NCBI RefSeq assembly: GCF_000425585.1
Contig: NZ_KE384399.1
Coordinates: 292,459 to 356,458, forward strand
Source: Terrimonas ferruginea DSM 30193
GTDB lineage: Bacteria; Bacteroidota; Bacteroidia; Chitinophagales; Chitinophagaceae
Reading direction: 5' to 3'
DNA length: 64,000 bases
Below, piece after piece: positions 1 through 64,000 of the stretch. The notes beneath the pieces were generated by a model, which did not search any database, had not been told where the DNA came from, and was given only the letters and a program-made list of their open reading frames with translations. Made by a program: the position numbers and the translations under genes. Each line of letters begins with the position of its first letter. Positions within the stretch are counted from its first letter, which is position 1.

Positions 1-120
1 GGAGACCAACGGTGGCGTAACGGCTGATTGACAGGTTGTAAAATCTTCCGCACAGTTATGGTGTACACACGAACCATGGACTTACTGCTTACAACCTATT
101 ACGTACAATGGCTGTTATCC
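1..120. repeat. Intergenic repeat fragment downstream of gltD
   Basis: This non-coding stretch begins with GGAGACCAACGGTGGCGT. The same motif recurs at 56744 as the right half of a hairpin. It also carries CACGAACCATGG, which recurs in the palindromic terminator near 36300. It looks like a degraded member of the intergenic hairpin family of this genome. No convincing gene is visible here. Confidence 0.4.
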
Positions 121-1626
121 TCACGCAAAGGCCTGCAAAATGGAATCTTCCTTCGCTTCCAGGATAGATGCGCCCATCAGGAACTCATCCACTTTGCGTG
201 CGCACTCACGGCCTTCGCTGATCGCCCATACCACCAGGCTCTGACCGCGACGCATATCACCCGCGCTGAATATTTTAGAGATACTCGTTTTGTAGTCTTT
301 TTCACTTGCTTTCACATTACCGCGCGCATCCGTTTCCAATGATAATTCGGTAATCATTCCCGTTTGCTGCGGATGAACAAAACCCATCGCCAGCAAGGCC
401 AGTTCACAAGGCATTTCTCTCTCGCTTCCTTTTACTTCGGAGAATTGCGCCGGACGACCATCTGCTGAAGCCGTCCATTCCAGGTCCACCACTTTCAAGG
501 CTTTGAGGTTGCCGTTTTCATCACCGATAAATTCTTTGGTAGCAACGGCCCAATGACGTTGCGCACCTTCTTCGTGTGAAGTGGTTGTTTTCAGCAACAT
601 CGGGTAGCTTGGCCAGGGCATGTGTTGCGTTCTGGTCTCAGGTGGTTTGGGCATCAGCTCAAATTGCGTTACTGACGCGGCACCGTGCCGGTTACTCGTC
701 CCTACGCAATCACTTCCTGTATCACCACCACCAATTACGATCACATTTTTTCCGGTAGCCAGTACTTCTTCTGTAAGAATATTACTTTCGATCGCCGAAT
801 TGATCAATGGATTTTTTCCGGCTACTCTTTTATTGTTCTGCTTCAGGAAGTCCATCGCAAAATGAACGCCGTTTAATGCACGGCCAGGTATAGCCAGATC
901 GCGCGGCGCTGTGCTTCCACTCGCCAGTACGATGGCATTGTATTCCCGAAGCAGATCATTGATGTTGATATTCACGCCCACATGTGCGAGGCAACGGAAG
1001 ATTACACCTTCTTCTTCCAGTAAAGAGATGCGGCGATCGACCACCCATTTTTCTAATTTGAAATCAGGAATGCCATAGCGCAGCAAACCACCCGGCGCAT
1101 CGTCCCGTTCGAATACCGTTACCAGGTGACCTGCGTAGTTGAGTTGCGCAGCGGCAGCAAGACCTGCCGGACCACTGCCCACCACCGCTACTTTTTTGCC
1201 GGTGCGCACCAGCGGACGACGCGGCTTTACAAAGCCTTTTTCAAAGGCAATTTCAATGATGTGTTTTTCTATTTCCTCGATCGCTACAGGCGGCTGGTTG
1301 ATACCTAACACACAGGCACTCTCACAAGGGGCAGGACAAATGCGTCCGGTGAATTCGGGAAAGTTATTCGTAGAAGCAAGAATGCTGTAAGCCTCTTCAT
1401 AATTCTTACGGAAAACGGCATCGTTGAATTCAGGGATGACATTGCCCAGCGGACAGCCGCTGTGACAAAAGGGTACGCCGCAGTCCATGCAACGTGCCGA
1501 CTGTTCATTGAGTTTGCTTTCACTGTACCTTTCTACAAACTCGTTATAATGTTTCAGGCGGTCCGCCACGGGCTTCTTGCCGGGCATCTCCCGTGTGAAT
1601 TCCAGAAATCCTGTTATTTTACCCAT
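121..1626 (-). CDS. gltD: Glutamate synthase (NADPH) small subunit
   Basis: This is the electron-input subunit of GOGAT. It passes electrons from NAD(P)H through FAD and Fe-S clusters to the large subunit, which makes two glutamates from glutamine and 2-oxoglutarate. The N-terminal Fe-S region shows Cys46, Cys49, Cys54, Cys58 and then Cys97, Cys101, Cys105. The FAD-binding GSGPAG lies at 150-155 and the NAD(P)-binding GGGDTG at 299-304. The 501-residue length is normal for the beta subunit. It lies 41 nt downstream of gltB on the same strand, so the two are probably co-transcribed. The ATG start gives a normal N-terminus of the GltD family. Confidence 0.97.
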   Translation of the reverse strand: MGKITGFLEFTREMPGKKPVADRLKHYNEFVERYSESKLNEQSARCMDCGVPFCHSGCPLGNVIPEFNDAVFRKNYEEAYSILASTNNFPEFTGRICPAPCESACVLGINQPPVAIEEIEKHIIEIAFEKGFVKPRRPLVRTGKKVAVVGSGPAGLAAAAQLNYAGHLVTVFERDDAPGGLLRYGIPDFKLEKWVVDRRISLLEEEGVIFRCLAHVGVNININDLLREYNAIVLASGSTAPRDLAIPGRALNGVHFAMDFLKQNNKRVAGKNPLINSAIESNILTEEVLATGKNVIVIGGGDTGSDCVGTSNRHGAASVTQFELMPKPPETRTQHMPWPSYPMLLKTTTSHEEGAQRHWAVATKEFIGDENGNLKALKVVDLEWTASADGRPAQFSEVKGSEREMPCELALLAMGFVHPQQTGMITELSLETDARGNVKASEKDYKTSISKIFSAGDMRRGQSLVVWAISEGRECARKVDEFLMGASILEAKEDSILQAFA

Positions 1627-1667
1627 ATTGCGTTGACATCAGTTGTTGAGAAATAAAGTACCCGTCA

Positions 1668-4600
1668 TTATTTCGTCGGGATGTTAATAGTTTGTCCAAC
1701 CTTACCGGCCAGCACCACTTTTTTGTAATCCTTCGGAAATACTTTGATGAAATGTGATAGCTGATTTTCAAAATCATTCAGCAGGAAACGCGCAACCGTA
1801 CTACCTGTATATTCATGATGACGATTGATCATGTATTTAAGCGTGCAGGCATCTTCTTCGTCCAGCGGATCGAGGTCGATCATTTCAGGGTTACAGTTGC
1901 CGGCAAATTTCCCTTTTACATCGTATACATAAGCGATACCGCCGCTCATACCCGCTGCGAAGTTGCGTCCCGTATCACCGAGTATGACGGCAATACCTCC
2001 GGTCATGTATTCACAACCGTGATCGCCGATGCCTTCCACTACCACACGTGCACCCGAGTTGCGGACGGCAAAACGTTCACCGGCCTTGCCGCGGATATAG
2101 GCTTCGCCTGATGTGGCTCCGTAGAAAGCTACATTGCCAATGATGATGTTTTCTTCCGGTACAAAACTGGCTTGCTTGTCGGGATAAATGATCAGTTTCG
2201 CACCGCTGAGTCCTTTACCGAAGTAGTCATTCGCATCGCCTTCGAGTTCCAACGTCACACCGTGCGTATTGAATGCGGCAAAACTCTGACCAGCCGTTCC
2301 CGTCAGTTTGAAATGAATCGTGTCTTCGGGTAATCCTGCTGCGCGGAATTTTTTTGTGATTTCGTTGGAAAGTAATGTTCCCGCCGCGCGATCCGTATTG
2401 ATGATATTGAAGGAAGCTTTTACTTTTTCATGCTGTTCGAGCGCCGGTTTCGCGGCTTCGAGCAATTTCCAGTCAAGGATTTCCGTTAGTCCGTGATCTT
2501 GTTCTTCCTGTTTGTAAAGTCCTACGTATTCATTCGCGGGTTCTTTATACAACAACGGAGAAAGGTCGAGTTTGCCGTATTTCCAATGCGAAATATTATC
2601 GCGTACTTTCAGTGCATCTACCTGGCCGATCATTTCATTGATGGTGCGGAAACCTAGCTCTGCCATCAGTTCGCGCAGGTCTTGTGTAAGGAAACGGAAG
2701 AAGTTCACCACATGCTCCGGATCGCCGCTGAAGCGTTTGCGCAGTTCCGGATCTTGTGTGGCCACGCCTACCGGGCATGTGTTGAGGTGACATTTGCGCA
2801 TCATGATGCATCCTTCCACCACCAACGCGGCCGTTGCCACACCCCATTCTTCCGCACCCAGCAATGCGGCAATCACAATATCACGGCCCGTGCGGATTTG
2901 TCCGTCGGCTTGTACTGTTACACGACTGCGCAGTTTATTTTTTACCAGGGTCTGATGTGTTTCTGCCAGGCCAAGTTCCCACGGTAGTCCCGCGTGCTTG
3001 ATGGAACTGACAGGCGAGGCGCCGGTGCCGCCATCGAAACCTGCAATGAGCACCACATCTGCTTTTGCTTTTGTGACGCCTGCGGCGATGGTGCCCACGC
3101 CGGCTTTGCTTACGAGTTTCACATTGATGCGCGCTTTGCGGTTGGCATTTTTCAGATCGAAGATGAGCTGGGCAAGATCTTCAATGGAATAGATATCGTG
3201 GTGCGGAGGAGGGGAGATTAATCCCACGCCCGGCGTCGAGTGACGTGTCTTGCCGATCCAGTCGTCTACTTTGTGTCCGGGCAATTGTCCGCCTTCTCCG
3301 GGCTTGGCACCTTGTGCCATTTTGATCTGCAATTCATCCGCTTCGGTGAGGTAAAGACTTGTTACGCCAAAGCGTGCGCTCGCTACCTGTTTGATGGCAC
3401 TGCGCATGGAATCGCCATTCTCCATTTTGTCATACCGTTGTTCATCCTCTCCACCTTCACCGGTATTGCTTTTGCCGCCCAAACGATTCATGGCAATGGC
3501 GAGTGTGGTATGAGCTTCCCAACTGATGGAGCCGAAGCTCATCGCTCCTGTTGCAAAACGTTTGTAAATGTTCTCTGCAGATTCCACTTCTTCCAACGGA
3601 ACCGAAGGCCGGTCGCGTTTGAAGTCGAGCAGGCTGCGAAGCGTAATGGCTTTTTCATTTTGCTCATTGATCAGCTTCGCATATTTTTTGAAGGCAGTAT
3701 AATCATTCAGTCTGGTGCTGTGTTGCAACAGGTGAATGGTCTGCGGATTGAAGAGGTGCTCTTCTCCTTTTCTTTTCCACTGGTACACCCCTCCAACAGG
3801 CAGACGGTCGACCGGAATTTCCTTTTTGCTGAAGGCGAAATAATGTTTTGCCAATGCTTCACGCGCAATTTCATCGAGGCCCATGCCCTGTATGCGTGAA
3901 GTAGCTCCGGTGAAATATGTTTTAACCACTTCGCTGTTAATGCCGATGATCTCAAATATCTGCGCGCCCTGGTAAGATTGCAGCGTGCTGATACCCATTT
4001 TCGAGAATACTTTCAGCAAGCCATCGTTAACAGCTTTTACATAATTTTTTTTCAATTCGTCTTCTGTAAGCGACGTTTCGATCTTGCGGGTTTCTTTCAT
4101 GTCCCGGATAGACGAAAGCGCGAGATAGGGGTTGATGGCGGTGGCGCCGAATCCGAGCAGGCAGGCGAAGTGATGCACTTCCCATACGTCGCCCGCTTCT
4201 ACTACAATGCCTACCTGTCCGCGCATGCCTTTGCGGATAAGATGGTGATGCACAGCCGCCGTTGCCAGCAGGGAAGGAATAGGCGCGTGATCACTGTCGA
4301 TTGCGCGATCTTGCAGGATCAGAACTTCAAACCCATCGTGTACGGAATCTTCTGCATAACGGCAGAGACGATCCAATGCAGACTTTAATGAACCGGGTTT
4401 GCCATCGGCACGGAAATAACACTGCAATGTCTTTGACTGGAAAACACCGGTGTCGATGCTTCGCAATGTTTCGAGTTCGAGGTTGTTGAGTACGGGTTGT
4501 TTGAGGGCTACAACGTGGCAGTCCAGTTCATCTTCGACGAGCAGACTGCCGTTGTTGCCTACGAATGTTGCCAAAGACATTACCATGCGTTCACGGATAG

Positions 4601-6194
4601 GGTCGATCGGCGGGTTGGTAACCTGGGCAAACAGTTGTTTAAAATAAGAAGAAAGGTGTTGCGGTTGATCGCTGAGGATCGCGAGTGGGGTATCGCTTCC
4701 CATGGAGCCGATAGGTTCTTTGCCTTCGAGGGCCATCGGGGCGATCAGCGTTTCAAGATCTTCGGTTGAGTAACCAAATGCTTTCTGGTATTTGAAAACC
4801 TGGTCGTGTTCGAGATGGGTGAACATCACGCGCGGTGCAGGTAATTCATTGAGGCGAATCTTGTATTTATTCAACCATTCGGCATAAGGCTTCTGATTGC
4901 AGATTTGTTGCTTTACTTCTTCATCACTGATGATGCGGCCTTGTTCCATGTCTACCACAAACATCTTTCCGGGTTGCAGGCGTCCTTTCTCTTTGATGAG
5001 CCGTTGATCCACCGGTAACGCACCCGTTTCCGATGCCATGATCACGCGGTCATCCGTGGTTACGCAATACCGTGAAGGACGCAAACCATTGCGATCGAGC
5101 GTGGCGCCGATTACTTTTCCATCGGTAAAAGAGATGGAAGCGGGACCATCCCAGGGTTCCATCAGGCAGGCATGAAACTCATAGAAGGCGGTTTTTGCCG
5201 CATCCATTTCCGCGTTACCGTCCCATGCTTCGGGTATCAGCATCATCATCACATGCGGCAGGGAACGGCCTGTCAGTGTCAGCAATTCGATCATATTGTC
5301 GAGACAGGCAGAGTCGCTCTGGTTATTGGTGACGATGGGCAACAACATGTCCATTTCTTCGTCGGTGAAATACGGTGTTTCAAAACCGGGCTCACTTGTT
5401 TTTAACCAATTGAGGTTGCCTTGCAAGGTGTTGATCTCACCGTTGTGTGCGATGTAACGAAACGGTTGTGCGAGTTTCCAGGAAGGAAATGTATTGGTGG
5501 CAAAACGTGAGTGAACCAGACCGAACGCGCTTACCACGCGTTTGTTGGTAAGGTCACTGAAATAGCGGCGTACCTGGTTGCTGGTGAGCTGGCCTTTATA
5601 GACAATTGTTTTATAAGAAAGCGAAGCGATATAAAAACCGATTTCGTCTTCACGCACGGTATTGGCAATGATATGGGAAGCATAATTACGCAGTACAAAC
5701 AATTTGCGTTCGAACTCATCGGGATTGGTAATGTGATCAGGACAGGCGATGAACACCTGTTCGATCTCTGGTTCTACGCTGAGTGCCGTAGCGCCGATAT
5801 CTGTCGTGTCAACGGGAACTTTTCTCCAGCATAAAACCTCGAGCCGCAGCTTCTCGGCGGCACGGAGAAAAATCTCGCGGCATTCTTCCCGCAAACGGAT
5901 CTCGCGCGGAAAGAAGATCATGCCTACGCCATAGCGTTGAAAGCGGGGAAGCGGCACACCCTGTTTGAGACATTCATCGAAAAAAAATTCGTGGGGTATC
6001 TGCAGCATGATGCCGGCGCCGTCGCCCGTGTTGGCTTCGCAGCCACAGGCACCGCGGTGTTCCATATTTTCCAGGATGGTGAGTGCGTCTGCAATCGTCT
6101 GGTGATTCTTGTTGCCTTTGATATTGGCCACGAATCCTATACCGCACGCATCGTGCTCAAACGCAGGGTTGTATAAACCGGTAGTGCTAGCCAT
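1668..6194 (-). CDS. gltB: Glutamate synthase large subunit
   Basis: This is the catalytic subunit of GOGAT, about 1508 residues. The class II glutamine amidotransferase nucleophile is Cys17 in DACGIGF, which becomes N-terminal after removal of a 16-residue propeptide. The central and FMN-binding domains follow. Cys1129, Cys1135 and Cys1140 (CIMMRKCHLNTCP) are the expected 3Fe-4S ligands, and the C-terminal GXGXG beta-helix occupies roughly the last 250 residues. I place the start at the ATG at 6194. An in-frame TTG two codons upstream is possible but less likely. Ammonia released at the N-terminus is channelled to 2-oxoglutarate at the FMN site. The gene leads a gltB-gltD operon with about 300 bp of non-coding sequence upstream. 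Confidence 0.97.
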   Translation of the reverse strand: MASTTGLYNPAFEHDACGIGFVANIKGNKNHQTIADALTILENMEHRGACGCEANTGDGAGIMLQIPHEFFFDECLKQGVPLPRFQRYGVGMIFFPREIRLREECREIFLRAAEKLRLEVLCWRKVPVDTTDIGATALSVEPEIEQVFIACPDHITNPDEFERKLFVLRNYASHIIANTVREDEIGFYIASLSYKTIVYKGQLTSNQVRRYFSDLTNKRVVSAFGLVHSRFATNTFPSWKLAQPFRYIAHNGEINTLQGNLNWLKTSEPGFETPYFTDEEMDMLLPIVTNNQSDSACLDNMIELLTLTGRSLPHVMMMLIPEAWDGNAEMDAAKTAFYEFHACLMEPWDGPASISFTDGKVIGATLDRNGLRPSRYCVTTDDRVIMASETGALPVDQRLIKEKGRLQPGKMFVVDMEQGRIISDEEVKQQICNQKPYAEWLNKYKIRLNELPAPRVMFTHLEHDQVFKYQKAFGYSTEDLETLIAPMALEGKEPIGSMGSDTPLAILSDQPQHLSSYFKQLFAQVTNPPIDPIRERMVMSLATFVGNNGSLLVEDELDCHVVALKQPVLNNLELETLRSIDTGVFQSKTLQCYFRADGKPGSLKSALDRLCRYAEDSVHDGFEVLILQDRAIDSDHAPIPSLLATAAVHHHLIRKGMRGQVGIVVEAGDVWEVHHFACLLGFGATAINPYLALSSIRDMKETRKIETSLTEDELKKNYVKAVNDGLLKVFSKMGISTLQSYQGAQIFEIIGINSEVVKTYFTGATSRIQGMGLDEIAREALAKHYFAFSKKEIPVDRLPVGGVYQWKRKGEEHLFNPQTIHLLQHSTRLNDYTAFKKYAKLINEQNEKAITLRSLLDFKRDRPSVPLEEVESAENIYKRFATGAMSFGSISWEAHTTLAIAMNRLGGKSNTGEGGEDEQRYDKMENGDSMRSAIKQVASARFGVTSLYLTEADELQIKMAQGAKPGEGGQLPGHKVDDWIGKTRHSTPGVGLISPPPHHDIYSIEDLAQLIFDLKNANRKARINVKLVSKAGVGTIAAGVTKAKADVVLIAGFDGGTGASPVSSIKHAGLPWELGLAETHQTLVKNKLRSRVTVQADGQIRTGRDIVIAALLGAEEWGVATAALVVEGCIMMRKCHLNTCPVGVATQDPELRKRFSGDPEHVVNFFRFLTQDLRELMAELGFRTINEMIGQVDALKVRDNISHWKYGKLDLSPLLYKEPANEYVGLYKQEEQDHGLTEILDWKLLEAAKPALEQHEKVKASFNIINTDRAAGTLLSNEITKKFRAAGLPEDTIHFKLTGTAGQSFAAFNTHGVTLELEGDANDYFGKGLSGAKLIIYPDKQASFVPEENIIIGNVAFYGATSGEAYIRGKAGERFAVRNSGARVVVEGIGDHGCEYMTGGIAVILGDTGRNFAAGMSGGIAYVYDVKGKFAGNCNPEMIDLDPLDEEDACTLKYMINRHHEYTGSTVARFLLNDFENQLSHFIKVFPKDYKKVVLAGKVGQTINIPTK

Positions 6195-6340
6195 CGGCAA
6201 ATAGTTGTTTTAGAAAATTTATAATAAAATATGGCAGTGACTATACGTCTGGCAAGCAAGTAGCGTAAATTAAGAAAATTAGTCAATAAAATGGCTGTTA
6301 TTGTCCACAAATTTTAAAGACTAATTAGCGTTTGTTTAGA

Positions 6341-6420
6341 TGTTGTTGGTGTGGACACCAACAACGGCGTTTTTCTTCCCGTTGATGTGAACATCAACAA
6401 GCGCGCGTAAACATCAACGA
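6341..6420. repeat. Hairpin pair in the gltB-ilvA spacer
   Basis: In the 309-bp spacer between gltB and ilvA, two perfect hairpins stand side by side. GTTGTTGGTGT/ACACCAACAAC (6342-6352 and 6355-6365) has 11-bp arms and GTTGATGT/ACATCAAC (6381-6388 and 6391-6398) has 8-bp arms; both have 2-nt loops. A further copy of the second right arm follows at 6411. The first resembles the GTTGTTGGTC hairpins at 26.9-27.4 kb. The rest of the spacer (6201-6340, 6421-6509) is A+T-rich next to gltB and should hold its promoter, but I cannot name a clear -7 box. The hairpins may also mark the 3' end of the ilv transcript. Confidence 0.55.
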
Positions 6421-6509
6421 GCATGCGTATACGAGCGGCGGCAAGACTAATAAGCCATCGATACAGGCAACGGCATAGCAGCGGGAAAGAATCACATCAA
6501 ATTATCAAA

Positions 6510-7763
6510 TCAGACCAGGTAACCAAACAAGGTATCATCCTTGTTGAGCTCAGTATACTGGATCTGTGATTCGTGGAGGTTGCGGATCAGGGTGTCGTAA
6601 TCAGCTTTTGCGCGCAATTCAATGCCCACCAATGCAGGACCATTTTCCTTGTTGGTTTTTTGCATGTATTCAAACCGGGTGATGTCATCGGTAGGGCCAA
6701 GCACTTTGTTGACAAATTCTTTCAATGCACCGGGGCGTTGTGCAAAGCTGATGAGGAAGTAGTGTTTCAATCCTTCATACTGAAGACTGCGTTCTTTGAT
6801 CTCCTGCATGCGGTCGATGTCGTTGTTGCTGCCACTGATGATGCAGACAATGTTTTTGCCTTTGATCTCACCGGCAAATTCGTCGAGCGCGGCGATGGAC
6901 ATGGCACCGGCGGGTTCTACCACAATGGCGTCTTCGTTATAGAGACGGAGAATGGTGGTGCAGATTTTTCCTTCAGGCACCAGCCGCATATCGTCGAGTA
7001 CGTCTTTGCAGATGGAGAAGGTGAGGTCACCGATACGTTTAACGGCCGCTCCGTCAACGAAACGTTCGATTTTATCGAGTACAACCGGATGGCCTGCAGC
7101 TAGTGCGGCTGTCATGGAGGGTGCACCTTCGGGCTCGAGGCCAATGATCCTGGTATCGGGAGAAAAAGTTTTGAGGTATGTACCCACACCGGCGCAGAGA
7201 CCTCCGCCACCGACAGGGACAAATACATAATCGATGGAAGAGAGGTCTTCCAGCATTTCAGCAGCTACCGTTGCCTGGCCTTCAATGATGCGGATGTCAT
7301 CAAAAGGAGGAATGAAAGTCATTTGCCGCTCTTCGGTAAAAGCTTTAGCTGCCGCGGCACAATCGTCGAATGTATCGCCGACCAGTTTTACTTCGATAAA
7401 ATTTTCACCAAACATGCGTGTCTGGTGAATTTTTTGATTAGGTGTGATCACCGGCATGAACACCACACCTTTCACCCCCAGTTTGCGGCAACTGAAGGCA
7501 AAGCCCTGCGCATGATTGCCGGCACTTGCACACACCACTCCCTGCTGCAGTTGTTCTTCCGGCAGACTGCTCATCATGTTGTAAGCACCTCTTAATTTAT
7601 AAGAGCGCACCACCTGCAGGTCTTCACGTTTCAGGTAAACATTGCATTGGTACTTGCGCGAAAGATTGAGGTTGAGTTGCAGCGGTGTGCGGGTAGCAAT
7701 ACCCTTCAGGCGTGCTGCAGCTTCGGCGAACTGAAAGGTAGGAGCTTCCCGGAGGGTTGACAT
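6510..7763 (-). CDS. ilvA: Threonine ammonia-lyase (threonine dehydratase)
   Basis: This PLP enzyme deaminates threonine to 2-oxobutanoate, the first committed step of isoleucine synthesis. Lys56 in SYKLRGA is the Schiff-base lysine, SAGNHAQG (about 80-88) binds substrate carboxylate, and GGGGLCAG binds the PLP phosphate. From about residue 325 there is one ACT-like regulatory domain, consistent with Ile/Val allosteric control. The length (417 aa) fits the single-ACT short form rather than the 510-residue E. coli form. It is the last gene of the ilv block and is separated from ilvC by a terminator-like hairpin that ends only about 20 nt before the start codon, so its expression may be partly uncoupled. 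Confidence 0.95.
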   Translation of the reverse strand: MSTLREAPTFQFAEAAARLKGIATRTPLQLNLNLSRKYQCNVYLKREDLQVVRSYKLRGAYNMMSSLPEEQLQQGVVCASAGNHAQGFAFSCRKLGVKGVVFMPVITPNQKIHQTRMFGENFIEVKLVGDTFDDCAAAAKAFTEERQMTFIPPFDDIRIIEGQATVAAEMLEDLSSIDYVFVPVGGGGLCAGVGTYLKTFSPDTRIIGLEPEGAPSMTAALAAGHPVVLDKIERFVDGAAVKRIGDLTFSICKDVLDDMRLVPEGKICTTILRLYNEDAIVVEPAGAMSIAALDEFAGEIKGKNIVCIISGSNNDIDRMQEIKERSLQYEGLKHYFLISFAQRPGALKEFVNKVLGPTDDITRFEYMQKTNKENGPALVGIELRAKADYDTLIRNLHESQIQYTELNKDDTLFGYLV

Positions 7764-7784
7764 GGTGAACAGTTGAGGGATGAC

Positions 7785-7814
7785 AAAAAAAAGGGCCGGC
7801 CATATACCGGCCCC
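7785..7814 (-). terminator. Terminator-like hairpin between ilvC and ilvA
   Basis: GGGCCGG (7793-7799) pairs with CCGGCCC (7807-7813). Read on the minus strand the hairpin is followed by eight T (7785-7792), the form of an intrinsic terminator. It begins about 18 nt after the ilvC stop and ends about 20 nt before the ilvA start. It should end or reduce transcription from the ilv promoter before ilvA. Confidence 0.7.
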
Positions 7815-7831
7815 GGTTTATTTCAGACAAC

Positions 7832-8956
7832 TTATCCTACAGATTCTGTTTTCTTCGTCTGTTGCAGGAATAATTCTTTGGTAGAAACGTCGGTAGCTGG
7901 CGCTTCGGACTGCTGGTTCTCCGGACGCAGGCTGCGAACGGTTCTGCCGGCCTGCCACATTTCGCTTTCACGCAGTTCTTTCAATTCTTCTTCCAGCTTC
8001 TCGCGGTAATCGGTTTTGCTGTTGCTGTCAATAGAACGTTGTGATTCTTTACCGGTTGCCACGCTTTCATACAATTCGCGGAATACCGGAGCAGTAGCAT
8101 CGCGGAATTTTTTCCACCAGTCGAGCGCACCACGCTGGGCGGTAGTAGAGCAGTTGGCATACATCCAGTCCATACCATTTTCAGCAACCAGCGGCATGAG
8201 TGATTGTGTCAGCTCTTCCACTGTTTCGTTGAATGCTTCGGAAGGAGAGTGTCCTTTATCACGCAGCACCTGGTATTGTGCGGCAAAGATGCCCTGGATG
8301 GCGCCCATGAGTGTACCACGTTCGCCGGTAAGATCACTGTATACTTCTTTTTTGAAGTCTGTTTCAAACAGGTAACCGCTTCCTACTGCGATACCCAGTG
8401 CCACCACGCGTTCTTTTGCTTTGCCGGTTGCATCCTGGAAGATCGCATAAGAGCTGTTGAGGCCACGGCCCTGCAGGAACATACGGCGGAGTGAAGTACC
8501 GCTTCCTTTAGGTGCCACGAGGAATACGTCCACATCTTTTGGAGGAACGATGCCGGTTTGTTCGTTGAACGTAATGCCAAAGCCATGAGAGAAGTAAAGG
8601 GCTTTGCCGGGTGTGAGGTGCTTCTGTACAGTAGGCCACAGTGCGATCTGCGCTGCATCGCTGAGCAGGTAACAAATGATGGTGCCTCTCTGCAGTGCTT
8701 CTTCGATCTCAAACAGGGTTTCGCCGGGAACAAATCCGTCAGCTATAGCCTTATCCCAGGTCTTGGAATTCTTACGCTGGCCAACGATTACGTTGATGCC
8801 ATTGTCTTTCTGGTTCAGCGCCTGTCCGGGGCCCTGTACACCATAACCGATAACGGCTACGGTTTCATTTTTTAAAACCTCCTGTGCTTTGCTCAGGGGG
8901 AATTCATCACGGGTTACCACGTTTTCTTCAACGCCGCCGAAATTTAACTTTGCCAT
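7832..8956 (-). CDS. ilvC: Ketol-acid reductoisomerase
   Basis: This enzyme isomerises and reduces 2-acetolactate or 2-aceto-2-hydroxybutyrate to the dihydroxy acids of the valine and isoleucine pathways, using NAD(P)H and Mg. The Rossmann motif GYGVQGPGQA lies at 38-47 and VGQRKNSKTW at about 58-67 is the cofactor-specificity loop. The acid-rich metal site appears in SDLTGERGTL, with the knotted C-terminal domain after it. The 374-residue protein has a polar Gln/Thr/Lys-rich tail of about 30 residues beyond the VRSLRPEN segment that classical short class I enzymes lack. It follows ilvN by 52 nt in the ilv operon. Confidence 0.96.
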   Translation of the reverse strand: MAKLNFGGVEENVVTRDEFPLSKAQEVLKNETVAVIGYGVQGPGQALNQKDNGINVIVGQRKNSKTWDKAIADGFVPGETLFEIEEALQRGTIICYLLSDAAQIALWPTVQKHLTPGKALYFSHGFGITFNEQTGIVPPKDVDVFLVAPKGSGTSLRRMFLQGRGLNSSYAIFQDATGKAKERVVALGIAVGSGYLFETDFKKEVYSDLTGERGTLMGAIQGIFAAQYQVLRDKGHSPSEAFNETVEELTQSLMPLVAENGMDWMYANCSTTAQRGALDWWKKFRDATAPVFRELYESVATGKESQRSIDSNSKTDYREKLEEELKELRESEMWQAGRTVRSLRPENQQSEAPATDVSTKELFLQQTKKTESVG

Positions 8957-9008
8957 GGGTATTGTTGTTTTTTAGATGATTTATAAATGTTGATATATAG
9001 CAGTGTGC

Positions 9009-9599
9009 TCACATGGTGAACACTTTTTCGTTTTGGTCAAGGAATTCATTTTCGATGGTGTCTTCACCGGGTTCGCGGTATTCAAACTCTTTGAGTTTTT
9101 CGTGGAAGCCTTCACTGTCTTTAATAATGGCTACCCGTCCGCTGCGGACAAATTCTATCAGTCCGTAAGGCTCAAGCACCTTAATTAAGCGGTCTGTTTC
9201 TTCGCGGTGGCCGGCTACTTCAAAGACGGTGTAGTCTTTGCGGATTACTACGGCATTGGCGCCGTATTGGCGGAGCAGGCGTTCTACTTTTACTTCAGCC
9301 TGTATGACCTCGGTCGGTACTTTGTATAATGCCAGTTCCTGCCATACGATCTCTTCCGCTGTGTTGTAATATGCTTTCAATACTTCCACCTGCTTTTCGA
9401 TCTGGCGGCAGAGTTTGCGTACCACTTCTTCCGTTTCATTGATCACGATGGTAAACCGGTGAACGCTGTCTACTTCGGAAGGAGAAGTATTCAGGCTGTC
9501 GATATTGATCTTTCTCCTGGAAAAAATGATCGCGATACGGTTCAGCAAACCGATCTGATTTTCCGTATAAACCGTGATCGTATATTCTGCTTTAGACAT
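9009..9599 (-). CDS. ilvN: Acetolactate synthase small (regulatory) subunit
   Basis: This is the regulatory partner of IlvB. An N-terminal ACT domain (about 5-80, TITVYTENQIGLLNRIA) should bind valine and mediate feedback inhibition. A C-terminal small-subunit domain (about 90-170) activates the large subunit. At 196 residues it is slightly longer than the usual 160-175, the extra being a polar acidic tail. It starts 25 nt after ilvB, the expected partner order. Confidence 0.94.
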   Translation of the reverse strand: MSKAEYTITVYTENQIGLLNRIAIIFSRRKINIDSLNTSPSEVDSVHRFTIVINETEEVVRKLCRQIEKQVEVLKAYYNTAEEIVWQELALYKVPTEVIQAEVKVERLLRQYGANAVVIRKDYTVFEVAGHREETDRLIKVLEPYGLIEFVRSGRVAIIKDSEGFHEKLKEFEYREPGEDTIENEFLDQNEKVFTM

Positions 9600-9624
9600 A
9601 CTGTTTGTATTAAAATGTTCTCGC

Positions 9625-11373
9625 TTAAACTTCTTCTCTGGTTAATACGATTTCCGCTACGCCGCGACCCTGCGGTACCATCGGAAATACATTGTTTTCT
9701 TTTCCGGTCATTACTTCCAGCAGGAAACTGCCGGGATGATCCAGCATTTCTTTCAACGCCGTTCTCACTTCTTCTCTCTTCGAAATGCTTTTGCCGGAGA
9801 TGCCAAATCCCTTCGCCACCTGCACAAAGTCGGGGCTGGTAATGTTTACGAAAGAATAACGGTTCTCATGAAACAACTGCTGCCATTGGCGTACCATGCC
9901 GAGGAAGCTGTTATTGAGAATGAGAATTTTTACATGAGGTTTGAATTGCATGATGGTACCGAGTTCCTGCAAAGTCATCTGGAAACCACCATCGCCGATG
10001 ATGGCAACCGTAGTGCGCGAAGGATCTCCGTACGCCGCACCGATGGCTGCGGGTAATGCATAACCCATTGTACCCAGCCCACCACTCGTGATATTACTTT
10101 TCGACTTATTGTATTGCGCATAACGGCAGGCGACCATCTGGTGCTGTCCTACATCGGTGACAATGATGGCATCGCCGCCGGTGAGTTCGTTCAGTACGCG
10201 GATCACTTCACCCATGGTAAGCACATCGCCGGATGGATTGAGTTCTTCGCGGATGACTTTCTCTTCTTCTTTTTCGCGGCAATCGCGAAAGCGTTGCAGC
10301 CATTGCGGATATACTTTTTGTTCGATGAGTTCGGTGAGTGCGGGTAGTGTTTCTTTGCAGTCGCCCCATACAGGCACTGTTGCCTTCACGTTCTTATCGA
10401 TCTCTGCGGGATCAATGTCGAGATGAATCACTTTGGCCTGCTTGGCATATTTGTCGAGGCGACCGGTTACACGGTCGTCGAAACGCATGCCTATGGCAAT
10501 GAGCACATCGCATTCATTAGTGAGCAGGTTGGGGCCGTAGTTGCCGTGCATGCCCAGCATACCAACACCCAGCGGATGATCGGTAGGAATAGCGCTCATG
10601 CCCATGATGGTCCAGGCAGAAGGAATGCCGGCTTTTTCAATAAACTGGCGGAATTCTTTTTCTGCTTTTCCCAGTATCACACCCTGACCAAATACAACGA
10701 AAGGACGTTCCGCGGCATTGATCAATTTGGCCGCTTCTTCAATGTACTCTTTGCGCACGATCGGTTTGGGGCGGTAGCTGCGGATATGATTGCAGGGCGT
10801 GTAACCGGTATAATCGAACAACTGCATCTGTGCATTCTTGGTAATGTCGATCAACACCGGGCCGGGACGGCCGCTGCGCGCGATATAAAAAGCTTTCGCC
10901 AATACAGAAGGAATTTCCGTGGCATCCGTTACCTGGTAGTTCCACTTGGTTACCGGTGTGGTGATATTGATCACGTCTGTTTCCTGGAATGCATCGGTGC
11001 CGAGCAGGTGTGCGAATACCTGACCCGTGATACATACGAGGGGGGTAGAATCGATCTGTGCATCGGCAAGACCTGTTACGAGGTTGGTGGCACCGGGTCC
11101 GCTTGTGGCGAACACCACTCCTACATCGCCCGAGGCGCGTGCATAACCCTGTGCGGCATGAATGGCCCCCTGTTCGTGGCGGACCAGTATATGACGGAGC
11201 TTTTCATTGTAATCATACAGCGCATCATAGATCGGCATGATGGCACCACCGGGATAACCAAAAATGGTATCCACCTTTTCAGCCAGCAATGCTTCCAATA
11301 CCGCAACCGATCCGGATACGGATTGAGCGGTGCTGTTTGTCGGGGCTTCCTTTGTACTTGCTAACGTTTCCAT
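9625..11373 (-). CDS. ilvB: Acetolactate synthase large (catalytic) subunit
   Basis: This ThDP enzyme condenses two pyruvates, or pyruvate and 2-oxobutanoate, to acetohydroxy acids. The catalytic Glu is in RHEQGAIHAAQGYAR (about 65-79). GATNLVTGLADA and the central FAD-binding domain are present. The ThDP motif runs from GDGGFQMT to the NNSFLGM segment near 470-500. The length of 582 fits the family, with about 20 extra Ser/Thr-rich N-terminal residues before the conserved GSVAVLEAL. It lies 36 nt after ilvD and 25 nt before ilvN. Confidence 0.97.
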   Translation of the reverse strand: METLASTKEAPTNSTAQSVSGSVAVLEALLAEKVDTIFGYPGGAIMPIYDALYDYNEKLRHILVRHEQGAIHAAQGYARASGDVGVVFATSGPGATNLVTGLADAQIDSTPLVCITGQVFAHLLGTDAFQETDVINITTPVTKWNYQVTDATEIPSVLAKAFYIARSGRPGPVLIDITKNAQMQLFDYTGYTPCNHIRSYRPKPIVRKEYIEEAAKLINAAERPFVVFGQGVILGKAEKEFRQFIEKAGIPSAWTIMGMSAIPTDHPLGVGMLGMHGNYGPNLLTNECDVLIAIGMRFDDRVTGRLDKYAKQAKVIHLDIDPAEIDKNVKATVPVWGDCKETLPALTELIEQKVYPQWLQRFRDCREKEEEKVIREELNPSGDVLTMGEVIRVLNELTGGDAIIVTDVGQHQMVACRYAQYNKSKSNITSGGLGTMGYALPAAIGAAYGDPSRTTVAIIGDGGFQMTLQELGTIMQFKPHVKILILNNSFLGMVRQWQQLFHENRYSFVNITSPDFVQVAKGFGISGKSISKREEVRTALKEMLDHPGSFLLEVMTGKENNVFPMVPQGRGVAEIVLTREEV

Positions 11374-11409
11374 AATCTGACTTTTTTGTTGTCCTCTCGG
11401 ACGGGATCA

Positions 11410-13092
11410 TTACAACTCGTCTGTTACGCAACCAGCTGCTGCATTTTTAACGGAGAGAGCATATTTATACAAAACACCTTTGTTCACTTTGAGTGACGGT
11501 TGTTTCCATGCGGTACGCCGGCGAGCTATTTCTTCATCCGGCACTTTCAAATTGATTGTGTTGGTAGCCGCATCGATTTCGATAATATCATCATCCTGTA
11601 CCAATGCAATCAATCCGCCTTCGTGTGCTTCGGGTGTGATATGTCCTACCACAAAACCGTGTGTGCCGCCGCTGAAGCGGCCGTCGGTGATCAGGGCTAC
11701 TGATTTACCCAGACCTGCACCGATGATGGCAGAAGTAGGTTTCAGCATTTCAGGCATGCCTGGTGCACCTTTAGGACCTTCGTATTGAATCACTACCACA
11801 TCGCCGGGTTTGATCACGCCTGACTGAATACCTTCGATCAATTTCTTTTCGCCCTGGAATACGCGTGCCGGGCCAACGAAACGTTCTCCTTCTTTACCGG
11901 AAATTTTTGCCACGCTGCCACCTTCGGCGAGATTGCCGTAAAGGATTTGCAGGTGTCCTTTTTCCTTAACAGGATTGGAAAGCGGGCGAACGATATCCTG
12001 GGTTTCAAAGTTGAGCGGTTCAATACCGGCGAGGTTTTCCGCTACGGTTTTACCGGTAACGGTGAGACAATCGCCGTGCAGCAAACCTTCGTTGAGCAGG
12101 TATTTCATTACGGCAGGAGTGCCACCGTGCTGATGAAGGTCCTGCATCAGGTACTTACCGCTCGGTTTGAAATCGGCGAGTACAGGTGTTGTGTCGCTCA
12201 TGCGCTGAAAATCGTCCTGTGTTATTTCAACGCCGACGCTTTTACCGATAGCGATGAAATGTAAAACGGCATTCGTGCTTCCTCCGAGAACAACGATCAC
12301 GCGAAGTGCATTTTCAAATGCTTTGCGTGTCATGATATCGGAAGGTTTGATATCTTTTTCCAGCAGGATACGGATGTACTTGCCGGCTTCAATGCATTCT
12401 TCTTCTTTCTCTTTGCTGACAGCGGGGTTGGAAGAAGAGTAGGGTAAGCTCATGCCCAGTGCTTCGATGGCGCTGGCCATGGTATTGGCGGTGTACATAC
12501 CACCGCAGGCGCCGGCACCGGGACAGGTATGTTTTACGATATTCTTAAAATCTTCGGGACTCAAAGTGCCTGCGATCTTTTGTCCCAGTGCTTCAAAAGA
12601 AGAAACGATGTTCAGTTCCTGTCCCTTGTAATGACCGGGAGCAATGGTGCCGCCATACACCATGATGGAAGGGCGGTCGAGGCGGCCCATCGCCATAATG
12701 GAACCGGGCATATTTTTGTCGCAACCCGGAATAGCGATCAAGCCATCGTAATACTGTCCTCCGCAGATTGCTTCGATGGAATCGGCAATGATATCGCGGC
12801 TTACGAGCGAATAGCGCATACCGTCGGTACCGTTGCTCATGCCATCGCTCACGCCGATGGTATTGAAAATAAGTCCGACCAGTTCGGAATCCCATACACC
12901 TTTCTTCACGTGACGTGCGAGATCGTTGAGGTGCATGTTGCAGGTATTGCCATCATAGCCCATGCTGCAAATGCCGACCTGCGCTTTCTGCATGTCTTCA
13001 TCGGTGAGACCGATACCATAGAGCATGGCTTGCGCGGCAGGTTGTGTTTCGTCCTGGGTGAAGGTTTTGGAGTATTTGTTTAATTCAGCCAT
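11410..13092 (-). CDS. ilvD: Dihydroxy-acid dehydratase
   Basis: This Fe-S enzyme dehydrates dihydroxy acids to 2-oxoisovalerate and 3-methyl-2-oxopentanoate. Cluster cysteines are visible in [20 protein letters not shown] and [15 protein letters not shown]. The protein is about 560 residues from the ATG at 13092. A TTG seven codons upstream would extend it into a run of TTTTGA-like heptamers, so I prefer the ATG, which is preceded by an A-rich stretch typical of Bacteroidota translation starts. It follows ilvE by 108 nt of repeat-like spacer. Confidence 0.96.
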
Positions 13093-13215
13093 TTTTTTTA
13101 ATTCAAAAGTCAAAAATCAAAAGTGTCAATCTTCAATCGTGAATGGTCATCCCGAAGCCTCGGGAGAGAATCGTCAATAAGTCAATGATCAATCTAATTT
13201 TCAAATCGTCAAATT
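13093..13215. repeat. Heptamer-rich spacer between ilvE and ilvD
   Basis: The 108-nt spacer and its edges consist of degenerate 7-bp units. On the minus strand CTTTTGA, TTTTTGA and CTTTTGA run directly up to the ilvD start. On the plus strand TTCAAAT/TCGTCAA-type units run at 13198-13220 and overlap the ilvE 3' end. Between them is a small hairpin CCCGA/TCGGG (13152-13166). The same units occur before leuC and at 40.0-40.1 kb. Confidence 0.6.
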
Positions 13216-14097
13216 TTCAAATTGCACGTGTGGAAGTTCTCTCACACGTGCCGTGTACGCTTTCTGCAGCATCGCGCTTAATGACTCTTCCCAGTCGAGG
13301 CGGAAAGGCACATCATCAAGGGAGGCGAGGGCTACTATTTCGGCGGCCGTGCCACAGAAGAAGCCGGCATCGGTGCCGCGCATTTCTTCCGGTGTAAATA
13401 ATTTTTCTTCTACGGGAATATTAAACTCCTGGCAAAGCTCCAGCACTGTTGCGCGGGTGATGCCCGGAAGAATACTTCCCAATGGCGGCGTATACAATAC
13501 GCCATCGTTTTCATAGAAGATATTGGCGCCGGAACTTTCGGCCACATAGCCTTCGCTGTCGAGCACCAGCGCTTCATCATAACCTTTGTCACGCGCTTCC
13601 TGGCAGGCAAGTATCGAGTTTACATAGTGTCCGCTCACTTTGGCTTCTACATGAAAAGCTTTCGGATTGGGACGAGCATAGGAGGAGGTCATGATACGCA
13701 TCTTGTTACTCATGTAACCATTGGTCCATTCCCATGCTTCGATGGCGAGAAAAGATTCCCTGCCTTTCGATAAGGCCATGTTGGGCGAGCAAAGCACGAT
13801 GGGGCGTACATACGCATCCGTAAAGCCGTTGCGGGCAAGCGTTTCATACGTCAGGTCTACGAGTTGCTGCGTGGTGTAGGCAAACGGCATCTTCATGTAT
13901 TCCGCTGACCGGCGAAGCCGGTCGTAATGTTCTTCTCCTTTGAACAGGCGTGTACCACCCGCAACAGGATAAGAGCGGATGCCTTCAAAAACAGCATAGC
14001 CATAATGCAGGGACTGGCTGTAGAGGTCGGTCTTTGCTTCTGCCGCTTTTACAAAGCTTCCGTTGAAATAGATGATCGTTTGCTCGTTGTAATACAT
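13201..14097 (-). CDS. ilvE: Branched-chain amino acid aminotransferase
   Basis: This fold-type IV PLP enzyme transfers the amino group of glutamate to the three branched-chain 2-oxo acids, the last step of Ile, Val and Leu synthesis. The Schiff-base lysine is in EAKVSGHYVNS, followed by the characteristic GYDEALVLDSEGYVAESSGANIF (split by conserved Glu and Asn residues). The 298-residue length is normal. It is the first structural gene of the ilv operon, and its ATG lies only 23 nt downstream of the attenuator terminator, so its transcription should depend on readthrough there. Confidence 0.96.
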   Translation of the reverse strand: MYYNEQTIIYFNGSFVKAAEAKTDLYSQSLHYGYAVFEGIRSYPVAGGTRLFKGEEHYDRLRRSAEYMKMPFAYTTQQLVDLTYETLARNGFTDAYVRPIVLCSPNMALSKGRESFLAIEAWEWTNGYMSNKMRIMTSSYARPNPKAFHVEAKVSGHYVNSILACQEARDKGYDEALVLDSEGYVAESSGANIFYENDGVLYTPPLGSILPGITRATVLELCQEFNIPVEEKLFTPEEMRGTDAGFFCGTAAEIVALASLDDVPFRLDWEESLSAMLQKAYTARVRELPHVQFENLTI

Positions 14098-14120
14098 AGA
14101 TGTTGATTAAAAACGGGTAT

Positions 14121-14152
14121 AAAAAAAGACCCGCCTTTTGGAGGCGGGTCTT
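14121..14152 (-). terminator. ilv attenuator terminator
   Basis: On the minus strand AGACCCGCC (from 14151-14143) pairs with GGCGGGTCT (14135-14127), a 9-bp G+C-rich stem with a short loop, followed by a seven-T tract (14121-14127). It lies 19 nt after the leader-peptide stop and 23 nt before ilvE. Its 5' arm overlaps the CCGCCTCC that can alternatively pair with leader codons 28-30. Confidence 0.9.
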
Positions 14153-14191
14153 CGTATTTTTTTGAATTCTTTATATACTGAGTCCACCTCC
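14140..14191 (-). promoter_or_regulatory. Candidate antiterminator pairing of the ilv attenuator
   Basis: Minus-strand GGAGGTGG (14191-14184), inside the Gly28-Gly30 codons of the leader peptide, can pair over eight bases (one G-U) with CCGCCTCC (14147-14140), which includes most of the 5' arm of the terminator. The two structures exclude each other. A ribosome stalled at the Ile/Val codons leaves GGAGGTGG free and would favour readthrough. A ribosome that reaches the stop codon covers it and would favour termination. The pairing is read directly from the sequence; the mechanism is inferred from classical attenuators. Confidence 0.75.
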
Positions 14192-14272
14192 GTGCGTTGC
14201 AGGAATAATAATCACCACCACAATAATAATGGCATTGATGACAGTGTTCATATTAATTCCGCGTGATTGCAT
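14171..14272 (-). CDS. ilv leader peptide (attenuator control peptide)
   Basis: This is a 33-codon ORF immediately upstream of the ilvE terminator. Residues 15-23 read IIIVVVIII (codons ATT ATT ATT GTG GTG GTG ATT ATT ATT, 14230-14204). Val11, Ile12, Leu31 and Ile33 add further control codons. The stop TAA is at 14173-14171. An internal ATG at 14251 (codon 8) could be the true start, giving 26 residues; a weak GGA lies just before it. A nine-codon run of the pathway's own end products, followed by mutually exclusive antiterminator and terminator stems, is the hallmark of ribosome-mediated attenuation as known for ilv operons of Gammaproteobacteria. The peptide itself should have no other function. 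Confidence 0.88.
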   Translation of the reverse strand: MQSRGINMNTVINAIIIVVVIIIPATHGGGLSI

Positions 14273-14310
14273 GAAGGATTGTTGTTACGGTAAATGTACA
14301 ACCTTCATGC
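14269..14310 (-). promoter_or_regulatory. Possible ilv promoter with flanking inverted repeat
   Basis: Minus-strand TACATTTA (14298-14291) resembles the Bacteroidota -7 box TAnnTTTG and would start transcription near 14284, just ahead of the leader ORF. It is flanked by perfect 9-bp arms, GCATGAAGG (plus strand 14269-14277) and CCTTCATGC (14302-14310). These could be an operator, or could fold if transcription begins further upstream. No clear -33 TTTG is visible, so the promoter call is tentative. Confidence 0.35.
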
Positions 14311-14334
14311 TATAAAAAAGAACTTCTAAGTTTT

Positions 14335-14377
14335 TTTTCTAAAAAAAACCAACGAACGAACAAGCGTTAATGCTTGC
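14335..14377 (-). terminator. Probable leu operon terminator after leuB
   Basis: Starting 12 nt after the leuB stop on the minus strand, AGCAAGC and GCTTGTT (around 14360-14378) can form a 7-bp stem with one G-U. A T-rich tract of eight T (14341-14348) follows after a short spacer. It would separate the leu transcript from the ilv leader region downstream. Confidence 0.5.
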
Positions 14378-14389
14378 TGGCAGCGGGTT

Positions 14390-15505
14390 TTAGATGATCG
14401 TGGATTTTCTCAGTTCGATGTTTTCACTTTTCACCGAACCCGGAATCCTGCCGCTTACATAGTCGCTGATCAGTTCGCCGAGGGTTGAAGTGAAATAGAA
14501 ATTAACCGGATCGATATCTTTTGTTACGAAACCATGCGTCAGTGTCCAGTTCACCGCTTCGCGCACGATGGCTGCTTCATCGGACAAACCGAAATGATCG
14601 AGCAACATGGCGGCGGAGAGGATAGAGCCAAGCGGATTGGCAATGTCTTTTCCGGCGGCCTGCGGATAGGAACCGTGAATCGGTTCAAACAACGCGGAAC
14701 CATTACCGATGGAAGCCGAGGGCAACAGACCGAGTGAGCCGGTGATTACGCTGGCTTCATCACTGATGATGTCGCCAAACATATTTTCCGTCAGGATCAC
14801 ATCAAATTGTTTCGGATTGAGAATGATCTGCATTGCGGCGTTATCTACAAACAGGAAATCCAGTTCCACGTCTGCATAGCCGGCAGCGATCTCTTTCACC
14901 ACTTTACGCCAGAGACGCGAAGTTTCCAATACGTTCGCTTTATCGACGAGTGTCAGTTTCTTTCTTCTTTTCTGCGCAGCCTGGAAGGCGAGATGTGCAA
15001 TTCGGCTGATTTCCTCCGCAGCGTAAACGCAATCATCGGAAGCTTGTGTGCCTTCGGCATTCAATTCTTTTTTACCAAAATATATTCCGCCGGTCAGTTC
15101 GCGGTAGATCACGAAGTCGACGCCTTCAACATTTTTTTGCTTCAGGGGAGAGAGGTGATGCAATGCCGGATAAGTCGTTACCGGGCGCAGGTTGGCGAAG
15201 AGCTGCAATGATTTTCGCAGGCGCAGCAGTCCCTGTTCGGGACGCACTTTGGCGGTAGGATCATTGTCATATTTGGGATGGCCGATGGCGCCGAATAAAA
15301 TGGCGTCGCTGGCAAGACAGACCTCTATCGTTTCATCAGGTAAAGGATTACCTGTTTTGTCGATGGCATCTGCGCCCATGAGACAGTAAGTGTAGTCGAA
15401 TTGGTGATTGTAGGTTTCGGCTATGGCATCCAATACGCGTACAGCCTGCCTGGTTACTTCCGGTCCTATTCCGTCGCCTTCTATAATTGCTATATTCTTT
15501 TCCAT
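14390..15505 (-). CDS. leuB: 3-isopropylmalate dehydrogenase
   Basis: This enzyme oxidatively decarboxylates 3-isopropylmalate to 2-oxoisocaproate with NAD. The protein (371 aa) starts IAIIEGDGIGPEV and contains LLRLRKSLQLFANLRP, the substrate-arginine region, as well as the Mg-binding Asp in the SDEASV region. The open frame extends 93 codons upstream into the ABC gene, but the conserved family N-terminus begins at the ATG at 15505, 20 nt after the ABC stop. It is the last gene of the leu operon. Confidence 0.96.
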   Translation of the reverse strand: MEKNIAIIEGDGIGPEVTRQAVRVLDAIAETYNHQFDYTYCLMGADAIDKTGNPLPDETIEVCLASDAILFGAIGHPKYDNDPTAKVRPEQGLLRLRKSLQLFANLRPVTTYPALHHLSPLKQKNVEGVDFVIYRELTGGIYFGKKELNAEGTQASDDCVYAAEEISRIAHLAFQAAQKRRKKLTLVDKANVLETSRLWRKVVKEIAAGYADVELDFLFVDNAAMQIILNPKQFDVILTENMFGDIISDEASVITGSLGLLPSASIGNGSALFEPIHGSYPQAAGKDIANPLGSILSAAMLLDHFGLSDEAAIVREAVNWTLTHGFVTKDIDPVNFYFTSTLGELISDYVSGRIPGSVKSENIELRKSTII

Positions 15506-15525
15506 GGAGTTGATTTCTTTTGTTA

Positions 15526-16986
15526 TTACTGGGTGATGGCTTGTTTTCGTTGTACAGTGATTTTTTTTATTGTTCCGTTTTCGAGTTCTAGCAGGTTGTT
15601 GACCGAGGCCGGCACTTCGGTTGCGAAATGACTGATATAAAGCAGCGTTACATTGGTAGCGGCATGCAATTTTGTTACCAGGGAGAGGAATGCTTCTGAT
15701 TGTGCGGCATCCAGTCCCTGGCAGGGTTCGTCGAGTGCCAGTACTTTCGGTTGTTTTACCATGGCACGTGCAATCAATACCCAACGCTGTTGGCCGGCCG
15801 GTAGAGCCGATAAAGGTTGATTGGCTTTTTCTTCCAATCCCAATACCAGCATCCAGCGGAGTACGGCGTCATTTTGTTCTTGGCTGAGTTGGCGGTACAA
15901 ACCCATTACATCGAAAAAGCCGGAGCCAATGGCCTGGTAAACCGTGATGCCGGTATCGAAAAATTTATGCAGCTCAGGCGATACAAATCCCACTTGTTTT
16001 TTGATATCCCAGATGCTTTCACCCGAACCTCTGCGGCGTCCGAACAGCGTGATGTTTTGGGAGTAGGCTTGCGGATTGTCGGCCGTGATCAAACTCAGCA
16101 AAGTCGATTTGCCTGCGCCGTTGTGACCGCGGATCAGCCAGCCTTCACCATTGCGGACGGTCCAGTTGATATGTTGGAGCAGTTTCTTTTCACCATATTT
16201 GATGGTTACGTCCTGCATATCGATCACGGGTTCTTCGCTGTGTGCATGAACGGTGAGTGGCAGAAACTGCGTGGCAAAAACATGTTTGTTTTCCGTCGTT
16301 GGTTGATAGCTTTCGCTGGTTGTCCACTGTTGCAAACGTCCGTCGTTCAGCTCAGCGACCTGCGTAATGAATGACGGGAGAATATGGTGATCGGTGATGA
16401 TGACGAGTGTGGTGGTGGCACTGATCTTTTCCAATACTTCCAGCAATGTGTCGCGTGAACCGGTATCGAGACCTGTAAACGCCTGATCGATGATCAGCAC
16501 GTCAGGTTGTTGAAGCAGGTGGCGGATCAGTTGCAGTTTTTTCTGTTCGCCATTGGAAAGTTGGATCAGCGGGGCGTTGCGGCGATGGGCGAGCTGGAAT
16601 TGTTCCAGCCAATGATCGATGGCCGTTTGGTCTTTGCAAGTTTTGCCGAGAGAGGCTTCCACTGTTTCCACGTCTTCCGCATCGCAACTGTTGAAACGTT
16701 GCTGATAATAAAAATCGGAAACGTTGGAGTTGTTTTTCCATGTTTCCGATGGTGGCATATAAGCAATGCGGATCGATGCGGATTGATCCGGCTGCTGGTA
16801 TTCGATCTTACCCTGGCTGAACAACATCCCCGCCATTACACGTGCAAGTGAGGTTTTACCGCTACCGCTTTTACCGGTAATGGCCAGGTGATCGCCCGCA
16901 TTCAACCGGAAATTGATTCCGTCGAGAATGGTGCGGCCCGCCTGTACAACGCGTATATCGGATGCTATGATCGCTTCGGGTTTCAT
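15526..16986 (-). CDS. Tandem-domain ABC ATPase (PhrA/ModF-like) in the leu operon
   Basis: This 486-residue protein has two ABC nucleotide-binding domains and no membrane segment. Domain 1 has Walker A GKSGSGKT (about 38-45) and signature LSNGEQKK. Its Walker B reads VLIIDQAF, with Gln where the catalytic Glu is expected. Domain 2 has Walker [10 protein letters not shown], a degenerate signature (LPAGQQ) and intact Walker B VLALDEP. This layout matches E. coli ModF (PhrA), a soluble tandem ATPase of uncertain role. Its ATG overlaps the leuD stop in ATGA, so it is translationally coupled to leuD, and leuB follows after 20 nt. The position suggests co-regulation with leucine synthesis, but no function can be deduced from the sequence. 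Confidence 0.85.
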
Positions 16987-17579
16987 GAATGACTATGCTC
17001 GAATGTTTCGATCTGTTCGCGGATGCTGAGCAGGTAATCGATATCGTCGTAACCGTTCAGCAAACAGGTTTTTTTATAACTGTTAATATCGAAAGAGGCT
17101 TTCTTTCCGGACGATACAATGTTGATGAATTGTTCAGGAAGATTTACTTCGATGATCGTATTGGGATCTGCTTCGATGGCGGTGAAGAGTTCTTTTAAAT
17201 ATTCTTCACTCACCGTTACGGGCAGGAGAAAGTTATTGAGTGCATTGTTTTTGAAAATGTCGGCAAAGAAACTGCTCACCACCACATCGAAGCCGGCGTC
17301 TTTGATGGCCCAGGCAGCATGCTCACGGGAAGAACCGCAACCGAAATTTTTTCCGGCAACAAGAATACGTCCGCTGTAAATGGGGTTGTTCAAAACAAAA
17401 TCCTGCTTGGGTTGGGTTTCGTCATCCTGCTCATAACGCCAGTCACGGAAGAGATTTTTTCCAAATCCTTCACGGCTGGTTGCTTTAAGAAAGCGTGCGG
17501 GTATGATCTGGTCGGTGTCGACGTTTTCCATCTGTAAGGGCACCGCGGAGGACTGTATCGTATTGATCTGTTTGCTCAT
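16983..17579 (-). CDS. leuD: 3-isopropylmalate dehydratase small subunit
   Basis: This is the small (swivelling) subunit of isopropylmalate isomerase, which with LeuC converts 2-isopropylmalate to 3-isopropylmalate. The family motif [15 protein letters not shown] is clear. The ATG at 17579 gives 198 residues, the usual length. An upstream ATG at 17606 would overlap the preceding methyltransferase gene and is less likely. The stop overlaps the ABC start by 4 nt. Unusually, LeuC and LeuD are separated by a methyltransferase gene. Confidence 0.95.
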
Positions 17580-17589
17580 TGTTGTGTTG

Positions 17590-18348
17590 TTAATTTTTAA
17601 CGGCAATGATGCGCAGTCTTACGTAGTCTGCGTACCATGTTCCGTTTTGATAATAAACCGGCCGTAATTGTTCGGCAGCGCGGCGGATAACGGCTTCACG
17701 TGTTACCTGGTGCGTGTTACGGAAGAAAAATGATCCGAACATGTTGATCCAGTTCTGCATTCCTTCTTCACCTTCGAGCGGCGTCTTGCGGTCGAAGAAG
17801 GCGAGGCTGCGTACGGTGAATCCGTGTTTTTCCAATAAAGCACTGTAAGTGGCGGGAGAGGGAAAGAACCAGGACTCGGCAGGTTGTTCCTGCGAACCTG
17901 TTTCGATGAGTGCTTGTTTCACCGCATCTTCAATGTGTTTGATATTTCCCTGACCGCCCATTTCCAATACAAAACGTCCACCGGGACGCAGGCTTTTATA
18001 TACCGACTGTAATACGAGGTCTTGTTCCTGTATCCAGTGAAGCGTGGCATTGGAAAAAACGGCATCAAAGTTTCCGGGTAAGGAGAAAAAACGGGCGTCT
18101 TGTGTAAAGAAATCTATTTTGGGATAGCCTGCTTTTGCCTTGGTGATCATGTCTTCGGATGCATCGATACCTGTAACACGTGCGCCGTACTGACTGATCT
18201 GCGAGGTCAATGAGCCGGTGCCGCAACCCAGATCGAGAATGCGTTCGCCTTCTTCCGGACGAAGCCAGTTGATCAGGTCTTCGCCGTAGCGCGCCACGAA
18301 GCCGTGGTTGTTGTCGTACAGGTCAGTATTCCATCCGATAGCGGGCAT
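17590..18348 (-). CDS. Class I SAM methyltransferase, Tam-like, between leuC and leuD
   Basis: This 252-residue SAM-dependent methyltransferase has motif [13 protein letters not shown] (about 38-49), an acidic end of beta-2 in GIDASEDMI, and FSNATLHWI, which resembles the corresponding segment of trans-aconitate 2-methyltransferases. It starts 4 nt after the leuC stop, or overlaps leuC by 29 nt if an upstream ATG is used, and ends 10 nt before leuD. It is therefore embedded in the leu operon between the two isomerase subunits. Tam-type enzymes methylate small carboxylic acids; the yeast homologue Tmt1 is known to methylate 3-isopropylmalate. A substrate in the isopropylmalate family is my inference from context. 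A generic methyltransferase unrelated to leucine remains possible. Confidence 0.82.
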
Positions 18349-18352
18349 ATAA

Positions 18353-19753
18353 TTAGTTTTTCCAGTATTCGCGTACATCACCTACTTCCCCGGTGATGGC
18401 TGCGAGGGCCGCGGTCAACGGGCTTGCGAGAAAAGTGCGGGCATTGGGTCCCTGTCTTCCTTCGAAATTGCGGTTGCTGGTGCTGATGCAATATTTGCCC
18501 GCGGGAATTTTATCTTCATTCATACCGAGGCAGGCGCTGCAGCCGGGCTGGCGCAAAATGAAACCGGCCGCTTCGAATATTTTATCGATGCCTTCTTCGA
18601 TGGCTTGTTTCTCTACCTGCTTGCTTCCGGGTACGATCCATACTTCCACGCCGGGCGCTTTTTGTTTACCGTTTACAAAACCTGCTACGAGACGTAAGTC
18701 TTCGATGCGTGAATTGGTACAACTGCCGATGAACACATAATCGACTTTGGTGCCTTTGATGGCGGCGCCGGGTTGTAAGCCCATATAGGCAAGTGATTTT
18801 TCAAAAGAAGGTTTTTCTTTTTCCTCTACTTCGCCGAGGCCGGGAATATGTCCGCCGACACCAATACCCATTCCGGGGTTGGTACCGTAAGTAATCATCG
18901 GTTCGATGTCTTCGGCTTTGATATTGATCTCCGTGTCGAAGGCTGCTCCTTCATCGCTGAAAAGTGTTTGCCAGTAGGCTACGCTTTTTTCCCAATCTTC
19001 TCCCTGCGGTGCAAAGCGGCGTCCCTGTATGTAATCGAATGTTGTCTGGTCCGGTGCGATCATGCCGCAACGTGCACCCATTTCGATGCTCATGTTGCAG
19101 ATGGTCATGCGCGCTTCCATGGAAAGACTGCGGATAGCGGAACCGGCAAACTCCACAGCATAGCCTGTGGCACCGCTGGCGGTGATCTGTGCAAGAATAT
19201 AAAGTACGATGTCTTTGCTTACAACGCCATCGTTCAACTGTCCGTCGATGTTGATGCGCATCAGTTTTGGGCGGCTCTGCATCAGGCATTGTGTTGCCAG
19301 CACCATTTCCACTTCGCTGGTGCCGATGCCAAAGGCGATGGAACCGAAGGCGCCGTGTGTGGAAGTATGGCTGTCGCCGCAAACGATGGTCATGCCGGGT
19401 TGAGTGATGCCGAGTTCGGGACCGATCACGTGTACGATGCCCTGGAAGGGATGTCCGAGTCCGTATAACTCAATGCCATGTTCGGCACAATTCTTTTTCA
19501 ACGTGTCTACCTGTACACGGGAAAGTTCTTCCTTGATGGGAAGATGCTGATCGAGGGTAGGCACATTGTGATCGGCCGTGGCCACCACCTGGTTGGGGCG
19601 GAAAACTTTGATGCCTCTCTTGTTGAGTCCGTTGAAAGCCTGGGGGCTGGTTACTTCGTGGATGAAATGCCGGTCTATATAAAGAATGGAAGGACCTCCT
19701 TCGATGGTCTGCACCACGTGCTTCTCCCAAATCTTTTCAAATAAAGTCTTCAT
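18353..19753 (-). CDS. leuC: 3-isopropylmalate dehydratase large subunit
   Basis: This is the 4Fe-4S aconitase-family subunit of isopropylmalate isomerase. The motifs [19 protein letters not shown] (first cluster Cys) and [10 protein letters not shown] (the other two Cys) are intact. The protein is 466 residues from the ATG at 19753. A TTG three codons upstream is possible. It follows leuA after a 116-nt spacer made largely of TTTTGAC/TTTTGAA heptamers. Confidence 0.96.
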
Positions 19754-19869
19754 ATAATTCAAAAGTCAAAATTCAAAAGTCAAAAAAAGTCAACGTTCAA
19801 AAGTCAAAATCCAAAAACTGCGTAATGTCTTTCCGCAAAATCTGTTTTTGAATTTTGACTTTTTAATTT
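19754..19869 (-). repeat. TTTTGAC/TTTTGAA heptamer array between leuA and leuC
   Basis: Read on the minus strand, the leuA-leuC spacer has units TTTTGAC, TTTTGAA, CGTTGAC, TTTTGAC, TTTTGAA, TTTTGAC, TTTTGAA leading into the leuC start, and two more TTTTGA-like units next to the leuA stop. The spacing is mostly 7 bp. There is no ORF. The same units precede ilvD. Confidence 0.7.
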
Positions 19870-21039
19870 TTAATTAGCTACGGCAGTCGCTTCGTAGGCC
19901 TTGGCCATTGCATGCAGATCGGTGTCTTCCACTTCTTTCTTGGTATCTGCTATCTGCAGGAAGTTGGCATACAACACATCGATGTCGTTGCGGGTATATT
20001 GATAGCCGATTTTCTGAAAACGGTGTGCCAATGCGCTGCGGCCGCTGCGGGCAGTCAACACGATTTTGGAACCGTCGGCGCCTACTTCTTCAGGCGCAAT
20101 AATCTCATAGGTCTGTGAATCTTTGAGGAAGCCGTCCTGGTGAATGCCGGATGAATGGGAGAAGGCATTGCTTCCCACGATTGCTTTGTTGGCCTGCACC
20201 GGCATACGCATGGTATCGGATACGAGGCGGCTCAGCGGATTCAACTGACGTGTATTGACATCGGTATAATATCCAAGGTTGGCATGTTGACGAAGGATCA
20301 TCACTACTTCTTCCAGTGAAGTATTGCCTGCGCGTTCGCCAAGGCCGTTGATGGTGCATTCGATCTGGCGTGCGCCGTTCAACACGCCGGAAATGGAGTT
20401 GGCAGTGGCAAGGCCCAGGTCATTGTGGCAATGGCAACTGATGATGGCCTTGTCGATATTGGGTACATTGTTGATCAGGTAAGCGATCTTTTCGCCGTAC
20501 TGATGTGGAAGACAATAACCCGTTGTGTCGGGGATATTTACTACCGTAGCGCCGGCTTTGATCACGGCTTCTATTACGCGTGCGAGATAATCGTTGTCGG
20601 TACGGCCGGCATCTTCTGCATAGAACTCCACATCATCTACAAAATTCTTAGCCCACTTCACGGCCTGTACGGCGCGTTCGATGATCTCTTCGCGGGTAGA
20701 ATTGAACTTTGCTTTGATATGATAATCGGAGGTGCCGATGCCGGTATGAATGCGCGGTCTGCGGGCGGGCTTCAGCGCTTCCGCCGCTACTTCAATATCT
20801 TTTTGTACGGCACGTGTAAGACCACACACGGTTGTTTCCTTCATCACGCGGGCGATCTGGTTCACGGATTCGAAATCGCCGGGACTGGAGATCGGGAAAC
20901 CGGCTTCAATAATATCTACACCCAGGCTTTCGAGGGCAAGGGCGAGTTCGATCTTCTCTTTGGTATTGAGTTTGCAACCAGGTACCTGTTCGCCGTCGCG
21001 GAGTGTGGTATCAAAAATATACACTTTGCCGTCTGCCAT
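19870..21039 (-). CDS. leuA: 2-isopropylmalate synthase, short form without regulatory domain
   Basis: This enzyme condenses 2-oxoisovalerate with acetyl-CoA, committing carbon to leucine. The DRE-TIM catalytic motif [10 protein letters not shown] is at 9-18, [12 protein letters not shown] carries the metal-binding His residues, and [13 protein letters not shown] is present. The 389-residue protein ends soon after the accessory helices, so the C-terminal leucine-binding regulatory domain of the 510-520-residue LeuA is absent. The frame stays open 52 codons upstream (to a TTG at 21195), but family homology begins at the ATG at 21039. The gene leads the leu operon and is divergent from the gene at 21245. 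Confidence 0.93.
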
Positions 21040-21207
21040 AATTAATTGGTATATTAAGGTGAAAAATTCAGGGCTGCTTATTCTATCTTGCAGGAGCAAA
21101 TGAGGAATGGCAACGCTGGTTAATAAAATTACCGTTAAAGCCTGCCGGACAGAAACCAAAATTGGCCTGATTTTACACTGTTGAACGCAATCCAAATTCG
21201 CTGAAAC

Positions 21208-21222
21208 CCTTTACTGTAAAGG
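21208..21222. promoter_or_regulatory. Perfect 15-bp palindrome between leuA and the divergent gene
   Basis: CCTTTACTGTAAAGG is a perfect inverted repeat around a central base in the divergent intergenic region, 23 bp before the plus-strand gene and 170 bp before leuA. It could be a binding site for a dimeric regulator. No regulator gene is adjacent and the function is unknown. Confidence 0.4.
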
Positions 21223-21244
21223 ATTTTGAAGAAATAAAATTACA

Positions 21245-22813
21245 ATGCCCAACCGTTCTACCGACGCATTATTTCAGCTTGTGAAGTCGCTGGAGAAGAG
21301 TGAAAAACGCAATTTTAAGCTCTATGTCAGGCGGAACTCGTCCAGCGACAGTTTGAAAACCATACAACTGTTCGATTCAATGGACAAGCTCAGCGACTAC
21401 GACGAAAAAGCGTTGCTGCGTAATAAATCCATTACCAAGCAACAGTTGTCCAATATCAAAGCTGCCCTTTACAAACAGATACTTTCCAGTCTCCGCATCA
21501 TCCGCGACGAAGACAATGTCGATATCCGCCTGCACGAACAGATGGATTATGCCCGGATATTGTACAACAAAGGACTCTATCACCAAAGCCTGAAGATCAT
21601 CGAGAAATTCAAGGACATGGCGAAGCAGTATAACCAGTATACTTATCTCCAGCAGGCCCTGTTCTTTGAAAAAAAGATCGAAGCGCTTTATATCACCCGC
21701 AGTATTCGCGGCCGGGCAGATGAATTGTCTGCAGAATCCGACGAAATAAACAAACGTTTGTCTTTGGTCAGCCGCTTGTCCAATCTCTCGCTTCAGCTAT
21801 ACAGCTGGTATATTCAGCATGGGCATGCGCGGAATGAAAATGACCTGAAGAGTATCCGGCTGTATTTCGATACCAGCCTGCCCGCAGAAGCGGATGGCGC
21901 TGCAGGATTTTACGAGCGGCTGTACCTGTATCAGAGTTATGCCTGGTATGCGTTTATCCGTCTCGACTTTTTACAGTATTACCGCTATTGCCAGAAGTGG
22001 GTCGATTTGTTTACCCGCAACCCGGATATGCTGGCAGTGGAAACGGCCAATTATATCAAGGGCATGCATAACCTGATGAGTGCGCACTTCGATCTGCTCA
22101 ACCATGTGAAGCTTACTGAATGTATCCGGGAACTGAAACATTTCGCACAAACCAAACTGGTAGAGGAGAACGACAACAACCGTATCCTCACGTACGTATA
22201 CCTGTATACAGCGCGTATCAACCTGCATTTCCTGGAAGGAACCTTTGAAAAAGGGTTGCAGCATGTGCCTTTCCTCGAAAAAATGCTGGTCGAATATGGG
22301 TTGTTCCTCGACCGGCACCGGGTGATGGTTTTTTATTACAAGATTGCCTGCCTGTATTTCGGAAGCGGCCACAATGAAAAGGCGATCGATTACCTCAACC
22401 GTATCATTAATCAGAAAGACGACCTGCGTACGGACCTGCAATGTTATGCACGCCTGCTGCACCTGATTGCACATTACGAGCTGGGTAATTTCGATTTGCT
22501 GGAATACCTGAGTAAATCTGTTTACCGGTATATGGCAAAGATGGAAAACCTCAGTAAAGTGGAGGAGGAAGTGTTTGCGTTCATGCGGCGCTCGTTCAAG
22601 GTGGGCGCACATGCACTGAAACCGGAATTTCAGAAATTACTGAACAAGCTGCGAAAATATGAGGGCAATCCGCTGGAGACGCGTGCCTTTGCTTATCTCG
22701 ATATTATATCGTGGCTGGAAAGCAAGATCAATAATATCAATGTGCAGGATATTATCCGCAGTAAATACTTACGGGAAAAAAGAAAGCCCGGAAAAATAAA
22801 AACCGCCTCGTAA
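21245..22813 (+). CDS. Uncharacterised alpha-helical (TPR-like) protein
   Basis: This 522-residue cytoplasmic protein has no signal peptide, membrane segment or catalytic motif. It is Leu/Lys/Tyr-rich and predicted by eye to be almost wholly helical, with paired-helix spacing such as ARILYNKGLYHQSLKIIEKF (about 102-121) that resembles TPR repeats. The Lys-rich N-terminus (LVKSLEKSEKRNFKLYVRR) and C-terminus (KYLREKRKPGK) are basic. It is transcribed divergently from leuA. I do not recognise a named family. A scaffold or nucleic-acid-associated helical repeat protein is possible. Its stop codon lies within the loop of the following terminator. Confidence 0.8.
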   Translation: MPNRSTDALFQLVKSLEKSEKRNFKLYVRRNSSSDSLKTIQLFDSMDKLSDYDEKALLRNKSITKQQLSNIKAALYKQILSSLRIIRDEDNVDIRLHEQMDYARILYNKGLYHQSLKIIEKFKDMAKQYNQYTYLQQALFFEKKIEALYITRSIRGRADELSAESDEINKRLSLVSRLSNLSLQLYSWYIQHGHARNENDLKSIRLYFDTSLPAEADGAAGFYERLYLYQSYAWYAFIRLDFLQYYRYCQKWVDLFTRNPDMLAVETANYIKGMHNLMSAHFDLLNHVKLTECIRELKHFAQTKLVEENDNNRILTYVYLYTARINLHFLEGTFEKGLQHVPFLEKMLVEYGLFLDRHRVMVFYYKIACLYFGSGHNEKAIDYLNRIINQKDDLRTDLQCYARLLHLIAHYELGNFDLLEYLSKSVYRYMAKMENLSKVEEEVFAFMRRSFKVGAHALKPEFQKLLNKLRKYEGNPLETRAFAYLDIISWLESKINNINVQDIIRSKYLREKRKPGKIKTAS

Positions 22814-22826
22814 AAGGCGGTTTTTA
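22799..22826. terminator. Bidirectional terminator
   Basis: AAACCGCCT and AGGCGGTTT (22800-22808 and 22815-22823) form a stem with A and T tracts on both sides. It serves the plus-strand gene ending at 22813, whose stop codon is in the loop, and the convergent minus-strand gene ending at 22845. Confidence 0.8.
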
Positions 22827-22844
22827 TATTTATCATCGCAGTAA

Positions 22845-23198
22845 TTATTCTGCGGCTGTTTCTTCTTCCTCTTCGGCTGGTTCAACCGGTTCGTACTTTC
22901 TGTCTTTTTCAAGCAGCAGGTTATCTTCCGCATCGTACAGTTCGTAGCTATAACCCATGGGCAAGCGATCGAGAATATTGTGCAGCACACGGAGGTTGGC
23001 CGCTTCCCAGCTCAAATTGCCTGTCATGATCGGACTGTTTTCTTCTCCTTCGAGATAGAGATCAGACCAGGCATTCTTCAGATCGTAATGACCGCCGCCT
23101 GCTCTGCTTGCGGTCCAGGTATTCATTTCAAAGGCGTCTTTCAGCGCGGTCTTACTGATGAAGGAAAATTTGGCAAAAAAATTATTCTTGTCAGGCAT
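22845..23198 (-). CDS. Hypothetical small protein with acidic C-terminus
   Basis: This 117-residue soluble protein is not assigned to any family I know. The N-terminal two thirds are mixed polar and aromatic (FFAKFSFISKTALKDAF, SWEAANLRVLHNILDRLP). The last 20 residues are almost all Glu with Ala/Pro/Thr. It has no signal peptide. A TATATTTG -7 box lies about 60 nt upstream and a bidirectional terminator lies directly downstream, so it is a well-delimited single gene. Confidence 0.75.
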   Translation of the reverse strand: MPDKNNFFAKFSFISKTALKDAFEMNTWTASRAGGGHYDLKNAWSDLYLEGEENSPIMTGNLSWEAANLRVLHNILDRLPMGYSYELYDAEDNLLLEKDRKYEPVEPAEEEEETAAE

Positions 23199-23258
23199 CT
23201 TAATTCCTTTGTAGGTTATTAATTAATACAAAAATTGCTTTCTAAAGCTGATTTGCTG

Positions 23259-23266
23259 CAAATATA
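23259..23266 (-). promoter_or_regulatory. -7 promoter box (TATATTTG) for the gene at 22845
   Basis: Minus-strand TATATTTG matches the Bacteroidota -7 consensus TAnnTTTG fully and lies about 60 nt before the start codon. No clear -33 element is visible. Confidence 0.5.
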
Positions 23267-23386
23267 CGCGCCGGGACGCGTTCGTTGCCGGTTTTTTCAC
23301 CCTGGTGAAAAAAAAGCCTGTGGCCGGATGGGGGTAAGCGGTTTTCCGCTTGTCACATAAAAAAAGCCTATTTGATTGTCAGCAGC

Positions 23387-23394
23387 TATATTTG
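23387..23394 (+). promoter_or_regulatory. -7 promoter box (TATATTTG) for the ECF sigma gene
   Basis: TATATTTG matches TAnnTTTG. It lies inside the longest open frame of the sigma gene (which begins with TTG at 23376). If this is the promoter, translation must begin later, at the GTG at 23418. Confidence 0.45.
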
Positions 23395-23417
23395 AGGCTC
23401 CTTACAGGATCGCCAAC

Positions 23418-24056
23418 GTGGAATCAACCCATACTGCCATTATTCGCTCCATTGCACCAGTCGGTGCAGAGACCTTTGAACAATTATTCAAAACACATTT
23501 CAGGGGTTTGTACGCCTATGCACTTACGATTGTGCAGGACGAGATCATGGCGGAGGAATTGGTTCAGAACATGTTCTGCCGGCTTTGGGAGAAAAAAAGC
23601 CAGCTGGAGATTCACACTTCCCTCAAAGCTTATCTGTATAAAACGGTTTATCACGACAGCCTGAACTATCTGAAACACCAGAAAGTGCGGGCGGCTCATG
23701 CCCTGTATGTGGTTAAACATGCGGAAACAGGTATCGACAATGCAGCCGACAAAGCCGAAGCAGGACAGCTTGATGCGCAGATCCACCAGGCGCTCAGCGA
23801 ATTGCCCGAGCAATGCCGGACGATTTTCCAGCTCAGCCGCTACGAAGGATTGAAGTATCACGAAATTGCGCAGACGCTTCAGCTTTCGGTAAAGACGGTT
23901 GAAAATCAAATGGGTAAAGCACTTAAACTACTGCGGATCAAATTGCAGGACTATCTGCCGCTGTTGGCAGGATTCCTGCTGCTGACCGCTCTGCCGGTTA
24001 TCGAAAAGCCGGACAATGACCGTACACCACCTGCATCTTACCACCAAAACTGCTGA
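23418..24056 (+). CDS. ECF-type RNA polymerase sigma factor (FecI/RpoE-like)
   Basis: This sigma-70 family extracytoplasmic-function factor shows region 2 (FEQLFKTHFRGLYAYALTIV...AEELVQNMFCRLWEKK), which binds core enzyme and the -10 element. It also shows region 4 (LPEQCRTIFQLSRYEGLKYHEIAQTL, then SVKTVENQMGKALKLLR) with its helix-turn-helix. A short hydrophobic segment (PLLAGFLLLTAL) near the C-terminus is common in Bacteroidota members. I prefer the GTG at 23418 (212 residues) because a -7 box overlaps the longer version. The FecR-like gene follows after 2-26 nt, so this is a sigma/anti-sigma pair. Confidence 0.9.
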   Translation: MESTHTAIIRSIAPVGAETFEQLFKTHFRGLYAYALTIVQDEIMAEELVQNMFCRLWEKKSQLEIHTSLKAYLYKTVYHDSLNYLKHQKVRAAHALYVVKHAETGIDNAADKAEAGQLDAQIHQALSELPEQCRTIFQLSRYEGLKYHEIAQTLQLSVKTVENQMGKALKLLRIKLQDYLPLLAGFLLLTALPVIEKPDNDRTPPASYHQNC

Positions 24057-24082
24057 TATTGGAAAATTCTACACACGATATA

Positions 24083-25024
24083 ATGGACGAACTGCTGGTG
24101 AAATACCTGGCGGAGGAAGCCACTCCTCCCGAACAGGCACGCGTGGAAGCCTGGCTGGAAGAAGAAGAAGCCAACCGGCATTACTTCCACCATTTTAAAA
24201 CGATCTGGGAGCGGGCCGAAGGACTTGCGCCGGTGGTGCCTATCGATGAAAATCTTGCCTGGAAAAAATTTCAGCAGCGCGTAAGCATTGAACCCGCCCG
24301 CCGGAAAACGGCCTGGATGCGGATAGCCGCACTTTTTATCATCATCATCGGTGCCGGTATTTTGTCCGCTGTGTTTTTAAATGAACGCCAGGATACGCCG
24401 CAACAACTGGCCGTCAATTCCGCCAACCTTGTTACGACGGACACTTTGCCCGACGGCACCATCGCCACGCTCAATAAACATTCAGAACTGAGTTTCCCTT
24501 CTGCCTTTCGTGGAAAACAACGGAAAGTTAACCTGAAAGGTGAAGCGTTTTTTGCCGTAAAACCCGATAAGGAACATCCTTTCGTGATCGATGTGAACGA
24601 TGTGGAAGTAACCGTGCTCGGTACCTCCTTCAACGTCCGCAGTACCGCCGACAGCACTGAAGTGATCGTGGAAACCGGTCGCGTGCAGGTTAAAAAAGAC
24701 AGCGTGACCATCATATTGGAAGCCGGAGAACGTGTGATGTTTGGCAAACAGGGGCCGCCCCCGGTGAAACTGCAATCCTCGGATAAACTCTATAATTATT
24801 ATATAAGCCGCACATTCGTCTGCGATAATACGCCGTTGTGGAAGCTGGTAGAAAAACTCAATCAGGCGTACGAAGTGAATATCGTGATCACGAGAAAAGA
24901 ATTGCGTCATCTTCCGCTCAATGTAACCTTCGATGAGGAATCGCTGGACATGATCCTCAAAGTGATCAGCCAGACATTGATGGTAAAAGTAACCAAAGAA
25001 GAAAACCGCATCGAGATACGTTGA
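24083..25024 (+). CDS. FecR-type anti-sigma / sigma regulator
   Basis: This inner-membrane regulator controls the upstream ECF factor. The N-terminal cytoplasmic helical domain (MDELLVKYLAEEATPPEQARVEAWL) is followed by one transmembrane segment (IAALFIIIIGAGILSAVFL, about 85-103) and a periplasmic FecR domain (TLPDGTIATLNKHSELSFP...RKVNLKGEAFFAV, VTVLGTSFNVR). It ends with a DUF4974-like C-terminal domain. A TTG at 24059 gives eight more residues; the ATG at 24083 is my choice. The stop precedes the next ATG by 2 nt, so the three genes form a unit. Confidence 0.9.
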   Translation: MDELLVKYLAEEATPPEQARVEAWLEEEEANRHYFHHFKTIWERAEGLAPVVPIDENLAWKKFQQRVSIEPARRKTAWMRIAALFIIIIGAGILSAVFLNERQDTPQQLAVNSANLVTTDTLPDGTIATLNKHSELSFPSAFRGKQRKVNLKGEAFFAVKPDKEHPFVIDVNDVEVTVLGTSFNVRSTADSTEVIVETGRVQVKKDSVTIILEAGERVMFGKQGPPPVKLQSSDKLYNYYISRTFVCDNTPLWKLVEKLNQAYEVNIVITRKELRHLPLNVTFDEESLDMILKVISQTLMVKVTKEENRIEIR

Positions 25025-25026
25025 TC

Positions 25027-26880
25027 ATGCAACCAATGTTGAGTCTGCGAAATACAATACCCGTGTTCGTTCTTTTGTTTTTGTGTAGTGCACATAAGGT
25101 GGCGGCACAGGGGCAATCTATTCTCGAAAGGCGTATATCGGTCGATGTTACCCGTCAGCGGCTAGACGATGTGCTGTCGATCATCGGCAATAAAGGTGGT
25201 TTCAGTTTTTCCTACAATAGCAATATTCTCAAGCGCGACAGCCTGGTAACGATTTCGGCTGCGAATAAACCTGTACGTGTCGTATTGAACCAATTGTTTG
25301 CCGGCAACTACGAGTATAAGGAGAGTGGCAATTATATCATCCTTCGCCGTGTGTCGTTGCAGTTGACAACCGTTACCAAAGTAAAGCCCGCTGAAGAGCG
25401 TATGTATACCATCTCGGGTTATGTGGTCAACAGCGAAACGGGTGATAAAGTGCCTTACGCCAGTATTTATGAACGCAAGCAACTGGTGTCGGCATTGTCG
25501 GATGCGGACGGACATTTTTCGCTCCGTCTGCGGAGCAAACAGGCAAAGGCGGCCATCTCCGTCAGCAAATATTCTTTTGAAGATACTACGCTGATGATCG
25601 AACCGAGTTTTGATATGAAACTCGAGATAGCGATCGTGCCGCAGTTGCAACCTGTATATACATCGGTGCCCAACCTGTATGAAAGAGCGGATACGGCTAA
25701 CAGGATCGGAGCGCTTGATAGTATCAAACCGCTATTGGTTACACATCCTCCTGCCGATAAACGTACCAGTATCGAAAAGACAAGTTTTGGCAACCTGTTG
25801 CTTTCGCCGAAGCAAAAAGTAAGCAGTCTGAACCTTCGTAATTTTTTCGCCACACGTCCTTTTCAATTATCATTGGTGCCTTTGTTGAGTACGCAGGGAA
25901 AGATGAGCGGACAGGTAGTGAATAATTTTTCCTTCAACGTATTGGGCGGTTATACAGGCGGGGTGAATGGTGTTGAATTTGGCGGCCTCTTTAATATTAA
26001 CCGCCGGAATGTACGCTTTCTGCAAATCGCCGGCTTGTTCAACATGACCGGTGGCTCGGTGGACGGTGTACAGTTCAGCGGCCTGAGTAATACGGTGCTG
26101 GATTCACTCAACGGCGTGCAGATATCCGGTGTTACCAACTTCACAAGGGGCAAACTGAACGGCGTGCAGACCGCAGGTTTTTATAATCATGTAAACGACA
26201 CCATGCGTGGTTTGCAGGTTTCAGGATTTGCCAACTATACGCGCAAGAAAATGAGTGGTACACAGATAGCCGGTCTTGCAAACTTTGCCAACCGGTCCAT
26301 AGAAGGTGTGCAGATTGCGCCGGTGTTCAACTACGCGAAGCGGATGAAAGGTGTGCAATTAGGCCTGATCAATATCGCTGATACGATCGATGGCATTGGC
26401 CTGGGACTGATCAATATCGTGGTAAAAGGTTATCATAAATTATCGGTGTATAGCAATGAAGTTGTTAACCTCAATATGGCCTTCAAAACGGGGCAGCATA
26501 AATTCTATAATATCATAGCGGCAGGCATGCATGTGGATTCGCTGAACCAGGCCACTATATTTGGTTATGGTATTGGTTCGGAATTTAAACTGACGAAATG
26601 GTTGTGGCTGAATCCCGAATTGACAACGAATATTGTGTATCTCGGCACATGGGATTATTTCAATTCACTCGAGCGGATTAACCTTAATCTCAACTTCCGG
26701 ATCACGCGATGGCTGACGGTGTTTGGTGGCGCTTCCTATTCGTTATTCCATCGTGCGCAGCCGGAGCAGATGGCCGGTTATAAGTTCGATCTTGCTCCCG
26801 AGGGGCATCAGGCTTTTACGATTGGCCGCACGGCGTATACGGGTTGGGGAGGATGGAATGTGGGGGTGAATTTCTTCTAA
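25027..26880 (+). CDS. Surface protein: STN domain, carboxypeptidase-like domain, LA_2272-like repeats
   Basis: This exported protein of about 617 residues has a signal peptide (VFVLLFLCSAHKVAAQ). A secretin/TonB N-terminal (STN) domain spans about 30-105 (ISVDVTRQRLDDVLSIIG). A carboxypeptidase-regulatory-like domain follows at about 125-205 (ISGYVVNSETGDKVPYASIY). Then come about eight units of 16-22 residues of the pattern GVQ-(I/V/F/T)-(S/A)-G-x-x-N between about 310 and 460, and a C-terminal beta-rich part ending NVGVNFF, an outer-membrane-type aromatic terminus. The repeats recall the LA_2272 surface-repeat family of Leptospira. It takes the place usually held by a TonB receptor behind a FecI/FecR pair, because the STN domain is present but no plug-barrel is seen. 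The ligand is unknown. Confidence 0.8.
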   Translation: MQPMLSLRNTIPVFVLLFLCSAHKVAAQGQSILERRISVDVTRQRLDDVLSIIGNKGGFSFSYNSNILKRDSLVTISAANKPVRVVLNQLFAGNYEYKESGNYIILRRVSLQLTTVTKVKPAEERMYTISGYVVNSETGDKVPYASIYERKQLVSALSDADGHFSLRLRSKQAKAAISVSKYSFEDTTLMIEPSFDMKLEIAIVPQLQPVYTSVPNLYERADTANRIGALDSIKPLLVTHPPADKRTSIEKTSFGNLLLSPKQKVSSLNLRNFFATRPFQLSLVPLLSTQGKMSGQVVNNFSFNVLGGYTGGVNGVEFGGLFNINRRNVRFLQIAGLFNMTGGSVDGVQFSGLSNTVLDSLNGVQISGVTNFTRGKLNGVQTAGFYNHVNDTMRGLQVSGFANYTRKKMSGTQIAGLANFANRSIEGVQIAPVFNYAKRMKGVQLGLINIADTIDGIGLGLINIVVKGYHKLSVYSNEVVNLNMAFKTGQHKFYNIIAAGMHVDSLNQATIFGYGIGSEFKLTKWLWLNPELTTNIVYLGTWDYFNSLERINLNLNFRITRWLTVFGGASYSLFHRAQPEQMAGYKFDLAPEGHQAFTIGRTAYTGWGGWNVGVNFF

Positions 26881-26881
26881 C

Positions 26882-27360
26882 GTGAATGGTGAATGGTGAA
26901 TGGTCAATGGTGAATCGTCAATGGTGATCGGGTGATCGCCGTTGTTGGTCTCCCGACCAACAACCGTGAACGGTGATTGTTGGTAATTGTGAATGGGTCA
27001 ATAAGTGAATAGGTCATGATGATTGGGTGATCGCCGTTGTTGGTCTCCCGACCAACAACCGTGAATGGTGATTGTTGGTAATTGTGAATAGGTCAATAAG
27101 TAAATAGGTCAATGTTGATTGGGTGATCGCCGCTGTTGGTCTCCCGACCAACAACCGTGAACGGTGATTATTGGTAATTGTGAATGAGTCAATAAGTGAA
27201 TAGGTCATGATGATTGGGTGATCGCCGTTGTTGGTCTCCCTACCAACAACCGTGAACGGTGATTATTGGTAATTGTGAATGAGTCAATAAGTGAATAAGT
27301 CATGATGATTGGGTGATCGCCGTTGTTGGTCTCCCGACCAACAACCGTGAACGGTGATTG
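26882..27360. repeat. 95-bp tandem repeat array with hairpins (5 copies)
   Basis: Five near-identical units start their hairpin core at 26941, 27036, 27132, 27227 and 27322, a period of 95 or 96 bp. Each core is GTTGTTGGTC-TCCC-GACCAACAAC, a perfect hairpin; copy 3 has one change in the left arm and copy 4 has TCCCTACC. Between cores lie heptamer-like segments such as GTCAATAAGTGAATAGGTCA. The left flank (26882-26930) is a pure 7-bp series GTGAATG, GTGAATG, GTCAATG, GTGAATC, GTCAATG. The open frames found here are repeat artefacts. The region 27361-27611 beyond it holds no gene and should contain the promoter of the TonB receptor. Confidence 0.9.
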
Positions 27361-27611
27361 TACATTCTCCTGGTTCGTTTCGCCGCGAAGCAGCAATCAC
27401 CGGAGTCCGGCTTTTTTTTAATGTGCCTAATACATACATTTTTCCATGGAATCGTTGTGAATAACAAACGAACCGTTGGATAACGTTATTGAACTGTATT
27501 TCCTTAAACCTTACACGCTATGCCTTCCACCTTTCATTATGTTAAAAAACGTTAAAGCTCCAAGGGTAAGCTGATCATGAGTTGTCACACTTCAAATAAT
27601 ATTTGAAGATC

Positions 27612-29966
27612 ATGAAAGATGTCAGAAACCAATTAACCTTTACTGCGATTTTTCTTTTTGTTTTTTCTTTTTCACTTCGCGCTCAACAGGCACAAACTGT
27701 CCGCGGCACCATACTGGATGTTTTATTGCAAACGCCTATTGCAGGTGTTACCGTTTCGTTGGGTGATCAGCAAACCATTACCGACAACAACGGCTTGTTT
27801 CGTTTTACGGAAGTTGCTCCGGGCAGTTATGCGATCCGAGCTTTCCATATCGGCTACAATAATTTTCAATTGGAAAATGTACAGGTGAATGCGGGTAAAG
27901 AAACCGTACTCAATATTACCATAGAAGCCCGTGTAAAGTCGGAAGAGGAATTGATTATCCGCTCAGCCGGAAAAAAGAACCGGCCTTTGAATGACATGAG
28001 CGTTGTGAGTGCGCGCGCTTTCTCCGTCGATGAAGTACAAAAATACGCGGCCTCCGTTAACGATCCGGGACGTATGGCAGTAGGTTTTCCCGGTGTGATG
28101 TCTGCCAACGATGGCAGCAATGAAATTGTGATTCGCGGCAATGCTCCTTCGGGGCTGATCTGGCGCATGGAAGGCGTGGATATTCCGAACCCGAATCACT
28201 TTGCAATGACCGGCAGTGCAGGTGGCGGTATTTCCATTCTTAATACACAGTTACTGTCCAACTCAGATTTTATCACCGGCGCTTTTGCGGCCGAATATGG
28301 CAATGGTTTGAGCGGTGTTTTTGATCTGCGCCTGCGCAAAGGCAACAATGAAAAAAGAGAGTATACGTTACAAGCCGGTGTAATGGGCCTGAACCTCGCC
28401 GCGGAAGGACCTTTCAGCAAATCCTACAAAGGTTCTTATCTGGTGAACTACCGCTACTCAACACTTTCCCTGATGAGTAAAATGGGACTGAATGTCGGTC
28501 CGGGTGAAATGAATTTTCATGACCTGTCTTATAATATTTCCCTGCCTGCAGGGAAGGCCGGAAGCTTTACCTTGTTTGGTTTCAGCGGATTCAGTTCCCA
28601 GTCGATCAAACCAGAATTTGATTCTTCCAAATGGGAAACCGATTTTGACCGTTACAGCGGCAAGTTTGTTTCCAATACCATCATGAACGGCCTTACGCAC
28701 AGTATCGGGCTGGGGGCAAAAACAAATCTCCGCACCGTGCTTGGTTATTCCTCGGTAGTCAACCGCAACGATGGGCAATACGTCGAAACCCTGCCCGATC
28801 TGCATACCGAACTCAACAACAGGTTTCGCTTTAAGACCAATAAGTTTATTGTTTCATCAACCCTGAACCACCGGTTTAATACACGTAACTCGCTGCGTTC
28901 CGGTATCATCGTCAACGCCGTTGATTTTAATTATTATGAATTAAGTAAGGAAAATATCACGGCTCCTTTGATCGAACGCGTCAATGTACAAGCCAATACG
29001 CAAACACTGCAGGCTTTTTCACAATGGCAGCATAAGTTTTCAGACCGGTTGGTGTTCAATGGCGGCTTGCATTATATGCGGTTGTTTTATAACCAGACAC
29101 AGGCTGTTGAGCCGCGCGCTTCGCTGCGCTGGACGATCAATAATGCAAATACCCTTTCTTTCGGTTACGGCTTACACAGCCAGTTACAGGCATACGGTGT
29201 TTATTTTGGAAAAGTGTCGACACCGGCGGGCATAGATATTTATCCTAACCGCAATCTCGATTTTACACGCTCACATCATTATGTAACCTCGTTTGCGCAT
29301 TCATTCAACCGCAACCTGCGTTTGAAACTGGAAGTATATTATCAGCAATTATTTGATGTGCCGGTTGGTAACAGCGATACCAGCACATTGTCTACGCTTA
29401 ACCTCGATAACAATTTTGTGACCGATGAAATGGTGAATAAAGGAAAGGGAAGAAACTACGGCGCGGAGTTGTCGCTCGAGCGGTACCTGAACAACCATTT
29501 TTATTATACCATCAGCACCGCGCTTTATCAATCCAAATACACGCCGCTTGACGGAATCGAACGCAATACGCGCTTTAATGGCGGCTCGCTTGCCAGCATC
29601 ATGGCCGGTAAAGAATTTTTGACGGGGAAAAAAGGACGCAGCTACAGTGTCGACGTGCGCGGACTGTATGCAGGTGGTTACCGCACCACTCCGCTCGACG
29701 TGGCACGTTCCGCCGAAGCGGGTTATACGGTGTTCAAAGAAAAAGAAGCGTTCAGCGAGCAGAACCCTGCTTATTTCCGCGCGGATCTGCGCCTGAGCAC
29801 CAAATGGAATGCACGCAAGGCAACCCATACCATGTCACTCGATTTCCAGAATGTGACCAATCGTAAAAACGTTTACAACCAGAGTTATGATGCATGGTCG
29901 GGTGAGGTGAAAACGAATTACCAGGTTGGTCTGCTGCTGGTATTCAACTACAAACTTGAATTCTGA
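27612..29966 (+). CDS. TonB-dependent outer-membrane receptor
   Basis: This receptor of about 784 residues has a signal peptide (LTFTAIFLFVFSFSLRAQ), a carboxypeptidase-regulatory-like domain (about 28-110, VRGTILDVLLQTPIAGVTV), a plug domain (about 130-240, including SNEIVIRGNAPSGLIWRMEGVDIPN broken by conserved Gly/Pro) and a long beta-barrel to the C-terminal LLLVFNYKLEF. The terminal aromatic residue is expected for barrel insertion. It has no SusD partner nearby, so it is not a typical SusCD polysaccharide locus. Two lipoprotein genes follow within 120 nt and may belong to the same transcript. The substrate cannot be told from the sequence. Confidence 0.93.
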   Translation: MKDVRNQLTFTAIFLFVFSFSLRAQQAQTVRGTILDVLLQTPIAGVTVSLGDQQTITDNNGLFRFTEVAPGSYAIRAFHIGYNNFQLENVQVNAGKETVLNITIEARVKSEEELIIRSAGKKNRPLNDMSVVSARAFSVDEVQKYAASVNDPGRMAVGFPGVMSANDGSNEIVIRGNAPSGLIWRMEGVDIPNPNHFAMTGSAGGGISILNTQLLSNSDFITGAFAAEYGNGLSGVFDLRLRKGNNEKREYTLQAGVMGLNLAAEGPFSKSYKGSYLVNYRYSTLSLMSKMGLNVGPGEMNFHDLSYNISLPAGKAGSFTLFGFSGFSSQSIKPEFDSSKWETDFDRYSGKFVSNTIMNGLTHSIGLGAKTNLRTVLGYSSVVNRNDGQYVETLPDLHTELNNRFRFKTNKFIVSSTLNHRFNTRNSLRSGIIVNAVDFNYYELSKENITAPLIERVNVQANTQTLQAFSQWQHKFSDRLVFNGGLHYMRLFYNQTQAVEPRASLRWTINNANTLSFGYGLHSQLQAYGVYFGKVSTPAGIDIYPNRNLDFTRSHHYVTSFAHSFNRNLRLKLEVYYQQLFDVPVGNSDTSTLSTLNLDNNFVTDEMVNKGKGRNYGAELSLERYLNNHFYYTISTALYQSKYTPLDGIERNTRFNGGSLASIMAGKEFLTGKKGRSYSVDVRGLYAGGYRTTPLDVARSAEAGYTVFKEKEAFSEQNPAYFRADLRLSTKWNARKATHTMSLDFQNVTNRKNVYNQSYDAWSGEVKTNYQVGLLLVFNYKLEF

Positions 29967-30047
29967 AAAACACGAAGTGTGATAGGGGTAAAAGCACCCT
30001 GAATTGTCTTTAAGAAAATACGCACGTTTCTGCTAAAAATCAATCAA

Positions 30048-30476
30048 ATGAAAAAGATACTTTTGTTGTTCCTGCTGCCTCTATTCCTGCTTACTTCCTG
30101 CGAAAAAGAAAAAACGATCGACGCTGATGACCTGCCGGCTTCTGCCAATGGTTTTGTCGATACGCATTTCCCCAACGAAGGCATCACACAAGTAACGCGT
30201 GTGTGGGATGACCTGCGGATCTCTTATAAAGTTTACCTGACCAATGGCGCCAGACTGGACTTCAACCGCCAGGGCGACATCATCGAAATGCAATGCCATT
30301 CCGGTTTGCCGGATTCTGTATTTCCGTTGCTGGTACTCGATTATGTACGCACGCATTACCCGGGTATTTTTATCCGTGGCTGGGAGCGCGATCATGAAAT
30401 AAGAGAGGTGAAACTATCGAACGGACTTAAACTCGAATTTGATAAACACGGCAACTTTCTGCGAATCGATGATTGA
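30048..30476 (+). CDS. PepSY-like (DUF2874-type) lipoprotein
   Basis: This 142-residue protein has a lipoprotein signal peptide (lipobox LLTSC, Cys18). The mature part contains two similar segments, FVDTHFPNEGITQVTRVWDD and YVRTHYPGIFIRGWERDHE, each followed by a strand pair of the type YKVYLTNGARLDF and EVKLSNGLKLEF. That two-copy alpha-beta layout matches the BLIP/PepSY-like family common in Bacteroidota. It probably lies in the periplasm, attached to a membrane. It sits 81 nt after the TonB receptor and 27 nt before the next lipoprotein gene. The role is unknown. Confidence 0.8.
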   Translation: MKKILLLFLLPLFLLTSCEKEKTIDADDLPASANGFVDTHFPNEGITQVTRVWDDLRISYKVYLTNGARLDFNRQGDIIEMQCHSGLPDSVFPLLVLDYVRTHYPGIFIRGWERDHEIREVKLSNGLKLEFDKHGNFLRIDD

Positions 30477-30503
30477 CGCAGAAGCCATTAAACTACAATC
30501 GGC

Positions 30504-31226
30504 ATGCAACGTATTTTTCTTTACAGCGCTTTTTTTATGATGGTAATAATGACCGCCACGTCCTGCGTGAAACTGAAGGGTGAGGGACCTCTGGTAACCG
30601 AAGAGTTCAACACGGGCGACTTCAGCGGCGTGCGGGTGGCGATCAATGCAGAAACCTATTACACCGTCGGCAACAACCACCGCGTGGAGATTGAATCCAA
30701 TCAGAATATCCTCGACGAAATCGATACTTATGTAAATGGCAGCAATGAACTCGAGGTTCGCTGGAGACGAAGTGATATCCGTTTGGCAGGCAATATCACT
30801 ATTCGTATCCGCATCACGGCGCCGCGCGTAAGGCTGCTGGAAATCTATGGAGCTGGCGATATCAGGGGCGATATGTCTACCACGCAGGCACCGCTGAAAC
30901 TTGGTATCTATGGAAACGGTAATATAGACCTGACCGGGGTATCGGCAACGCACCTGGACGCCTTTATCCAGGGATCGGGCCGCATCAATATAACGAACGG
31001 GCGTGCGGATGATGTGTTTGCCCGGATCAACGGAAGTGGCATGGTGGATTTTGCAGGCGTGGTGACGCCGGATGCGGAAACGCATATCCAGGGCTCGGGC
31101 ACGGTGCGTGTGCATACGCAACAGACATTACGGGCCACGATCAATGGCAGCGGATCTGTCCGCTACCTCGGCAATCCCGTGATCACTACTTCCATTACAG
31201 GCTCGGGTTCTGTATCAAGGTTATAA
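30504..31226 (+). CDS. GIN-domain (DUF2807) lipoprotein
   Basis: This 240-residue lipoprotein (Cys21 after MVIMTATS) carries a right-handed beta-helix-like GIN domain. Repeating segments such as GAGDIRGD, GNGNIDLTG, GSGRINITN, GSGMVDFAG, GSGTVRVHT, GSGSVRYLG and GSGSVSRL form a ladder over residues 110-240. This 'head GIN' family is typical of Bacteroidota surface or periplasmic proteins of unknown function. It is the last gene of the TonB receptor group and is followed by a terminator. Confidence 0.88.
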   Translation: MQRIFLYSAFFMMVIMTATSCVKLKGEGPLVTEEFNTGDFSGVRVAINAETYYTVGNNHRVEIESNQNILDEIDTYVNGSNELEVRWRRSDIRLAGNITIRIRITAPRVRLLEIYGAGDIRGDMSTTQAPLKLGIYGNGNIDLTGVSATHLDAFIQGSGRINITNGRADDVFARINGSGMVDFAGVVTPDAETHIQGSGTVRVHTQQTLRATINGSGSVRYLGNPVITTSITGSGSVSRL

Positions 31227-31245
31227 GAGATAAATAGTGAAAAAA

Positions 31246-31276
31246 ATCCTCCTGCCGCCAGTCAGGGGGATTTTTT
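31246..31276 (+). terminator. Terminator after the GIN-domain gene
   Basis: ATCCTCCTG (31246-31254) pairs with CAGGGGGAT (31263-31271), nine pairs with one G-U, followed by TTTTTT. It ends the plus-strand receptor/lipoprotein group. Confidence 0.8.
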
Positions 31277-31312
31277 GTGCATTTTTCCTGCGGACCGAAA
31301 GCATTTAACCGC

Positions 31313-31320
31313 TACCTTTG
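31313..31320 (+). promoter_or_regulatory. -7 promoter box (TACCTTTG) of carA
   Basis: TACCTTTG fits TAnnTTTG fully and lies 32 nt before the carA ATG. The -33 position does not show TTTG. Confidence 0.6.
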
Positions 31321-31352
31321 CGCAATTTGTTTTTTCAGCCTAAATAACAAAA

Positions 31353-32453
31353 ATGCCTGATTCCAAGATTCCCGCAGTATTAGTGCTTCAAGACGGCACA
31401 GTCGCCTATGGTAACGCCTTCGGCGCTATTGGTACTACCACCGGAGAAATTTGTTTTAATACCGGTATGACCGGCTACCAGGAAGTATTTACCGATCCGA
31501 GTTATTTCGGTCAGATCCTGATCATGAATACCGCTCATATCGGTAACTACGGTGTAAAGGCTGACGAAGTCGAATCTGATACCGTAAAGATCAGTGGCCT
31601 CATCGGCCGTAACCTGGAAGACCAGTATTCCCGCAAAGTAGCCAACGGTTCGTTGGGCGAATATCTTAAAACCAATAATGTGGTATCGATCGAAGGCATC
31701 GATACGCGCGCGCTGGTAGCACATATCCGTACAAAAGGTGCGATGAATTGCATCATCTCTTCAGAAACCACCGACGTGGAAGCATTGAAAAAACAACTCG
31801 CTGAAGTGCCGGACATGGATGGGTTGGAACTGGCTTCCAAAGTGAGTACCAAAGAAGTATACGAATTGGGGAATACGGATTCCGATATCCGTATCGCCGT
31901 AATGGATTACGGGGTGAAGAAAAATATCCTGCAGTGCATGGTAGAACGTGGCGCGTATGTAAAAGTATTTCCGGCACGTACACCGCTGGCAGAAGTAAAA
32001 CAATTCGCCCCCCACGGCTATTTTATTTCCAATGGTCCCGGCGATCCGGCGCCCATGGATTACGCAATCGATACGCTGAAACAAATCTTACAGGAAGAAA
32101 AGCCGGTGTTCGGTATCTGTCTCGGCCACCAGTTGCTGGCATTGGCCAACGGTATCCCTACTTTTAAAATGCATCATGGCCACCGCGGGCTCAACCATCC
32201 GGTGAAGAACCTGGTGACCGGCCGCTCGGAGATCACGACACAAAACCACGGGTTTGGTGTAGATCCGGAAGCAGTGCGTAAGGCCGATCATATCGAGATC
32301 ACGCACGTGAACCTGAATGACCAGTCTATTGAAGGAATTCGTGTAAAAGGTAAACCGGCATTTTCGGTGCAATATCACCCCGAAGCAACACCGGGGCCGC
32401 ACGACAGCCGTTATCTGTTCGATCAGTTCCTTGACCTGATCCGCAAAAACTGA
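31353..32453 (+). CDS. carA: Carbamoyl-phosphate synthase small subunit
   Basis: This is the glutaminase subunit that feeds ammonia to CarB for carbamoyl phosphate, the precursor of arginine and pyrimidines. It has an N-terminal CPSase small-chain domain (about 1-130) and a C-terminal class I glutamine amidotransferase with nucleophile Cys near 255 in FGICLGHQLLALA and His/Glu in SVQYHPEATPGP near 335. The 366-residue length is normal. carB is not in the window, so the subunits are not encoded side by side here. It has its own promoter and is followed by a terminator, so it is a single-gene transcript. Confidence 0.96.
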   Translation: MPDSKIPAVLVLQDGTVAYGNAFGAIGTTTGEICFNTGMTGYQEVFTDPSYFGQILIMNTAHIGNYGVKADEVESDTVKISGLIGRNLEDQYSRKVANGSLGEYLKTNNVVSIEGIDTRALVAHIRTKGAMNCIISSETTDVEALKKQLAEVPDMDGLELASKVSTKEVYELGNTDSDIRIAVMDYGVKKNILQCMVERGAYVKVFPARTPLAEVKQFAPHGYFISNGPGDPAPMDYAIDTLKQILQEEKPVFGICLGHQLLALANGIPTFKMHHGHRGLNHPVKNLVTGRSEITTQNHGFGVDPEAVRKADHIEITHVNLNDQSIEGIRVKGKPAFSVQYHPEATPGPHDSRYLFDQFLDLIRKN

Positions 32454-32471
32454 TAAAAAATCAACCAATAT

Positions 32472-32497
32472 AAAAGCGGGCATTGCCCGCTTTTTTT
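32472..32497. terminator. Bidirectional terminator between carA and the 134-aa gene
   Basis: AAAGCGGGC and GCCCGCTTT (32473-32481 and 32485-32493) form a perfect stem with a 3-nt loop, flanked by A and T runs. The stop codon of the convergent minus-strand gene lies in the T run. Confidence 0.85.
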
Positions 32498-32900
32498 ATA
32501 ACAAGGCCAGCAAAATAACGAGCGCCATCATACTGAAAAACGGGATCAGGATGAGGCGGTTCGCTTTCTTTTTTACCGACGCCGGGTAATCTTTATAAGC
32601 CGCAACCTGGCGATGGAAATTGGCTTCGGTGCCCACCGTGAGCAATACCAGGCCATAAACTGCACCAAAGCCCACCAATGCGATGATCTTGCCTGCTGTG
32701 CGCGGACCGAAGCCCCGAAGAGGATTTTTAGGAAGAGCAGCAGGGAAATATTTATAAAGGATAACAAAAATCAAGGCGATCAGCAGCAGAAAAAAAATAG
32801 TCAGCAACACATTTGCAGCCACCCGGCCTTTATTGCCGTCTTTGCCCTTGGCCGCGATTTCTTCGTACTGACAACCGTAAAGGATGGTGAGAATATTCAT
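32496..32900 (-). CDS. Small integral membrane protein, unknown
   Basis: This 134-residue protein has three hydrophobic segments: about 29-51 (NVLLTIFFLLLIALIFVILY), 70-90 (IIALVGFGAVYGLVLLTVG) and 114-134 (LILIPFFSMMALVILLALL). The polar Lys/Glu-rich N-terminal region (YEEIAAKGKDGNKGR) precedes the first segment. I recognise no family. It is convergent with carA and divergent from aroQ. Confidence 0.75.
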   Translation of the reverse strand: MNILTILYGCQYEEIAAKGKDGNKGRVAANVLLTIFFLLLIALIFVILYKYFPAALPKNPLRGFGPRTAGKIIALVGFGAVYGLVLLTVGTEANFHRQVAAYKDYPASVKKKANRLILIPFFSMMALVILLALL

Positions 32901-32995
32901 CTCTTTTTTTTATAAAAATAATCGCTGCCCGGATCCTGAACATACCACGAAGACGGTATTCCTGTACCGTTGACAGAAAATCGTAATTTAGGCCT

Positions 32996-33421
32996 ATGAA
33001 AATAGCTGTTATCAACGGTCCCAACCTCAACCTGCTGGGCGTGCGCGAGCCGGAAATATATGGACGCGAATCATTTGAAGACTACCTGAATGGACTGAAG
33101 GCACGCTTTCCCGAAATTGAGCTTACTTATTATCAGAGTAATATAGAGGGAGAGATGGTAGACTATATTCAAAAGACCGGATTTGAAGTGGATGGCATCG
33201 TACTGAATCCTGCTTCTTATACCCACACGTCTGTAGCGATCGGGGATGCAGTGGCCGCCGTGCCGGCGCCGGTTGTGGAAGTGCATATTTCCAATGTGCA
33301 TGCCCGCGAAGAATTCCGGAAGTTGTCGCATGTAAGTGCGCAGGTATCCGGCACCATTACCGGTCTGGGACTGAAGGGATACGAACTGGCCATCCTGTAT
33401 CTGCAATCGCTGAAAAAATAA
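32996..33421 (+). CDS. aroQ: 3-dehydroquinate dehydratase, type II
   Basis: This is the third step of the shikimate pathway, trans-dehydration of 3-dehydroquinate. The start MKIAVINGPNLNLLG and the lid sequence VREPEIYG with catalytic Tyr22 are intact. LNPASYTHTS and VVEVHISN with the catalytic His near 98 follow, and the C-terminus GLGLKGYELAI is typical. The 141-residue length matches the dodecameric type II enzyme. It is followed by the YwqK-like gene after 29 nt. Confidence 0.96.
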   Translation: MKIAVINGPNLNLLGVREPEIYGRESFEDYLNGLKARFPEIELTYYQSNIEGEMVDYIQKTGFEVDGIVLNPASYTHTSVAIGDAVAAVPAPVVEVHISNVHAREEFRKLSHVSAQVSGTITGLGLKGYELAILYLQSLKK

Positions 33422-33450
33422 AAAGAAAGAAAATTCGTTAAATAAGCACT

Positions 33451-34164
33451 ATGAAAATCAGATCTTATATAATGATGCTGGTCATGCTGGTGGCATTAAA
33501 GAGCCAGGCACAGTGGAAAAGCTTTCAGCTCAGCCCGCGTGGCGATACGCTTAACCGCCTGGATATGAAAGGGCAGAAGCAGGGCCCGTGGGTAAGTCAT
33601 GTAGATGATTTGCGCGGTGAGCGGGGGTATGAAGAACAGGGATATTATGAAAACGACGCCAAAGACGGTCTTTGGAAAAAATTCTCGTTGCAGGGCGTAA
33701 AGATTGCGGAAGAAAACTACCGTTGGGGTAAACTCGACGGCAAATGCAAATACTACACGTACAATGGCGGACTGGAACGTGTGGAATCATGGCGCGCGAT
33801 AGACCCCTCACGCAAATTCGATACGGTAAGTGTATACGACCTCAAAGATCCTTCTAAGGAACTGCAAAGGGTGGTGGTGAAAAACGAAGGCAGTTCCGTT
33901 AAACACGGTACCTGGATTTTTTACGATCCTGTTCAGGGCGTTGAAGAAGCACGCGAGAACTATGTGCTTGGTAAACTGGCAACCGACGAAGGTACCACCA
34001 TGGAAGAAGATGATCCGCTGGCGCCTATCGATATGCGCGGAAAGACAGCCAAAAAAGACTCCGTGGGTGCAAAACCGAAGAAACCACAAGCTATACTCGA
34101 CTACGAAAAGAAAAATTCCGGCAAGAAAAAGATCAAGAACCGGGATGGAGCCACCGGGCTTTAA
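33451..34164 (+). CDS. Exported YwqK/MORN-like repeat protein
   Basis: This 237-residue protein has a signal peptide (IMMLVMLVALKSQAQ). Segments of the form G-x-W-x-x-(Y/F)...G-x-x-x-x-E-x-Y-x-x-G-K-x-D-G-K recur: KQGPWVSHVDD, KDGLWKKFSLQG, KLDGKCKYYTYNG, KHGTWIFYDP. They match the YwqK-type toxin-antitoxin-like repeat. The C-terminal 60 residues are Lys/Asp/Pro-rich and probably disordered. Its TAA stop overlaps, in the shared TTAA, the stop of the convergent esterase gene. The function is unknown. Confidence 0.78.
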   Translation: MKIRSYIMMLVMLVALKSQAQWKSFQLSPRGDTLNRLDMKGQKQGPWVSHVDDLRGERGYEEQGYYENDAKDGLWKKFSLQGVKIAEENYRWGKLDGKCKYYTYNGGLERVESWRAIDPSRKFDTVSVYDLKDPSKELQRVVVKNEGSSVKHGTWIFYDPVQGVEEARENYVLGKLATDEGTTMEEDDPLAPIDMRGKTAKKDSVGAKPKKPQAILDYEKKNSGKKKIKNRDGATGL

Positions 34165-34991
34165 GGGCTTACATTTTTATTGAAAAAGCGGTGGAAGAAG
34201 AGTAGCTGATAGCTCACTGCATTTCCCCAATAATCCCAGTTGTGTGTACCGCCGCGTTCGATATAATCGTGCGGTATTTTCAACTTCATCATTTTCTGGT
34301 GCAGGGCTTTATTGTCTGCGTAGAAAAAATCGTCAGTACCGCAATCAATAATTACCGCCAGGCTGTCGGCCGGGCGTTTTTTTTCAATCACATTCATTAC
34401 GGAATACTCGTCCCAGTTTTTGCGGTTGCGAATGGTATCGCCGAGTCTTTTGGCAATATCGAATTTGTTGCGGAAAGGATAGAGATTAACGCCGCCGCTC
34501 ATGCTGCCGCAGGCACCGAAAATATCGGGATGGCGGAATGCGAGAAACAAAGCGCCGTGTCCGCCCATGCTCAAACCGCTGATGGCACGGCCATTTGCCT
34601 GGCGGATGGCGGGATAATGTTCTTCAATATAGGCGGGTACTTCTTTCGCTATATACGTTTCATATTTCATGGAGGCATCCACCGGGCTGTCGAAATACCA
34701 ACTGCTGTAATCGCCGTCGGGACAAACGATGATCAGCTGCCATTCATCTGCATAAGCTTTTAAAGCAGGCACTTTCCTGATCCAGTTATTATAGTTGCCA
34801 CTGTAACCGTGTAACAAATAAACGGTCGGCCATTTTTTGTCGCCGGGTTCTTTGGCGGCATCTGGCCGGATGACCACGCAGTTGATTTTTTTCTGCATGC
34901 TGTTGCTATACACGACAACGGTGTCCACCTCGGCGGCATGGATGGCGGTGGCCAGTATAAGGACTAATGGTATAAGTAAAAGTCTTTTCAT
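34161..34991 (-). CDS. Exported esterase of the S-formylglutathione hydrolase/esterase D type
   Basis: This 276-residue alpha/beta hydrolase has a signal peptide (LLLIPLVLILATAIHA). The oxyanion-side LLHGYSGNYNNW is present, the nucleophile elbow is GLSMGG (Ser near 140), the acid is in DCGTDDFFY and the catalytic His in GGTHNWDYW. The fold resembles esterase D, feruloyl esterase and mycolyltransferase-like proteins, which often act on acyl or feruloyl esters in the periplasm. The exact substrate is not clear. It converges on the YwqK-like gene with overlapping stops. Confidence 0.88.
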   Translation of the reverse strand: MKRLLLIPLVLILATAIHAAEVDTVVVYSNSMQKKINCVVIRPDAAKEPGDKKWPTVYLLHGYSGNYNNWIRKVPALKAYADEWQLIIVCPDGDYSSWYFDSPVDASMKYETYIAKEVPAYIEEHYPAIRQANGRAISGLSMGGHGALFLAFRHPDIFGACGSMSGGVNLYPFRNKFDIAKRLGDTIRNRKNWDEYSVMNVIEKKRPADSLAVIIDCGTDDFFYADNKALHQKMMKLKIPHDYIERGGTHNWDYWGNAVSYQLLFFHRFFNKNVSP

Positions 34992-34993
34992 TG

Positions 34994-35088
34994 AGTGAAT
35001 AGGTCAATAAGTGAAATAGGTCAATCAAATTTACAGATTCTTTGGGCGGTTCATTTTCGCACTTTCAAATTTTCACATTTTCAAATTG
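34994..35088. repeat. Heptamer-like repeats upstream of the esterase and SPFH genes
   Basis: Units such as AATAGGT, CAATAAG, TGAAATA and GGTCAAT, followed by TTTCAAA, TTTTCAC and ATTTTCA, run at about 7-bp spacing through the divergent intergenic region. They stop just before the SPFH promoter. Confidence 0.5.
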
Positions 35089-35089
35089 T

Positions 35090-35121
35090 TTTGCAGATTG
35101 TCAGAATCTGATGTATATTTG
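35090..35121 (+). promoter_or_regulatory. Promoter of the SPFH-Arc operon
   Basis: TTTG (35090-35093) and TATATTTG (35114-35121), spaced by 20 nt, fit the Bacteroidota -33/-7 pattern. The start codon is 27 nt further on. Confidence 0.7.
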
Positions 35122-35140
35122 ATATCAAAATGATATCAAA
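35118..35140. promoter_or_regulatory. Inverted repeat operator over the SPFH promoter
   Basis: TTTGATATC (35118-35126) and GATATCAAA (35132-35140) are perfect 9-bp arms with a 5-nt spacer. They overlap the end of the -7 box and the expected transcription start. That is a repressor-type position. The second gene of the operon encodes an Arc-like ribbon-helix-helix protein, an obvious candidate binder. Confidence 0.6.
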
Positions 35141-35148
35141 CTACGTTT

Positions 35149-36027
35149 ATGGAAAAAATTATTAAACCCACCTCTGGTTTTCTGGCGCTGATACTGTTGC
35201 TGCTCAGTTTTGGTGCCGGCATCGTATGTATTGTAAAAGGCGTACCTGCCAACGAAGGAGAGCCGAATGCCCTGCTATGGATTGGTATTGTCGTGGTTGT
35301 ATTGTCGCTGTTTCTTCTGGCAGGCATTACCACCATCAACCCCAATCACTCGCGGGTTTGTGTATTCTTTGGTAAATATGTAGGCACGATCAAGGACAAC
35401 GGGCTGAAGTATGTAAATCCGCTGTATTCTAAAATCAAGATCACGCTTCGTGCGCAGAACCTCGAAAGTTCGAAGCTGAAAGTGAACGATAAAATGGGCA
35501 ACCCCATCGAGATCGGCGCGGTGATCGTATGGCAGGTGAGAGATACGTATAAAGCCGCGTTTGAAGTGGCTAATTACGATCAATACGTGAAAGTGCAGAG
35601 TGAAGCGGCTGTGCGTCACCTGGCGAATAGTTTTCCTTACGACAACCTGGAAGACGAAACCGCCGACATCACCCTGCGCGACGGTGCAGAGAAAGTAAAT
35701 GAAATCCTGGAAAAAGAGTTGAATGCCCGTCTCGCTCCGGCTGGTATCTTTATCATTGAAGCGCGCATCAGTCACCTTGCTTATGCAGCAGAGATCGCCG
35801 GTGCGATGCTGCAGCGTCAGCAGGCAACAGCGATCGTAGCGGCGCGTACCAAGATTGTGGAAGGTGCCGTGGGCATGGTGGAAATGGCTTTGGCGCAACT
35901 GGCATCCAAACACATCGTTGAACTGGATGATGAAAAGAAAGCAGCCATGGTCAGCAACCTGATGGTGGTATTGTGTGGCGAAAAAGCGGCTACCCCGGTA
36001 TTGAACACCGGTACGTTGTATCAATAA
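35149..36027 (+). CDS. SPFH-domain (stomatin/prohibitin-like) membrane protein
   Basis: This 292-residue protein has two N-terminal hydrophobic segments (about 10-31 and 43-62). A prohibitin-homology domain follows, with INPNHSRVCVFFGKYVGTIKDNGLKYVNP at the start (split here by Gly/Pro turns) and EKELNARLAPAGIFIIEARISHLAYA near 185-210. A coiled-coil tail is rich in Ala, Gln and Glu. Such proteins form membrane-associated oligomers that organise membrane microdomains. It is followed after 20 nt by an Arc-like regulator gene and preceded by a clear promoter with an inverted repeat. Confidence 0.9.
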   Translation: MEKIIKPTSGFLALILLLLSFGAGIVCIVKGVPANEGEPNALLWIGIVVVVLSLFLLAGITTINPNHSRVCVFFGKYVGTIKDNGLKYVNPLYSKIKITLRAQNLESSKLKVNDKMGNPIEIGAVIVWQVRDTYKAAFEVANYDQYVKVQSEAAVRHLANSFPYDNLEDETADITLRDGAEKVNEILEKELNARLAPAGIFIIEARISHLAYAAEIAGAMLQRQQATAIVAARTKIVEGAVGMVEMALAQLASKHIVELDDEKKAAMVSNLMVVLCGEKAATPVLNTGTLYQ

Positions 36028-36047
36028 TCCCAACCCGGTAATAACCG

Positions 36048-36236
36048 ATGGCAGATAAGAAATCATTTGTCTTACGCATAGACAGCGAAACCTTCAAAGC
36101 GCTCGAGAGATGGGCTGCGGATGAATTCCGCAGTGTCAATGGGCAAATAGAGTGGATGTTGCATCAACAACTGAAGGAAGCCGGCCGTCTGAAAGACACG
36201 CCGCCGAAAAAGACCAGGCCGAAGGAAGGGGAATGA
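36048..36236 (+). CDS. Arc-like ribbon-helix-helix DNA-binding protein
   Basis: This 62-residue protein has a short N-terminal strand KSFVLRID, helix A (SETFKALERWAADEF) and helix B (SVNGQIEWMLHQQLKEA), the layout of Arc/MetJ-type dimers in which the strand pair contacts DNA. The RSVNGQIEWML part closely resembles the Arc core. The tail is Lys/Pro-rich. It is co-transcribed with the SPFH gene and may autoregulate through the inverted repeat at 35118-35140. A strong palindromic terminator follows 44 nt later. Confidence 0.85.
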   Translation: MADKKSFVLRIDSETFKALERWAADEFRSVNGQIEWMLHQQLKEAGRLKDTPPKKTRPKEGE

Positions 36237-36237
36237 G

Positions 36238-36371
36238 GCAATAGTGAATAGTCAGTATTGAATGGTCAATAGTGAATTAAAAAGCCATGGTTCGTGTATA
36301 CACGAACCATGGCTTTTTTTACTTAATACTTAATAATTATTACTTACTACTTATTACTTACTACTTCTCCC
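36238..36371. repeat. Heptamer repeats around a palindromic terminator
   Basis: The stretch ATAGTGA-ATAGTCA-GTATTGA-ATGGTCA-ATAGTGA precedes the terminator palindrome. ACTTAAT-ACTTAAT and TACTTAC-TACTTAT-TACTTAC-TACTT follow it up to the end of the M1 peptidase gene. Both sides show 7-bp periodicity. Confidence 0.6.
36281..36320. terminator. Palindromic terminator
   Basis: An uninterrupted inverted repeat centred at 36298/36299 with 18-bp arms (core GTTCGTGTATACACGAAC) is followed by TTTTTTT. It ends the SPFH-Arc operon and, with A residues on the other side, can also act on the convergent M1 peptidase transcript. Confidence 0.85.
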
Positions 36372-38726
36372 TCACTTCGCGCGTTGCATCGGATTCACAC
36401 CCTGGCTTTGGCCACGGGCCGCGTTAAGCTTTTGCTTGTAAGCGCGGAAGCGGGAAGGCGCCGGTATTTGTCCCCAGGTATTATTGCTCTCGTCGATGTC
36501 GGCCGTTTCGCGCATTGGATCAAGACGGATAGCCGTTACTTCTTTGTCTTTCATGAAAAATTTCACTACCTGCTTTTCGTTACCTCTCCAGATTTGTGCA
36601 GGAATGCGGTCAACCTGTTTGGAACCGTCTTTGAATGTCCATTCAACGATAATCGGCATCACCAGTCCGCCTTTATTACTGAAGCTGAGTTCATAAAAAT
36701 GCTTATTGGCAAATTGTTGCTTACCTGCGGCATCCAATTGTTCATACGGCACCTGCATTGTAGTGCTGTAAGTGCTGGTGTCAACGGAAGCCAGACCACG
36801 TGCATAACGCCAGTAGAAATCGCGTGCAGCCGTATCGCGGTCGGTATAGAATTGTATTTTCTTGTCTTCGCGGTTGCGCACTTTTGAAATGTCTTCAAAT
36901 TCATTTACCAGTGGCTTTTCGATGCGGCGTGTCATGGTGCGCCCATTGGGCAATGCTGCGTCTGTATCAGCGCGTGCATATTTGACGGAGTCGAGAGAAA
37001 TGTCGCAGGCATCGGTGCTGTAAAACCATCCGCGCCAGAACCAGTCGAGGTTTTCGCCGGTGGCATCGTTCATGGTACGGAACAGATCGGCTGGTGTCGG
37101 ATGTTTGAATGCCCAGCGGCGTGCATATTCTTTAAAGGCGTAGTCAAACAATTCACGGCCTACTACGGTTTCACGCAGGATATTGAGACCTGTTGCCGGC
37201 TTCGCATAAGCGTTGGGGCCAAAGCGTGCAATGTTTTCCGAGTTGGTCATGATAGGCTCCAGTTCGTCTTTGGGCAACTTCATGTAATCGGTGATGCTAT
37301 AAGCCGGGCCGCGTTTGCTGGGGAATTTATTGTCCCACAGTTCTTCCGTGAGGTATTCAACAAAAGTATTGAGGCCTTCATCCATCCATGTCCACTGGCG
37401 TTCATCGCTGTTGATGATCATCGGGAAGAAGTTGTGTCCTACTTCGTGAATGATCACACCGAGCATGCCATTCTTGGTGCCTTCACTATAAGTACCGTCT
37501 TTTTCCGTACGGCCGAAGTTGAAACAGATCATTGGGTATTCCATACCATTGGAAGCCTCAACGCTGATAGCAACCGGGTAAGGATAAGGAATGGTGAAGT
37601 CGGAATATGTTTTTACCGTGTGGGCCACAGCTTTGCTGGAAAATTTACGGTACAACCCGTATGCTTCCTTTCCGTAGTAGCTCATGCACATGATTTTCTT
37701 TCCTTGTACATTTTGCGGTACGGCGTCCCACACAAATTTGCGGGAGCTGGTCCAGGCGAAGTCGCGTACATTATCGGCTTTATAGATCCATGTTTTTTTG
37801 GCTTTGCTTTTTTTGCTTTCCGCGGCTTTGGCTTCTTCGAGCGTTACCACTTCCACCGGTTCGCGGGAGGTTTGGGCTTTCTGCCAGCGACCGAGTTGCG
37901 CGGGCGTGAGTACCTGCGCATAGTTCTGGCATTCGCCGGTAGAACCAACCACGTGGTCAGCCGGAACGGTCATCTGTACTTTGAAGTTGCCAAAGGTGAG
38001 GGCAAATTCGCCACGTCCGGTAAACTGGTTGTGCTGCCAGCCCTGGAAATCGCTGTACACACAAAGACGGGGATACCATTGTGTGATGGTAAAAAGGTAA
38101 TTGCCGTCTTCGGGAAACAGTTCGTAACCGCCACGGCCGCCGCGGCTCATGCGGTCGGTAATGGTGTAGTGCCAGTCTATTTTGAACACGAAGCGTTGTC
38201 CGGGTTTGAGAACAGCAGGCAGCTCAAGACGCATCATTGTTTTGTTGATGGTATACTTGAGTGGTTTGCCCAGTGCATCGGTTACTTTGGTGATCTGGTG
38301 TCCGAGTTTGTTATCGGTGTTGCCTTCTTCCAACCGGGCGAGGCCGCGGTCGGTGAACACTTCCGGCATCGTGGTTGAATTCTGGTAATTCGCGTTGTTG
38401 ACGCTGCTGTGCTGGTTTTCGTCCAGTTGCAGCCACAGATAGGTGAGCGGGTCCGGTGAGTTGTTGAAGTAAGTGATGGTTTCACTTCCGGTGAGGCGGA
38501 GATTTTCTTCATCCAGTTCTGCACGGATATCGTAATCGGCGCGCTGCTGCCAGTACTTTGGACCGGGAGCACCGCTGGCGGTACGGTATTCATTCGGCGT
38601 GGGAAGAATAGTGCCCAGTGCTTCGAACTTGTTACCGTGGTTGCTGCCAGGGTTGTTCTGAATGTTCTGGGCCATGGTTGCTGCAGCGAAAAAGCTGAAA
38701 CAGGCGACCAGTAAGGATTTTTTCAT
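36372..38726 (-). CDS. M1 family metallopeptidase (aminopeptidase)
   Basis: This exported zinc aminopeptidase of 784 residues has a signal peptide (LLVACFSFFAAATMAQ). The zinc site HEVGHN near 427 is followed by the third ligand Glu in WMDEGLNTF, the spacing of the M1 HExxH-18-E motif. GMEYPMICF stands for the GAMEN substrate motif (here GMEYP). The N-terminal beta domain (about 60-290) and a C-terminal part follow the M1 plan. It is divergent from no gene and lies 83 nt downstream of the HupE-like gene on the same strand. Confidence 0.92.
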   Translation of the reverse strand: MKKSLLVACFSFFAAATMAQNIQNNPGSNHGNKFEALGTILPTPNEYRTASGAPGPKYWQQRADYDIRAELDEENLRLTGSETITYFNNSPDPLTYLWLQLDENQHSSVNNANYQNSTTMPEVFTDRGLARLEEGNTDNKLGHQITKVTDALGKPLKYTINKTMMRLELPAVLKPGQRFVFKIDWHYTITDRMSRGGRGGYELFPEDGNYLFTITQWYPRLCVYSDFQGWQHNQFTGRGEFALTFGNFKVQMTVPADHVVGSTGECQNYAQVLTPAQLGRWQKAQTSREPVEVVTLEEAKAAESKKSKAKKTWIYKADNVRDFAWTSSRKFVWDAVPQNVQGKKIMCMSYYGKEAYGLYRKFSSKAVAHTVKTYSDFTIPYPYPVAISVEASNGMEYPMICFNFGRTEKDGTYSEGTKNGMLGVIIHEVGHNFFPMIINSDERQWTWMDEGLNTFVEYLTEELWDNKFPSKRGPAYSITDYMKLPKDELEPIMTNSENIARFGPNAYAKPATGLNILRETVVGRELFDYAFKEYARRWAFKHPTPADLFRTMNDATGENLDWFWRGWFYSTDACDISLDSVKYARADTDAALPNGRTMTRRIEKPLVNEFEDISKVRNREDKKIQFYTDRDTAARDFYWRYARGLASVDTSTYSTTMQVPYEQLDAAGKQQFANKHFYELSFSNKGGLVMPIIVEWTFKDGSKQVDRIPAQIWRGNEKQVVKFFMKDKEVTAIRLDPMRETADIDESNNTWGQIPAPSRFRAYKQKLNAARGQSQGVNPMQRAK

Positions 38727-38809
38727 TTGATGCTGTTTGTGTATACCTAAGAGCCGCGCCTGCGGCGGGCTGTGTTTCCGAATTTGTGACGGTTTAATGG
38801 TTAACAGCG

Positions 38810-39382
38810 CTAGATACGTTCCAATACCATCAAGGCCGAAAGGCCAAAAACGGCGGCGGAAACAAATATCACATATTCGCGGCGCTCCACCCGGAAAAAA
38901 TCCAGGATAATCTTGGCAAAAACCAGCAGTACTAATACAACCACCAGTTGTCCGGCTTCCAGTCCCACGTTGAATCCAAACAATCCCCAGCCGAGACTTT
39001 GATCGCTGGCCAGCATCATGCGGATGCTGTTGGCAAAGCCAAGTCCGTGTATCAAACCAAAGAACAAAGCCAGGAAATAATTGATCCTGACCGTACGGGG
39101 AGTGAATTTACGTTGAAACAGATTGGAAAAAGCGGTGATTACGATGGTGACCGGGATCAATACTTCCACCAGCTTGCTGTTGATGCGCACGATATCCAGC
39201 ACGCTCAGCGCAAGCGTAAGCGAGTGCCCGATGGTGAAAGCGGTGACCAATATCAGTACCTGCTTCCAGTCGCGCAGCGTATAAATAGCGGCCAGGGCAG
39301 CAATAAAGAGCTGATGATCCAGTGCGTCGCTACTAATAATGTGTTTCCAGCCTTCTTCGAAATAAAAAACAAAGTCCTGCAT
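38810..39382 (-). CDS. HupE/UreJ-like membrane protein
   Basis: This 190-residue multi-pass protein has about six hydrophobic helices. It carries the family signature FGLIHGLGFANSIRMML near the middle, and TIGHSLTLALSVL with conserved His and Ser in an earlier helix. HupE/UreJ proteins are associated with nickel or cobalt uptake for hydrogenase or urease, but no such enzyme is encoded here. In this window the neighbours are an M1 peptidase and a DUF6702-like exported protein. The function in this context is unknown. Confidence 0.85.
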   Translation of the reverse strand: MQDFVFYFEEGWKHIISSDALDHQLFIAALAAIYTLRDWKQVLILVTAFTIGHSLTLALSVLDIVRINSKLVEVLIPVTIVITAFSNLFQRKFTPRTVRINYFLALFFGLIHGLGFANSIRMMLASDQSLGWGLFGFNVGLEAGQLVVVLVLLVFAKIILDFFRVERREYVIFVSAAVFGLSALMVLERI

Positions 39383-39493
39383 CGGCTCGACCTCCCGGTG
39401 CGTCTTTTTTACGGATGATAAAAATGATTTGCGTGACGGGCGCTACGCTTCAAAATAAACCAGACTTTTGTAAACGAAAAAATAATTGTGTTA

Positions 39494-40009
39494 ATGGCAA
39501 CATTGATTTATAAATGGTTAATGCTTTTCTGGCTGCTGCCAGGTACAGCGCAGGAACACGCAAAGGAGGTTCACCCCTTTCACGTAAGCACAACGGAGAT
39601 TCAGCATAACGCGGCGGAACAGACCCTGGAGATCAGTTGCCGCATTTTTACCGACGATTTTGAAGATGCTTTGCGCAAGGTTTACAAAACCAAAGCCGAT
39701 TTTTCCGCACCCGCGATGAAAACGGCCATGGATGAGCTGGTAAAAAAATATGTTCCGGCCCATCTTCAGCTCTCGATCGACGGCAAGGCTGCTGCCATTA
39801 AGGTATTGGGTTGGGAAAAAGAAAGCGAGGCCGTGTTTGTGTACATGGAAGTGGACAATGTGCCCTCCGTTAAAAAAGCGGAGGTGGTCAATACGGTCTT
39901 ATTCGACCTTTTCGACGATCAGATGAACCTGATTCATTTTTTTGTAAACGGCAATCGGAAAAGTGTGAAGCTGACGTATCCGGAGAAGACTGCGGCATTT
40001 GCTTTTTGA
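39494..40009 (+). CDS. DUF6702-like exported protein
   Basis: This protein of about 171 residues has a short hydrophobic N-terminus (TLIYKWLMLFWLLPGTAQ) that looks like a signal peptide. The mature part, HPFHVSTTEIQHNAAEQTLEI...RIFTDDFEDALRK and a C-terminal LFDDQMNLIHFFVNGNRKSVKL (split), is typical of the DUF6702 family. I start at the ATG at 39494; a GTG two codons earlier is possible. It is divergent from the HupE-like gene. The name reflects family resemblance only; the function is unknown. Confidence 0.8.
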   Translation: MATLIYKWLMLFWLLPGTAQEHAKEVHPFHVSTTEIQHNAAEQTLEISCRIFTDDFEDALRKVYKTKADFSAPAMKTAMDELVKKYVPAHLQLSIDGKAAAIKVLGWEKESEAVFVYMEVDNVPSVKKAEVVNTVLFDLFDDQMNLIHFFVNGNRKSVKLTYPEKTAAFAF

Positions 40010-40013
40010 GAAA

Positions 40014-40112
40014 AGCAAATGAATGTGAAAAGTCAAAATTCAAAAAGGGAACGGACCTGCTAAACGCTAAATTCATTCCCCGATTTTCAAATCATCAAAT
40101 TTTCAAATTAAC
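40014..40112. repeat. Heptamer repeats between convergent genes
   Basis: GTGAAAA-GTCAAAA-TTCAAAA follows the DUF6702 gene, and TTTTCAAATCATCAAATTTT-type units precede the end of the CorC-type gene. These are the same units as in the ilv and leu spacers. No terminator-like hairpin or gene is seen. Confidence 0.55.
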
Positions 40113-40113
40113 C

Positions 40114-41406
40114 TTATTCTTCCATTTCCTCCCGGATCTGGGGGCTGATCTTTACCAGGATCTTGTCGATCCGGTGACCATCCATGTCTACGATCTCGAT
40201 GGCGAAACCATGCCAATCCACCCTGTCGCCGGTATGCGGGATGCGTTCGAGTTCATGGAGAATAAAACCGCCGAGTGTATCGAACTCCTGTTCGCCCTCG
40301 TTCATGTATTCCGTCTTTTCAAAACGCGTAAGAAAATCGTAGAAGGGGATTTGTGCATCCACGAGGAAGCTGCCGTCTTCGCGTTCCACGATTTCGTAAT
40401 CCGGAATATTCGGTTGGGGCATTTCACCGATGATGGCTTCGAGGATGTCGTTGAGGGTGATCATGCCAAGGATGCTGCCGTACTCGTCAACGATGAAGCA
40501 GGAATGAAGCTGGGATTCTTTGAACTTCTCCATCACCTGGAACGCGGTGTTGTTTTCCGGTACGAATAACGCGGGGCGCATCAGGTCGCGGAACAACGCA
40601 TTGTCCGGGCTCACATAGAGGTCTTTGATCGATACAACGCCTTTGATATTGTCGATATTATTATCGCAGATGGGATAGATCGAGTGGGGTTCGGAAGTGA
40701 TCTTTTCCTTGATTGTTTCTTCAGAATCGTTCAGGTTGAACCAGATGATATCACTGCGATGCGTCATCAGCGAGGTGATGTTGCGGTCGCTCAGGTGGAA
40801 AACGCGTTCGATGATCTCCTGTTCGGTTTCTTCGATAGTACCTTGTTCGGTTCCTTCGCTGATGATCGCTTTGATCTCTTCTTCCGTCACCTGGTTATCA
40901 TTCGGCTTGAGGCTGAAGATGCGTACGATCAGGTTGCTGGATTTACTCAGCAGCCAGATAAAGGGGTGCGTTATCTGGCTGAGGACACGCATGGGGCCTG
41001 CCACAAATTTCGCGATGCCTTCGGGTTTGGAAAGCCCAAGGCGTTTGGGTACGAGTTCACCAAAAATAATCGTGAAGTAAGTAACAATGATAACGACCAT
41101 TGTGGTGGCGATGCCTTTGCTGTAAGGAGCGAGGGCAGGCCATTTATGCAGAAATGCGGCAAAATCATCCGTGATCTTTTCGCCGGAATAAATACCGGTC
41201 ATGATACCGATAACGGTAATGCCCATTTGAACGGTAGAAAGAAATGTTTCGGGTTTATGAGCGAGTTTGAGCGCTTCGGCCGCCTTTTTATCCCCGCGGT
41301 TGGCCTGTGATTCAAGTCTTGATTTACGCGCCGATACCAGTGCAATTTCGGCCATTGAAAAAAGGCCGTTCAGCAAGATCAGTCCTGCCAATATGAGTAT
41401 TTCCAT
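40114..41406 (-). CDS. CNNM/CBS/CorC-type transporter-associated protein (HlyC/CorC family)
   Basis: This 430-residue protein has an N-terminal CNNM/DUF21 membrane domain with about four helices (1-190, beginning MEILILAGLILLNGLFSMAE). A pair of CBS domains follows (about 205-330, LMTHRSDIIWFNL and LHSCFIVDEYGSILGMITLND, split) and then a CorC_HlyC transporter-associated domain (about 345-425, ending GHRIDKILVKI). The family is linked to Mg2+/Co2+ homeostasis; 'hemolysin' is an old name. It follows the PAP2 gene with no intervening base (stop TAA then ATG), so the two are coupled. Confidence 0.92.
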   Translation of the reverse strand: MEILILAGLILLNGLFSMAEIALVSARKSRLESQANRGDKKAAEALKLAHKPETFLSTVQMGITVIGIMTGIYSGEKITDDFAAFLHKWPALAPYSKGIATTMVVIIVTYFTIIFGELVPKRLGLSKPEGIAKFVAGPMRVLSQITHPFIWLLSKSSNLIVRIFSLKPNDNQVTEEEIKAIISEGTEQGTIEETEQEIIERVFHLSDRNITSLMTHRSDIIWFNLNDSEETIKEKITSEPHSIYPICDNNIDNIKGVVSIKDLYVSPDNALFRDLMRPALFVPENNTAFQVMEKFKESQLHSCFIVDEYGSILGMITLNDILEAIIGEMPQPNIPDYEIVEREDGSFLVDAQIPFYDFLTRFEKTEYMNEGEQEFDTLGGFILHELERIPHTGDRVDWHGFAIEIVDMDGHRIDKILVKISPQIREEMEE

Positions 41407-42024
41407 TTAAGAAGACAACGTTGGTTGTTTATCGAAGATAGCGAATCCGAATCGCTTATTGAAAAGCCGGGCCGTAAATGTTCCCACAGCCAGCCCCAGC
41501 AGGGTGCCGCCAAGAACGTCGCCGGGATAATGGACACCCACGTAAATCTGCGCATAAGAGATGGCGCCAGCCCACAAAAACGCGATCCACGCGTGCCGGA
41601 AAACGGGCCGGAAGGTAAAGTAGAAAAAGCCGGCCACGCCGAAGTGATTGGCAGCGTGATTGGAAGTGAAGCTGAAACCGCCGGAGCAATGGTCTACCAG
41701 CAGCCGTACATTGGCCCAAAAATCCGGATCACTGCAGGGACGGAGGCGTTCAAACCCTGCCTTGATGATCCGCGCACCGATCATATCGGTCATGGAAACA
41801 GTCACCAGCAGAAAAAGCACCCACCACCAGCCTTTCGCTTTAAAATTGTGAGCGGCCAGCACGATCAGGAAAAGATAAAGCGGCGCCCAGTTGAGTGAGT
41901 TCCGGAGAAAAGGCATCAGGCTGTCGAAAAACGGATTGGTCATATTGCTATTAATGACCATAAAGAGCCATTGGTCCCAATCTTTCAGCATATTTAGTAT
42001 GGTGGATTGCAGTAAAATGAGCAT
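41407..42024 (-). CDS. PAP2-family membrane phosphatase
   Basis: This 205-residue membrane protein carries the three phosphatase motifs: KAGFERLRP, SFTSNHAANHFG (the PSGH motif, here with Ser-Asn-His) and YAQIYVGVHYPGDVLGG (the SRx5HxxxD motif). About five hydrophobic helices surround them. Enzymes of this type dephosphorylate lipid phosphates such as undecaprenyl diphosphate or phosphatidylglycerophosphate. The active site faces the periplasm. It is the first gene of a two-gene unit with the CorC-type gene. Confidence 0.9.
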   Translation of the reverse strand: MLILLQSTILNMLKDWDQWLFMVINSNMTNPFFDSLMPFLRNSLNWAPLYLFLIVLAAHNFKAKGWWWVLFLLVTVSMTDMIGARIIKAGFERLRPCSDPDFWANVRLLVDHCSGGFSFTSNHAANHFGVAGFFYFTFRPVFRHAWIAFLWAGAISYAQIYVGVHYPGDVLGGTLLGLAVGTFTARLFNKRFGFAIFDKQPTLSS

Positions 42025-42034
42025 GGCAGCAAAG

Positions 42035-42720
42035 GTAAGGAGGGAAGGCGTAAGGTAGAAGGGTTAAGGCGTAGGGTGTAAGGTGTAGGGTGTAGGGTGA
42101 AACAGCCGCCCGATACTTCGGCCTCTCGAAGGGAACAGCCGGTTGTAAGTTTTAAGTAGTAAGTTATAAGTAAACAGCCGGGAGCGTCACGCGGGCCGGC
42201 CTTTCAAAGCCTTGTTCGCAAATGCGGCTTTGCATACCGAGGCCGATACTTCGGCCTCTCGAAGGGGAACAGCAGGTTGTAAGTAATAAGTTTTAAGTTT
42301 TAAGTAAACAGCCGGGAGCATCAGGCGGGCCGGCCTTTCAAAGCCTTGTTCGCAAATGCGGCTTTGCATACCGAGGCCGATACTTCGGCCTCTCGACGGG
42401 AACAGCCGGTTGTAAGTAATAAGTTTTAAGTTATAAGTAAGCAGCCGGGAGCACAACGCGGGCCGGCCTTTCAAAGCCTTGTTCGCAAATGCGGCTTTGC
42501 ATACTGAGGCCGATACTTCGGCCTCTCGAAGGGAACAGCCGGTTGTAAGTAATAAGTTTTAAGTTATAAGTAAGCAGCCGGGAGCATCAGGCGGGCCGGC
42601 CTTTCAAAGCCTTGTTCGCAAATGCGGCTTTGCATACTGAGGCCGATACTTCGGCCTCTCGAAGGGAACAGCCGGTTGTAAGTAATAAGTTTTAAGTTAT
42701 AAGTAAGCATCCGGACGCGG
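42035..42720. repeat. 133-bp tandem repeat array with two hairpins per unit (4 copies)
   Basis: GGGCCGGCC marks units at 42193, 42327, 42460 and 42593, a period of 133-134 bp. Each unit holds three parts. The first is GGCCTTTCAAAGCC with a second pairing AAAGCC...GGCTTT. The second is the hairpin GAGGCCGA-TAC-TTCGGCCTC. The third is a spacer of 7-bp units (AAGTAAT, AAGTTTT, AAGTTAT, AAGTAAG). Before the first unit there is a pure heptamer run AGGCGTA-GGGTGTA-AGGTGTA-GGGTGTA-GGGTGAA (42069-42103). No genuine gene lies in the array. Confidence 0.9.
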
Positions 42721-42769
42721 GTTGATCTTTCAAGTTGCGCTGTCAGTTCATGCTGACACGAACCAAGGG

Positions 42770-42835
42770 ATGCCCATTGACGATTGACCATTGACCATTG
42801 ACGATTCACCATTGCCCATTCACGATTCACAATCC
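42770..42835. repeat. TTGACCA/TTCACGA heptamer run
   Basis: Eight consecutive 7-bp units (TTGACGA, TTGACCA, TTGACCA, TTGACGA, TTCACCA, TTGCCCA, TTCACGA, TTCACAA) follow a small TGTCAG/CTGACA hairpin (42740-42757). They end about 15 bp before the promoter of the 66-residue protein gene. Confidence 0.75.
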
Positions 42836-42851
42836 TTTAACACCTGTTCAT

Positions 42852-42882
42852 TTTGCTAAAACCCTTAATAGTACTACCTTTG
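42852..42882 (+). promoter_or_regulatory. Consensus promoter of the 66-residue protein gene
   Basis: TTTG (42852-42855), 19 nt, then TACCTTTG (42875-42882) is an exact match to the Bacteroidota primary-sigma pattern TTTG-N19-TAnnTTTG. It is the best promoter in the window. Transcription should start near 42888, giving a 5' leader of about 133 nt in which TGAGCAA (42892) and TTGCTCA (42978) can pair. Confidence 0.8.
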
Positions 42883-43022
42883 CAGCGCAATTGAGCAACC
42901 ATTAGGTACCTTATTTAGTCAGTGATAGTTCAGAACCACTTCTTTTAACGATTCTTCAGGTTTTTTCTTCGCACTACTTGCTCATCGGGGGGATATTAGT
43001 TTAACAAAAAAAAGATTGTAAG

Positions 43023-43223
43023 ATGAAAACAAGTGTATTGCCATCTGTGGTACAGATGGAACCTGCAGTGCTGCAACAATTAGTAGCTGAAGTAAAAGAA
43101 ACCCTGGCAACGGACCTGCAGTTAGCAGCCCCACGCCAACGTCGTTCATTCGGAGCCGTGGATATCTGGAATATCCGCCGTCGTGGTAAAACTGCCGCCG
43201 GCCGTATCAGAACCGCCAGCTAA
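43023..43223 (+). CDS. Small basic protein of unknown function
   Basis: This 66-residue protein has an amphipathic helical N-terminal half (MEPAVLQQLVAEVKETLA) and a strongly basic C-terminal half (RQRRSFGAVDIWNIRRRGK, then Ala/Gly/Arg). There is no signal peptide. The WNI(R/Q)R-type motif near the C-terminus resembles that of short uncharacterised Bacteroidota proteins I have seen, but I cannot name a family. The gene has a consensus promoter, a long possibly structured leader and a strong terminator 30 nt after the stop. It is thus an isolated, probably highly transcribed unit. A nucleic-acid- or ribosome-associated role would fit the charge but is only a guess. Confidence 0.8.
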   Translation: MKTSVLPSVVQMEPAVLQQLVAEVKETLATDLQLAAPRQRRSFGAVDIWNIRRRGKTAAGRIRTAS

Positions 43224-43252
43224 TCGACGATATAAGCCCTTGAAAAACACCT

Positions 43253-43278
43253 GCCCCGTTTTTTACGGGGCTTTTTTT
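43253..43278 (+). terminator. Terminator after the 66-residue protein gene
   Basis: GCCCCGT (43253-43259) pairs with ACGGGGC (43265-43271), followed by seven T. Confidence 0.9.
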
Positions 43279-43314
43279 TACCGTTTATCCCGGCTCTGCC
43301 GCTTCACTCCGCGG

Positions 43315-43322
43315 TTACTTTT
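43315..43322 (+). promoter_or_regulatory. -7 promoter box (TACTTTTG) of the sulfatase-type gene
   Basis: TACTTTTG fits TAnnTTTG. Transcription from it would begin after the GTG at 43323, so the ATG at 43365 must be the start of the following gene if this promoter is used. Confidence 0.5.
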
Positions 43323-43364
43323 GTGAATCCGGGGAAAAAGCATTTTTTTGTGGGCCATTTAACT

Positions 43365-45338
43365 ATGCTGTCCCGGTTCCGGATACCTAAAACCCTGATT
43401 TGGGTGACCAACCTGCTGGTCATTTTCTTCCTGATCTTCACTTTGTTCAGGCTGGCCACGTTCTGGGCTTTCCGGCCCAGGACGGTTTCGCTATCCGATG
43501 CACTTCCGTCTTTCCTCATGGGCATCCAGTATGACCTTCGCTGGATCGCTATCGTACTGCTGCCTATTGTCGTCATCAGTACCGTTCCGGCACTGTCTCC
43601 GTTTTATTCCGCCCGCAATAAAAAATGGTGGACCGGCTATCTCGTTATCGTCACCTTTATCATCTTTACTTTTTTCGGTGCCGATTTCGGTAGCTTTTCC
43701 TACAACCAGACACGCCTTGATGCCGGCGCCATGAATTTTGTGGAAGACCCGGGCATCTCCCTGCATATGATGTGGCAAACCTACCCGCTGCTTTGGATGG
43801 TACTCGGACTGGTGGTGGCGGTGGCACTTTTCCGCTGGATGTATTTCAAAAGTCACTGGCACGTCATCAACCGCACGGTCGGATTAGGCATTCCGCATCG
43901 CCGGCGTTATTTTATCGTTTCCGCACTGGTATTGGCATTTCTGATCTACGGAAGAGTTGGCTGGCCACCGCTGGCCTGGAAGGATTCTTTTGCATTACGC
44001 GATAGTTTCCGCTCTTATCTCGCACTCAACCCGCTGCAGAATTTCTTTGCCACCCTGCGCCTGCGCAATCCTGACTACAACGAACAAAAAGCGCGCGATG
44101 CCTATCCTCTTGTCGCCGAACTTTTACAGCTGCCGCCGGGCAAGTCATTCAATTACCGCAGGGTAATTTCTCCCGGAAGCCGTGCGCTGGAAAGCCGTCC
44201 CAACGTTGTGCTGGTGATGTGCGAATCATTCAGCATGTATAAAAGTACGATGAGTGGCAACCCGCTGAACACAACACCTTATTTCGATTCCATCGCCCGC
44301 AAGGGAATATTTTTCGAACGTTGTTTCTCGCCGCATTTCTCCACGGCCAGAGGTTTGTTTGCCCTGGTAACAGGTATTCCCGACGCACAGTTATTCAAAT
44401 TTTCCACGCGCAACCCCGAAGCCATCCGTCAGCGTACGATCATCGATAATTTCGAAGGCTACAATAAACATTATTTTCTCGGAGGAAACCCCGGCTTCAA
44501 CAATTTTGAAGGATTGCTGCAGAATATCGACGGGCTGCAAATGCATACGGAAAAAGATTTCAAATCACCACGGATAAATGTATGGGGCATCAGCGACAAG
44601 GATTTATTTCTCGAAGCCAATACCGTTTTCCGCGAAGAACACAAACCGTTTTTTGCCATTATTCAAACCTCGGATAATCACCGGCCCTATATGATTCCGG
44701 AAGCAGATACGGATTTTGTGAAATTGGAAGTGCCGGAGGAAACGCTGCGCAAATACGGGTTTGAATCGCTCGATGAGTACAATACTTTCCGCTACTCCGA
44801 TTATTGTTTCCGCAAATTTCTGGCAGCGGCGGAAAAAGAAAGTTATTTCCATAATACCATTTTCATTTTCGTCGGCGATCATGGTGTGGCGGGTAATGCC
44901 GAGGCCGTCTATCCGGCGGCATGGACAACACACCGCCTTACCGACGAGCATGTACCGTTGTTGTTTTATGCACCTTATATCCTGCAACCGCAGTGGAGAA
45001 AAGAAGTGGTGTCGCAGATCGATGTATTGCCTACCGTGGCAGGCATGATCCAGCAGCCTTACGTTAATACCACCATGGGACGCAACCTGCTGGACACCGC
45101 AAAAAAACACAACTTCGCTTTTGTAACTAATACGGCCGGACGTATCGGTATCGTCACCGATGAATTTTATTTCGTCAAAAACCTCGATTTTCCCGATGAG
45201 CAGCTTGTTCCCGTAAAATACACGGGCACCAGTTACACGCCTGCCCAGCGGGACTCGATCACCCGGCGGCTATCCGATTATACCACGGCGCTGTTTGAAA
45301 CGGCCCGTTACATGCTGATGAATAACAAGTTGGATTAG
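43365..45338 (+). CDS. LTA synthase-like sulfatase-family membrane protein
   Basis: This protein of about 657 residues has five N-terminal transmembrane helices (about 10-235). A periplasmic alkaline-phosphatase-superfamily sulfatase domain follows from about 270: NVVLVMCESFSMYKS with the metal-binding Glu, NTTPYFDSIARKGIFF, FSTARGLFALVTGIP with the probable catalytic Thr/Ser region, and IFVGDHGVAG near 515. This is the layout of lipoteichoic acid synthase and phosphoethanolamine/phosphoglycerol transferases. In a Gram-negative host it probably transfers a phosphoglycerol or similar head group in the envelope. The neighbouring hexomutase gene may share an envelope theme. Confidence 0.88.
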   Translation: MLSRFRIPKTLIWVTNLLVIFFLIFTLFRLATFWAFRPRTVSLSDALPSFLMGIQYDLRWIAIVLLPIVVISTVPALSPFYSARNKKWWTGYLVIVTFIIFTFFGADFGSFSYNQTRLDAGAMNFVEDPGISLHMMWQTYPLLWMVLGLVVAVALFRWMYFKSHWHVINRTVGLGIPHRRRYFIVSALVLAFLIYGRVGWPPLAWKDSFALRDSFRSYLALNPLQNFFATLRLRNPDYNEQKARDAYPLVAELLQLPPGKSFNYRRVISPGSRALESRPNVVLVMCESFSMYKSTMSGNPLNTTPYFDSIARKGIFFERCFSPHFSTARGLFALVTGIPDAQLFKFSTRNPEAIRQRTIIDNFEGYNKHYFLGGNPGFNNFEGLLQNIDGLQMHTEKDFKSPRINVWGISDKDLFLEANTVFREEHKPFFAIIQTSDNHRPYMIPEADTDFVKLEVPEETLRKYGFESLDEYNTFRYSDYCFRKFLAAAEKESYFHNTIFIFVGDHGVAGNAEAVYPAAWTTHRLTDEHVPLLFYAPYILQPQWRKEVVSQIDVLPTVAGMIQQPYVNTTMGRNLLDTAKKHNFAFVTNTAGRIGIVTDEFYFVKNLDFPDEQLVPVKYTGTSYTPAQRDSITRRLSDYTTALFETARYMLMNNKLD

Positions 45339-45392
45339 TGACGATTATCCCCGTTTCAGCAATATTCCGCCCCACACATTTGCGTTTTCCCG

Positions 45393-45400
45393 TATTTTTG
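45393..45400 (+). promoter_or_regulatory. -7 promoter box (TATTTTTG) of the phosphohexomutase gene
   Basis: TATTTTTG fits TAnnTTTG and lies about 50 nt before the start codon of the mutase. It is the only promoter-like match in this 111-bp spacer. Confidence 0.5.
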
Positions 45401-45449
45401 CGTCCCTAAAGTGGGCTAACCTACTACTGAACATTAAACAACTTTGCAC

Positions 45450-46829
45450 GTGTCGCTGATCAAGAGTATATCTGGCATCCGGGGTACCATTGGGGGACAA
45501 CCCGGAGATAATCTTACCCCGATCGATATTGTAAAATTTTCCGCAGCATTCGGCAGCATCATTGCCAATGGCAAAAGCGAAACCCGTATTGTCATCGGCC
45601 GCGACGGACGCATCAGCGGTAACATGGTGAACCAACTGGTGGTGAATACACTGACCGGCCTGGGTATTCATGTGGTCGATCTCGGACTTTCCACTACCCC
45701 TACAGTGGAGCTTGCGGTAAAAATGGAGAATGCCGACGGCGGTATCATTTTGACTGCCAGCCACAATCCCAAGGAGTGGAACGCCCTGAAGCTGCTCAAC
45801 CGGGAAGGCGAATTTATTTCTGCCGAAACAGGCGCCGAAGTGTTGCAACTGGCCGACAGCGGTGACATCACTTTCGCATCGGTAGATAAATTAGGCACCG
45901 TTACAGAAGACGAATCCTACCTGCAAAAACATATCGATGCGGTGGTCAATTACCCGCTCGTAGACCGGGAAGCGATTGCTGCGCGCGGCTTTCGCGTGGT
46001 GGTGGATGCTGTGAACTCAACCGGTGCCATTTATGTGCCTGCGTTGTTGAAAGCACTGGGCGTGGAAGAAGTGATCGTGCTGAATGAAACCGTGAACGGA
46101 CGTTTTGCCCACAACCCCGAACCATTACCCGAACACCTGACGCAATTGAGCAATGAAGTGGTGAAGCAAAAAGCACACCTGGGCATTGCCGTGGATCCGG
46201 ACGTAGACAGGCTTGCTTTTGTTTGTGAAGACGGAAGCATGTTTGGCGAAGAATATACACTTGTTGCCGTGGCCGATTATGTATTGTCGCAACGCAAAGG
46301 CAATACGGTGAGCAATATGAGCAGTACGCGTGCATTGAAAGATGTAACGCTGAAGCATGGCGGCGAATATTTCCCGTCGGCAGTGGGAGAGGTGAATGTG
46401 GTGACGAAAATGAAACAGCACAATGCCGTGATCGGTGGCGAAGGCAACGGTGGCATCATTGTGCCGGATTTTCATTACGGCCGCGATGCGCTGATCGGTA
46501 TCGGCTTATTCCTCACGCACCTGGCAGGACATAAAAACGGCATCAAATCATTGCGCAGCCGTTACCCCGATTATTTTATTTCCAAGAATAAAATTGAATT
46601 GGCGAAGGGAGTGGATGTAACACCCATTTTTGAAAAAATACGGACCAAGTATAAAAGCCATCCCGTTAACACCGAAGATGGACTGAAGATCGAATTCGAT
46701 AACGACTGGGTACACTTACGTACCTCCAATACCGAACCGATCATCCGCATTTATTCTGAAAGCAGTTTTGAAACAACTGCCAACAATATTGCCCTGCGCC
46801 TGATGCAGGATATCAAGGAATTCAGCTAA
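45450..46829 (+). CDS. glmM: Phosphohexomutase (phosphoglucosamine mutase-like)
   Basis: This alpha-D-phosphohexomutase of about 459 residues starts SLIKSISGIRGTIGG, as Bacteroidota GlmM proteins do. The phosphoserine loop TASHNP is near 103, the Mg loop DPDVDR near 248, the sugar loop GGEGNGG near 330 and the phosphate loop TSNTEPIIRIY near the C-terminus. It should interconvert glucosamine-6-P and glucosamine-1-P for peptidoglycan and LPS precursors; phosphomannomutase activity cannot be excluded. I place the start at the GTG at 45450, since a TTG two codons upstream is a weaker choice. The cysteine desulfurase gene follows after 28 nt. Confidence 0.88.
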   Translation: MSLIKSISGIRGTIGGQPGDNLTPIDIVKFSAAFGSIIANGKSETRIVIGRDGRISGNMVNQLVVNTLTGLGIHVVDLGLSTTPTVELAVKMENADGGIILTASHNPKEWNALKLLNREGEFISAETGAEVLQLADSGDITFASVDKLGTVTEDESYLQKHIDAVVNYPLVDREAIAARGFRVVVDAVNSTGAIYVPALLKALGVEEVIVLNETVNGRFAHNPEPLPEHLTQLSNEVVKQKAHLGIAVDPDVDRLAFVCEDGSMFGEEYTLVAVADYVLSQRKGNTVSNMSSTRALKDVTLKHGGEYFPSAVGEVNVVTKMKQHNAVIGGEGNGGIIVPDFHYGRDALIGIGLFLTHLAGHKNGIKSLRSRYPDYFISKNKIELAKGVDVTPIFEKIRTKYKSHPVNTEDGLKIEFDNDWVHLRTSNTEPIIRIYSESSFETTANNIALRLMQDIKEFS

Positions 46830-46857
46830 CACTGACAATCTTTAACGGATCGTTTGT

Positions 46858-47985
46858 ATGGAAAGAATTTATTTTGACAATGCCGCTACCACAGCGCTGG
46901 ACCCCGAAGTACTGGAAGCCATGCTTCCTTACATGACTACGCATTTCGGTAATCCGTCTTCCATTTATTCTTATGGACGCGAAACACGTCTGGCAATAGA
47001 AACGGCGCGTAAGACCGTGGCGCGTTTGCTGAATGCACACCCGGGTGAAATCTTCTTTACCAGTGGTGGTACCGAAAGCAACAATACAGCGATCCTCTCA
47101 GCGATCCGTGACCTGGGTTGCCGTCATATCATTTCTTCTCCCATCGAACATCATGCGGTATTGCATACCATCGAGCATTACGCCTGCGGCGAAAATGTTA
47201 CCAGCAGTTTTGTAAAGCTGCTTCCCGACGGTCATGTGGACCTTACCGACCTGGAGGAGCAACTGAAAGAACAAAAGGAACGTTGCCTGGTATCGCTCAT
47301 GCATGCCAACAACGAGATTGGCAACCTGCTCGACATCGATGCGGTGGGCAATCTCTGCAAACAATACAACGCGATTTTTCATTCCGATTGTGTGCAGACG
47401 GTAGGGCACTATCCGCTGGATCTGCGTAAAACGCCTGTTCATTTTATTTCCGGTGCCGGGCATAAATTCCATGGCCCCAAGGGCGTTGGCATTCTGTATG
47501 TGAATGATAATATCCGCGTGAAGCCATTCATCTTTGGCGGAGGCCAGGAGCGTAACATGCGGGCGGGCACCGAAAACCTTTATGGTATTGTCGGTTTTGC
47601 GAAAGCCCTCGAGCTGGCCTATGCGCGCGTCGAAGAAGAGCATAGCTATATTCTTTCCCTGAAAAATTACATGCGCGAAAAACTCGTAGCTACGATCCCC
47701 AATGTGGGCTTCAACGGTGATAGCGAGGGGAGATGTTTGTACACCGTGTTGAGTGTGGCATTTCCCAAAACAGAAAAGTCGGAAATGATCCTGTTCAATC
47801 TCGACATCAACCAGATCTGCGTATCCGGCGGCAGTGCGTGCAGCAGCGGAGCCGACCAGGGTTCACACGTGATCCGCGCCATCAACAACGATCCCAATAA
47901 AGTAACGGTAAGATTTTCTTTCAGCCGCCACAATACCCGCGAAGAAGTAGATGCGGTGGTGGGCAAACTGACCGAGTTGATCTGA
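46858..47985 (+). CDS. Cysteine desulfurase (IscS/NifS family)
   Basis: This PLP enzyme releases sulfur from cysteine for Fe-S clusters and thiolated tRNA. The start IYFDNAATTALDPEVLEAM is typical. The Schiff-base Lys is in SGAGHKFHGPKG near 202, and the persulfide Cys is in GGSACSSG near 326. GGGQERNMRAGTEN is the family signature. The 375 residues fit the group I IscS/NifS type. No iscU or other isc gene is adjacent. It shares a strand and a short gap with the mutase gene upstream. Confidence 0.94.
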   Translation: MERIYFDNAATTALDPEVLEAMLPYMTTHFGNPSSIYSYGRETRLAIETARKTVARLLNAHPGEIFFTSGGTESNNTAILSAIRDLGCRHIISSPIEHHAVLHTIEHYACGENVTSSFVKLLPDGHVDLTDLEEQLKEQKERCLVSLMHANNEIGNLLDIDAVGNLCKQYNAIFHSDCVQTVGHYPLDLRKTPVHFISGAGHKFHGPKGVGILYVNDNIRVKPFIFGGGQERNMRAGTENLYGIVGFAKALELAYARVEEEHSYILSLKNYMREKLVATIPNVGFNGDSEGRCLYTVLSVAFPKTEKSEMILFNLDINQICVSGGSACSSGADQGSHVIRAINNDPNKVTVRFSFSRHNTREEVDAVVGKLTELI

Positions 47986-47996
47986 TTAGAATCCGA

Positions 47997-48218
47997 TTAG
48001 AGATAATACCACGGATTCCTGCGTGTGGAACTGATATAATTCCGGATGTTGCGCCAGAAGGCGAGAACCATGTAGAGAATAATCGGTGATCCCATGGTAA
48101 GCAGGGACGTGTAAATGAAGTACTGCCGGATCCTGCCCGCAGAGATGCCAAGCCTGTTGCCGATAGCACTGCATACGCCGAAGGCGTTCCATTCCACAAA
48201 ATTCTTGAAGCGGTTCAT
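47997..48218 (-). CDS. PspC-domain-like small membrane protein
   Basis: This protein of about 73 residues starts at MNRFKNFVEWNAFGVCSAIGN; an upstream ATG at 48254 would add 12. The pattern FGVCSAIGNRLGISAGRIRQYFI followed by a hydrophobic helix (TMGSPIILYMVLAFW), split here by a turn, is the PspC layout. The C-terminus is basic (NIRNYISSTRRNPWYYL). PspC domains act in membrane-stress responses in Proteobacteria. No pspA or other psp gene is nearby. It is convergent with the desulfurase gene. Confidence 0.78.
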   Translation of the reverse strand: MNRFKNFVEWNAFGVCSAIGNRLGISAGRIRQYFIYTSLLTMGSPIILYMVLAFWRNIRNYISSTRRNPWYYL

Positions 48219-48322
48219 ACCACTAAGATAAAAATATCCGCTGATTTCCCGCAATACCCTGTAAGTGGTAGTTTATTGTGTTATATTCTCCCAAAATCCT
48301 TCATAAAGCCCCTGATTTTTCG

Positions 48323-48385
48323 TAATTTCGCAAGGCTTAGAAAGAGGGGTAGCCAGGTCTGTACCCGGTCTTTTTCTCCCCCTTT
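48323..48385 (+). promoter_or_regulatory. Possible acn promoter and leader hairpin
   Basis: TAATTTCG (48323-48330) is one base off TAnnTTTG. Downstream, GGGTA (48347) and TACCC (48362) and the outer GAAAG...CTTTC can form a nested hairpin in the 5' leader. It is a weak call. Confidence 0.3.
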
Positions 48386-48417
48386 CCATTATATTCCACA
48401 TTTACAAAAATTCTGAT

Positions 48418-50709
48418 ATGCCTTTCGATCTCGACTTAATCAAAAAAGTGTATGCTGAACTCCCCGGAAAGGTTGACGCCGCCAGGAAGCTGGTAGGACG
48501 GCCTTTGACCATGGCAGAAAAAATCCTTTATGCCCACCTTTATGCGCCTGGCACTACGGCTTATGAACGCGGGAAGGATTATGTTGACTTTGCTCCGGAC
48601 AGGGTAGCGATGCAGGACGCAACAGCCCAGATGGCGCTGCTGCAGTTCAGCACTTGTGGTCGGGATAAAGTGGCGGTTCCTTCCACGGTACATTGCGATC
48701 ACCTGATCCAGGCCAAGCAGGGTGCGGTAGCTGACCTTGCCACTGCCAACGAAGTGAACAAAGAAGTATATGATTTCCTGGCCTCTATTTCCAATAAATA
48801 CGGTATCGGTTTCTGGAAACCGGGTGCCGGTATCATCCACCAGGTAGTGCTGGAAAACTACGCGTTTCCCGGTGGCATGATGATCGGAACGGACTCTCAT
48901 ACTCCCAATGCCGGTGGTCTCGGAATGATCGCCATCGGTGTAGGCGGCGCCGATGCGGTAGACGTGATGGCCGGCCTCCCCTGGGAATTAAAAATGCCCA
49001 AACTGATCGGTGTAAAACTGACCGGTAAACTGAACGGGTGGACCAGCGCAAAAGACGTGATTCTCTGGGTAGCAGGTCAGTTGACCGTAAAAGGCGGCAC
49101 CGGTGCTATCGTTGAATATTTCGGCGAAGGTGCGGACAGCATGAGTGCAACCGGTAAAGGCACCGTGTGTAACATGGGAGCTGAGATCGGCGCTACCTGC
49201 TCACTGTTTGCCTACGACAAAAAAATGAGCGATTACCTGCGCGCAACAAGCCGCGCAGAAATTGCCGATCTGGCTGATGGTGTTCGTGAACACCTGCGTC
49301 CCGACGAAGAAGTAGCCAATAACCCTGCTCCTTACTACGATCAATTGCTCGAACTCGATCTGTCTACACTGGAACCTTACGTAAACGGACCGTTTACGCC
49401 GGATCTGGCTACGCCGATCTCGCAGATGGCAGAAACCGTGAAAGCGAACGGCTGGCCCGAAAAACTGGAAGTAGCCCTGATCGGCAGTTGTACCAACTCT
49501 TCTTACGAAGACATCAGCCGAAGTGCCAGCATCGTAAAAGATGCGTTGTCCAAAGGACTGAAAGCAAATTCAGAATTTACCATCACTCCGGGTAGCGAAC
49601 TCGTTCGTTTTACCATCGAGCGCGATGGCTTCATCAATACATTTGAAAGTGTGGGCGGTGTGGTGCTGGCAAATGCCTGCGGTCCCTGTATCGGTCAGTG
49701 GGCTCGTCACATCGACGATCCTAACCGCAAGAACACGATCATCACCTCTTTCAACCGCAACTTCGCCAAGCGTAACGATGGTCTGGCCAGCACACACGCA
49801 TTTGTGGCCAGCCCCGAGATTGTAACAGCCATGGCCGTAGCCGGACGCATTTCCTTTAACCCGCTCACCGATACACTGGTGAACGAGAAAGGAGAAGAAG
49901 TGAAACTGGCAGAACCTACGGGACATGAATTACCTCCCAGAGGATTTGATGTGGATGATCCGGGTTACCAGGCACCTGCAGAAGACGGCAGCAGCGTGAA
50001 AGTAGTAGTACAACCAGACAGCCAGCGTCTGCAACTGCTCACGGCATTTGCACCCTGGGAAGGAACCGACCTGCTGGGGCTCAAACTGCTGATCAAAGCA
50101 AAAGGCAAGTGTACCACCGACCACATCTCTATGGCAGGTCCCTGGCTGAAGTTCCGTGGTCACCTCGACAACATCAGCAACAACATGCTGATCGGTGCCC
50201 TCAACTACTTCAACGATAAAACCGACTCGGTTAAAAACCAGCTTACCGGCGAATACGGTCCCGTACCGGCTACGGCCCGTGCTTACAAAGCTGCTAACGT
50301 AGGCAGCATTGTGGTAGGTGACGAGAACTATGGAGAAGGCAGCAGCCGTGAACACGCGGCGATGGAACCACGCCACCTCGGTGTACGCGCCATCCTGGTA
50401 CGCAGCTTTGCCCGTATCCACGAAACCAACCTGAAAAAACAGGGTATGCTCGCGCTTACTTTCGCGAACAAAGAAGACTACGATAAAATACAGGAAGACG
50501 ATAACATCGATATTCTTGGTCTGCCGAATTTCGCACCCGGCCAGCCACTGACGGTGGAACTGAACCATGCGGACGGCACTAAAGATCTGATTGTTGTCAA
50601 CCATACTTACAATGCGCAGCAGATCGAATGGTTCCGTGCTGGTGGTGCATTGAATGTGATCCGCTCAGAGTTTGCACGCAAGAAGACAGAAGAAGCTGCT
50701 GCCTCCTGA
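48418..50709 (+). CDS. acn: Aconitate hydratase (mitochondrial-type)
   Basis: This TCA-cycle enzyme isomerises citrate to isocitrate. It has 763 residues, near the size of the mitochondrial ACO2 form rather than the 890-residue AcnA or the HEAT-domain AcnB. The 4Fe-4S ligands are in [13 protein letters not shown] (Cys near 356) and [10 protein letters not shown] (two Cys near 420-423). The swivelling C-terminal domain has [22 protein letters not shown], split by conserved Ser and Arg at the active site. It is followed by a long hairpin terminator. The gene is single, with no neighbouring TCA genes in the window. Confidence 0.95.
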
Positions 50710-50727
50710 GAACGGGACAAGACGTTT

Positions 50728-50763
50728 ATGACAAAGTCCCGCCAGCGCGGGACTTTGTCATTT
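50728..50763 (+). terminator. Long perfect hairpin after aconitase
   Basis: ATGACAAAGTCCCGC (50728-50742) and GCGGGACTTTGTCAT (50747-50761) are perfect 15-bp arms with a 4-nt loop. The T tract is only three to four bases, so this may work as a terminator or as an mRNA 3'-end stabiliser. The following 160 bp (50764-50925) contains TTTGATAATTTGAAGATTTG-type heptamer repeats and no gene. Confidence 0.75.
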
Positions 50764-50925
50764 GATAATTTGAAGATTTGAAAATTTGATACCGAAACTT
50801 CTGGATTCAAAATGATTGAAGAATAGGCTTTTGAATTATTTGAATTTACAATTTTTTAACCCGCCAACCTGTCGGTCAGTCAATTGATCTACAGGCTTCG
50901 GCACAGAATTAGTAAATACAAGCGT

Positions 50926-51135
50926 ATGAAAAAGAAGAATATGCTTTTACTCGCAATTGCCGCCGCTGCTGTAACCGCCGGACTGGTAGCTTATTCTGCT
51001 GCGCGCCGTACCCGTGCCAACAGACAAACACGCCGTGTATCCGACGAAGGATATGAAACCGCCCACGATGTGCTGTTCCCCGACAAAGGCCATAAAGGCC
51101 CGAAACTGCACTATGGTCCCGTGCTTCCATCCTGA
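50926..51135 (+). CDS. Small membrane-anchored basic protein, unknown
   Basis: This 69-residue protein has one hydrophobic helix (MLLLAIAAAAVTAGLVAYSA, about 6-25). A basic linker (RRTRANRQTRR) and a polar tail containing DEGYETAHDVLFPDKGHKG follow. It is a single-pass protein with no lipobox. An in-frame upstream ATG at 50884 adds 14 residues but lacks the typical start. It is convergent with the methyltransferase gene, with 3 nt between stops. It shares the helix-plus-RR-R layout with the 40-residue ORF at 53141. Confidence 0.65.
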   Translation: MKKKNMLLLAIAAAAVTAGLVAYSAARRTRANRQTRRVSDEGYETAHDVLFPDKGHKGPKLHYGPVLPS

Positions 51136-51138
51136 TGA

Positions 51139-51759
51139 TCAGCTGCCGGACAATGCAAATACACTGACAGCGCTGGTGGTGCCGTTCAATGTGACGCAGT
51201 ATTCTTCCTGCTTTACACAAGAGGGCAGCCACTGCGCGATAAAAGGCTTGGCCATTAACCGTTGAGGTGTACTCAACAGAATGGTTGTACCTGCCTTTAA
51301 AAAGCGCTTCAGCACTATTGAAAGACGGTCAAACGCCGCAGGGTCATAATTTACATCGCTTAGCAATACTACATCTGCCGCAAGATCTGCGGGCAATTCA
51401 TTCCAGTCCAGCAATGCTGTGTTAAAATTGGGGAGACCGGCTTTGGCGGCCGAACGCCGGCTATAGTCCACTGCGCCCGGCGCATAATCACTGCACAAGA
51501 TAGTCTTGGCATAACGGGCCGCATATAGCGAGGGGAGGCCGAGCCCCGCCGCAAGCTCGATAACGGTCTTTCCCCTGATAAAACCGGGATGAGCGACCAG
51601 GAATTGGTACAGGCCCAGGGAAGCGGGCCAGATCTGCGCCCAGTACGGCACAGCATCATCATCCCCTGACAGGTGTTTGCTGCGGATAGTAGCCGGATCC
51701 GGTACAAAAAGGCATACGGTATGCTCCGGTTCTCCGAAACAAATCCATTGATCATCCAT
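51139..51759 (-). CDS. SAM-dependent methyltransferase, METTL/ETFB-lysine-methyltransferase-like
   Basis: This 206-residue protein has the pattern DDDAVPYWAQIWPASLGLYQFL, then VIELAAGLGLPSLYAARYA (SAM motif I, near 68-86), and LLSDVNYDPAAFDRL. The WAQIWPAS and ELAAGLGLPS features are typical of the METTL21/ETFKMT/nicotinamide N-methyltransferase-like branch, which methylates protein lysines or small molecules. The substrate is unknown. It shares a strand with the AraC-type gene upstream, with 23 nt between them. Confidence 0.82.
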   Translation of the reverse strand: MDDQWICFGEPEHTVCLFVPDPATIRSKHLSGDDDAVPYWAQIWPASLGLYQFLVAHPGFIRGKTVIELAAGLGLPSLYAARYAKTILCSDYAPGAVDYSRRSAAKAGLPNFNTALLDWNELPADLAADVVLLSDVNYDPAAFDRLSIVLKRFLKAGTTILLSTPQRLMAKPFIAQWLPSCVKQEEYCVTLNGTTSAVSVFALSGS

Positions 51760-51782
51760 GCCGTAAAGGTGTTGAAAAAAAA

Positions 51783-52802
51783 CTACACTCCTCCGGGATT
51801 GAGCAGGGTTTTCTGACGGAAGAACCCGGGTGATTCGCTGTAAAACTTCTTAAACATGAGGATAAAGCTGCTGCACTTTTCATATCCCAACTGGTAAGCC
51901 ACTTCTTTCACCGCAATCTGTTTTTCCTCCAGCAAATGCCTTGCATGTTCCATCTTCAATTGCAGGTAATAATCGTAAATACTCCGGCGGTAAATCTGAT
52001 GAAAATATCGCTTCAGAGTGGATTCACTCAATGATACTTTTTCTGCAATCGTTCGGATACAAGGCAACTGGGACTCCAGGTGCTGGCGAAGGATATCTTC
52101 TACTGCGCGGATCTTTTCCTCGTAATAGGCCGCTGGCGAATTGTCCAGCGTGGAACGCAACGACAGGCCATAGAGGAAATCACTCAGCAAAGTCAGTGCT
52201 CTCGCCTTGTTATAAAGACGGTCGCGGTTCTCCGAAATAAAATGATTGTGAAACTCCGTCAGCGATTGTTGTAAGGTGAGAGACACCGGTTCATGAAACA
52301 CGAAGGCTTTTTCTTCACTGACCATTTTATTGAGAAAACGTGCAAACGAAGTATCGTCTTGCCCGAACGTATTCATCAGCCAGTCGGGATGCAATTGCAA
52401 TACAAGCACCTTAGCCGCCTTACCGGGTGCGAAGGTGTAGGTAAAGTCTGCATCACCGGATTCGAAGAGGGTTTCCATGGAGGCATTGAAGCGAAGTTCG
52501 CGCGCCATGGACGGGCCGTCGATATGGAACTGGTCGGGGGTGAGAATAAAGTATAGCTGGAAAAGACGTGGTTGTCCCGGTATGCGCTCAGGGCGGTTTA
52601 TGGTAAGTGAATCTTTCAACTGCAGGTCCCAGCAACTGATATGGAACCCGGGTTCTATCTGCGCCTGCTTTAAAGTGCCCTCACCAGACTGAAAGGGTAA
52701 CGTAATAGTATGTCCCGTAAGCTCAACGCCCGAGAAGTTGGCCAATTCCAATAGGGTATAAACGGCGAGGTCATCGCCTTTCACAGGATTAGCTTCATTC
52801 AT
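51783..52802 (-). CDS. AraC-family transcriptional regulator
   Basis: This protein of about 339 residues has an N-terminal sensor-like region without a recognised ligand pocket motif. The C-terminal AraC double helix-turn-helix (about 245-335) shows IRTIAEKVSLSESTLKRYFHQIY for the first and VKEVAYQLGYEKCSSFILMFKKFY for the second recognition element, split by the linker. The sensor part is close in style to the E. coli YdeO/Bacteroidota AraC type rather than to AraC itself. I place the start at the ATG at 52802; a TTG six codons earlier is weaker. Possible target genes are the adjacent methyltransferase or genes elsewhere. Confidence 0.88.
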   Translation of the reverse strand: MNEANPVKGDDLAVYTLLELANFSGVELTGHTITLPFQSGEGTLKQAQIEPGFHISCWDLQLKDSLTINRPERIPGQPRLFQLYFILTPDQFHIDGPSMARELRFNASMETLFESGDADFTYTFAPGKAAKVLVLQLHPDWLMNTFGQDDTSFARFLNKMVSEEKAFVFHEPVSLTLQQSLTEFHNHFISENRDRLYNKARALTLLSDFLYGLSLRSTLDNSPAAYYEEKIRAVEDILRQHLESQLPCIRTIAEKVSLSESTLKRYFHQIYRRSIYDYYLQLKMEHARHLLEEKQIAVKEVAYQLGYEKCSSFILMFKKFYSESPGFFRQKTLLNPGGV

Positions 52803-53057
52803 AAGAATAGGTTTGATCAAATATAGAAAAACGTATAAAGTATATCAATAAGAGTTAGGACTTACCATATTGACGCTGATCATTTCCGGTGAGCGGATAG
52901 GGGTATTGGTTGAACGTTTTAGGGTATTTCCCTCCCTTCATCCTGTCTATCTTGCTACCGGTTCTGACAGATCTTTTTGAGTTCTATTATACCTTTTTCA
53001 TAATGGAGTGGTGGACACACTTCAAGATGGATTGACGGACAGTTTATTCGAATCTCG
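52803..53057. other. Non-coding region upstream of a plus-strand terminator
   Basis: No ORF of usual size is present. It contains TACCTTTT (52988-52995), one base off the -7 consensus, and a 10-codon ORF with two Trp codons (53003-53035, reading MEWWTHFKMD). The following terminator at 53058 shows that something on the plus strand is transcribed here. It could be a short leader or sRNA. Confidence 0.35.
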
Positions 53058-53089
53058 ACCGTTCCCTGCAAGGAGGGAACGGTTTTTTT
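53058..53089 (+). terminator. Plus-strand terminator before the 40-residue ORF
   Basis: ACCGTTCCCT (53058-53067) pairs with AGGGAACGGT (53074-53083), a perfect 10-bp stem followed by seven T. No annotated plus-strand gene lies directly upstream. Confidence 0.8.
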
Positions 53090-53140
53090 ATTTATATAGC
53101 TGGCACAGGCATTGCAACTTTATTTATAAAAAATACATTT

Positions 53141-53263
53141 ATGAATAAGTCTGTATTGCTCACTGCTTTGACATTAGGCGCCGCTGTAGTATATTGCCTT
53201 CACCTGTTGACACGGGAACGAAACACTGTGCCTAAAATGAAGGCTGTTCCCCACGCGGAGTGA
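53141..53263 (+). CDS. Possible 40-residue membrane peptide
   Basis: ATG-start ORF of 41 codons. One hydrophobic helix (SVLLTALTLGAAVVYCLHLL, about 4-23) is followed by a charged tail (TRERNTVPKMKAVPHAE). The 3' end overlaps the last 32 nt of the convergent histidine kinase gene. The layout resembles the 69-residue protein at 50926. It may be real, but the support is limited to composition and position. Confidence 0.4.
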   Translation: MNKSVLLTALTLGAAVVYCLHLLTRERNTVPKMKAVPHAE

Positions 53264-54260
53264 CCAGTGTGAAGTGAAAAGTTGTGCCTTTGCCCGGTAC
53301 ACTTTCCACCGTAATTTTTCCGCCGTCACGCTCGATAATACTGCGGATCAGGTACAAGCCGATACCGCTTCCCTCTGTTGTATCAGATGAAAACCTTGAA
53401 AAAGGAGTAAAGAGTTTGTCTGAATGGCGAACGGCATCAAATCCCTGCCCGTTGTCGGAATAGGTAAAATGAATGCCCGTTTCATCCGGTCTTGCTGTCA
53501 AATGAATCAGCAGGTTGCGTGAGGGATCAGCATATTTGATGGAATTCGAAATCAGGTTACGGAAAATACTTCTCAGATAAGTTTCAATAAACTGAATTTC
53601 GGCCACAGCCTTTAATTCCGTGTGTAATTGTATCGTTTTTTGCTGTACCGCTTCCGCTAATTCTTCATATACTTCGCGAACGATCAGTTCGGGACTAAGA
53701 GCGGTAACGATGTTGTCCGACAGATGATCGATCCGGATCACCTGGTTCATACTCGTGAGTGTGTTTTCAAGATTGGTGGCCGAGCGACGAATAATCTGGA
53801 GGAGGGAACGCTGTTCTTCCGGTAAGGCGAACGGATTCATGAGCTCCAGCGACAGGCCAAGCTTGGTCACTGAATTTTTGAGATCATGTGAGAGTGCGAA
53901 CGTGATACGTTCGAGATCCCGGTAACCTCTTTCAAGTTCCCGGCGGCTTTTTGCGGCAGGGTTATGACGGTCTTTCAGGCGGCTGTCTGGTATATCCCGC
54001 GGAACGGGAAGCGACGTTACCGTATCATTGGCCTGTTTCACGGTCAGTAAAAACTGCTCGCTGGGTTGACGAATGGAGAAAATAAGCGGTTCCGTTTGTG
54101 GCAAATGAAGTTTGCTGACATGATCCGTTACTCTCGATGCGAAGTGGAATTGTTCCTGAAGCGTGGCACCGGCATGACGTGCCAGCCATACCGCTAATTC
54201 ATGGGCATAGAAAATATCCGTTTCGGTATTAAGCCTGACGAGGCCGACGTCTTTACTCAT
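53232..54260 (-). CDS. Sensor histidine kinase (soluble)
   Basis: This 342-residue protein has no transmembrane segment. The N-terminal 110 residues are unassigned. The DHp domain starts near 110 with the phosphoacceptor His in FALSHDLKNSV (about 124). The HATPase_c domain shows the N box RNLISNSIKYAD, G1 DNGQGFD, F box LFTPFSRF and G2 GSGIGLYLIRS. It is divergent from the response-regulator gene at 54383 and very likely works with it. Input would be cytoplasmic. The stop overlaps a short ORF on the other strand. Confidence 0.93.
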   Translation of the reverse strand: MSKDVGLVRLNTETDIFYAHELAVWLARHAGATLQEQFHFASRVTDHVSKLHLPQTEPLIFSIRQPSEQFLLTVKQANDTVTSLPVPRDIPDSRLKDRHNPAAKSRRELERGYRDLERITFALSHDLKNSVTKLGLSLELMNPFALPEEQRSLLQIIRRSATNLENTLTSMNQVIRIDHLSDNIVTALSPELIVREVYEELAEAVQQKTIQLHTELKAVAEIQFIETYLRSIFRNLISNSIKYADPSRNLLIHLTARPDETGIHFTYSDNGQGFDAVRHSDKLFTPFSRFSSDTTEGSGIGLYLIRSIIERDGGKITVESVPGKGTTFHFTLVTPRGEQPSF

Positions 54261-54382
54261 TCTGATGTCAATGTTAGCCGCTTTAGTCTACCAAAACTAT
54301 CAGGGAAATCCCTGATTTTCAACTGCGAACTTTCAATAATTGCTTCCGGTCCTTACTTTTAAGGCCAGAAAAGAACAACTAC

Positions 54383-55060
54383 ATGACAGGAAGGATCAAA
54401 GTATTTCATTTGGAAGATTACAAGATTATGCGGGATGGCATTAAATTTTTGTTATCGCAAGACCCGCAAATCACAGTGATAGGCGAAGCTCGTAACGGAG
54501 ATGAGTTGATAGAAATGCTTCCGCATCTCGATGTCGACATCCTCCTGCTCGATCTCTACCTGGATGGCCTGGAGGACGTGCGCTCCATGGATGGTTTTGC
54601 GATCTCTGAGTATATTCAGAAAAACTTCCCCGATATCAAGATTGTTGCCCACTCGGTGTACAATGATGCCGACCGCGTGGCGCGGATCATGAATTCCGGT
54701 GCAATGGCTTTTGTGTCTAAAAAAGCCGGTTACGAAGAGCTGGTACAAGCTATTAAATTGGTTCACGGCGGAAAAAAGTATATTTGTACGGAGACCTCCA
54801 AGAAACTGAAAAATATCAATGAATTTTTGGATGGTATCGTGGATACGCTGCGGGGTGAAAAAGATTTTTTCTCTCAACGCGAAAAGGAAGTTCTTGAGTT
54901 ATTAGGCCGTGGTTATTCGACCAAAGACATCGCCAAAGCCCTTTTTATCACGGAGAAAACAGTTGAAACTCACCGGAAAAACATGGTAGATAAGGCAAAG
55001 GTGAAAAATACGGCCGAGCTGGTTGCATTTGCATCTGCCCGAGGTTTTTTAAAACATTAA
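54383..55060 (+). CDS. NarL/LuxR-type response regulator
   Basis: This 225-residue regulator has a receiver domain (1-125) with phospho-acceptor Asp near 57 (DILLLDLYLDG), the switch Ser in AHSVYND and Lys in VSKKAG. A C-terminal LuxR-type helix-turn-helix (about 160-222) reads FSQREKEVLELLGRGYS and ITEKTVETHRKNMVDKA. It is divergent from one histidine kinase and precedes a second by 10 nt. Which kinase phosphorylates it is not decided by the sequence; either or both could. Confidence 0.93.
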   Translation: MTGRIKVFHLEDYKIMRDGIKFLLSQDPQITVIGEARNGDELIEMLPHLDVDILLLDLYLDGLEDVRSMDGFAISEYIQKNFPDIKIVAHSVYNDADRVARIMNSGAMAFVSKKAGYEELVQAIKLVHGGKKYICTETSKKLKNINEFLDGIVDTLRGEKDFFSQREKEVLELLGRGYSTKDIAKALFITEKTVETHRKNMVDKAKVKNTAELVAFASARGFLKH

Positions 55061-55070
55061 ACTAGAAGCC

Positions 55071-56129
55071 GTGTTTGAAGATATCCGTTTACTGGGAAGC
55101 CTTTCGAAGGATGGAGTTTTCGTGTACGATATTCCTACCGAAAAATTTGTATACCTGAATGATGTACTTCCAAGGATTTTCGAAATAAAGAAGCAAGAGC
55201 TGGTACAACAACCCAGCCTCGTATTCCCGCTGATCCGTTCTGAGGATGCATATTACCTGCGTCACCGTTATACCCAACTTCTACTGGACAAATGTTTAAC
55301 CAATAATGAATTCCGTTTGCAATTTGCAGATGGACGGATGCTTCATCTTTCCCTTGATGCCTATTTAATTGCTGAGCATTCCGTGATTGTTGGATTTGTG
55401 AAAGACCAGACCCTGGAAAAAGAGCACGAAGATTACATCATCAACTATGGGGCAAAAAAAGATACGTTGCTCGACATGATGACGCATAATCTTTCCGGGC
55501 CCTTGCAGCTTACCCAGAATATTCTTCGCTGGATGCAGCAGACGTATAAGCATGACGCGCCTGCCGATATTCATGCACAACTGCAGCTGATAAAAAACAA
55601 TACGCAGGAGTGTCTTGATATCATTAATGACTTTTTACAGGAAGAGCATATTGAGTCGGAAAGAATATTTGTAAAAAAGACAAGATTTGACCTGCTCGAG
55701 CGGATTTATAATACGCTGGAGAAGATCATTGCGCTTAATAAAGACCGGAAATTCAGGATCATCACAGACCTGGAAAACCTGAATATCACTACTGACAGCG
55801 TGAAGTTTTTCCAGATCGTTCACAACCTTGTTTCCAATTCGATCAAGTTTACGCCGGAGAATGGTGAGATTGATATCATGGTCGAAGAAACCGATAAAAC
55901 GTTTATTGTGCGCGTACGTGACAATGGGATTGGTATTCCTGCGCGACTGCATGAGTCCCTGTTTGAACGGCACACACCGGCCCAGCGTTATGGATTAAAC
56001 AAGGAAGAGTCCAAGGGCATGGGCCTGTCGATCGTTAAAAGTCTTACACATTTGCTGGAAGGCAAGGTGAGCTTTGAGTCCGAAGAAAATAAAGGCTCCG
56101 TTTTTTCAATTGAGCTGCCAAAAGACTGA
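55071..56129 (+). CDS. PAS-type sensor histidine kinase
   Basis: This 352-residue soluble kinase has a PAS-like N-terminal domain (about 1-115, DGVFVYDIPTEKFVYLND). A DHp helix pair has the phosphoacceptor His near 138 in DMMTHNLSGPLQL, and the HATPase_c domain shows NLVSNSIKFTPENGEI, DNGIGIPARL and KGMGLSIVKSL. The start is GTG at 55071, 10 nt after the regulator stop, so the two genes are co-transcribed. The kinase-regulator-kinase group at 53232-56129 gives two cytoplasmic inputs. Confidence 0.92.
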   Translation: MFEDIRLLGSLSKDGVFVYDIPTEKFVYLNDVLPRIFEIKKQELVQQPSLVFPLIRSEDAYYLRHRYTQLLLDKCLTNNEFRLQFADGRMLHLSLDAYLIAEHSVIVGFVKDQTLEKEHEDYIINYGAKKDTLLDMMTHNLSGPLQLTQNILRWMQQTYKHDAPADIHAQLQLIKNNTQECLDIINDFLQEEHIESERIFVKKTRFDLLERIYNTLEKIIALNKDRKFRIITDLENLNITTDSVKFFQIVHNLVSNSIKFTPENGEIDIMVEETDKTFIVRVRDNGIGIPARLHESLFERHTPAQRYGLNKEESKGMGLSIVKSLTHLLEGKVSFESEENKGSVFSIELPKD

Positions 56130-56134
56130 TAAGA

Positions 56135-56467
56135 TCAGTCCTGTAACTCGAAAGAGATTTCTTTGGCTGTAATTCCCAAATGACTTTCATGGAAGGTGCA
56201 AATGCCATTGCGGATAATAAGTATCTGCGGTGATTCGTGTACAACGTTCATGTCTCCCGCAATGCGGTTGGAGATTTCTCTGAACCGGATAAGGTCGAGG
56301 AAGTAGTAGTCTGCATTCTCCGGCAGTTTGCTTCCTTCCAGGCGTGTCTGTGCCACTTTGCTCACGGAGCAGCGCGTTGAATGTTTGAAAACCACCTGTG
56401 GGCGTTGTGCGGAAGCGGCAAGGAGAGACTCCCATTGTTCATTAGATTCCAGTAATGTCCAGTTCAT
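56135..56467 (-). CDS. ytxJ: YtxJ-type bacilliredoxin (DUF2847)
   Basis: This 110-residue thioredoxin-fold protein has one active-site cysteine, Cys33, in FKHSTRCSVSK, the hallmark of the YtxJ/BrxC monothiol group. PQILIIRNGICTFHESH is the cis-Pro strand region. These proteins remove bacillithiol from S-bacillithiolated proteins. It implies the host uses bacillithiol or a similar thiol; no bsh gene is in the window. It is convergent with the PAS kinase gene, 5 nt between stops. Confidence 0.88.
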   Translation of the reverse strand: MNWTLLESNEQWESLLAASAQRPQVVFKHSTRCSVSKVAQTRLEGSKLPENADYYFLDLIRFREISNRIAGDMNVVHESPQILIIRNGICTFHESHLGITAKEISFELQD

Positions 56468-56494
56468 GCCAATATAACAAACTTGTGAGTGGAA

Positions 56495-56830
56495 GGTTTA
56501 AGGTGGAGGAGTAAGTAATAAGTAATAAGTATTAAGGTTTGGTCCCGCAGGCTGAGGCTCCCGAAGCCAGTGACTGACGGAGAGAGTTCGTTCGACACCA
56601 CAAGTGTTCAGAACGTTTATCCCCAAGAGTCGCTTTTAGCGCCCTTGTTGGTCTCCCGACCAACAAGCAAGCAAGAGTCGGGTTGCTTTGGTAGGTTAAG
56701 CTCAACATCGTACATAACTCAAAGATGAGCAGGCCCGTTGGTCTGGAGACCAACGGTAGCGTGATGTCGGATAATAATCCAAATCAAAAAAGGTCCGCAC
56801 ACAGAGTCTCCCGAAGCCGGCCATTGCCAC
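56495..56830. repeat. Heptamers and hairpins between ytxJ and the small gene
   Basis: TAAGTAA-TAAGTAA-TAAGTAT (56511-56536) is a 7-bp run. CTTGTTGGTC-TCCC-GACCAACAAG (56643-56668) and CCGTTGGTCT-GG-AGACCAACGG (56733-56754) are perfect hairpins of the family also seen at 26.9-27.4 kb. CTCCCGAAGCC occurs twice (56562 and 56806). No gene is present in these 366 bp. Confidence 0.75.
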
Positions 56831-56833
56831 AAA

Positions 56834-57043
56834 TCAACTGCCACCTTGTGGGGTGGAAGCATGTTTCAGCTCCAAATCAAAATGCTCTTTTAACTTGCGT
56901 GCAGATTTTATAAAATCCTGTATGGCATTAAATAACATTTCCCTCTCTGTCGAACCTTTAAATTCAAAATCAGCGGGATCAACATCTATGACATACATGC
57001 CATCAATTTTCGTTTCTTTGTACGCTTTTTTCTTTAGTGACAT
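56834..57043 (-). CDS. Small charged protein partnered with the 2TM-GAF gene
   Basis: This 69-residue protein has 25 charged residues. The central strand-like IDGMYVIDVDPADFEFKG is followed by a helix (EREMLFNAIQDFIKSARKLKEHFDLELKH). There is no membrane segment or signal. I recognise no family. It follows the 2TM-GAF gene by 16 nt on the same strand, so they probably form one transcript, and both are more A+T-rich than their neighbours. Confidence 0.65.
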   Translation of the reverse strand: MSLKKKAYKETKIDGMYVIDVDPADFEFKGSTEREMLFNAIQDFIKSARKLKEHFDLELKHASTPQGGS

Positions 57044-57059
57044 ATTGAATAATTTACGG

Positions 57060-57809
57060 TTAAAGAATTAAACTGCATATTCCTGAAAATTCGGTAATGT
57101 TCTCTTTGAGAATTTCCCGGTTTCTTTCAGATTCAATTATTTTTTCGGATCCTGGTATACTGCTGGAAAACGTAACGATACCAACGATTTTTTGAGTCGA
57201 ACGGCTATATTTCCTATCAAATGCAAATATTGGTGTGCTGGCAACAAATCCATTACCTGAGATCGTTGCTCTTTGTTGTTCCGTAAAATTCAACTGATCT
57301 ATGGAGCCCGGGATATCTCTTATTATTGTTCTTCCTATCGTATAAGCCTTACCGGTAATTCCCTGCCTTGCGGTAATCCTGAATTGCTTGTTCATCATGT
57401 TCCCCGGAGATAACCATACGACATCCAGGCGACGGACGAAAAACCTGGCAGATATTCTTCGAAATACCGAGCTGCCAATTACTGGTTCCCGGGTACAGTA
57501 AAAAACACGTCTGGGAATCATGATATTGGCCACCAAAGGGGACCCTCTGAATATTTCATGATCGAGATAAGTGGCAATCAGGTTATCAATAATTGTCCAT
57601 TTATTGTTTTCCTGCCGTTCATATTTTTTCAGCGGTGCGACAACTGTTATGACATGCGTTAGTATCGTCGATCCTCCAAGGATCAGGGTGATAAGGAAAG
57701 GCGCATTGCTATACTGATTACGCAACCACCGGTCGATCTCCGGCAACCTGATCAGGATAATGATCAGACTGAGAAGAGGCAAAACATATATAAGCGAGAT
57801 TTTTTCCAT
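57060..57809 (-). CDS. Two-helix membrane protein with GAF-like C-terminal domain
   Basis: This 249-residue protein has two hydrophobic N-terminal helices (about 5-21, LIYVLPLLSLIIILI, and 37-57, PFLITLILGGSTILTHVITVV). A cytoplasmic region follows that from about 140 to 230 has the GAF-like order ARQGITGKAYTIG, then FTEQQRATISGNGFVASTPIFAFD and KIVGIVTFSSS. The A+T content is clearly higher by eye than in flanking genes (33-40% G+C in two 60-bp samples). It forms a pair with the small downstream gene and is bounded by repeats on one side. A sensor or defence-type membrane effector is possible, but nothing in the sequence proves it. Confidence 0.7.
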   Translation of the reverse strand: MEKISLIYVLPLLSLIIILIRLPEIDRWLRNQYSNAPFLITLILGGSTILTHVITVVAPLKKYERQENNKWTIIDNLIATYLDHEIFRGSPLVANIMIPRRVFYCTREPVIGSSVFRRISARFFVRRLDVVWLSPGNMMNKQFRITARQGITGKAYTIGRTIIRDIPGSIDQLNFTEQQRATISGNGFVASTPIFAFDRKYSRSTQKIVGIVTFSSSIPGSEKIIESERNREILKENITEFSGICSLIL

Positions 57810-57928
57810 TAGTCAGGAGATCAATTTTTCTCAAAACTAAGTTGCTGGTAGGGCGGCAGTCGTATAATAAACGGGTAAGTTATATTTTTTACTTTCAGCG
57901 TTTGGATAAGAACCCTATCTTCATCACC

Positions 57929-58798
57929 ATGCATTCGCCCATACCTGTTATCCTGTCTCAGGTTTTTCCACAGGAAGAACTGGTCATTCGTTCTGTTGAA
58001 CGGATCAGCGGCGGAGATATCAATGACGCTTTCATGGCGCTGACCAATAACGGTCCTTTTTTTATCAAAACAAACCACACATCCGCACCACACTTTTTCG
58101 ATGGTGAATTACGCAGTCTCAACTTATTGGCCGCAACCAACACGCTTACCGTTCCAAAGCCTTTTGGCTGTGGCAAGGTAAACGGCATGCAATTCATCGT
58201 TATGGAATGGCTGCATACCGGTCATCCGGGTGAAGATTTCTGGGAGAACCTCGGAACCGGCCTGGCTTCCGTGCATACACATTCAAATGAGTTATTTGGT
58301 GCAGCCCGTGATCAGTATATCGGTACGCTTCCGCAATCAAATACACAGACAACTACCTGGCATCACTTTTATCGCGATCAGCGTATCATGCCTTTGCTGC
58401 GTGATGCGTTGGATCAGGGACTTTGTACGAGAGAGGATATCGTCTGCGGGGAACGTTTCTGTAATCGTTTAACGGAGCTGCTCCCGGTGGAGCCAGCCGC
58501 CTTACTTCACGGCGATCTTTGGAGCGGAAATTTTTTAATAAAAACGGATGGCCATCCGGCATTGATCGATCCTGCAGTTTATTATGGCCATCGTGAAATG
58601 GATATTGCCATGACTGCTTTGTTTGGCGGATTTGATCCTCTTTTTTATCAGGCCTACAACGCCGCTTATCCTTTGCAAACAGGATGGCAGCAACGATTAG
58701 CTGTTTCGCAGCTTTATCCCTTGCTCGTGCACCTGCTTTTGTTTGGCAGCGGTTATTATGGTCGCGTCAAAACTATTCTGCAGCAGTACGGCAATTGA
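57929..58798 (+). CDS. Fructosamine kinase-like (Fructosamin_kinase/APH family)
   Basis: This 289-residue kinase of the aminoglycoside phosphotransferase-like fold starts MHSPIPVILSQVF. ISGGDINDAFMAL is the nucleotide-loop region, and LLHGDLWSGNFLI carries the catalytic Asp (HGDLWSGN). ALIDPAVYYGHREMDIAMTALFGG contains the metal-binding Asp. This pattern is that of the fructosamine-3-kinase/ketosamine kinase family, which phosphorylates sugar adducts on proteins and starts their removal. The open frame upstream of the ATG at 57929 is not conserved. Its TGA stop and the ubiX stop share TGATCA. Confidence 0.9.
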   Translation: MHSPIPVILSQVFPQEELVIRSVERISGGDINDAFMALTNNGPFFIKTNHTSAPHFFDGELRSLNLLAATNTLTVPKPFGCGKVNGMQFIVMEWLHTGHPGEDFWENLGTGLASVHTHSNELFGAARDQYIGTLPQSNTQTTTWHHFYRDQRIMPLLRDALDQGLCTREDIVCGERFCNRLTELLPVEPAALLHGDLWSGNFLIKTDGHPALIDPAVYYGHREMDIAMTALFGGFDPLFYQAYNAAYPLQTGWQQRLAVSQLYPLLVHLLLFGSGYYGRVKTILQQYGN

Positions 58799-59365
58799 TC
58801 AGGCTTTGTCTTTCCCCCAGCGGAATGTATCAATGGTAAAGCCGGCAAGATCGAGTACGCGATCGCTGACGGTGGCTGCCACTTCTTCGACTGTTGTTGG
58901 AAGACTGTAATAGGAGGGTGTAGCGGGACAGATGATGCCGCCGGCCAGTGTCACCGTTTCCATATTGCGGATATGCATCAGGTTGTAGGGCGTATCACGC
59001 ACTACGCAGATCAGTTTTCTTCGTTCTTTTAATATGACATCGGCGGCCCTTGTAATCAGATCGTTTGACACGCCCGTGGCGATGCGGCCGAGTGTACCCA
59101 TGGAGCAGGGGATAACGATGAGCGTATCGTAGCGCCCGGAGCCAGACGCAAAAGGCGCATTGAAGTCGTTCTTGTCATAGAACCTGAATGGATATTGCGT
59201 ATACCTGTCATTGCCCAATTCCGTTTCCCATACCTGCCGCGCATTGTCCGACATCACGATGGCAATATCTGACCATTGCTCCGGAATGGTTGAAAGACGA
59301 TTCAAAAGACCCGCCGCATAGATTGAACCACTGGCTCCGGTAATGGCAACAACAACTTTTCGCAT
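58799..59365 (-). CDS. ubiX: Flavin prenyltransferase UbiX
   Basis: This enzyme makes the prenylated FMN cofactor of UbiD-type decarboxylases from FMN and dimethylallyl phosphate. It is 188 residues long. AITGASGSIYAAGLL is the FMN-binding start, VIPCSMGTLGRIATG the family motif near 105, and LKERRKLICVVRDTPYN the phosphate region. No ubiD is in the window. It is convergent with the kinase gene with abutting stops. Confidence 0.92.
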   Translation of the reverse strand: MRKVVVAITGASGSIYAAGLLNRLSTIPEQWSDIAIVMSDNARQVWETELGNDRYTQYPFRFYDKNDFNAPFASGSGRYDTLIVIPCSMGTLGRIATGVSNDLITRAADVILKERRKLICVVRDTPYNLMHIRNMETVTLAGGIICPATPSYYSLPTTVEEVAATVSDRVLDLAGFTIDTFRWGKDKA

Positions 59366-59704
59366 AAATGATATTTCAAACGTGAAGATACCCCAGTGAT
59401 GTGAGATTTTTTATGCAAACGTTTGCAGAGCAATAACTACATCGTTATAATCTGCAAATCAATGTTTCGACATTGAGATGGATCAAGATTTTCAAAATCA
59501 GGGCCTGTTTTTTGAAAAAAAATCATTTAAATATTTTGCGTTAATTCATTATTAACGATATTAGCAGTGAATTTTCATAGGATAAGGTTTAATGGTTAAT
59601 GGTTTTTGATTAGGGCCCCCCGATTTCCATCGGGGGTTCTTTTTTTTAGCACCTCTCCGTCGTAGAAACGCATTTTTCCGGTATCGTTGCCGGAACGCAG
59701 GCAT
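59366..59704. other. Non-coding region with a plus-strand terminator
   Basis: This 390-bp space between ubiX and the DPP-IV gene has no convincing ORF. It is A+T-rich at 59400-59560, has a short GGTTTAATGGTTAATGG run at 59586, and ends in a plus-strand terminator at 59617-59647 that no plus-strand gene explains. A small hairpin, TTCCGG/CCGGAA (59677-59696), follows. Confidence 0.6.
59617..59647 (+). terminator. Orphan plus-strand terminator
   Basis: CCCCCGAT (59617-59624) pairs with ATCGGGGG (59629-59636), followed by TTCTTTTTTTT. The nearest plus-strand gene ends 800 bp upstream, so the transcript it ends is unknown. Confidence 0.85.
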
Positions 59705-59733
59705 AAAAAAAGAGCCTGCATATGGCAGACTCT
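59705..59733 (-). terminator. Terminator after the DPP-IV-like gene
   Basis: On the minus strand AGAGTCTGC (59733-59725) pairs with GCAGGCTCT (59719-59711), nine pairs with one G-U, followed by seven T (59705-59711). Confidence 0.85.
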
Positions 59734-59755
59734 ATTTATTGCTTTTATTCACTGG

Positions 59756-61894
59756 TTATTTCTTCTCCGTGCCCAGGTTCTCCAGGATCCAGTTCGTCAT
59801 TTTGCTCCACAGATGGAAGCTGGTATTATCGGGTCCACCGGAAATACCGTGGTTTTTATTGGGGTAGTAAGCGCTTTCAAAATCAACATTGCTTTTCACG
59901 AGTGCCGTGATCATTTGCGTTGCATTCTGGAAGTGTACGTTGTCATCCGCCGTACCATGAATGATCAGGTATTTGCCTTTGATGCTGTTGGTGAAATTCA
60001 TGGGTGCGTTATCGTCGTATCCTTTCTGGTTCTCGGCAGGCGTGCGCATGTAACGCTCTGTATAAATATTATCATAGAATCTCCAGCTTGTAACAGGCGC
60101 TACGGCAATAGCAGCGGAGAATACATCGGCTCCTTTGGTGATGGCAAGTGAGCTCATAAAACCACCAAAGCTCCAACCCCAATGTCCGATGCGGCTCTTA
60201 TCTACATAGGGCAGGTTGCCGAACCATTTAGCGGCATCGATCTGGTCTTCTATTTCGAGTTTGCCCAATTGCAGGTAAGTTTTCTTTTTGAACTCTTCGC
60301 CTCTGTAACCTGTGCCGCTGTTGTCCACACTTACTACAATGAAACCTTTTTGCGCCAGCAATTGATGCCAGAAGCTGATTGCGCCAAAACGATTAGCTAC
60401 CTGCTGCGATCCCGGCCCGCCGTAGTTGCAGAACAACACGGGATAACGACGTGACGGGTCAAAGTTGGCCGGCTTCAGTATCCAGCTGTTCAGTGTATCT
60501 CCTTTACTGTTGGGAATGCGGATGAATTCGCCTTTGGCCAGGTCATATTCCGCCATTTTCTCGCGCAGTTTGCTGCTTTCGTTCACGGTCTTTATCAGCT
60601 GTGCACGGTATCCTTTTTTATCAGCGATGATCGAATGCAGGGTTACCACCTGGGGTGTATTGATATCAGATCTGTAGTCGTAGAACTGCGTAAATTTATC
60701 GTTCAGCACTATGCGGTTCCAGCCGGTACCGGTCGTGAGTGCGGTACTTTTTTTACCTGAAAAATCTGCCACAAAAAAGTTGCGGTCCATTGGGCGCGGA
60801 TAAGCTGTCTGATAATATACACGTTTATTGATCTCGTCTACGGCATTGATTTCTGTTACATCATAGTTACCGGAAGACAATTGCAGTTGCGTTTTGCCGT
60901 CGAAGCTGTAAAGCCAGATCTGGTTGTAACCACTCTTTTCACTGGTGAAAAGGAAATGTTTACCGTCGCGCAGGAAGTACCAGTCGTCGTGGATATCGAT
61001 GTAATATTTATTTTTCTCTTCATAGAGCAGGCTCGATTTTCCGCTGGCCGCTTCTGTCAGCAGCAGGCGGAGATTGTCCTGGTGGCGGTTGAGCCAGAAG
61101 ATAACGAGGCGGCTGTCGTCCTGCGTCCATTTGATGCGTGGGATATAGATATCGCCCTGTGCGTAATCGGCTTTTACTTTGCGGCCGGTGCGTACATCAT
61201 AGATATGGATTTCTACTTTTGAGTTGTCGTCCCCGGCTTTGGGGTATTTGTAACGATAATCCTGGTTGTAACCATTGTTGTAAATGGTCATGTTGTATTC
61301 TTTTACCTGCGATTCATCGAAGCGGTAATAGGCGAGGTAGTTGCCTTTGGGGCTCCACTGATAGGCCTGGGTGAAGCTGAATTCTTCTTCATATACCCAG
61401 TCGCAGTTACCGTTGATGATGAAATTCCATTTTCCATCGGTGGTGATAGCGGTTGCCCTGGCCGAAGCAATGTCGTAGATGTAAAGATTATTGTCTTTTA
61501 CATACGCCACTTTGCTGCCATCGGGGGAGAAAGTGGGATGTAAAACTTTTTCATTCTCCAGTTTGGTTACGTTACCGGTGCCACGGTGATACAGGTATAC
61601 GATGGCTTTGGAAGAATGGCGATAGATCGGTTCCGCATCGATGCGGATAAGCGCGAGGGATGTATCGGCTGCATTCACGATCACTTCAGAAGCGCGGCCG
61701 AGTGCCTTTCCGGCTTCATCTTTCAGACCATCGGTGCTGATCTCTGAAGAACGGGTGCCGAAGTCGGCCGGAACAAATTCGCCGCGGAAGGTTCCTTTCT
61801 TATAAAGATCTTCCAGGGTAATCGCCTTTTTCTGGGCCTGGCCAAGCAGGGGCAGGAACAGCAGGGCTACAATGAGTTTACGCATGTTATCCAT
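59756..61894 (-). CDS. Exported S9 family peptidase, DPP-IV type
   Basis: This serine peptidase of about 712 residues has a signal peptide (LIVALLFLPLLGQAQ). An N-terminal beta-propeller (about 40-470) with the paired-Glu region WVYEEEFSFTQAYQWSP positions the N-terminus of substrates. The C-terminal alpha/beta hydrolase shows nucleophile Ser near 574 in GHWGWSFGGFMS, Asp near 648 in IHGTADDNVH and His near 681 in NKNHGISGG. It removes X-Pro or X-Ala dipeptides in the periplasm. I place the start at the ATG at 61894; a TTG upstream adds three residues and a downstream ATG loses three. Confidence 0.92.
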   Translation of the reverse strand: MDNMRKLIVALLFLPLLGQAQKKAITLEDLYKKGTFRGEFVPADFGTRSSEISTDGLKDEAGKALGRASEVIVNAADTSLALIRIDAEPIYRHSSKAIVYLYHRGTGNVTKLENEKVLHPTFSPDGSKVAYVKDNNLYIYDIASARATAITTDGKWNFIINGNCDWVYEEEFSFTQAYQWSPKGNYLAYYRFDESQVKEYNMTIYNNGYNQDYRYKYPKAGDDNSKVEIHIYDVRTGRKVKADYAQGDIYIPRIKWTQDDSRLVIFWLNRHQDNLRLLLTEAASGKSSLLYEEKNKYYIDIHDDWYFLRDGKHFLFTSEKSGYNQIWLYSFDGKTQLQLSSGNYDVTEINAVDEINKRVYYQTAYPRPMDRNFFVADFSGKKSTALTTGTGWNRIVLNDKFTQFYDYRSDINTPQVVTLHSIIADKKGYRAQLIKTVNESSKLREKMAEYDLAKGEFIRIPNSKGDTLNSWILKPANFDPSRRYPVLFCNYGGPGSQQVANRFGAISFWHQLLAQKGFIVVSVDNSGTGYRGEEFKKKTYLQLGKLEIEDQIDAAKWFGNLPYVDKSRIGHWGWSFGGFMSSLAITKGADVFSAAIAVAPVTSWRFYDNIYTERYMRTPAENQKGYDDNAPMNFTNSIKGKYLIIHGTADDNVHFQNATQMITALVKSNVDFESAYYPNKNHGISGGPDNTSFHLWSKMTNWILENLGTEKK

Positions 61895-61911
61895 TTTTTT
61901 CAAGCTATAAA

Positions 61912-62040
61912 TGTAAAGGTTTTAAGTAATAAGTTTTAAGTATTAAGTGATGGAAGGCTTAAGGTATAAGGTATAAGGTATAAGGCGTAAGGCCCGATAC
62001 TTCGGGCTAAGGCTTGAGGTATAAGGTGGGAAGTTGCGGG
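61912..62040. repeat. AAGTAAT / AAGGTAT heptamer series
   Basis: TTTTAAG-TAATAAG-TTTTAAG-TATTAAG is followed by TAAGGTA-TAAGGTA-TAAGGTA-TAAGGCG units and a CCCGA...TCGGG hairpin (61993-62006). All have about 7-bp spacing. No gene is seen. Confidence 0.7.
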
Positions 62041-62070
62041 TGAAAATTATTCATTACTTGAGTTGTTCAT

Positions 62071-62094
62071 AAAAAAAGACCGCCCCGGCGGTCT
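62071..62094 (-). terminator. Terminator after the SPT-like gene
   Basis: AGACCGCC (62077-62084) and GGCGGTCT (62087-62094) form a stem; on the minus strand seven T follow (62071-62077). A second small hairpin, CCGCC-AAA-GGCGG (62136-62148), lies between it and the gene. Confidence 0.8.
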
Positions 62095-62166
62095 GTACGT
62101 ATCAAGAATAAATTCATTTACATATTTACACATTCCGCCAAAGGCGGCACATTTTCACATTCTTTC

Positions 62167-63420
62167 TCAATCTGCCATATCCGGAATGGCCTCGGCCTTA
62201 TAAGCTCCTGCGTCCAGTTTTTCTTTGGTAGCGGAGAACGCCTGCAGCGTCTCTTCGATGTCTGCATCGGTATGTGTGGCCGTAGGGATGAGGCGGTAAA
62301 TGATATGTCCTTTCGGAATAACCGGGTATACCACGATAGAGCAGAATATGCGGTAGTTCTCACGCAGGTCCATTACCATGGCTGTTGCTTCTTCCACGCC
62401 ACCTTTCATGTATACAGGTGTTACCACTGAATCGGTGTTGCCGATATCAAAACCACGTTCTTTCAATCCAGCCTGTAGTTTGAGGGCGTTGCTCCAGAGT
62501 TTCTCGCGCAGTTCGGGTTGTGTGCGCAACAGGTCGAGGCGTTTAAGGTTACCGATCACGAGTGGCATCGGCAGGCTTTTGGCAAAAATCTGGCTGCGGA
62601 TGTTGTAACGGATATAGTCGATGATCTTGCGGTCACCGGCAACGAATGCACCGATTGACGCCATTGATTTGGCGAATGTAGAGAAGTAGAGATCGATTTT
62701 GTCCTGTACGCCTTGTGCTTCACCGGCACCGGCGCCGGTTGCACCGAGTGTACCGAAACCATGCGCATCGTCAACAAGAAGGCGGAAATCATATTTATCT
62801 TTCAGTGCTGCGATCTCGGTCAGTTTGCCCTGATCGCCGGCCATACCGAATACACCTTCCGTGATCACGAGTACGCCGCCGGCATTCTGCTTGTTCACCA
62901 GTGCAGAAGCGCGTTGCAATTGTTTTTCCAGGTCGGCGAGGTCGTTGTGTTTGTACACATAACGGTGACCGGGATGCAAACGCAATCCATCGATAATACA
63001 GGCGTGGCTTTCTGCGTCGTATACAATCACATCATGACGGCTGCAAAGCACGTCGATGATGCTCACCATTCCCTGGTAGCCGAAGTTGAGCAGGGCGGCA
63101 TCTTCTTTCATCACAAAAGCAGCCAGCTCGGCTTCGAGTTGTTCGTGATAATCACTGTTGCCGCTCATCATACGCGCACCCATCGGCAGTGCCAGGCCAA
63201 AACGTGCGGCACCGTCTGCATCAGCTTTACGTACTTCAGGATGATTGGCGAGACCGAGATAGTTGTTGAGGCTCCATACGATCATTTCTTTTCCGCGGAA
63301 TTTCATGCGGCTTGAAATGTCTCCTTCCAGTTTGGGAAATGCGAAATAGCCATGTGCTCTTTCGCGGTGTTGGCCAATAGGACCATAATTTTTAAGCAGA
63401 CGCTCAAAGATGTCAGCCAT
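62167..63420 (-). CDS. spt: Alpha-oxoamine synthase, serine palmitoyltransferase-like
   Basis: This 417-residue PLP enzyme of the KBL/BioF/SPT group carries WSLNNYLGLANHPEVRKAD, LLVDDAHGFGTLG with the PLP-binding Asp and His, and TFAKSMASIGAFVAGD with the Schiff-base Lys near 250. The TFAKS form (rather than TLGKA) and the Bacteroidota context favour serine palmitoyltransferase, the first step of sphingolipid synthesis from serine and a long-chain acyl-CoA. A glycine C-acetyltransferase or 8-amino-7-oxononanoate synthase role is less likely but not excluded. Sphingolipids are common in this phylum. It is a single gene between two terminators. Confidence 0.85.
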   Translation of the reverse strand: MADIFERLLKNYGPIGQHRERAHGYFAFPKLEGDISSRMKFRGKEMIVWSLNNYLGLANHPEVRKADADGAARFGLALPMGARMMSGNSDYHEQLEAELAAFVMKEDAALLNFGYQGMVSIIDVLCSRHDVIVYDAESHACIIDGLRLHPGHRYVYKHNDLADLEKQLQRASALVNKQNAGGVLVITEGVFGMAGDQGKLTEIAALKDKYDFRLLVDDAHGFGTLGATGAGAGEAQGVQDKIDLYFSTFAKSMASIGAFVAGDRKIIDYIRYNIRSQIFAKSLPMPLVIGNLKRLDLLRTQPELREKLWSNALKLQAGLKERGFDIGNTDSVVTPVYMKGGVEEATAMVMDLRENYRIFCSIVVYPVIPKGHIIYRLIPTATHTDADIEETLQAFSATKEKLDAGAYKAEAIPDMAD

Positions 63421-63508
63421 ATGTTTATGAAGATTTTAGGTGAGGCCCCGCTCATGCCCGGGGCAGACGCTTTCCAAAAAAGCGTTGCAAAGGTAAGGTT
63501 TTGTCAGC

Positions 63509-63535
63509 AAAAAGCCCCGGCAAACTGCCGGGGCT
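63509..63535 (-). terminator. Terminator after the PBP gene
   Basis: AGCCCCGGCA (63513-63522) and TGCCGGGGCT (63526-63535) form a perfect 10-bp stem with a 3-nt loop. On the minus strand five T follow. It ends the partial gene at 63557. Confidence 0.85.
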
Positions 63536-63556
63536 AAGCTATTGAAGAGGAGTGCT

Positions 63557-64000
63557 TTAGTTCTCTTTTTTACCAAATAGTTTCTTGAAAAGCCCTTTTT
63601 TCTTCCGGGGCTCATCGGCTGCGGAACCGATTGGTTTGTTGTTCGGGTCTTTTTTCGAATCTTTTTTCTGCGTACTGTCTTTTTTAGGTGTAGTAACAGG
63701 CGCATCCGGATCCTGGAACGGACGCGATTCGGCCGGAAGGTCATATCCTTCTTCTGTACCTACGCCCACGTCTTCCTGCTGCGCGCCCGGCTCAATATCC
63801 GAGTCGATCTGCAGGGCATCCGCACTGAACATTTCGTTGTCCATTTGTGCCGGCTGTACAAATTTGGCGTCGCGTTCGATACCGAGTTTTTTGTCGGCGT
63901 ATACTTTTTTGAAGAAGTTTTCCCAGATAGGTCTTGCGGCTGCGCCACCAAAACCGCCGCTGCCTTCGTTGCGGATGAAACGGTCATCGCAACCAACCCA
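63557..64000 (-). CDS. C-terminal part of a class A penicillin-binding protein (PBP1A-like), truncated by the window
   Basis: The frame is open to the end of the window, giving the last 147 residues. It begins WVGCDDRFIRNEGSGG and continues FGGAAARPIWENFFKKVYADK. That is the usual end of the transpeptidase domain of PBP1A-type enzymes, which polymerise and cross-link peptidoglycan. The last 90 residues are an acidic, then Lys/Asp/Pro-rich disordered tail ending KKKGLFKKLFGKKEN. The 5' part lies outside. The Met at 63844 is internal, not the start. Confidence 0.8.
   Translation of the reverse strand, partial: WVGCDDRFIRNEGSGGFGGAAARPIWENFFKKVYADKKLGIERDAKFVQPAQMDNEMFSADALQIDSDIEPGAQQEDVGVGTEEGYDLPAESRPFQDPDAPVTTPKKDSTQKKDSKKDPNNKPIGSAADEPRKKKGLFKKLFGKKEN

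Follow-up and report, generated by a model that had tools for sequence, protein, structure and literature searches.

A probable Ile/Val-dependent transcription attenuator upstream of the ilv operon of Terrimonas ferruginea, with counterparts across Bacteroidota

The ilv locus and its leader

The analysed stretch of Terrimonas ferruginea DSM 30193 DNA (64,000 nt, referred to as the window) carries on its minus strand, in this order, leuB (3' end at 14390), promoter-like motifs, a leader ORF, a terminator and the genes ilvE-ilvD-ilvB-ilvN-ilvC-ilvA. By IlvE, the closest named relatives of this genome (G000) belong to the Chitinophagaceae. The features of the leader and the operon are as follows.

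14309..14323, minus strand: upstream promoter-like element GTTCTTTTTT, putative; a GTTCTTTG/T-like sequence recurs before most family leaders
14291..14298, minus strand: candidate -7 element TACATTTA of the Bacteroidota TAnnTTTG type, putative
14269..14277, minus strand: segment 1, CCTTCATGC, across the leader start codon, pairing with GCACGGAGG (14195-14187) (MFE fold, species duplexes and swap tests)
14171..14272, minus strand: leader ORF of 33 codons, MQSRGINMNTVINAIIIVVVIIIPATHGGGLSI (ORF translation; start backed by the conserved ATG spacing)
14204..14230, minus strand: control codons ATT3 GTG3 ATT3, encoding Ile3 Val3 Ile3 (sequence; Ile/Val run conserved in relatives)
14184..14191, minus strand: segment 2, the antiterminator 5' arm GGAGGTGG, inside Gly codons 28-30 (covariation)
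14140..14147, minus strand: segment 3, CCGCCTCC, common to antiterminator and terminator (covariation)
14121..14153, minus strand: intrinsic terminator GAAGACCCGCCTCC AAAA GGCGGGTCTT plus T tract (folding and covariation)
13201..14097, minus strand: ilvE, branched-chain aminotransferase, the first controlled gene (NCBIfam TIGR01122)
11410..13113, minus strand: ilvD, dihydroxy-acid dehydratase (gene annotation of the window, as for the other genes below)
9625..11373, minus strand: ilvB, acetolactate synthase large subunit
9009..9599, minus strand: ilvN, acetolactate synthase small subunit
7832..8956, minus strand: ilvC, ketol-acid reductoisomerase
7786..7813, minus strand: terminator-like hairpin between ilvC and ilvA, GGGCCGG...CCGGCCC T7 (sequence)
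6510..7763, minus strand: ilvA, threonine ammonia-lyase

The first-pass annotation of this DNA had described a 33-codon ORF with three Ile, three Val and three Ile codons, an antiterminator pairing inside Gly codons 28-30 of that ORF, and a terminator with a seven-T tract ending 23 nt before ilvE, all of which are present. The Gly codons read GGA GGT GGA, the ilvE ATG is at 14097, and the terminator stem can be extended to 12 pairs by folding. As expected of an attenuator, the short leader ORF contains clustered codons for the amino acids of its own pathway. IIIVVVIII is the sole run of at least seven Ile/Val codons across the six frames of the window, in which about 0.0005 runs of nine such codons are expected by chance. 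The start is placed at the upstream ATG (14272), 14 codons before the run, and is backed by the relatives, where the usual distance from the ATG to the Ile/Val run is 39-51 nt. Outside the run, the leader peptides vary among relatives. The frame of segment 2 differs between them (GGGLSI; RGG in L024; REVV in L022) and the RNA sequence GGAGG is mostly kept, suggesting that RNA pairing, not protein function, is conserved.

In most family members, a TAnnTTTG/TATATTCG-like element is located about 20-30 nt 5' of the leader ATG, with GTTCTTT further upstream; the counterparts of the -7 element in relatives are mostly TATATTTG/TATATTCG. The conserved place of these two elements suggests that the leader has its own transcription start and is not merely reached by readthrough from leuB. 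Transcription probably starts at about 14287-14286, and the predicted leader 5'UTR is about 10-18 nt in most family members. At the other end of the operon, ilvA would possibly be reached by readthrough past the ilvC/ilvA hairpin (7813-7786). The leuA-C-D-B cluster includes genes for a ModF-like ABC ATPase and a trans-aconitate/BioC-like methyltransferase (15526-16986 and 17590-18381, minus strand), and inspection by eye of the sequence upstream of leuA revealed no Leu leader.

Three mutually exclusive helices

The antiterminator is formed by GGAGGTGG (14191-14184) and CCGCCTCC (14147-14140), with eight pairs including one G-U. The terminator hairpin spans 14153-14126 and is followed by T7 at 14127-14121, placing an intrinsic terminator, exclusive with the antiterminator, between the leader and the first gene. 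The full leader is more stable than shuffled sequences (z -2.75), and the terminator is its strongest stem. In a 48-sequence alignment, 92.9% of the cells of the terminator are paired and 8/10 of its pairs are changed on both sides; for the antiterminator, the values are 90.3% and 3/8. Compensatory changes, proposed earlier as a check on the two stems, are thus present in both among relatives.

Pairing was further analysed with a swap test, in which the duplex energy of a species' own segments is compared with that of partners swapped from other species, register shifts being taken in; in the reversed-partner control, relatedness is retained and orientation is lost. Within the family, z was -7.9 for 1:2, -6.1 for 2:3 and -14.6 for 3:4, and +0.5 for 1:3, which is expected to be unpaired; the reversed-partner controls gave -1.5, -1.0 and -0.3. 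The 41 leaders without CCGCCTC still self-pair (2:3, z -9.3; control -2.5). For the phylum-wide 2:3 test, the reversed control was non-zero (z -4.9) because the lineages differ in composition, and weight is therefore put on the within-family test and the leaders without CCGCCTC.

Two mutually exclusive stems had initially been described for this leader. Their exclusivity holds and both covary, but the count does not stand: there are three exclusive helices. The third, overlooked in the first-pass annotation, completes the classical 1:2 / 2:3 / 3:4 logic. The MFE fold of the window pairs CCUUCAUGC, which has the start codon inside, with GCACGGAGG, which has most of segment 2 inside. Across the family, the start-codon region and first codons are complementary to GGAGG and its preceding codons, with a species-specific sequence (for example, TTGAAGAA with TTCTTCAA in L010). 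The 1:2 swap test in the family gave z -7.9. Because this helix was found after looking at the data, it was re-tested on 26 loci of the same family with leader start regions unused before, held out though not phylogenetically independent, with a z of -5.6 (controls -0.4 and 0.0). Since the 1:2 complementarity covaries in the family, the region before the run likely forms a protector helix that holds the Ile/Val codons in its loop and is exclusive with the antiterminator. For family f24, from another lineage, the protector arm of the fold falls within the codon run, a trp-like arrangement, indicating that the start-codon placement of the protector is not universal.

Distribution in the family and phylum

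Loss of the codon run with retention of the hairpin, named in the first-pass annotation as the outcome that would speak against an attenuator, is not the pattern among relatives. Among IlvE orthologues with at least 50% identity and readable upstream DNA from 54 family genomes, leader and terminator are kept in 50/54. All 50 leaders have an Ile/Val-rich short ORF with its stop about 39-63 nt before a hairpin-preceded T tract, and the family hairpin is usually CCCGCCTCC...GGCGGG. In the four exceptions, leuB abuts ilvE and the leader is absent there; one of these genomes (G005) has a leader elsewhere (L059). In another genome of the same genus (G004), only distant IlvE matches were found (best E 9.5e-21), and this ilvE therefore appears absent there.

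A blind scan demanding both codon run and hairpin was passed by 74/80 ilvE loci of named genomes on the same strand versus 1/80 on the opposite strand, where the pairing cut-off was slightly stricter (13 vs 11; one same-strand match, L157, is below 13). These loci span Chryseobacterium, Epilithonimonas, Flavobacterium, Aequorivita, Pedobacter, Niastella, Cyclobacteriaceae and others. Niastella yeongjuensis (L213), a culturable relative, carries the same element. The 54-genome and 80-locus counts are not independent because some genomes are common to both sets. Upstream of ilvD, the blind scan of 60 loci gave 17 automatic matches, of which L143 and probably L090 look spurious by eye; genes other than ilvD often come first, which probably accounts for this low yield. 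In a genome from another family (L069, G431:C24), ilvE is preceded by a tandem pair of terminator-bearing Ile/Val leaders.

The covariance model of the family matched 58/396 genomes across the phylum at E <=0.01, the weaker matches including chance ones and the genes there being named by similarity or sequence reading. Among the matches are Ile/Val leaders ahead of ilvE, ilvN-like and ilvA genes and, in other genomes, Thr/Ile leaders before aspartokinase/homoserine-dehydrogenase-like (thrA-like) genes and His-rich leaders, in a different frame, before hisG-like genes. The antiterminator pairs differ by lineage, comprising GGAGGTGG/CCGCCTCC, CTGTGAGA/TCTCACAG, GTGGTGAG/CTCACCAC, AGGCGCT/AGCGCCT and GGGGCG/CGCCCC. 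The relatives in the phylum thus keep the switch with matching base-pair changes, supporting that the attenuator is real and widespread.

Similar leaders are found elsewhere in the T. ferruginea genome. The hisG leader is the His-rich MFNNTHIHHHFLHSRKP followed by a terminator (L153, G000:C9:121300-122600, about 769-822 of the reversed locus), and the trpE leader is MIQQCNIIWWWQTNSSGVM, with three Trp codons, followed by a terminator (L154, G000:C3:78500-79800, about 843-904 of the reversed locus). The leader codons match the product of the operon: Ile/Val before ilv, His before hisG and Trp before trpE. Upstream of thrA (L152, G000:C11:117800-119600) there is a Thr/Ile-rich frame ending GTITTTTIITIR, with a possible GTG start; no clear T-tract intrinsic terminator was seen upstream of this gene.

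Proposed mechanism, alternatives and significance

The element is very probably a trp-type ribosome-mediated transcription attenuator governed by charged tRNA-Ile and tRNA-Val, a reading put forward in the first-pass annotation and supported here by conservation, by covarying helices and by the position of the codon run in a footprint model. We infer termination in vivo, dependence on charged tRNA and transcription-translation coupling as parts of this reading. A shortage of charged tRNA-Ile or tRNA-Val would stall the ribosome within IIIVVVIII, and segment 2 ahead of it would stay free to pair with the emerging segment 3; with 2:3 formed, no terminator would arise and the polymerase would enter ilvE-D-B-N-C. 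When both charged tRNAs are plentiful, the ribosome would reach the stop codon and cover segment 2, allowing 3:4 to pair and transcription to end at the T tract. On a leader that is free of ribosomes, or that the ribosome has left, 1:2 would pair, favouring the terminator and hiding the start site.

In the footprint model, RNA ahead of the ribosome is folded before segment 4 is made, with the leading edge assumed to be 13 nt past the start of the A-site codon. For stalls through the last Ile codon, the model leaves all eight 2:3 pairs of the window leader intact; stalls at the three codons that follow reduce them to 7, 3.9 and 0.1, and at the stop none is left. The family average is the same. 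A modelled stall in the run therefore frees segment 2 and a ribosome at the stop codon covers it, as an attenuator would need. The ribosome-free equilibrium fold up to segment 3 prefers 2:3 over 1:2, the latter being strong only until segment 3 is transcribed; 1:2 would thus protect only if formed first. Of the three helices, the terminator has the highest stability; the switch therefore has to be kinetic, needing coupled transcription and translation. In addition, stalling in the run places the ribosome in the 1:2 loop and leaves segment 1 uncovered, and helix 1:2 might therefore still compete during the stall. Because segment 1 stays unmasked in this way, antitermination could depend on initiation by a second ribosome behind the stalled one, so that the switch would read leader initiation and Ile/Val charging jointly; the conserved 39-51 nt from start to run are roughly room for two ribosomes, though we regard this extension as unlikely.

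The hairpin could instead be a mere terminator of the upstream leuB operon, with the Ile/Val-rich ORF a chance or decaying frame; leuB does end upstream on the same strand (14390), and a terminator between two operons is ordinary. However, the hairpin adjoins ilvE about 240 nt past leuB, a promoter-like motif lies between leuB and the leader, and 50/54 orthologues keep the codon run, the stop and segment 2 together with the hairpin, with segments 2 and 3 covarying, making this explanation highly improbable. Equally improbable is that the ORF, whose Ile/Val-rich stretch is like a transmembrane segment, codes for a small, conserved and hydrophobic membrane protein that has a function of its own, the hairpin being incidental: the peptide is poorly conserved beyond the run, the frame of segment 2 shifts while its RNA sequence is retained, and the equivalent hisG and trpE leaders carry His or Trp instead.

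The chance that a T-box, a metabolite riboswitch or a ppGpp-type ilv element, rather than leader translation, controls ilvE is close to nil. In other bacteria, ilv genes are under the control of RNAs of these kinds, and a ppGpp riboswitch at ilvB is mentioned in PMC10272879, but the short leader is wholly taken up by the ORF and three helices, and neither the window nor any of 18 related loci has an above-threshold match to an Rfam family, T-box included. Termination might also be decided mainly by general translation or leader initiation, sensed through 1:2, in place of Ile/Val charging, since this helix spans the start codon of the leader and shows strong covariation; the conserved identity of the Ile/Val codons and the coincidence of the run end with the footprint limit make this very unlikely.

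The gammaproteobacterial ilvGMEDA, ilvBN and trpL leaders each combine a leader ORF rich in pathway codons, three exclusive helices and an intrinsic terminator before the first gene, and the proposed Ile/Val attenuator resembles such ilv/trp attenuators in all of these. It differs from them in that segment 1 is the leader start-codon region instead of the control-codon region, segment 2 lies within the last codons of the leader, mainly Ile and Val with little Leu would be sensed, and a Shine-Dalgarno sequence is not expected. Bacteroidota lack Shine-Dalgarno sequences (PMC6847099). The ilvBNC/ilvB-II motif of Corynebacterium glutamicum (PMC11857589, PMC10272879) likewise has a branched-chain leader peptide, three hairpins (H1/H2/H3) and a shielded leader start, H1 covering the leader translation start (PMC11857589). 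Its leader mRNA is nearly leaderless and its first gene is ilvB, whereas here a 5'UTR of about 10-18 nt is predicted and the first gene is ilvE; no sequence relation to the C. glutamicum ilvBNC attenuator was seen.

Within the phylum, attenuation has been predicted for Bacteroid-trp RF01692 (PMC2864571), also termed trp-leader-like (PMC6414381), which shares with the ilv element the presumed principle and an amino-acid operon. The RF01692 model had no match in the window or the whole genome, despite the WWW leader before trpE. For Flavobacterium psychrophilum, a transcriptomic study reports 'strong clues' of leader-peptide attenuation before amino-acid operons, a likeness in phylum and leader type, and its main text describes neither an ilv element nor helices or covariation (PMC9723704). 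In B. thetaiotaomicron, 5'UTRs bearing sORFs have been described (PMC7366714). The earlier statement that no such attenuator is known to be experimentally shown in this phylum agrees with the searchable literature, where no proven amino-acid attenuator was found, but leader-peptide attenuation had already been predicted there. The ilv element is a well-supported attenuator and, as far as could be checked, new as a described element; the type of regulator is already known.

Classical attenuation requires a ribosome close behind RNA polymerase, and no direct demonstration of transcription-translation coupling in Bacteroidota was found in the openly readable literature. An Ile/Val attenuator found across the phylum, accompanied by His and Trp relatives in the same genome, would make the coupling question directly testable in genetically tractable genera such as Flavobacterium, and would suggest start-site, codon and helix mutants for the purpose. 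Specialist attention is most deserved by the protector helix at the start codon and by the spread of the element across the phylum. The attenuator would explain how branched-chain amino-acid synthesis is adjusted in a large group of bacteria from soil, water and other habitats.
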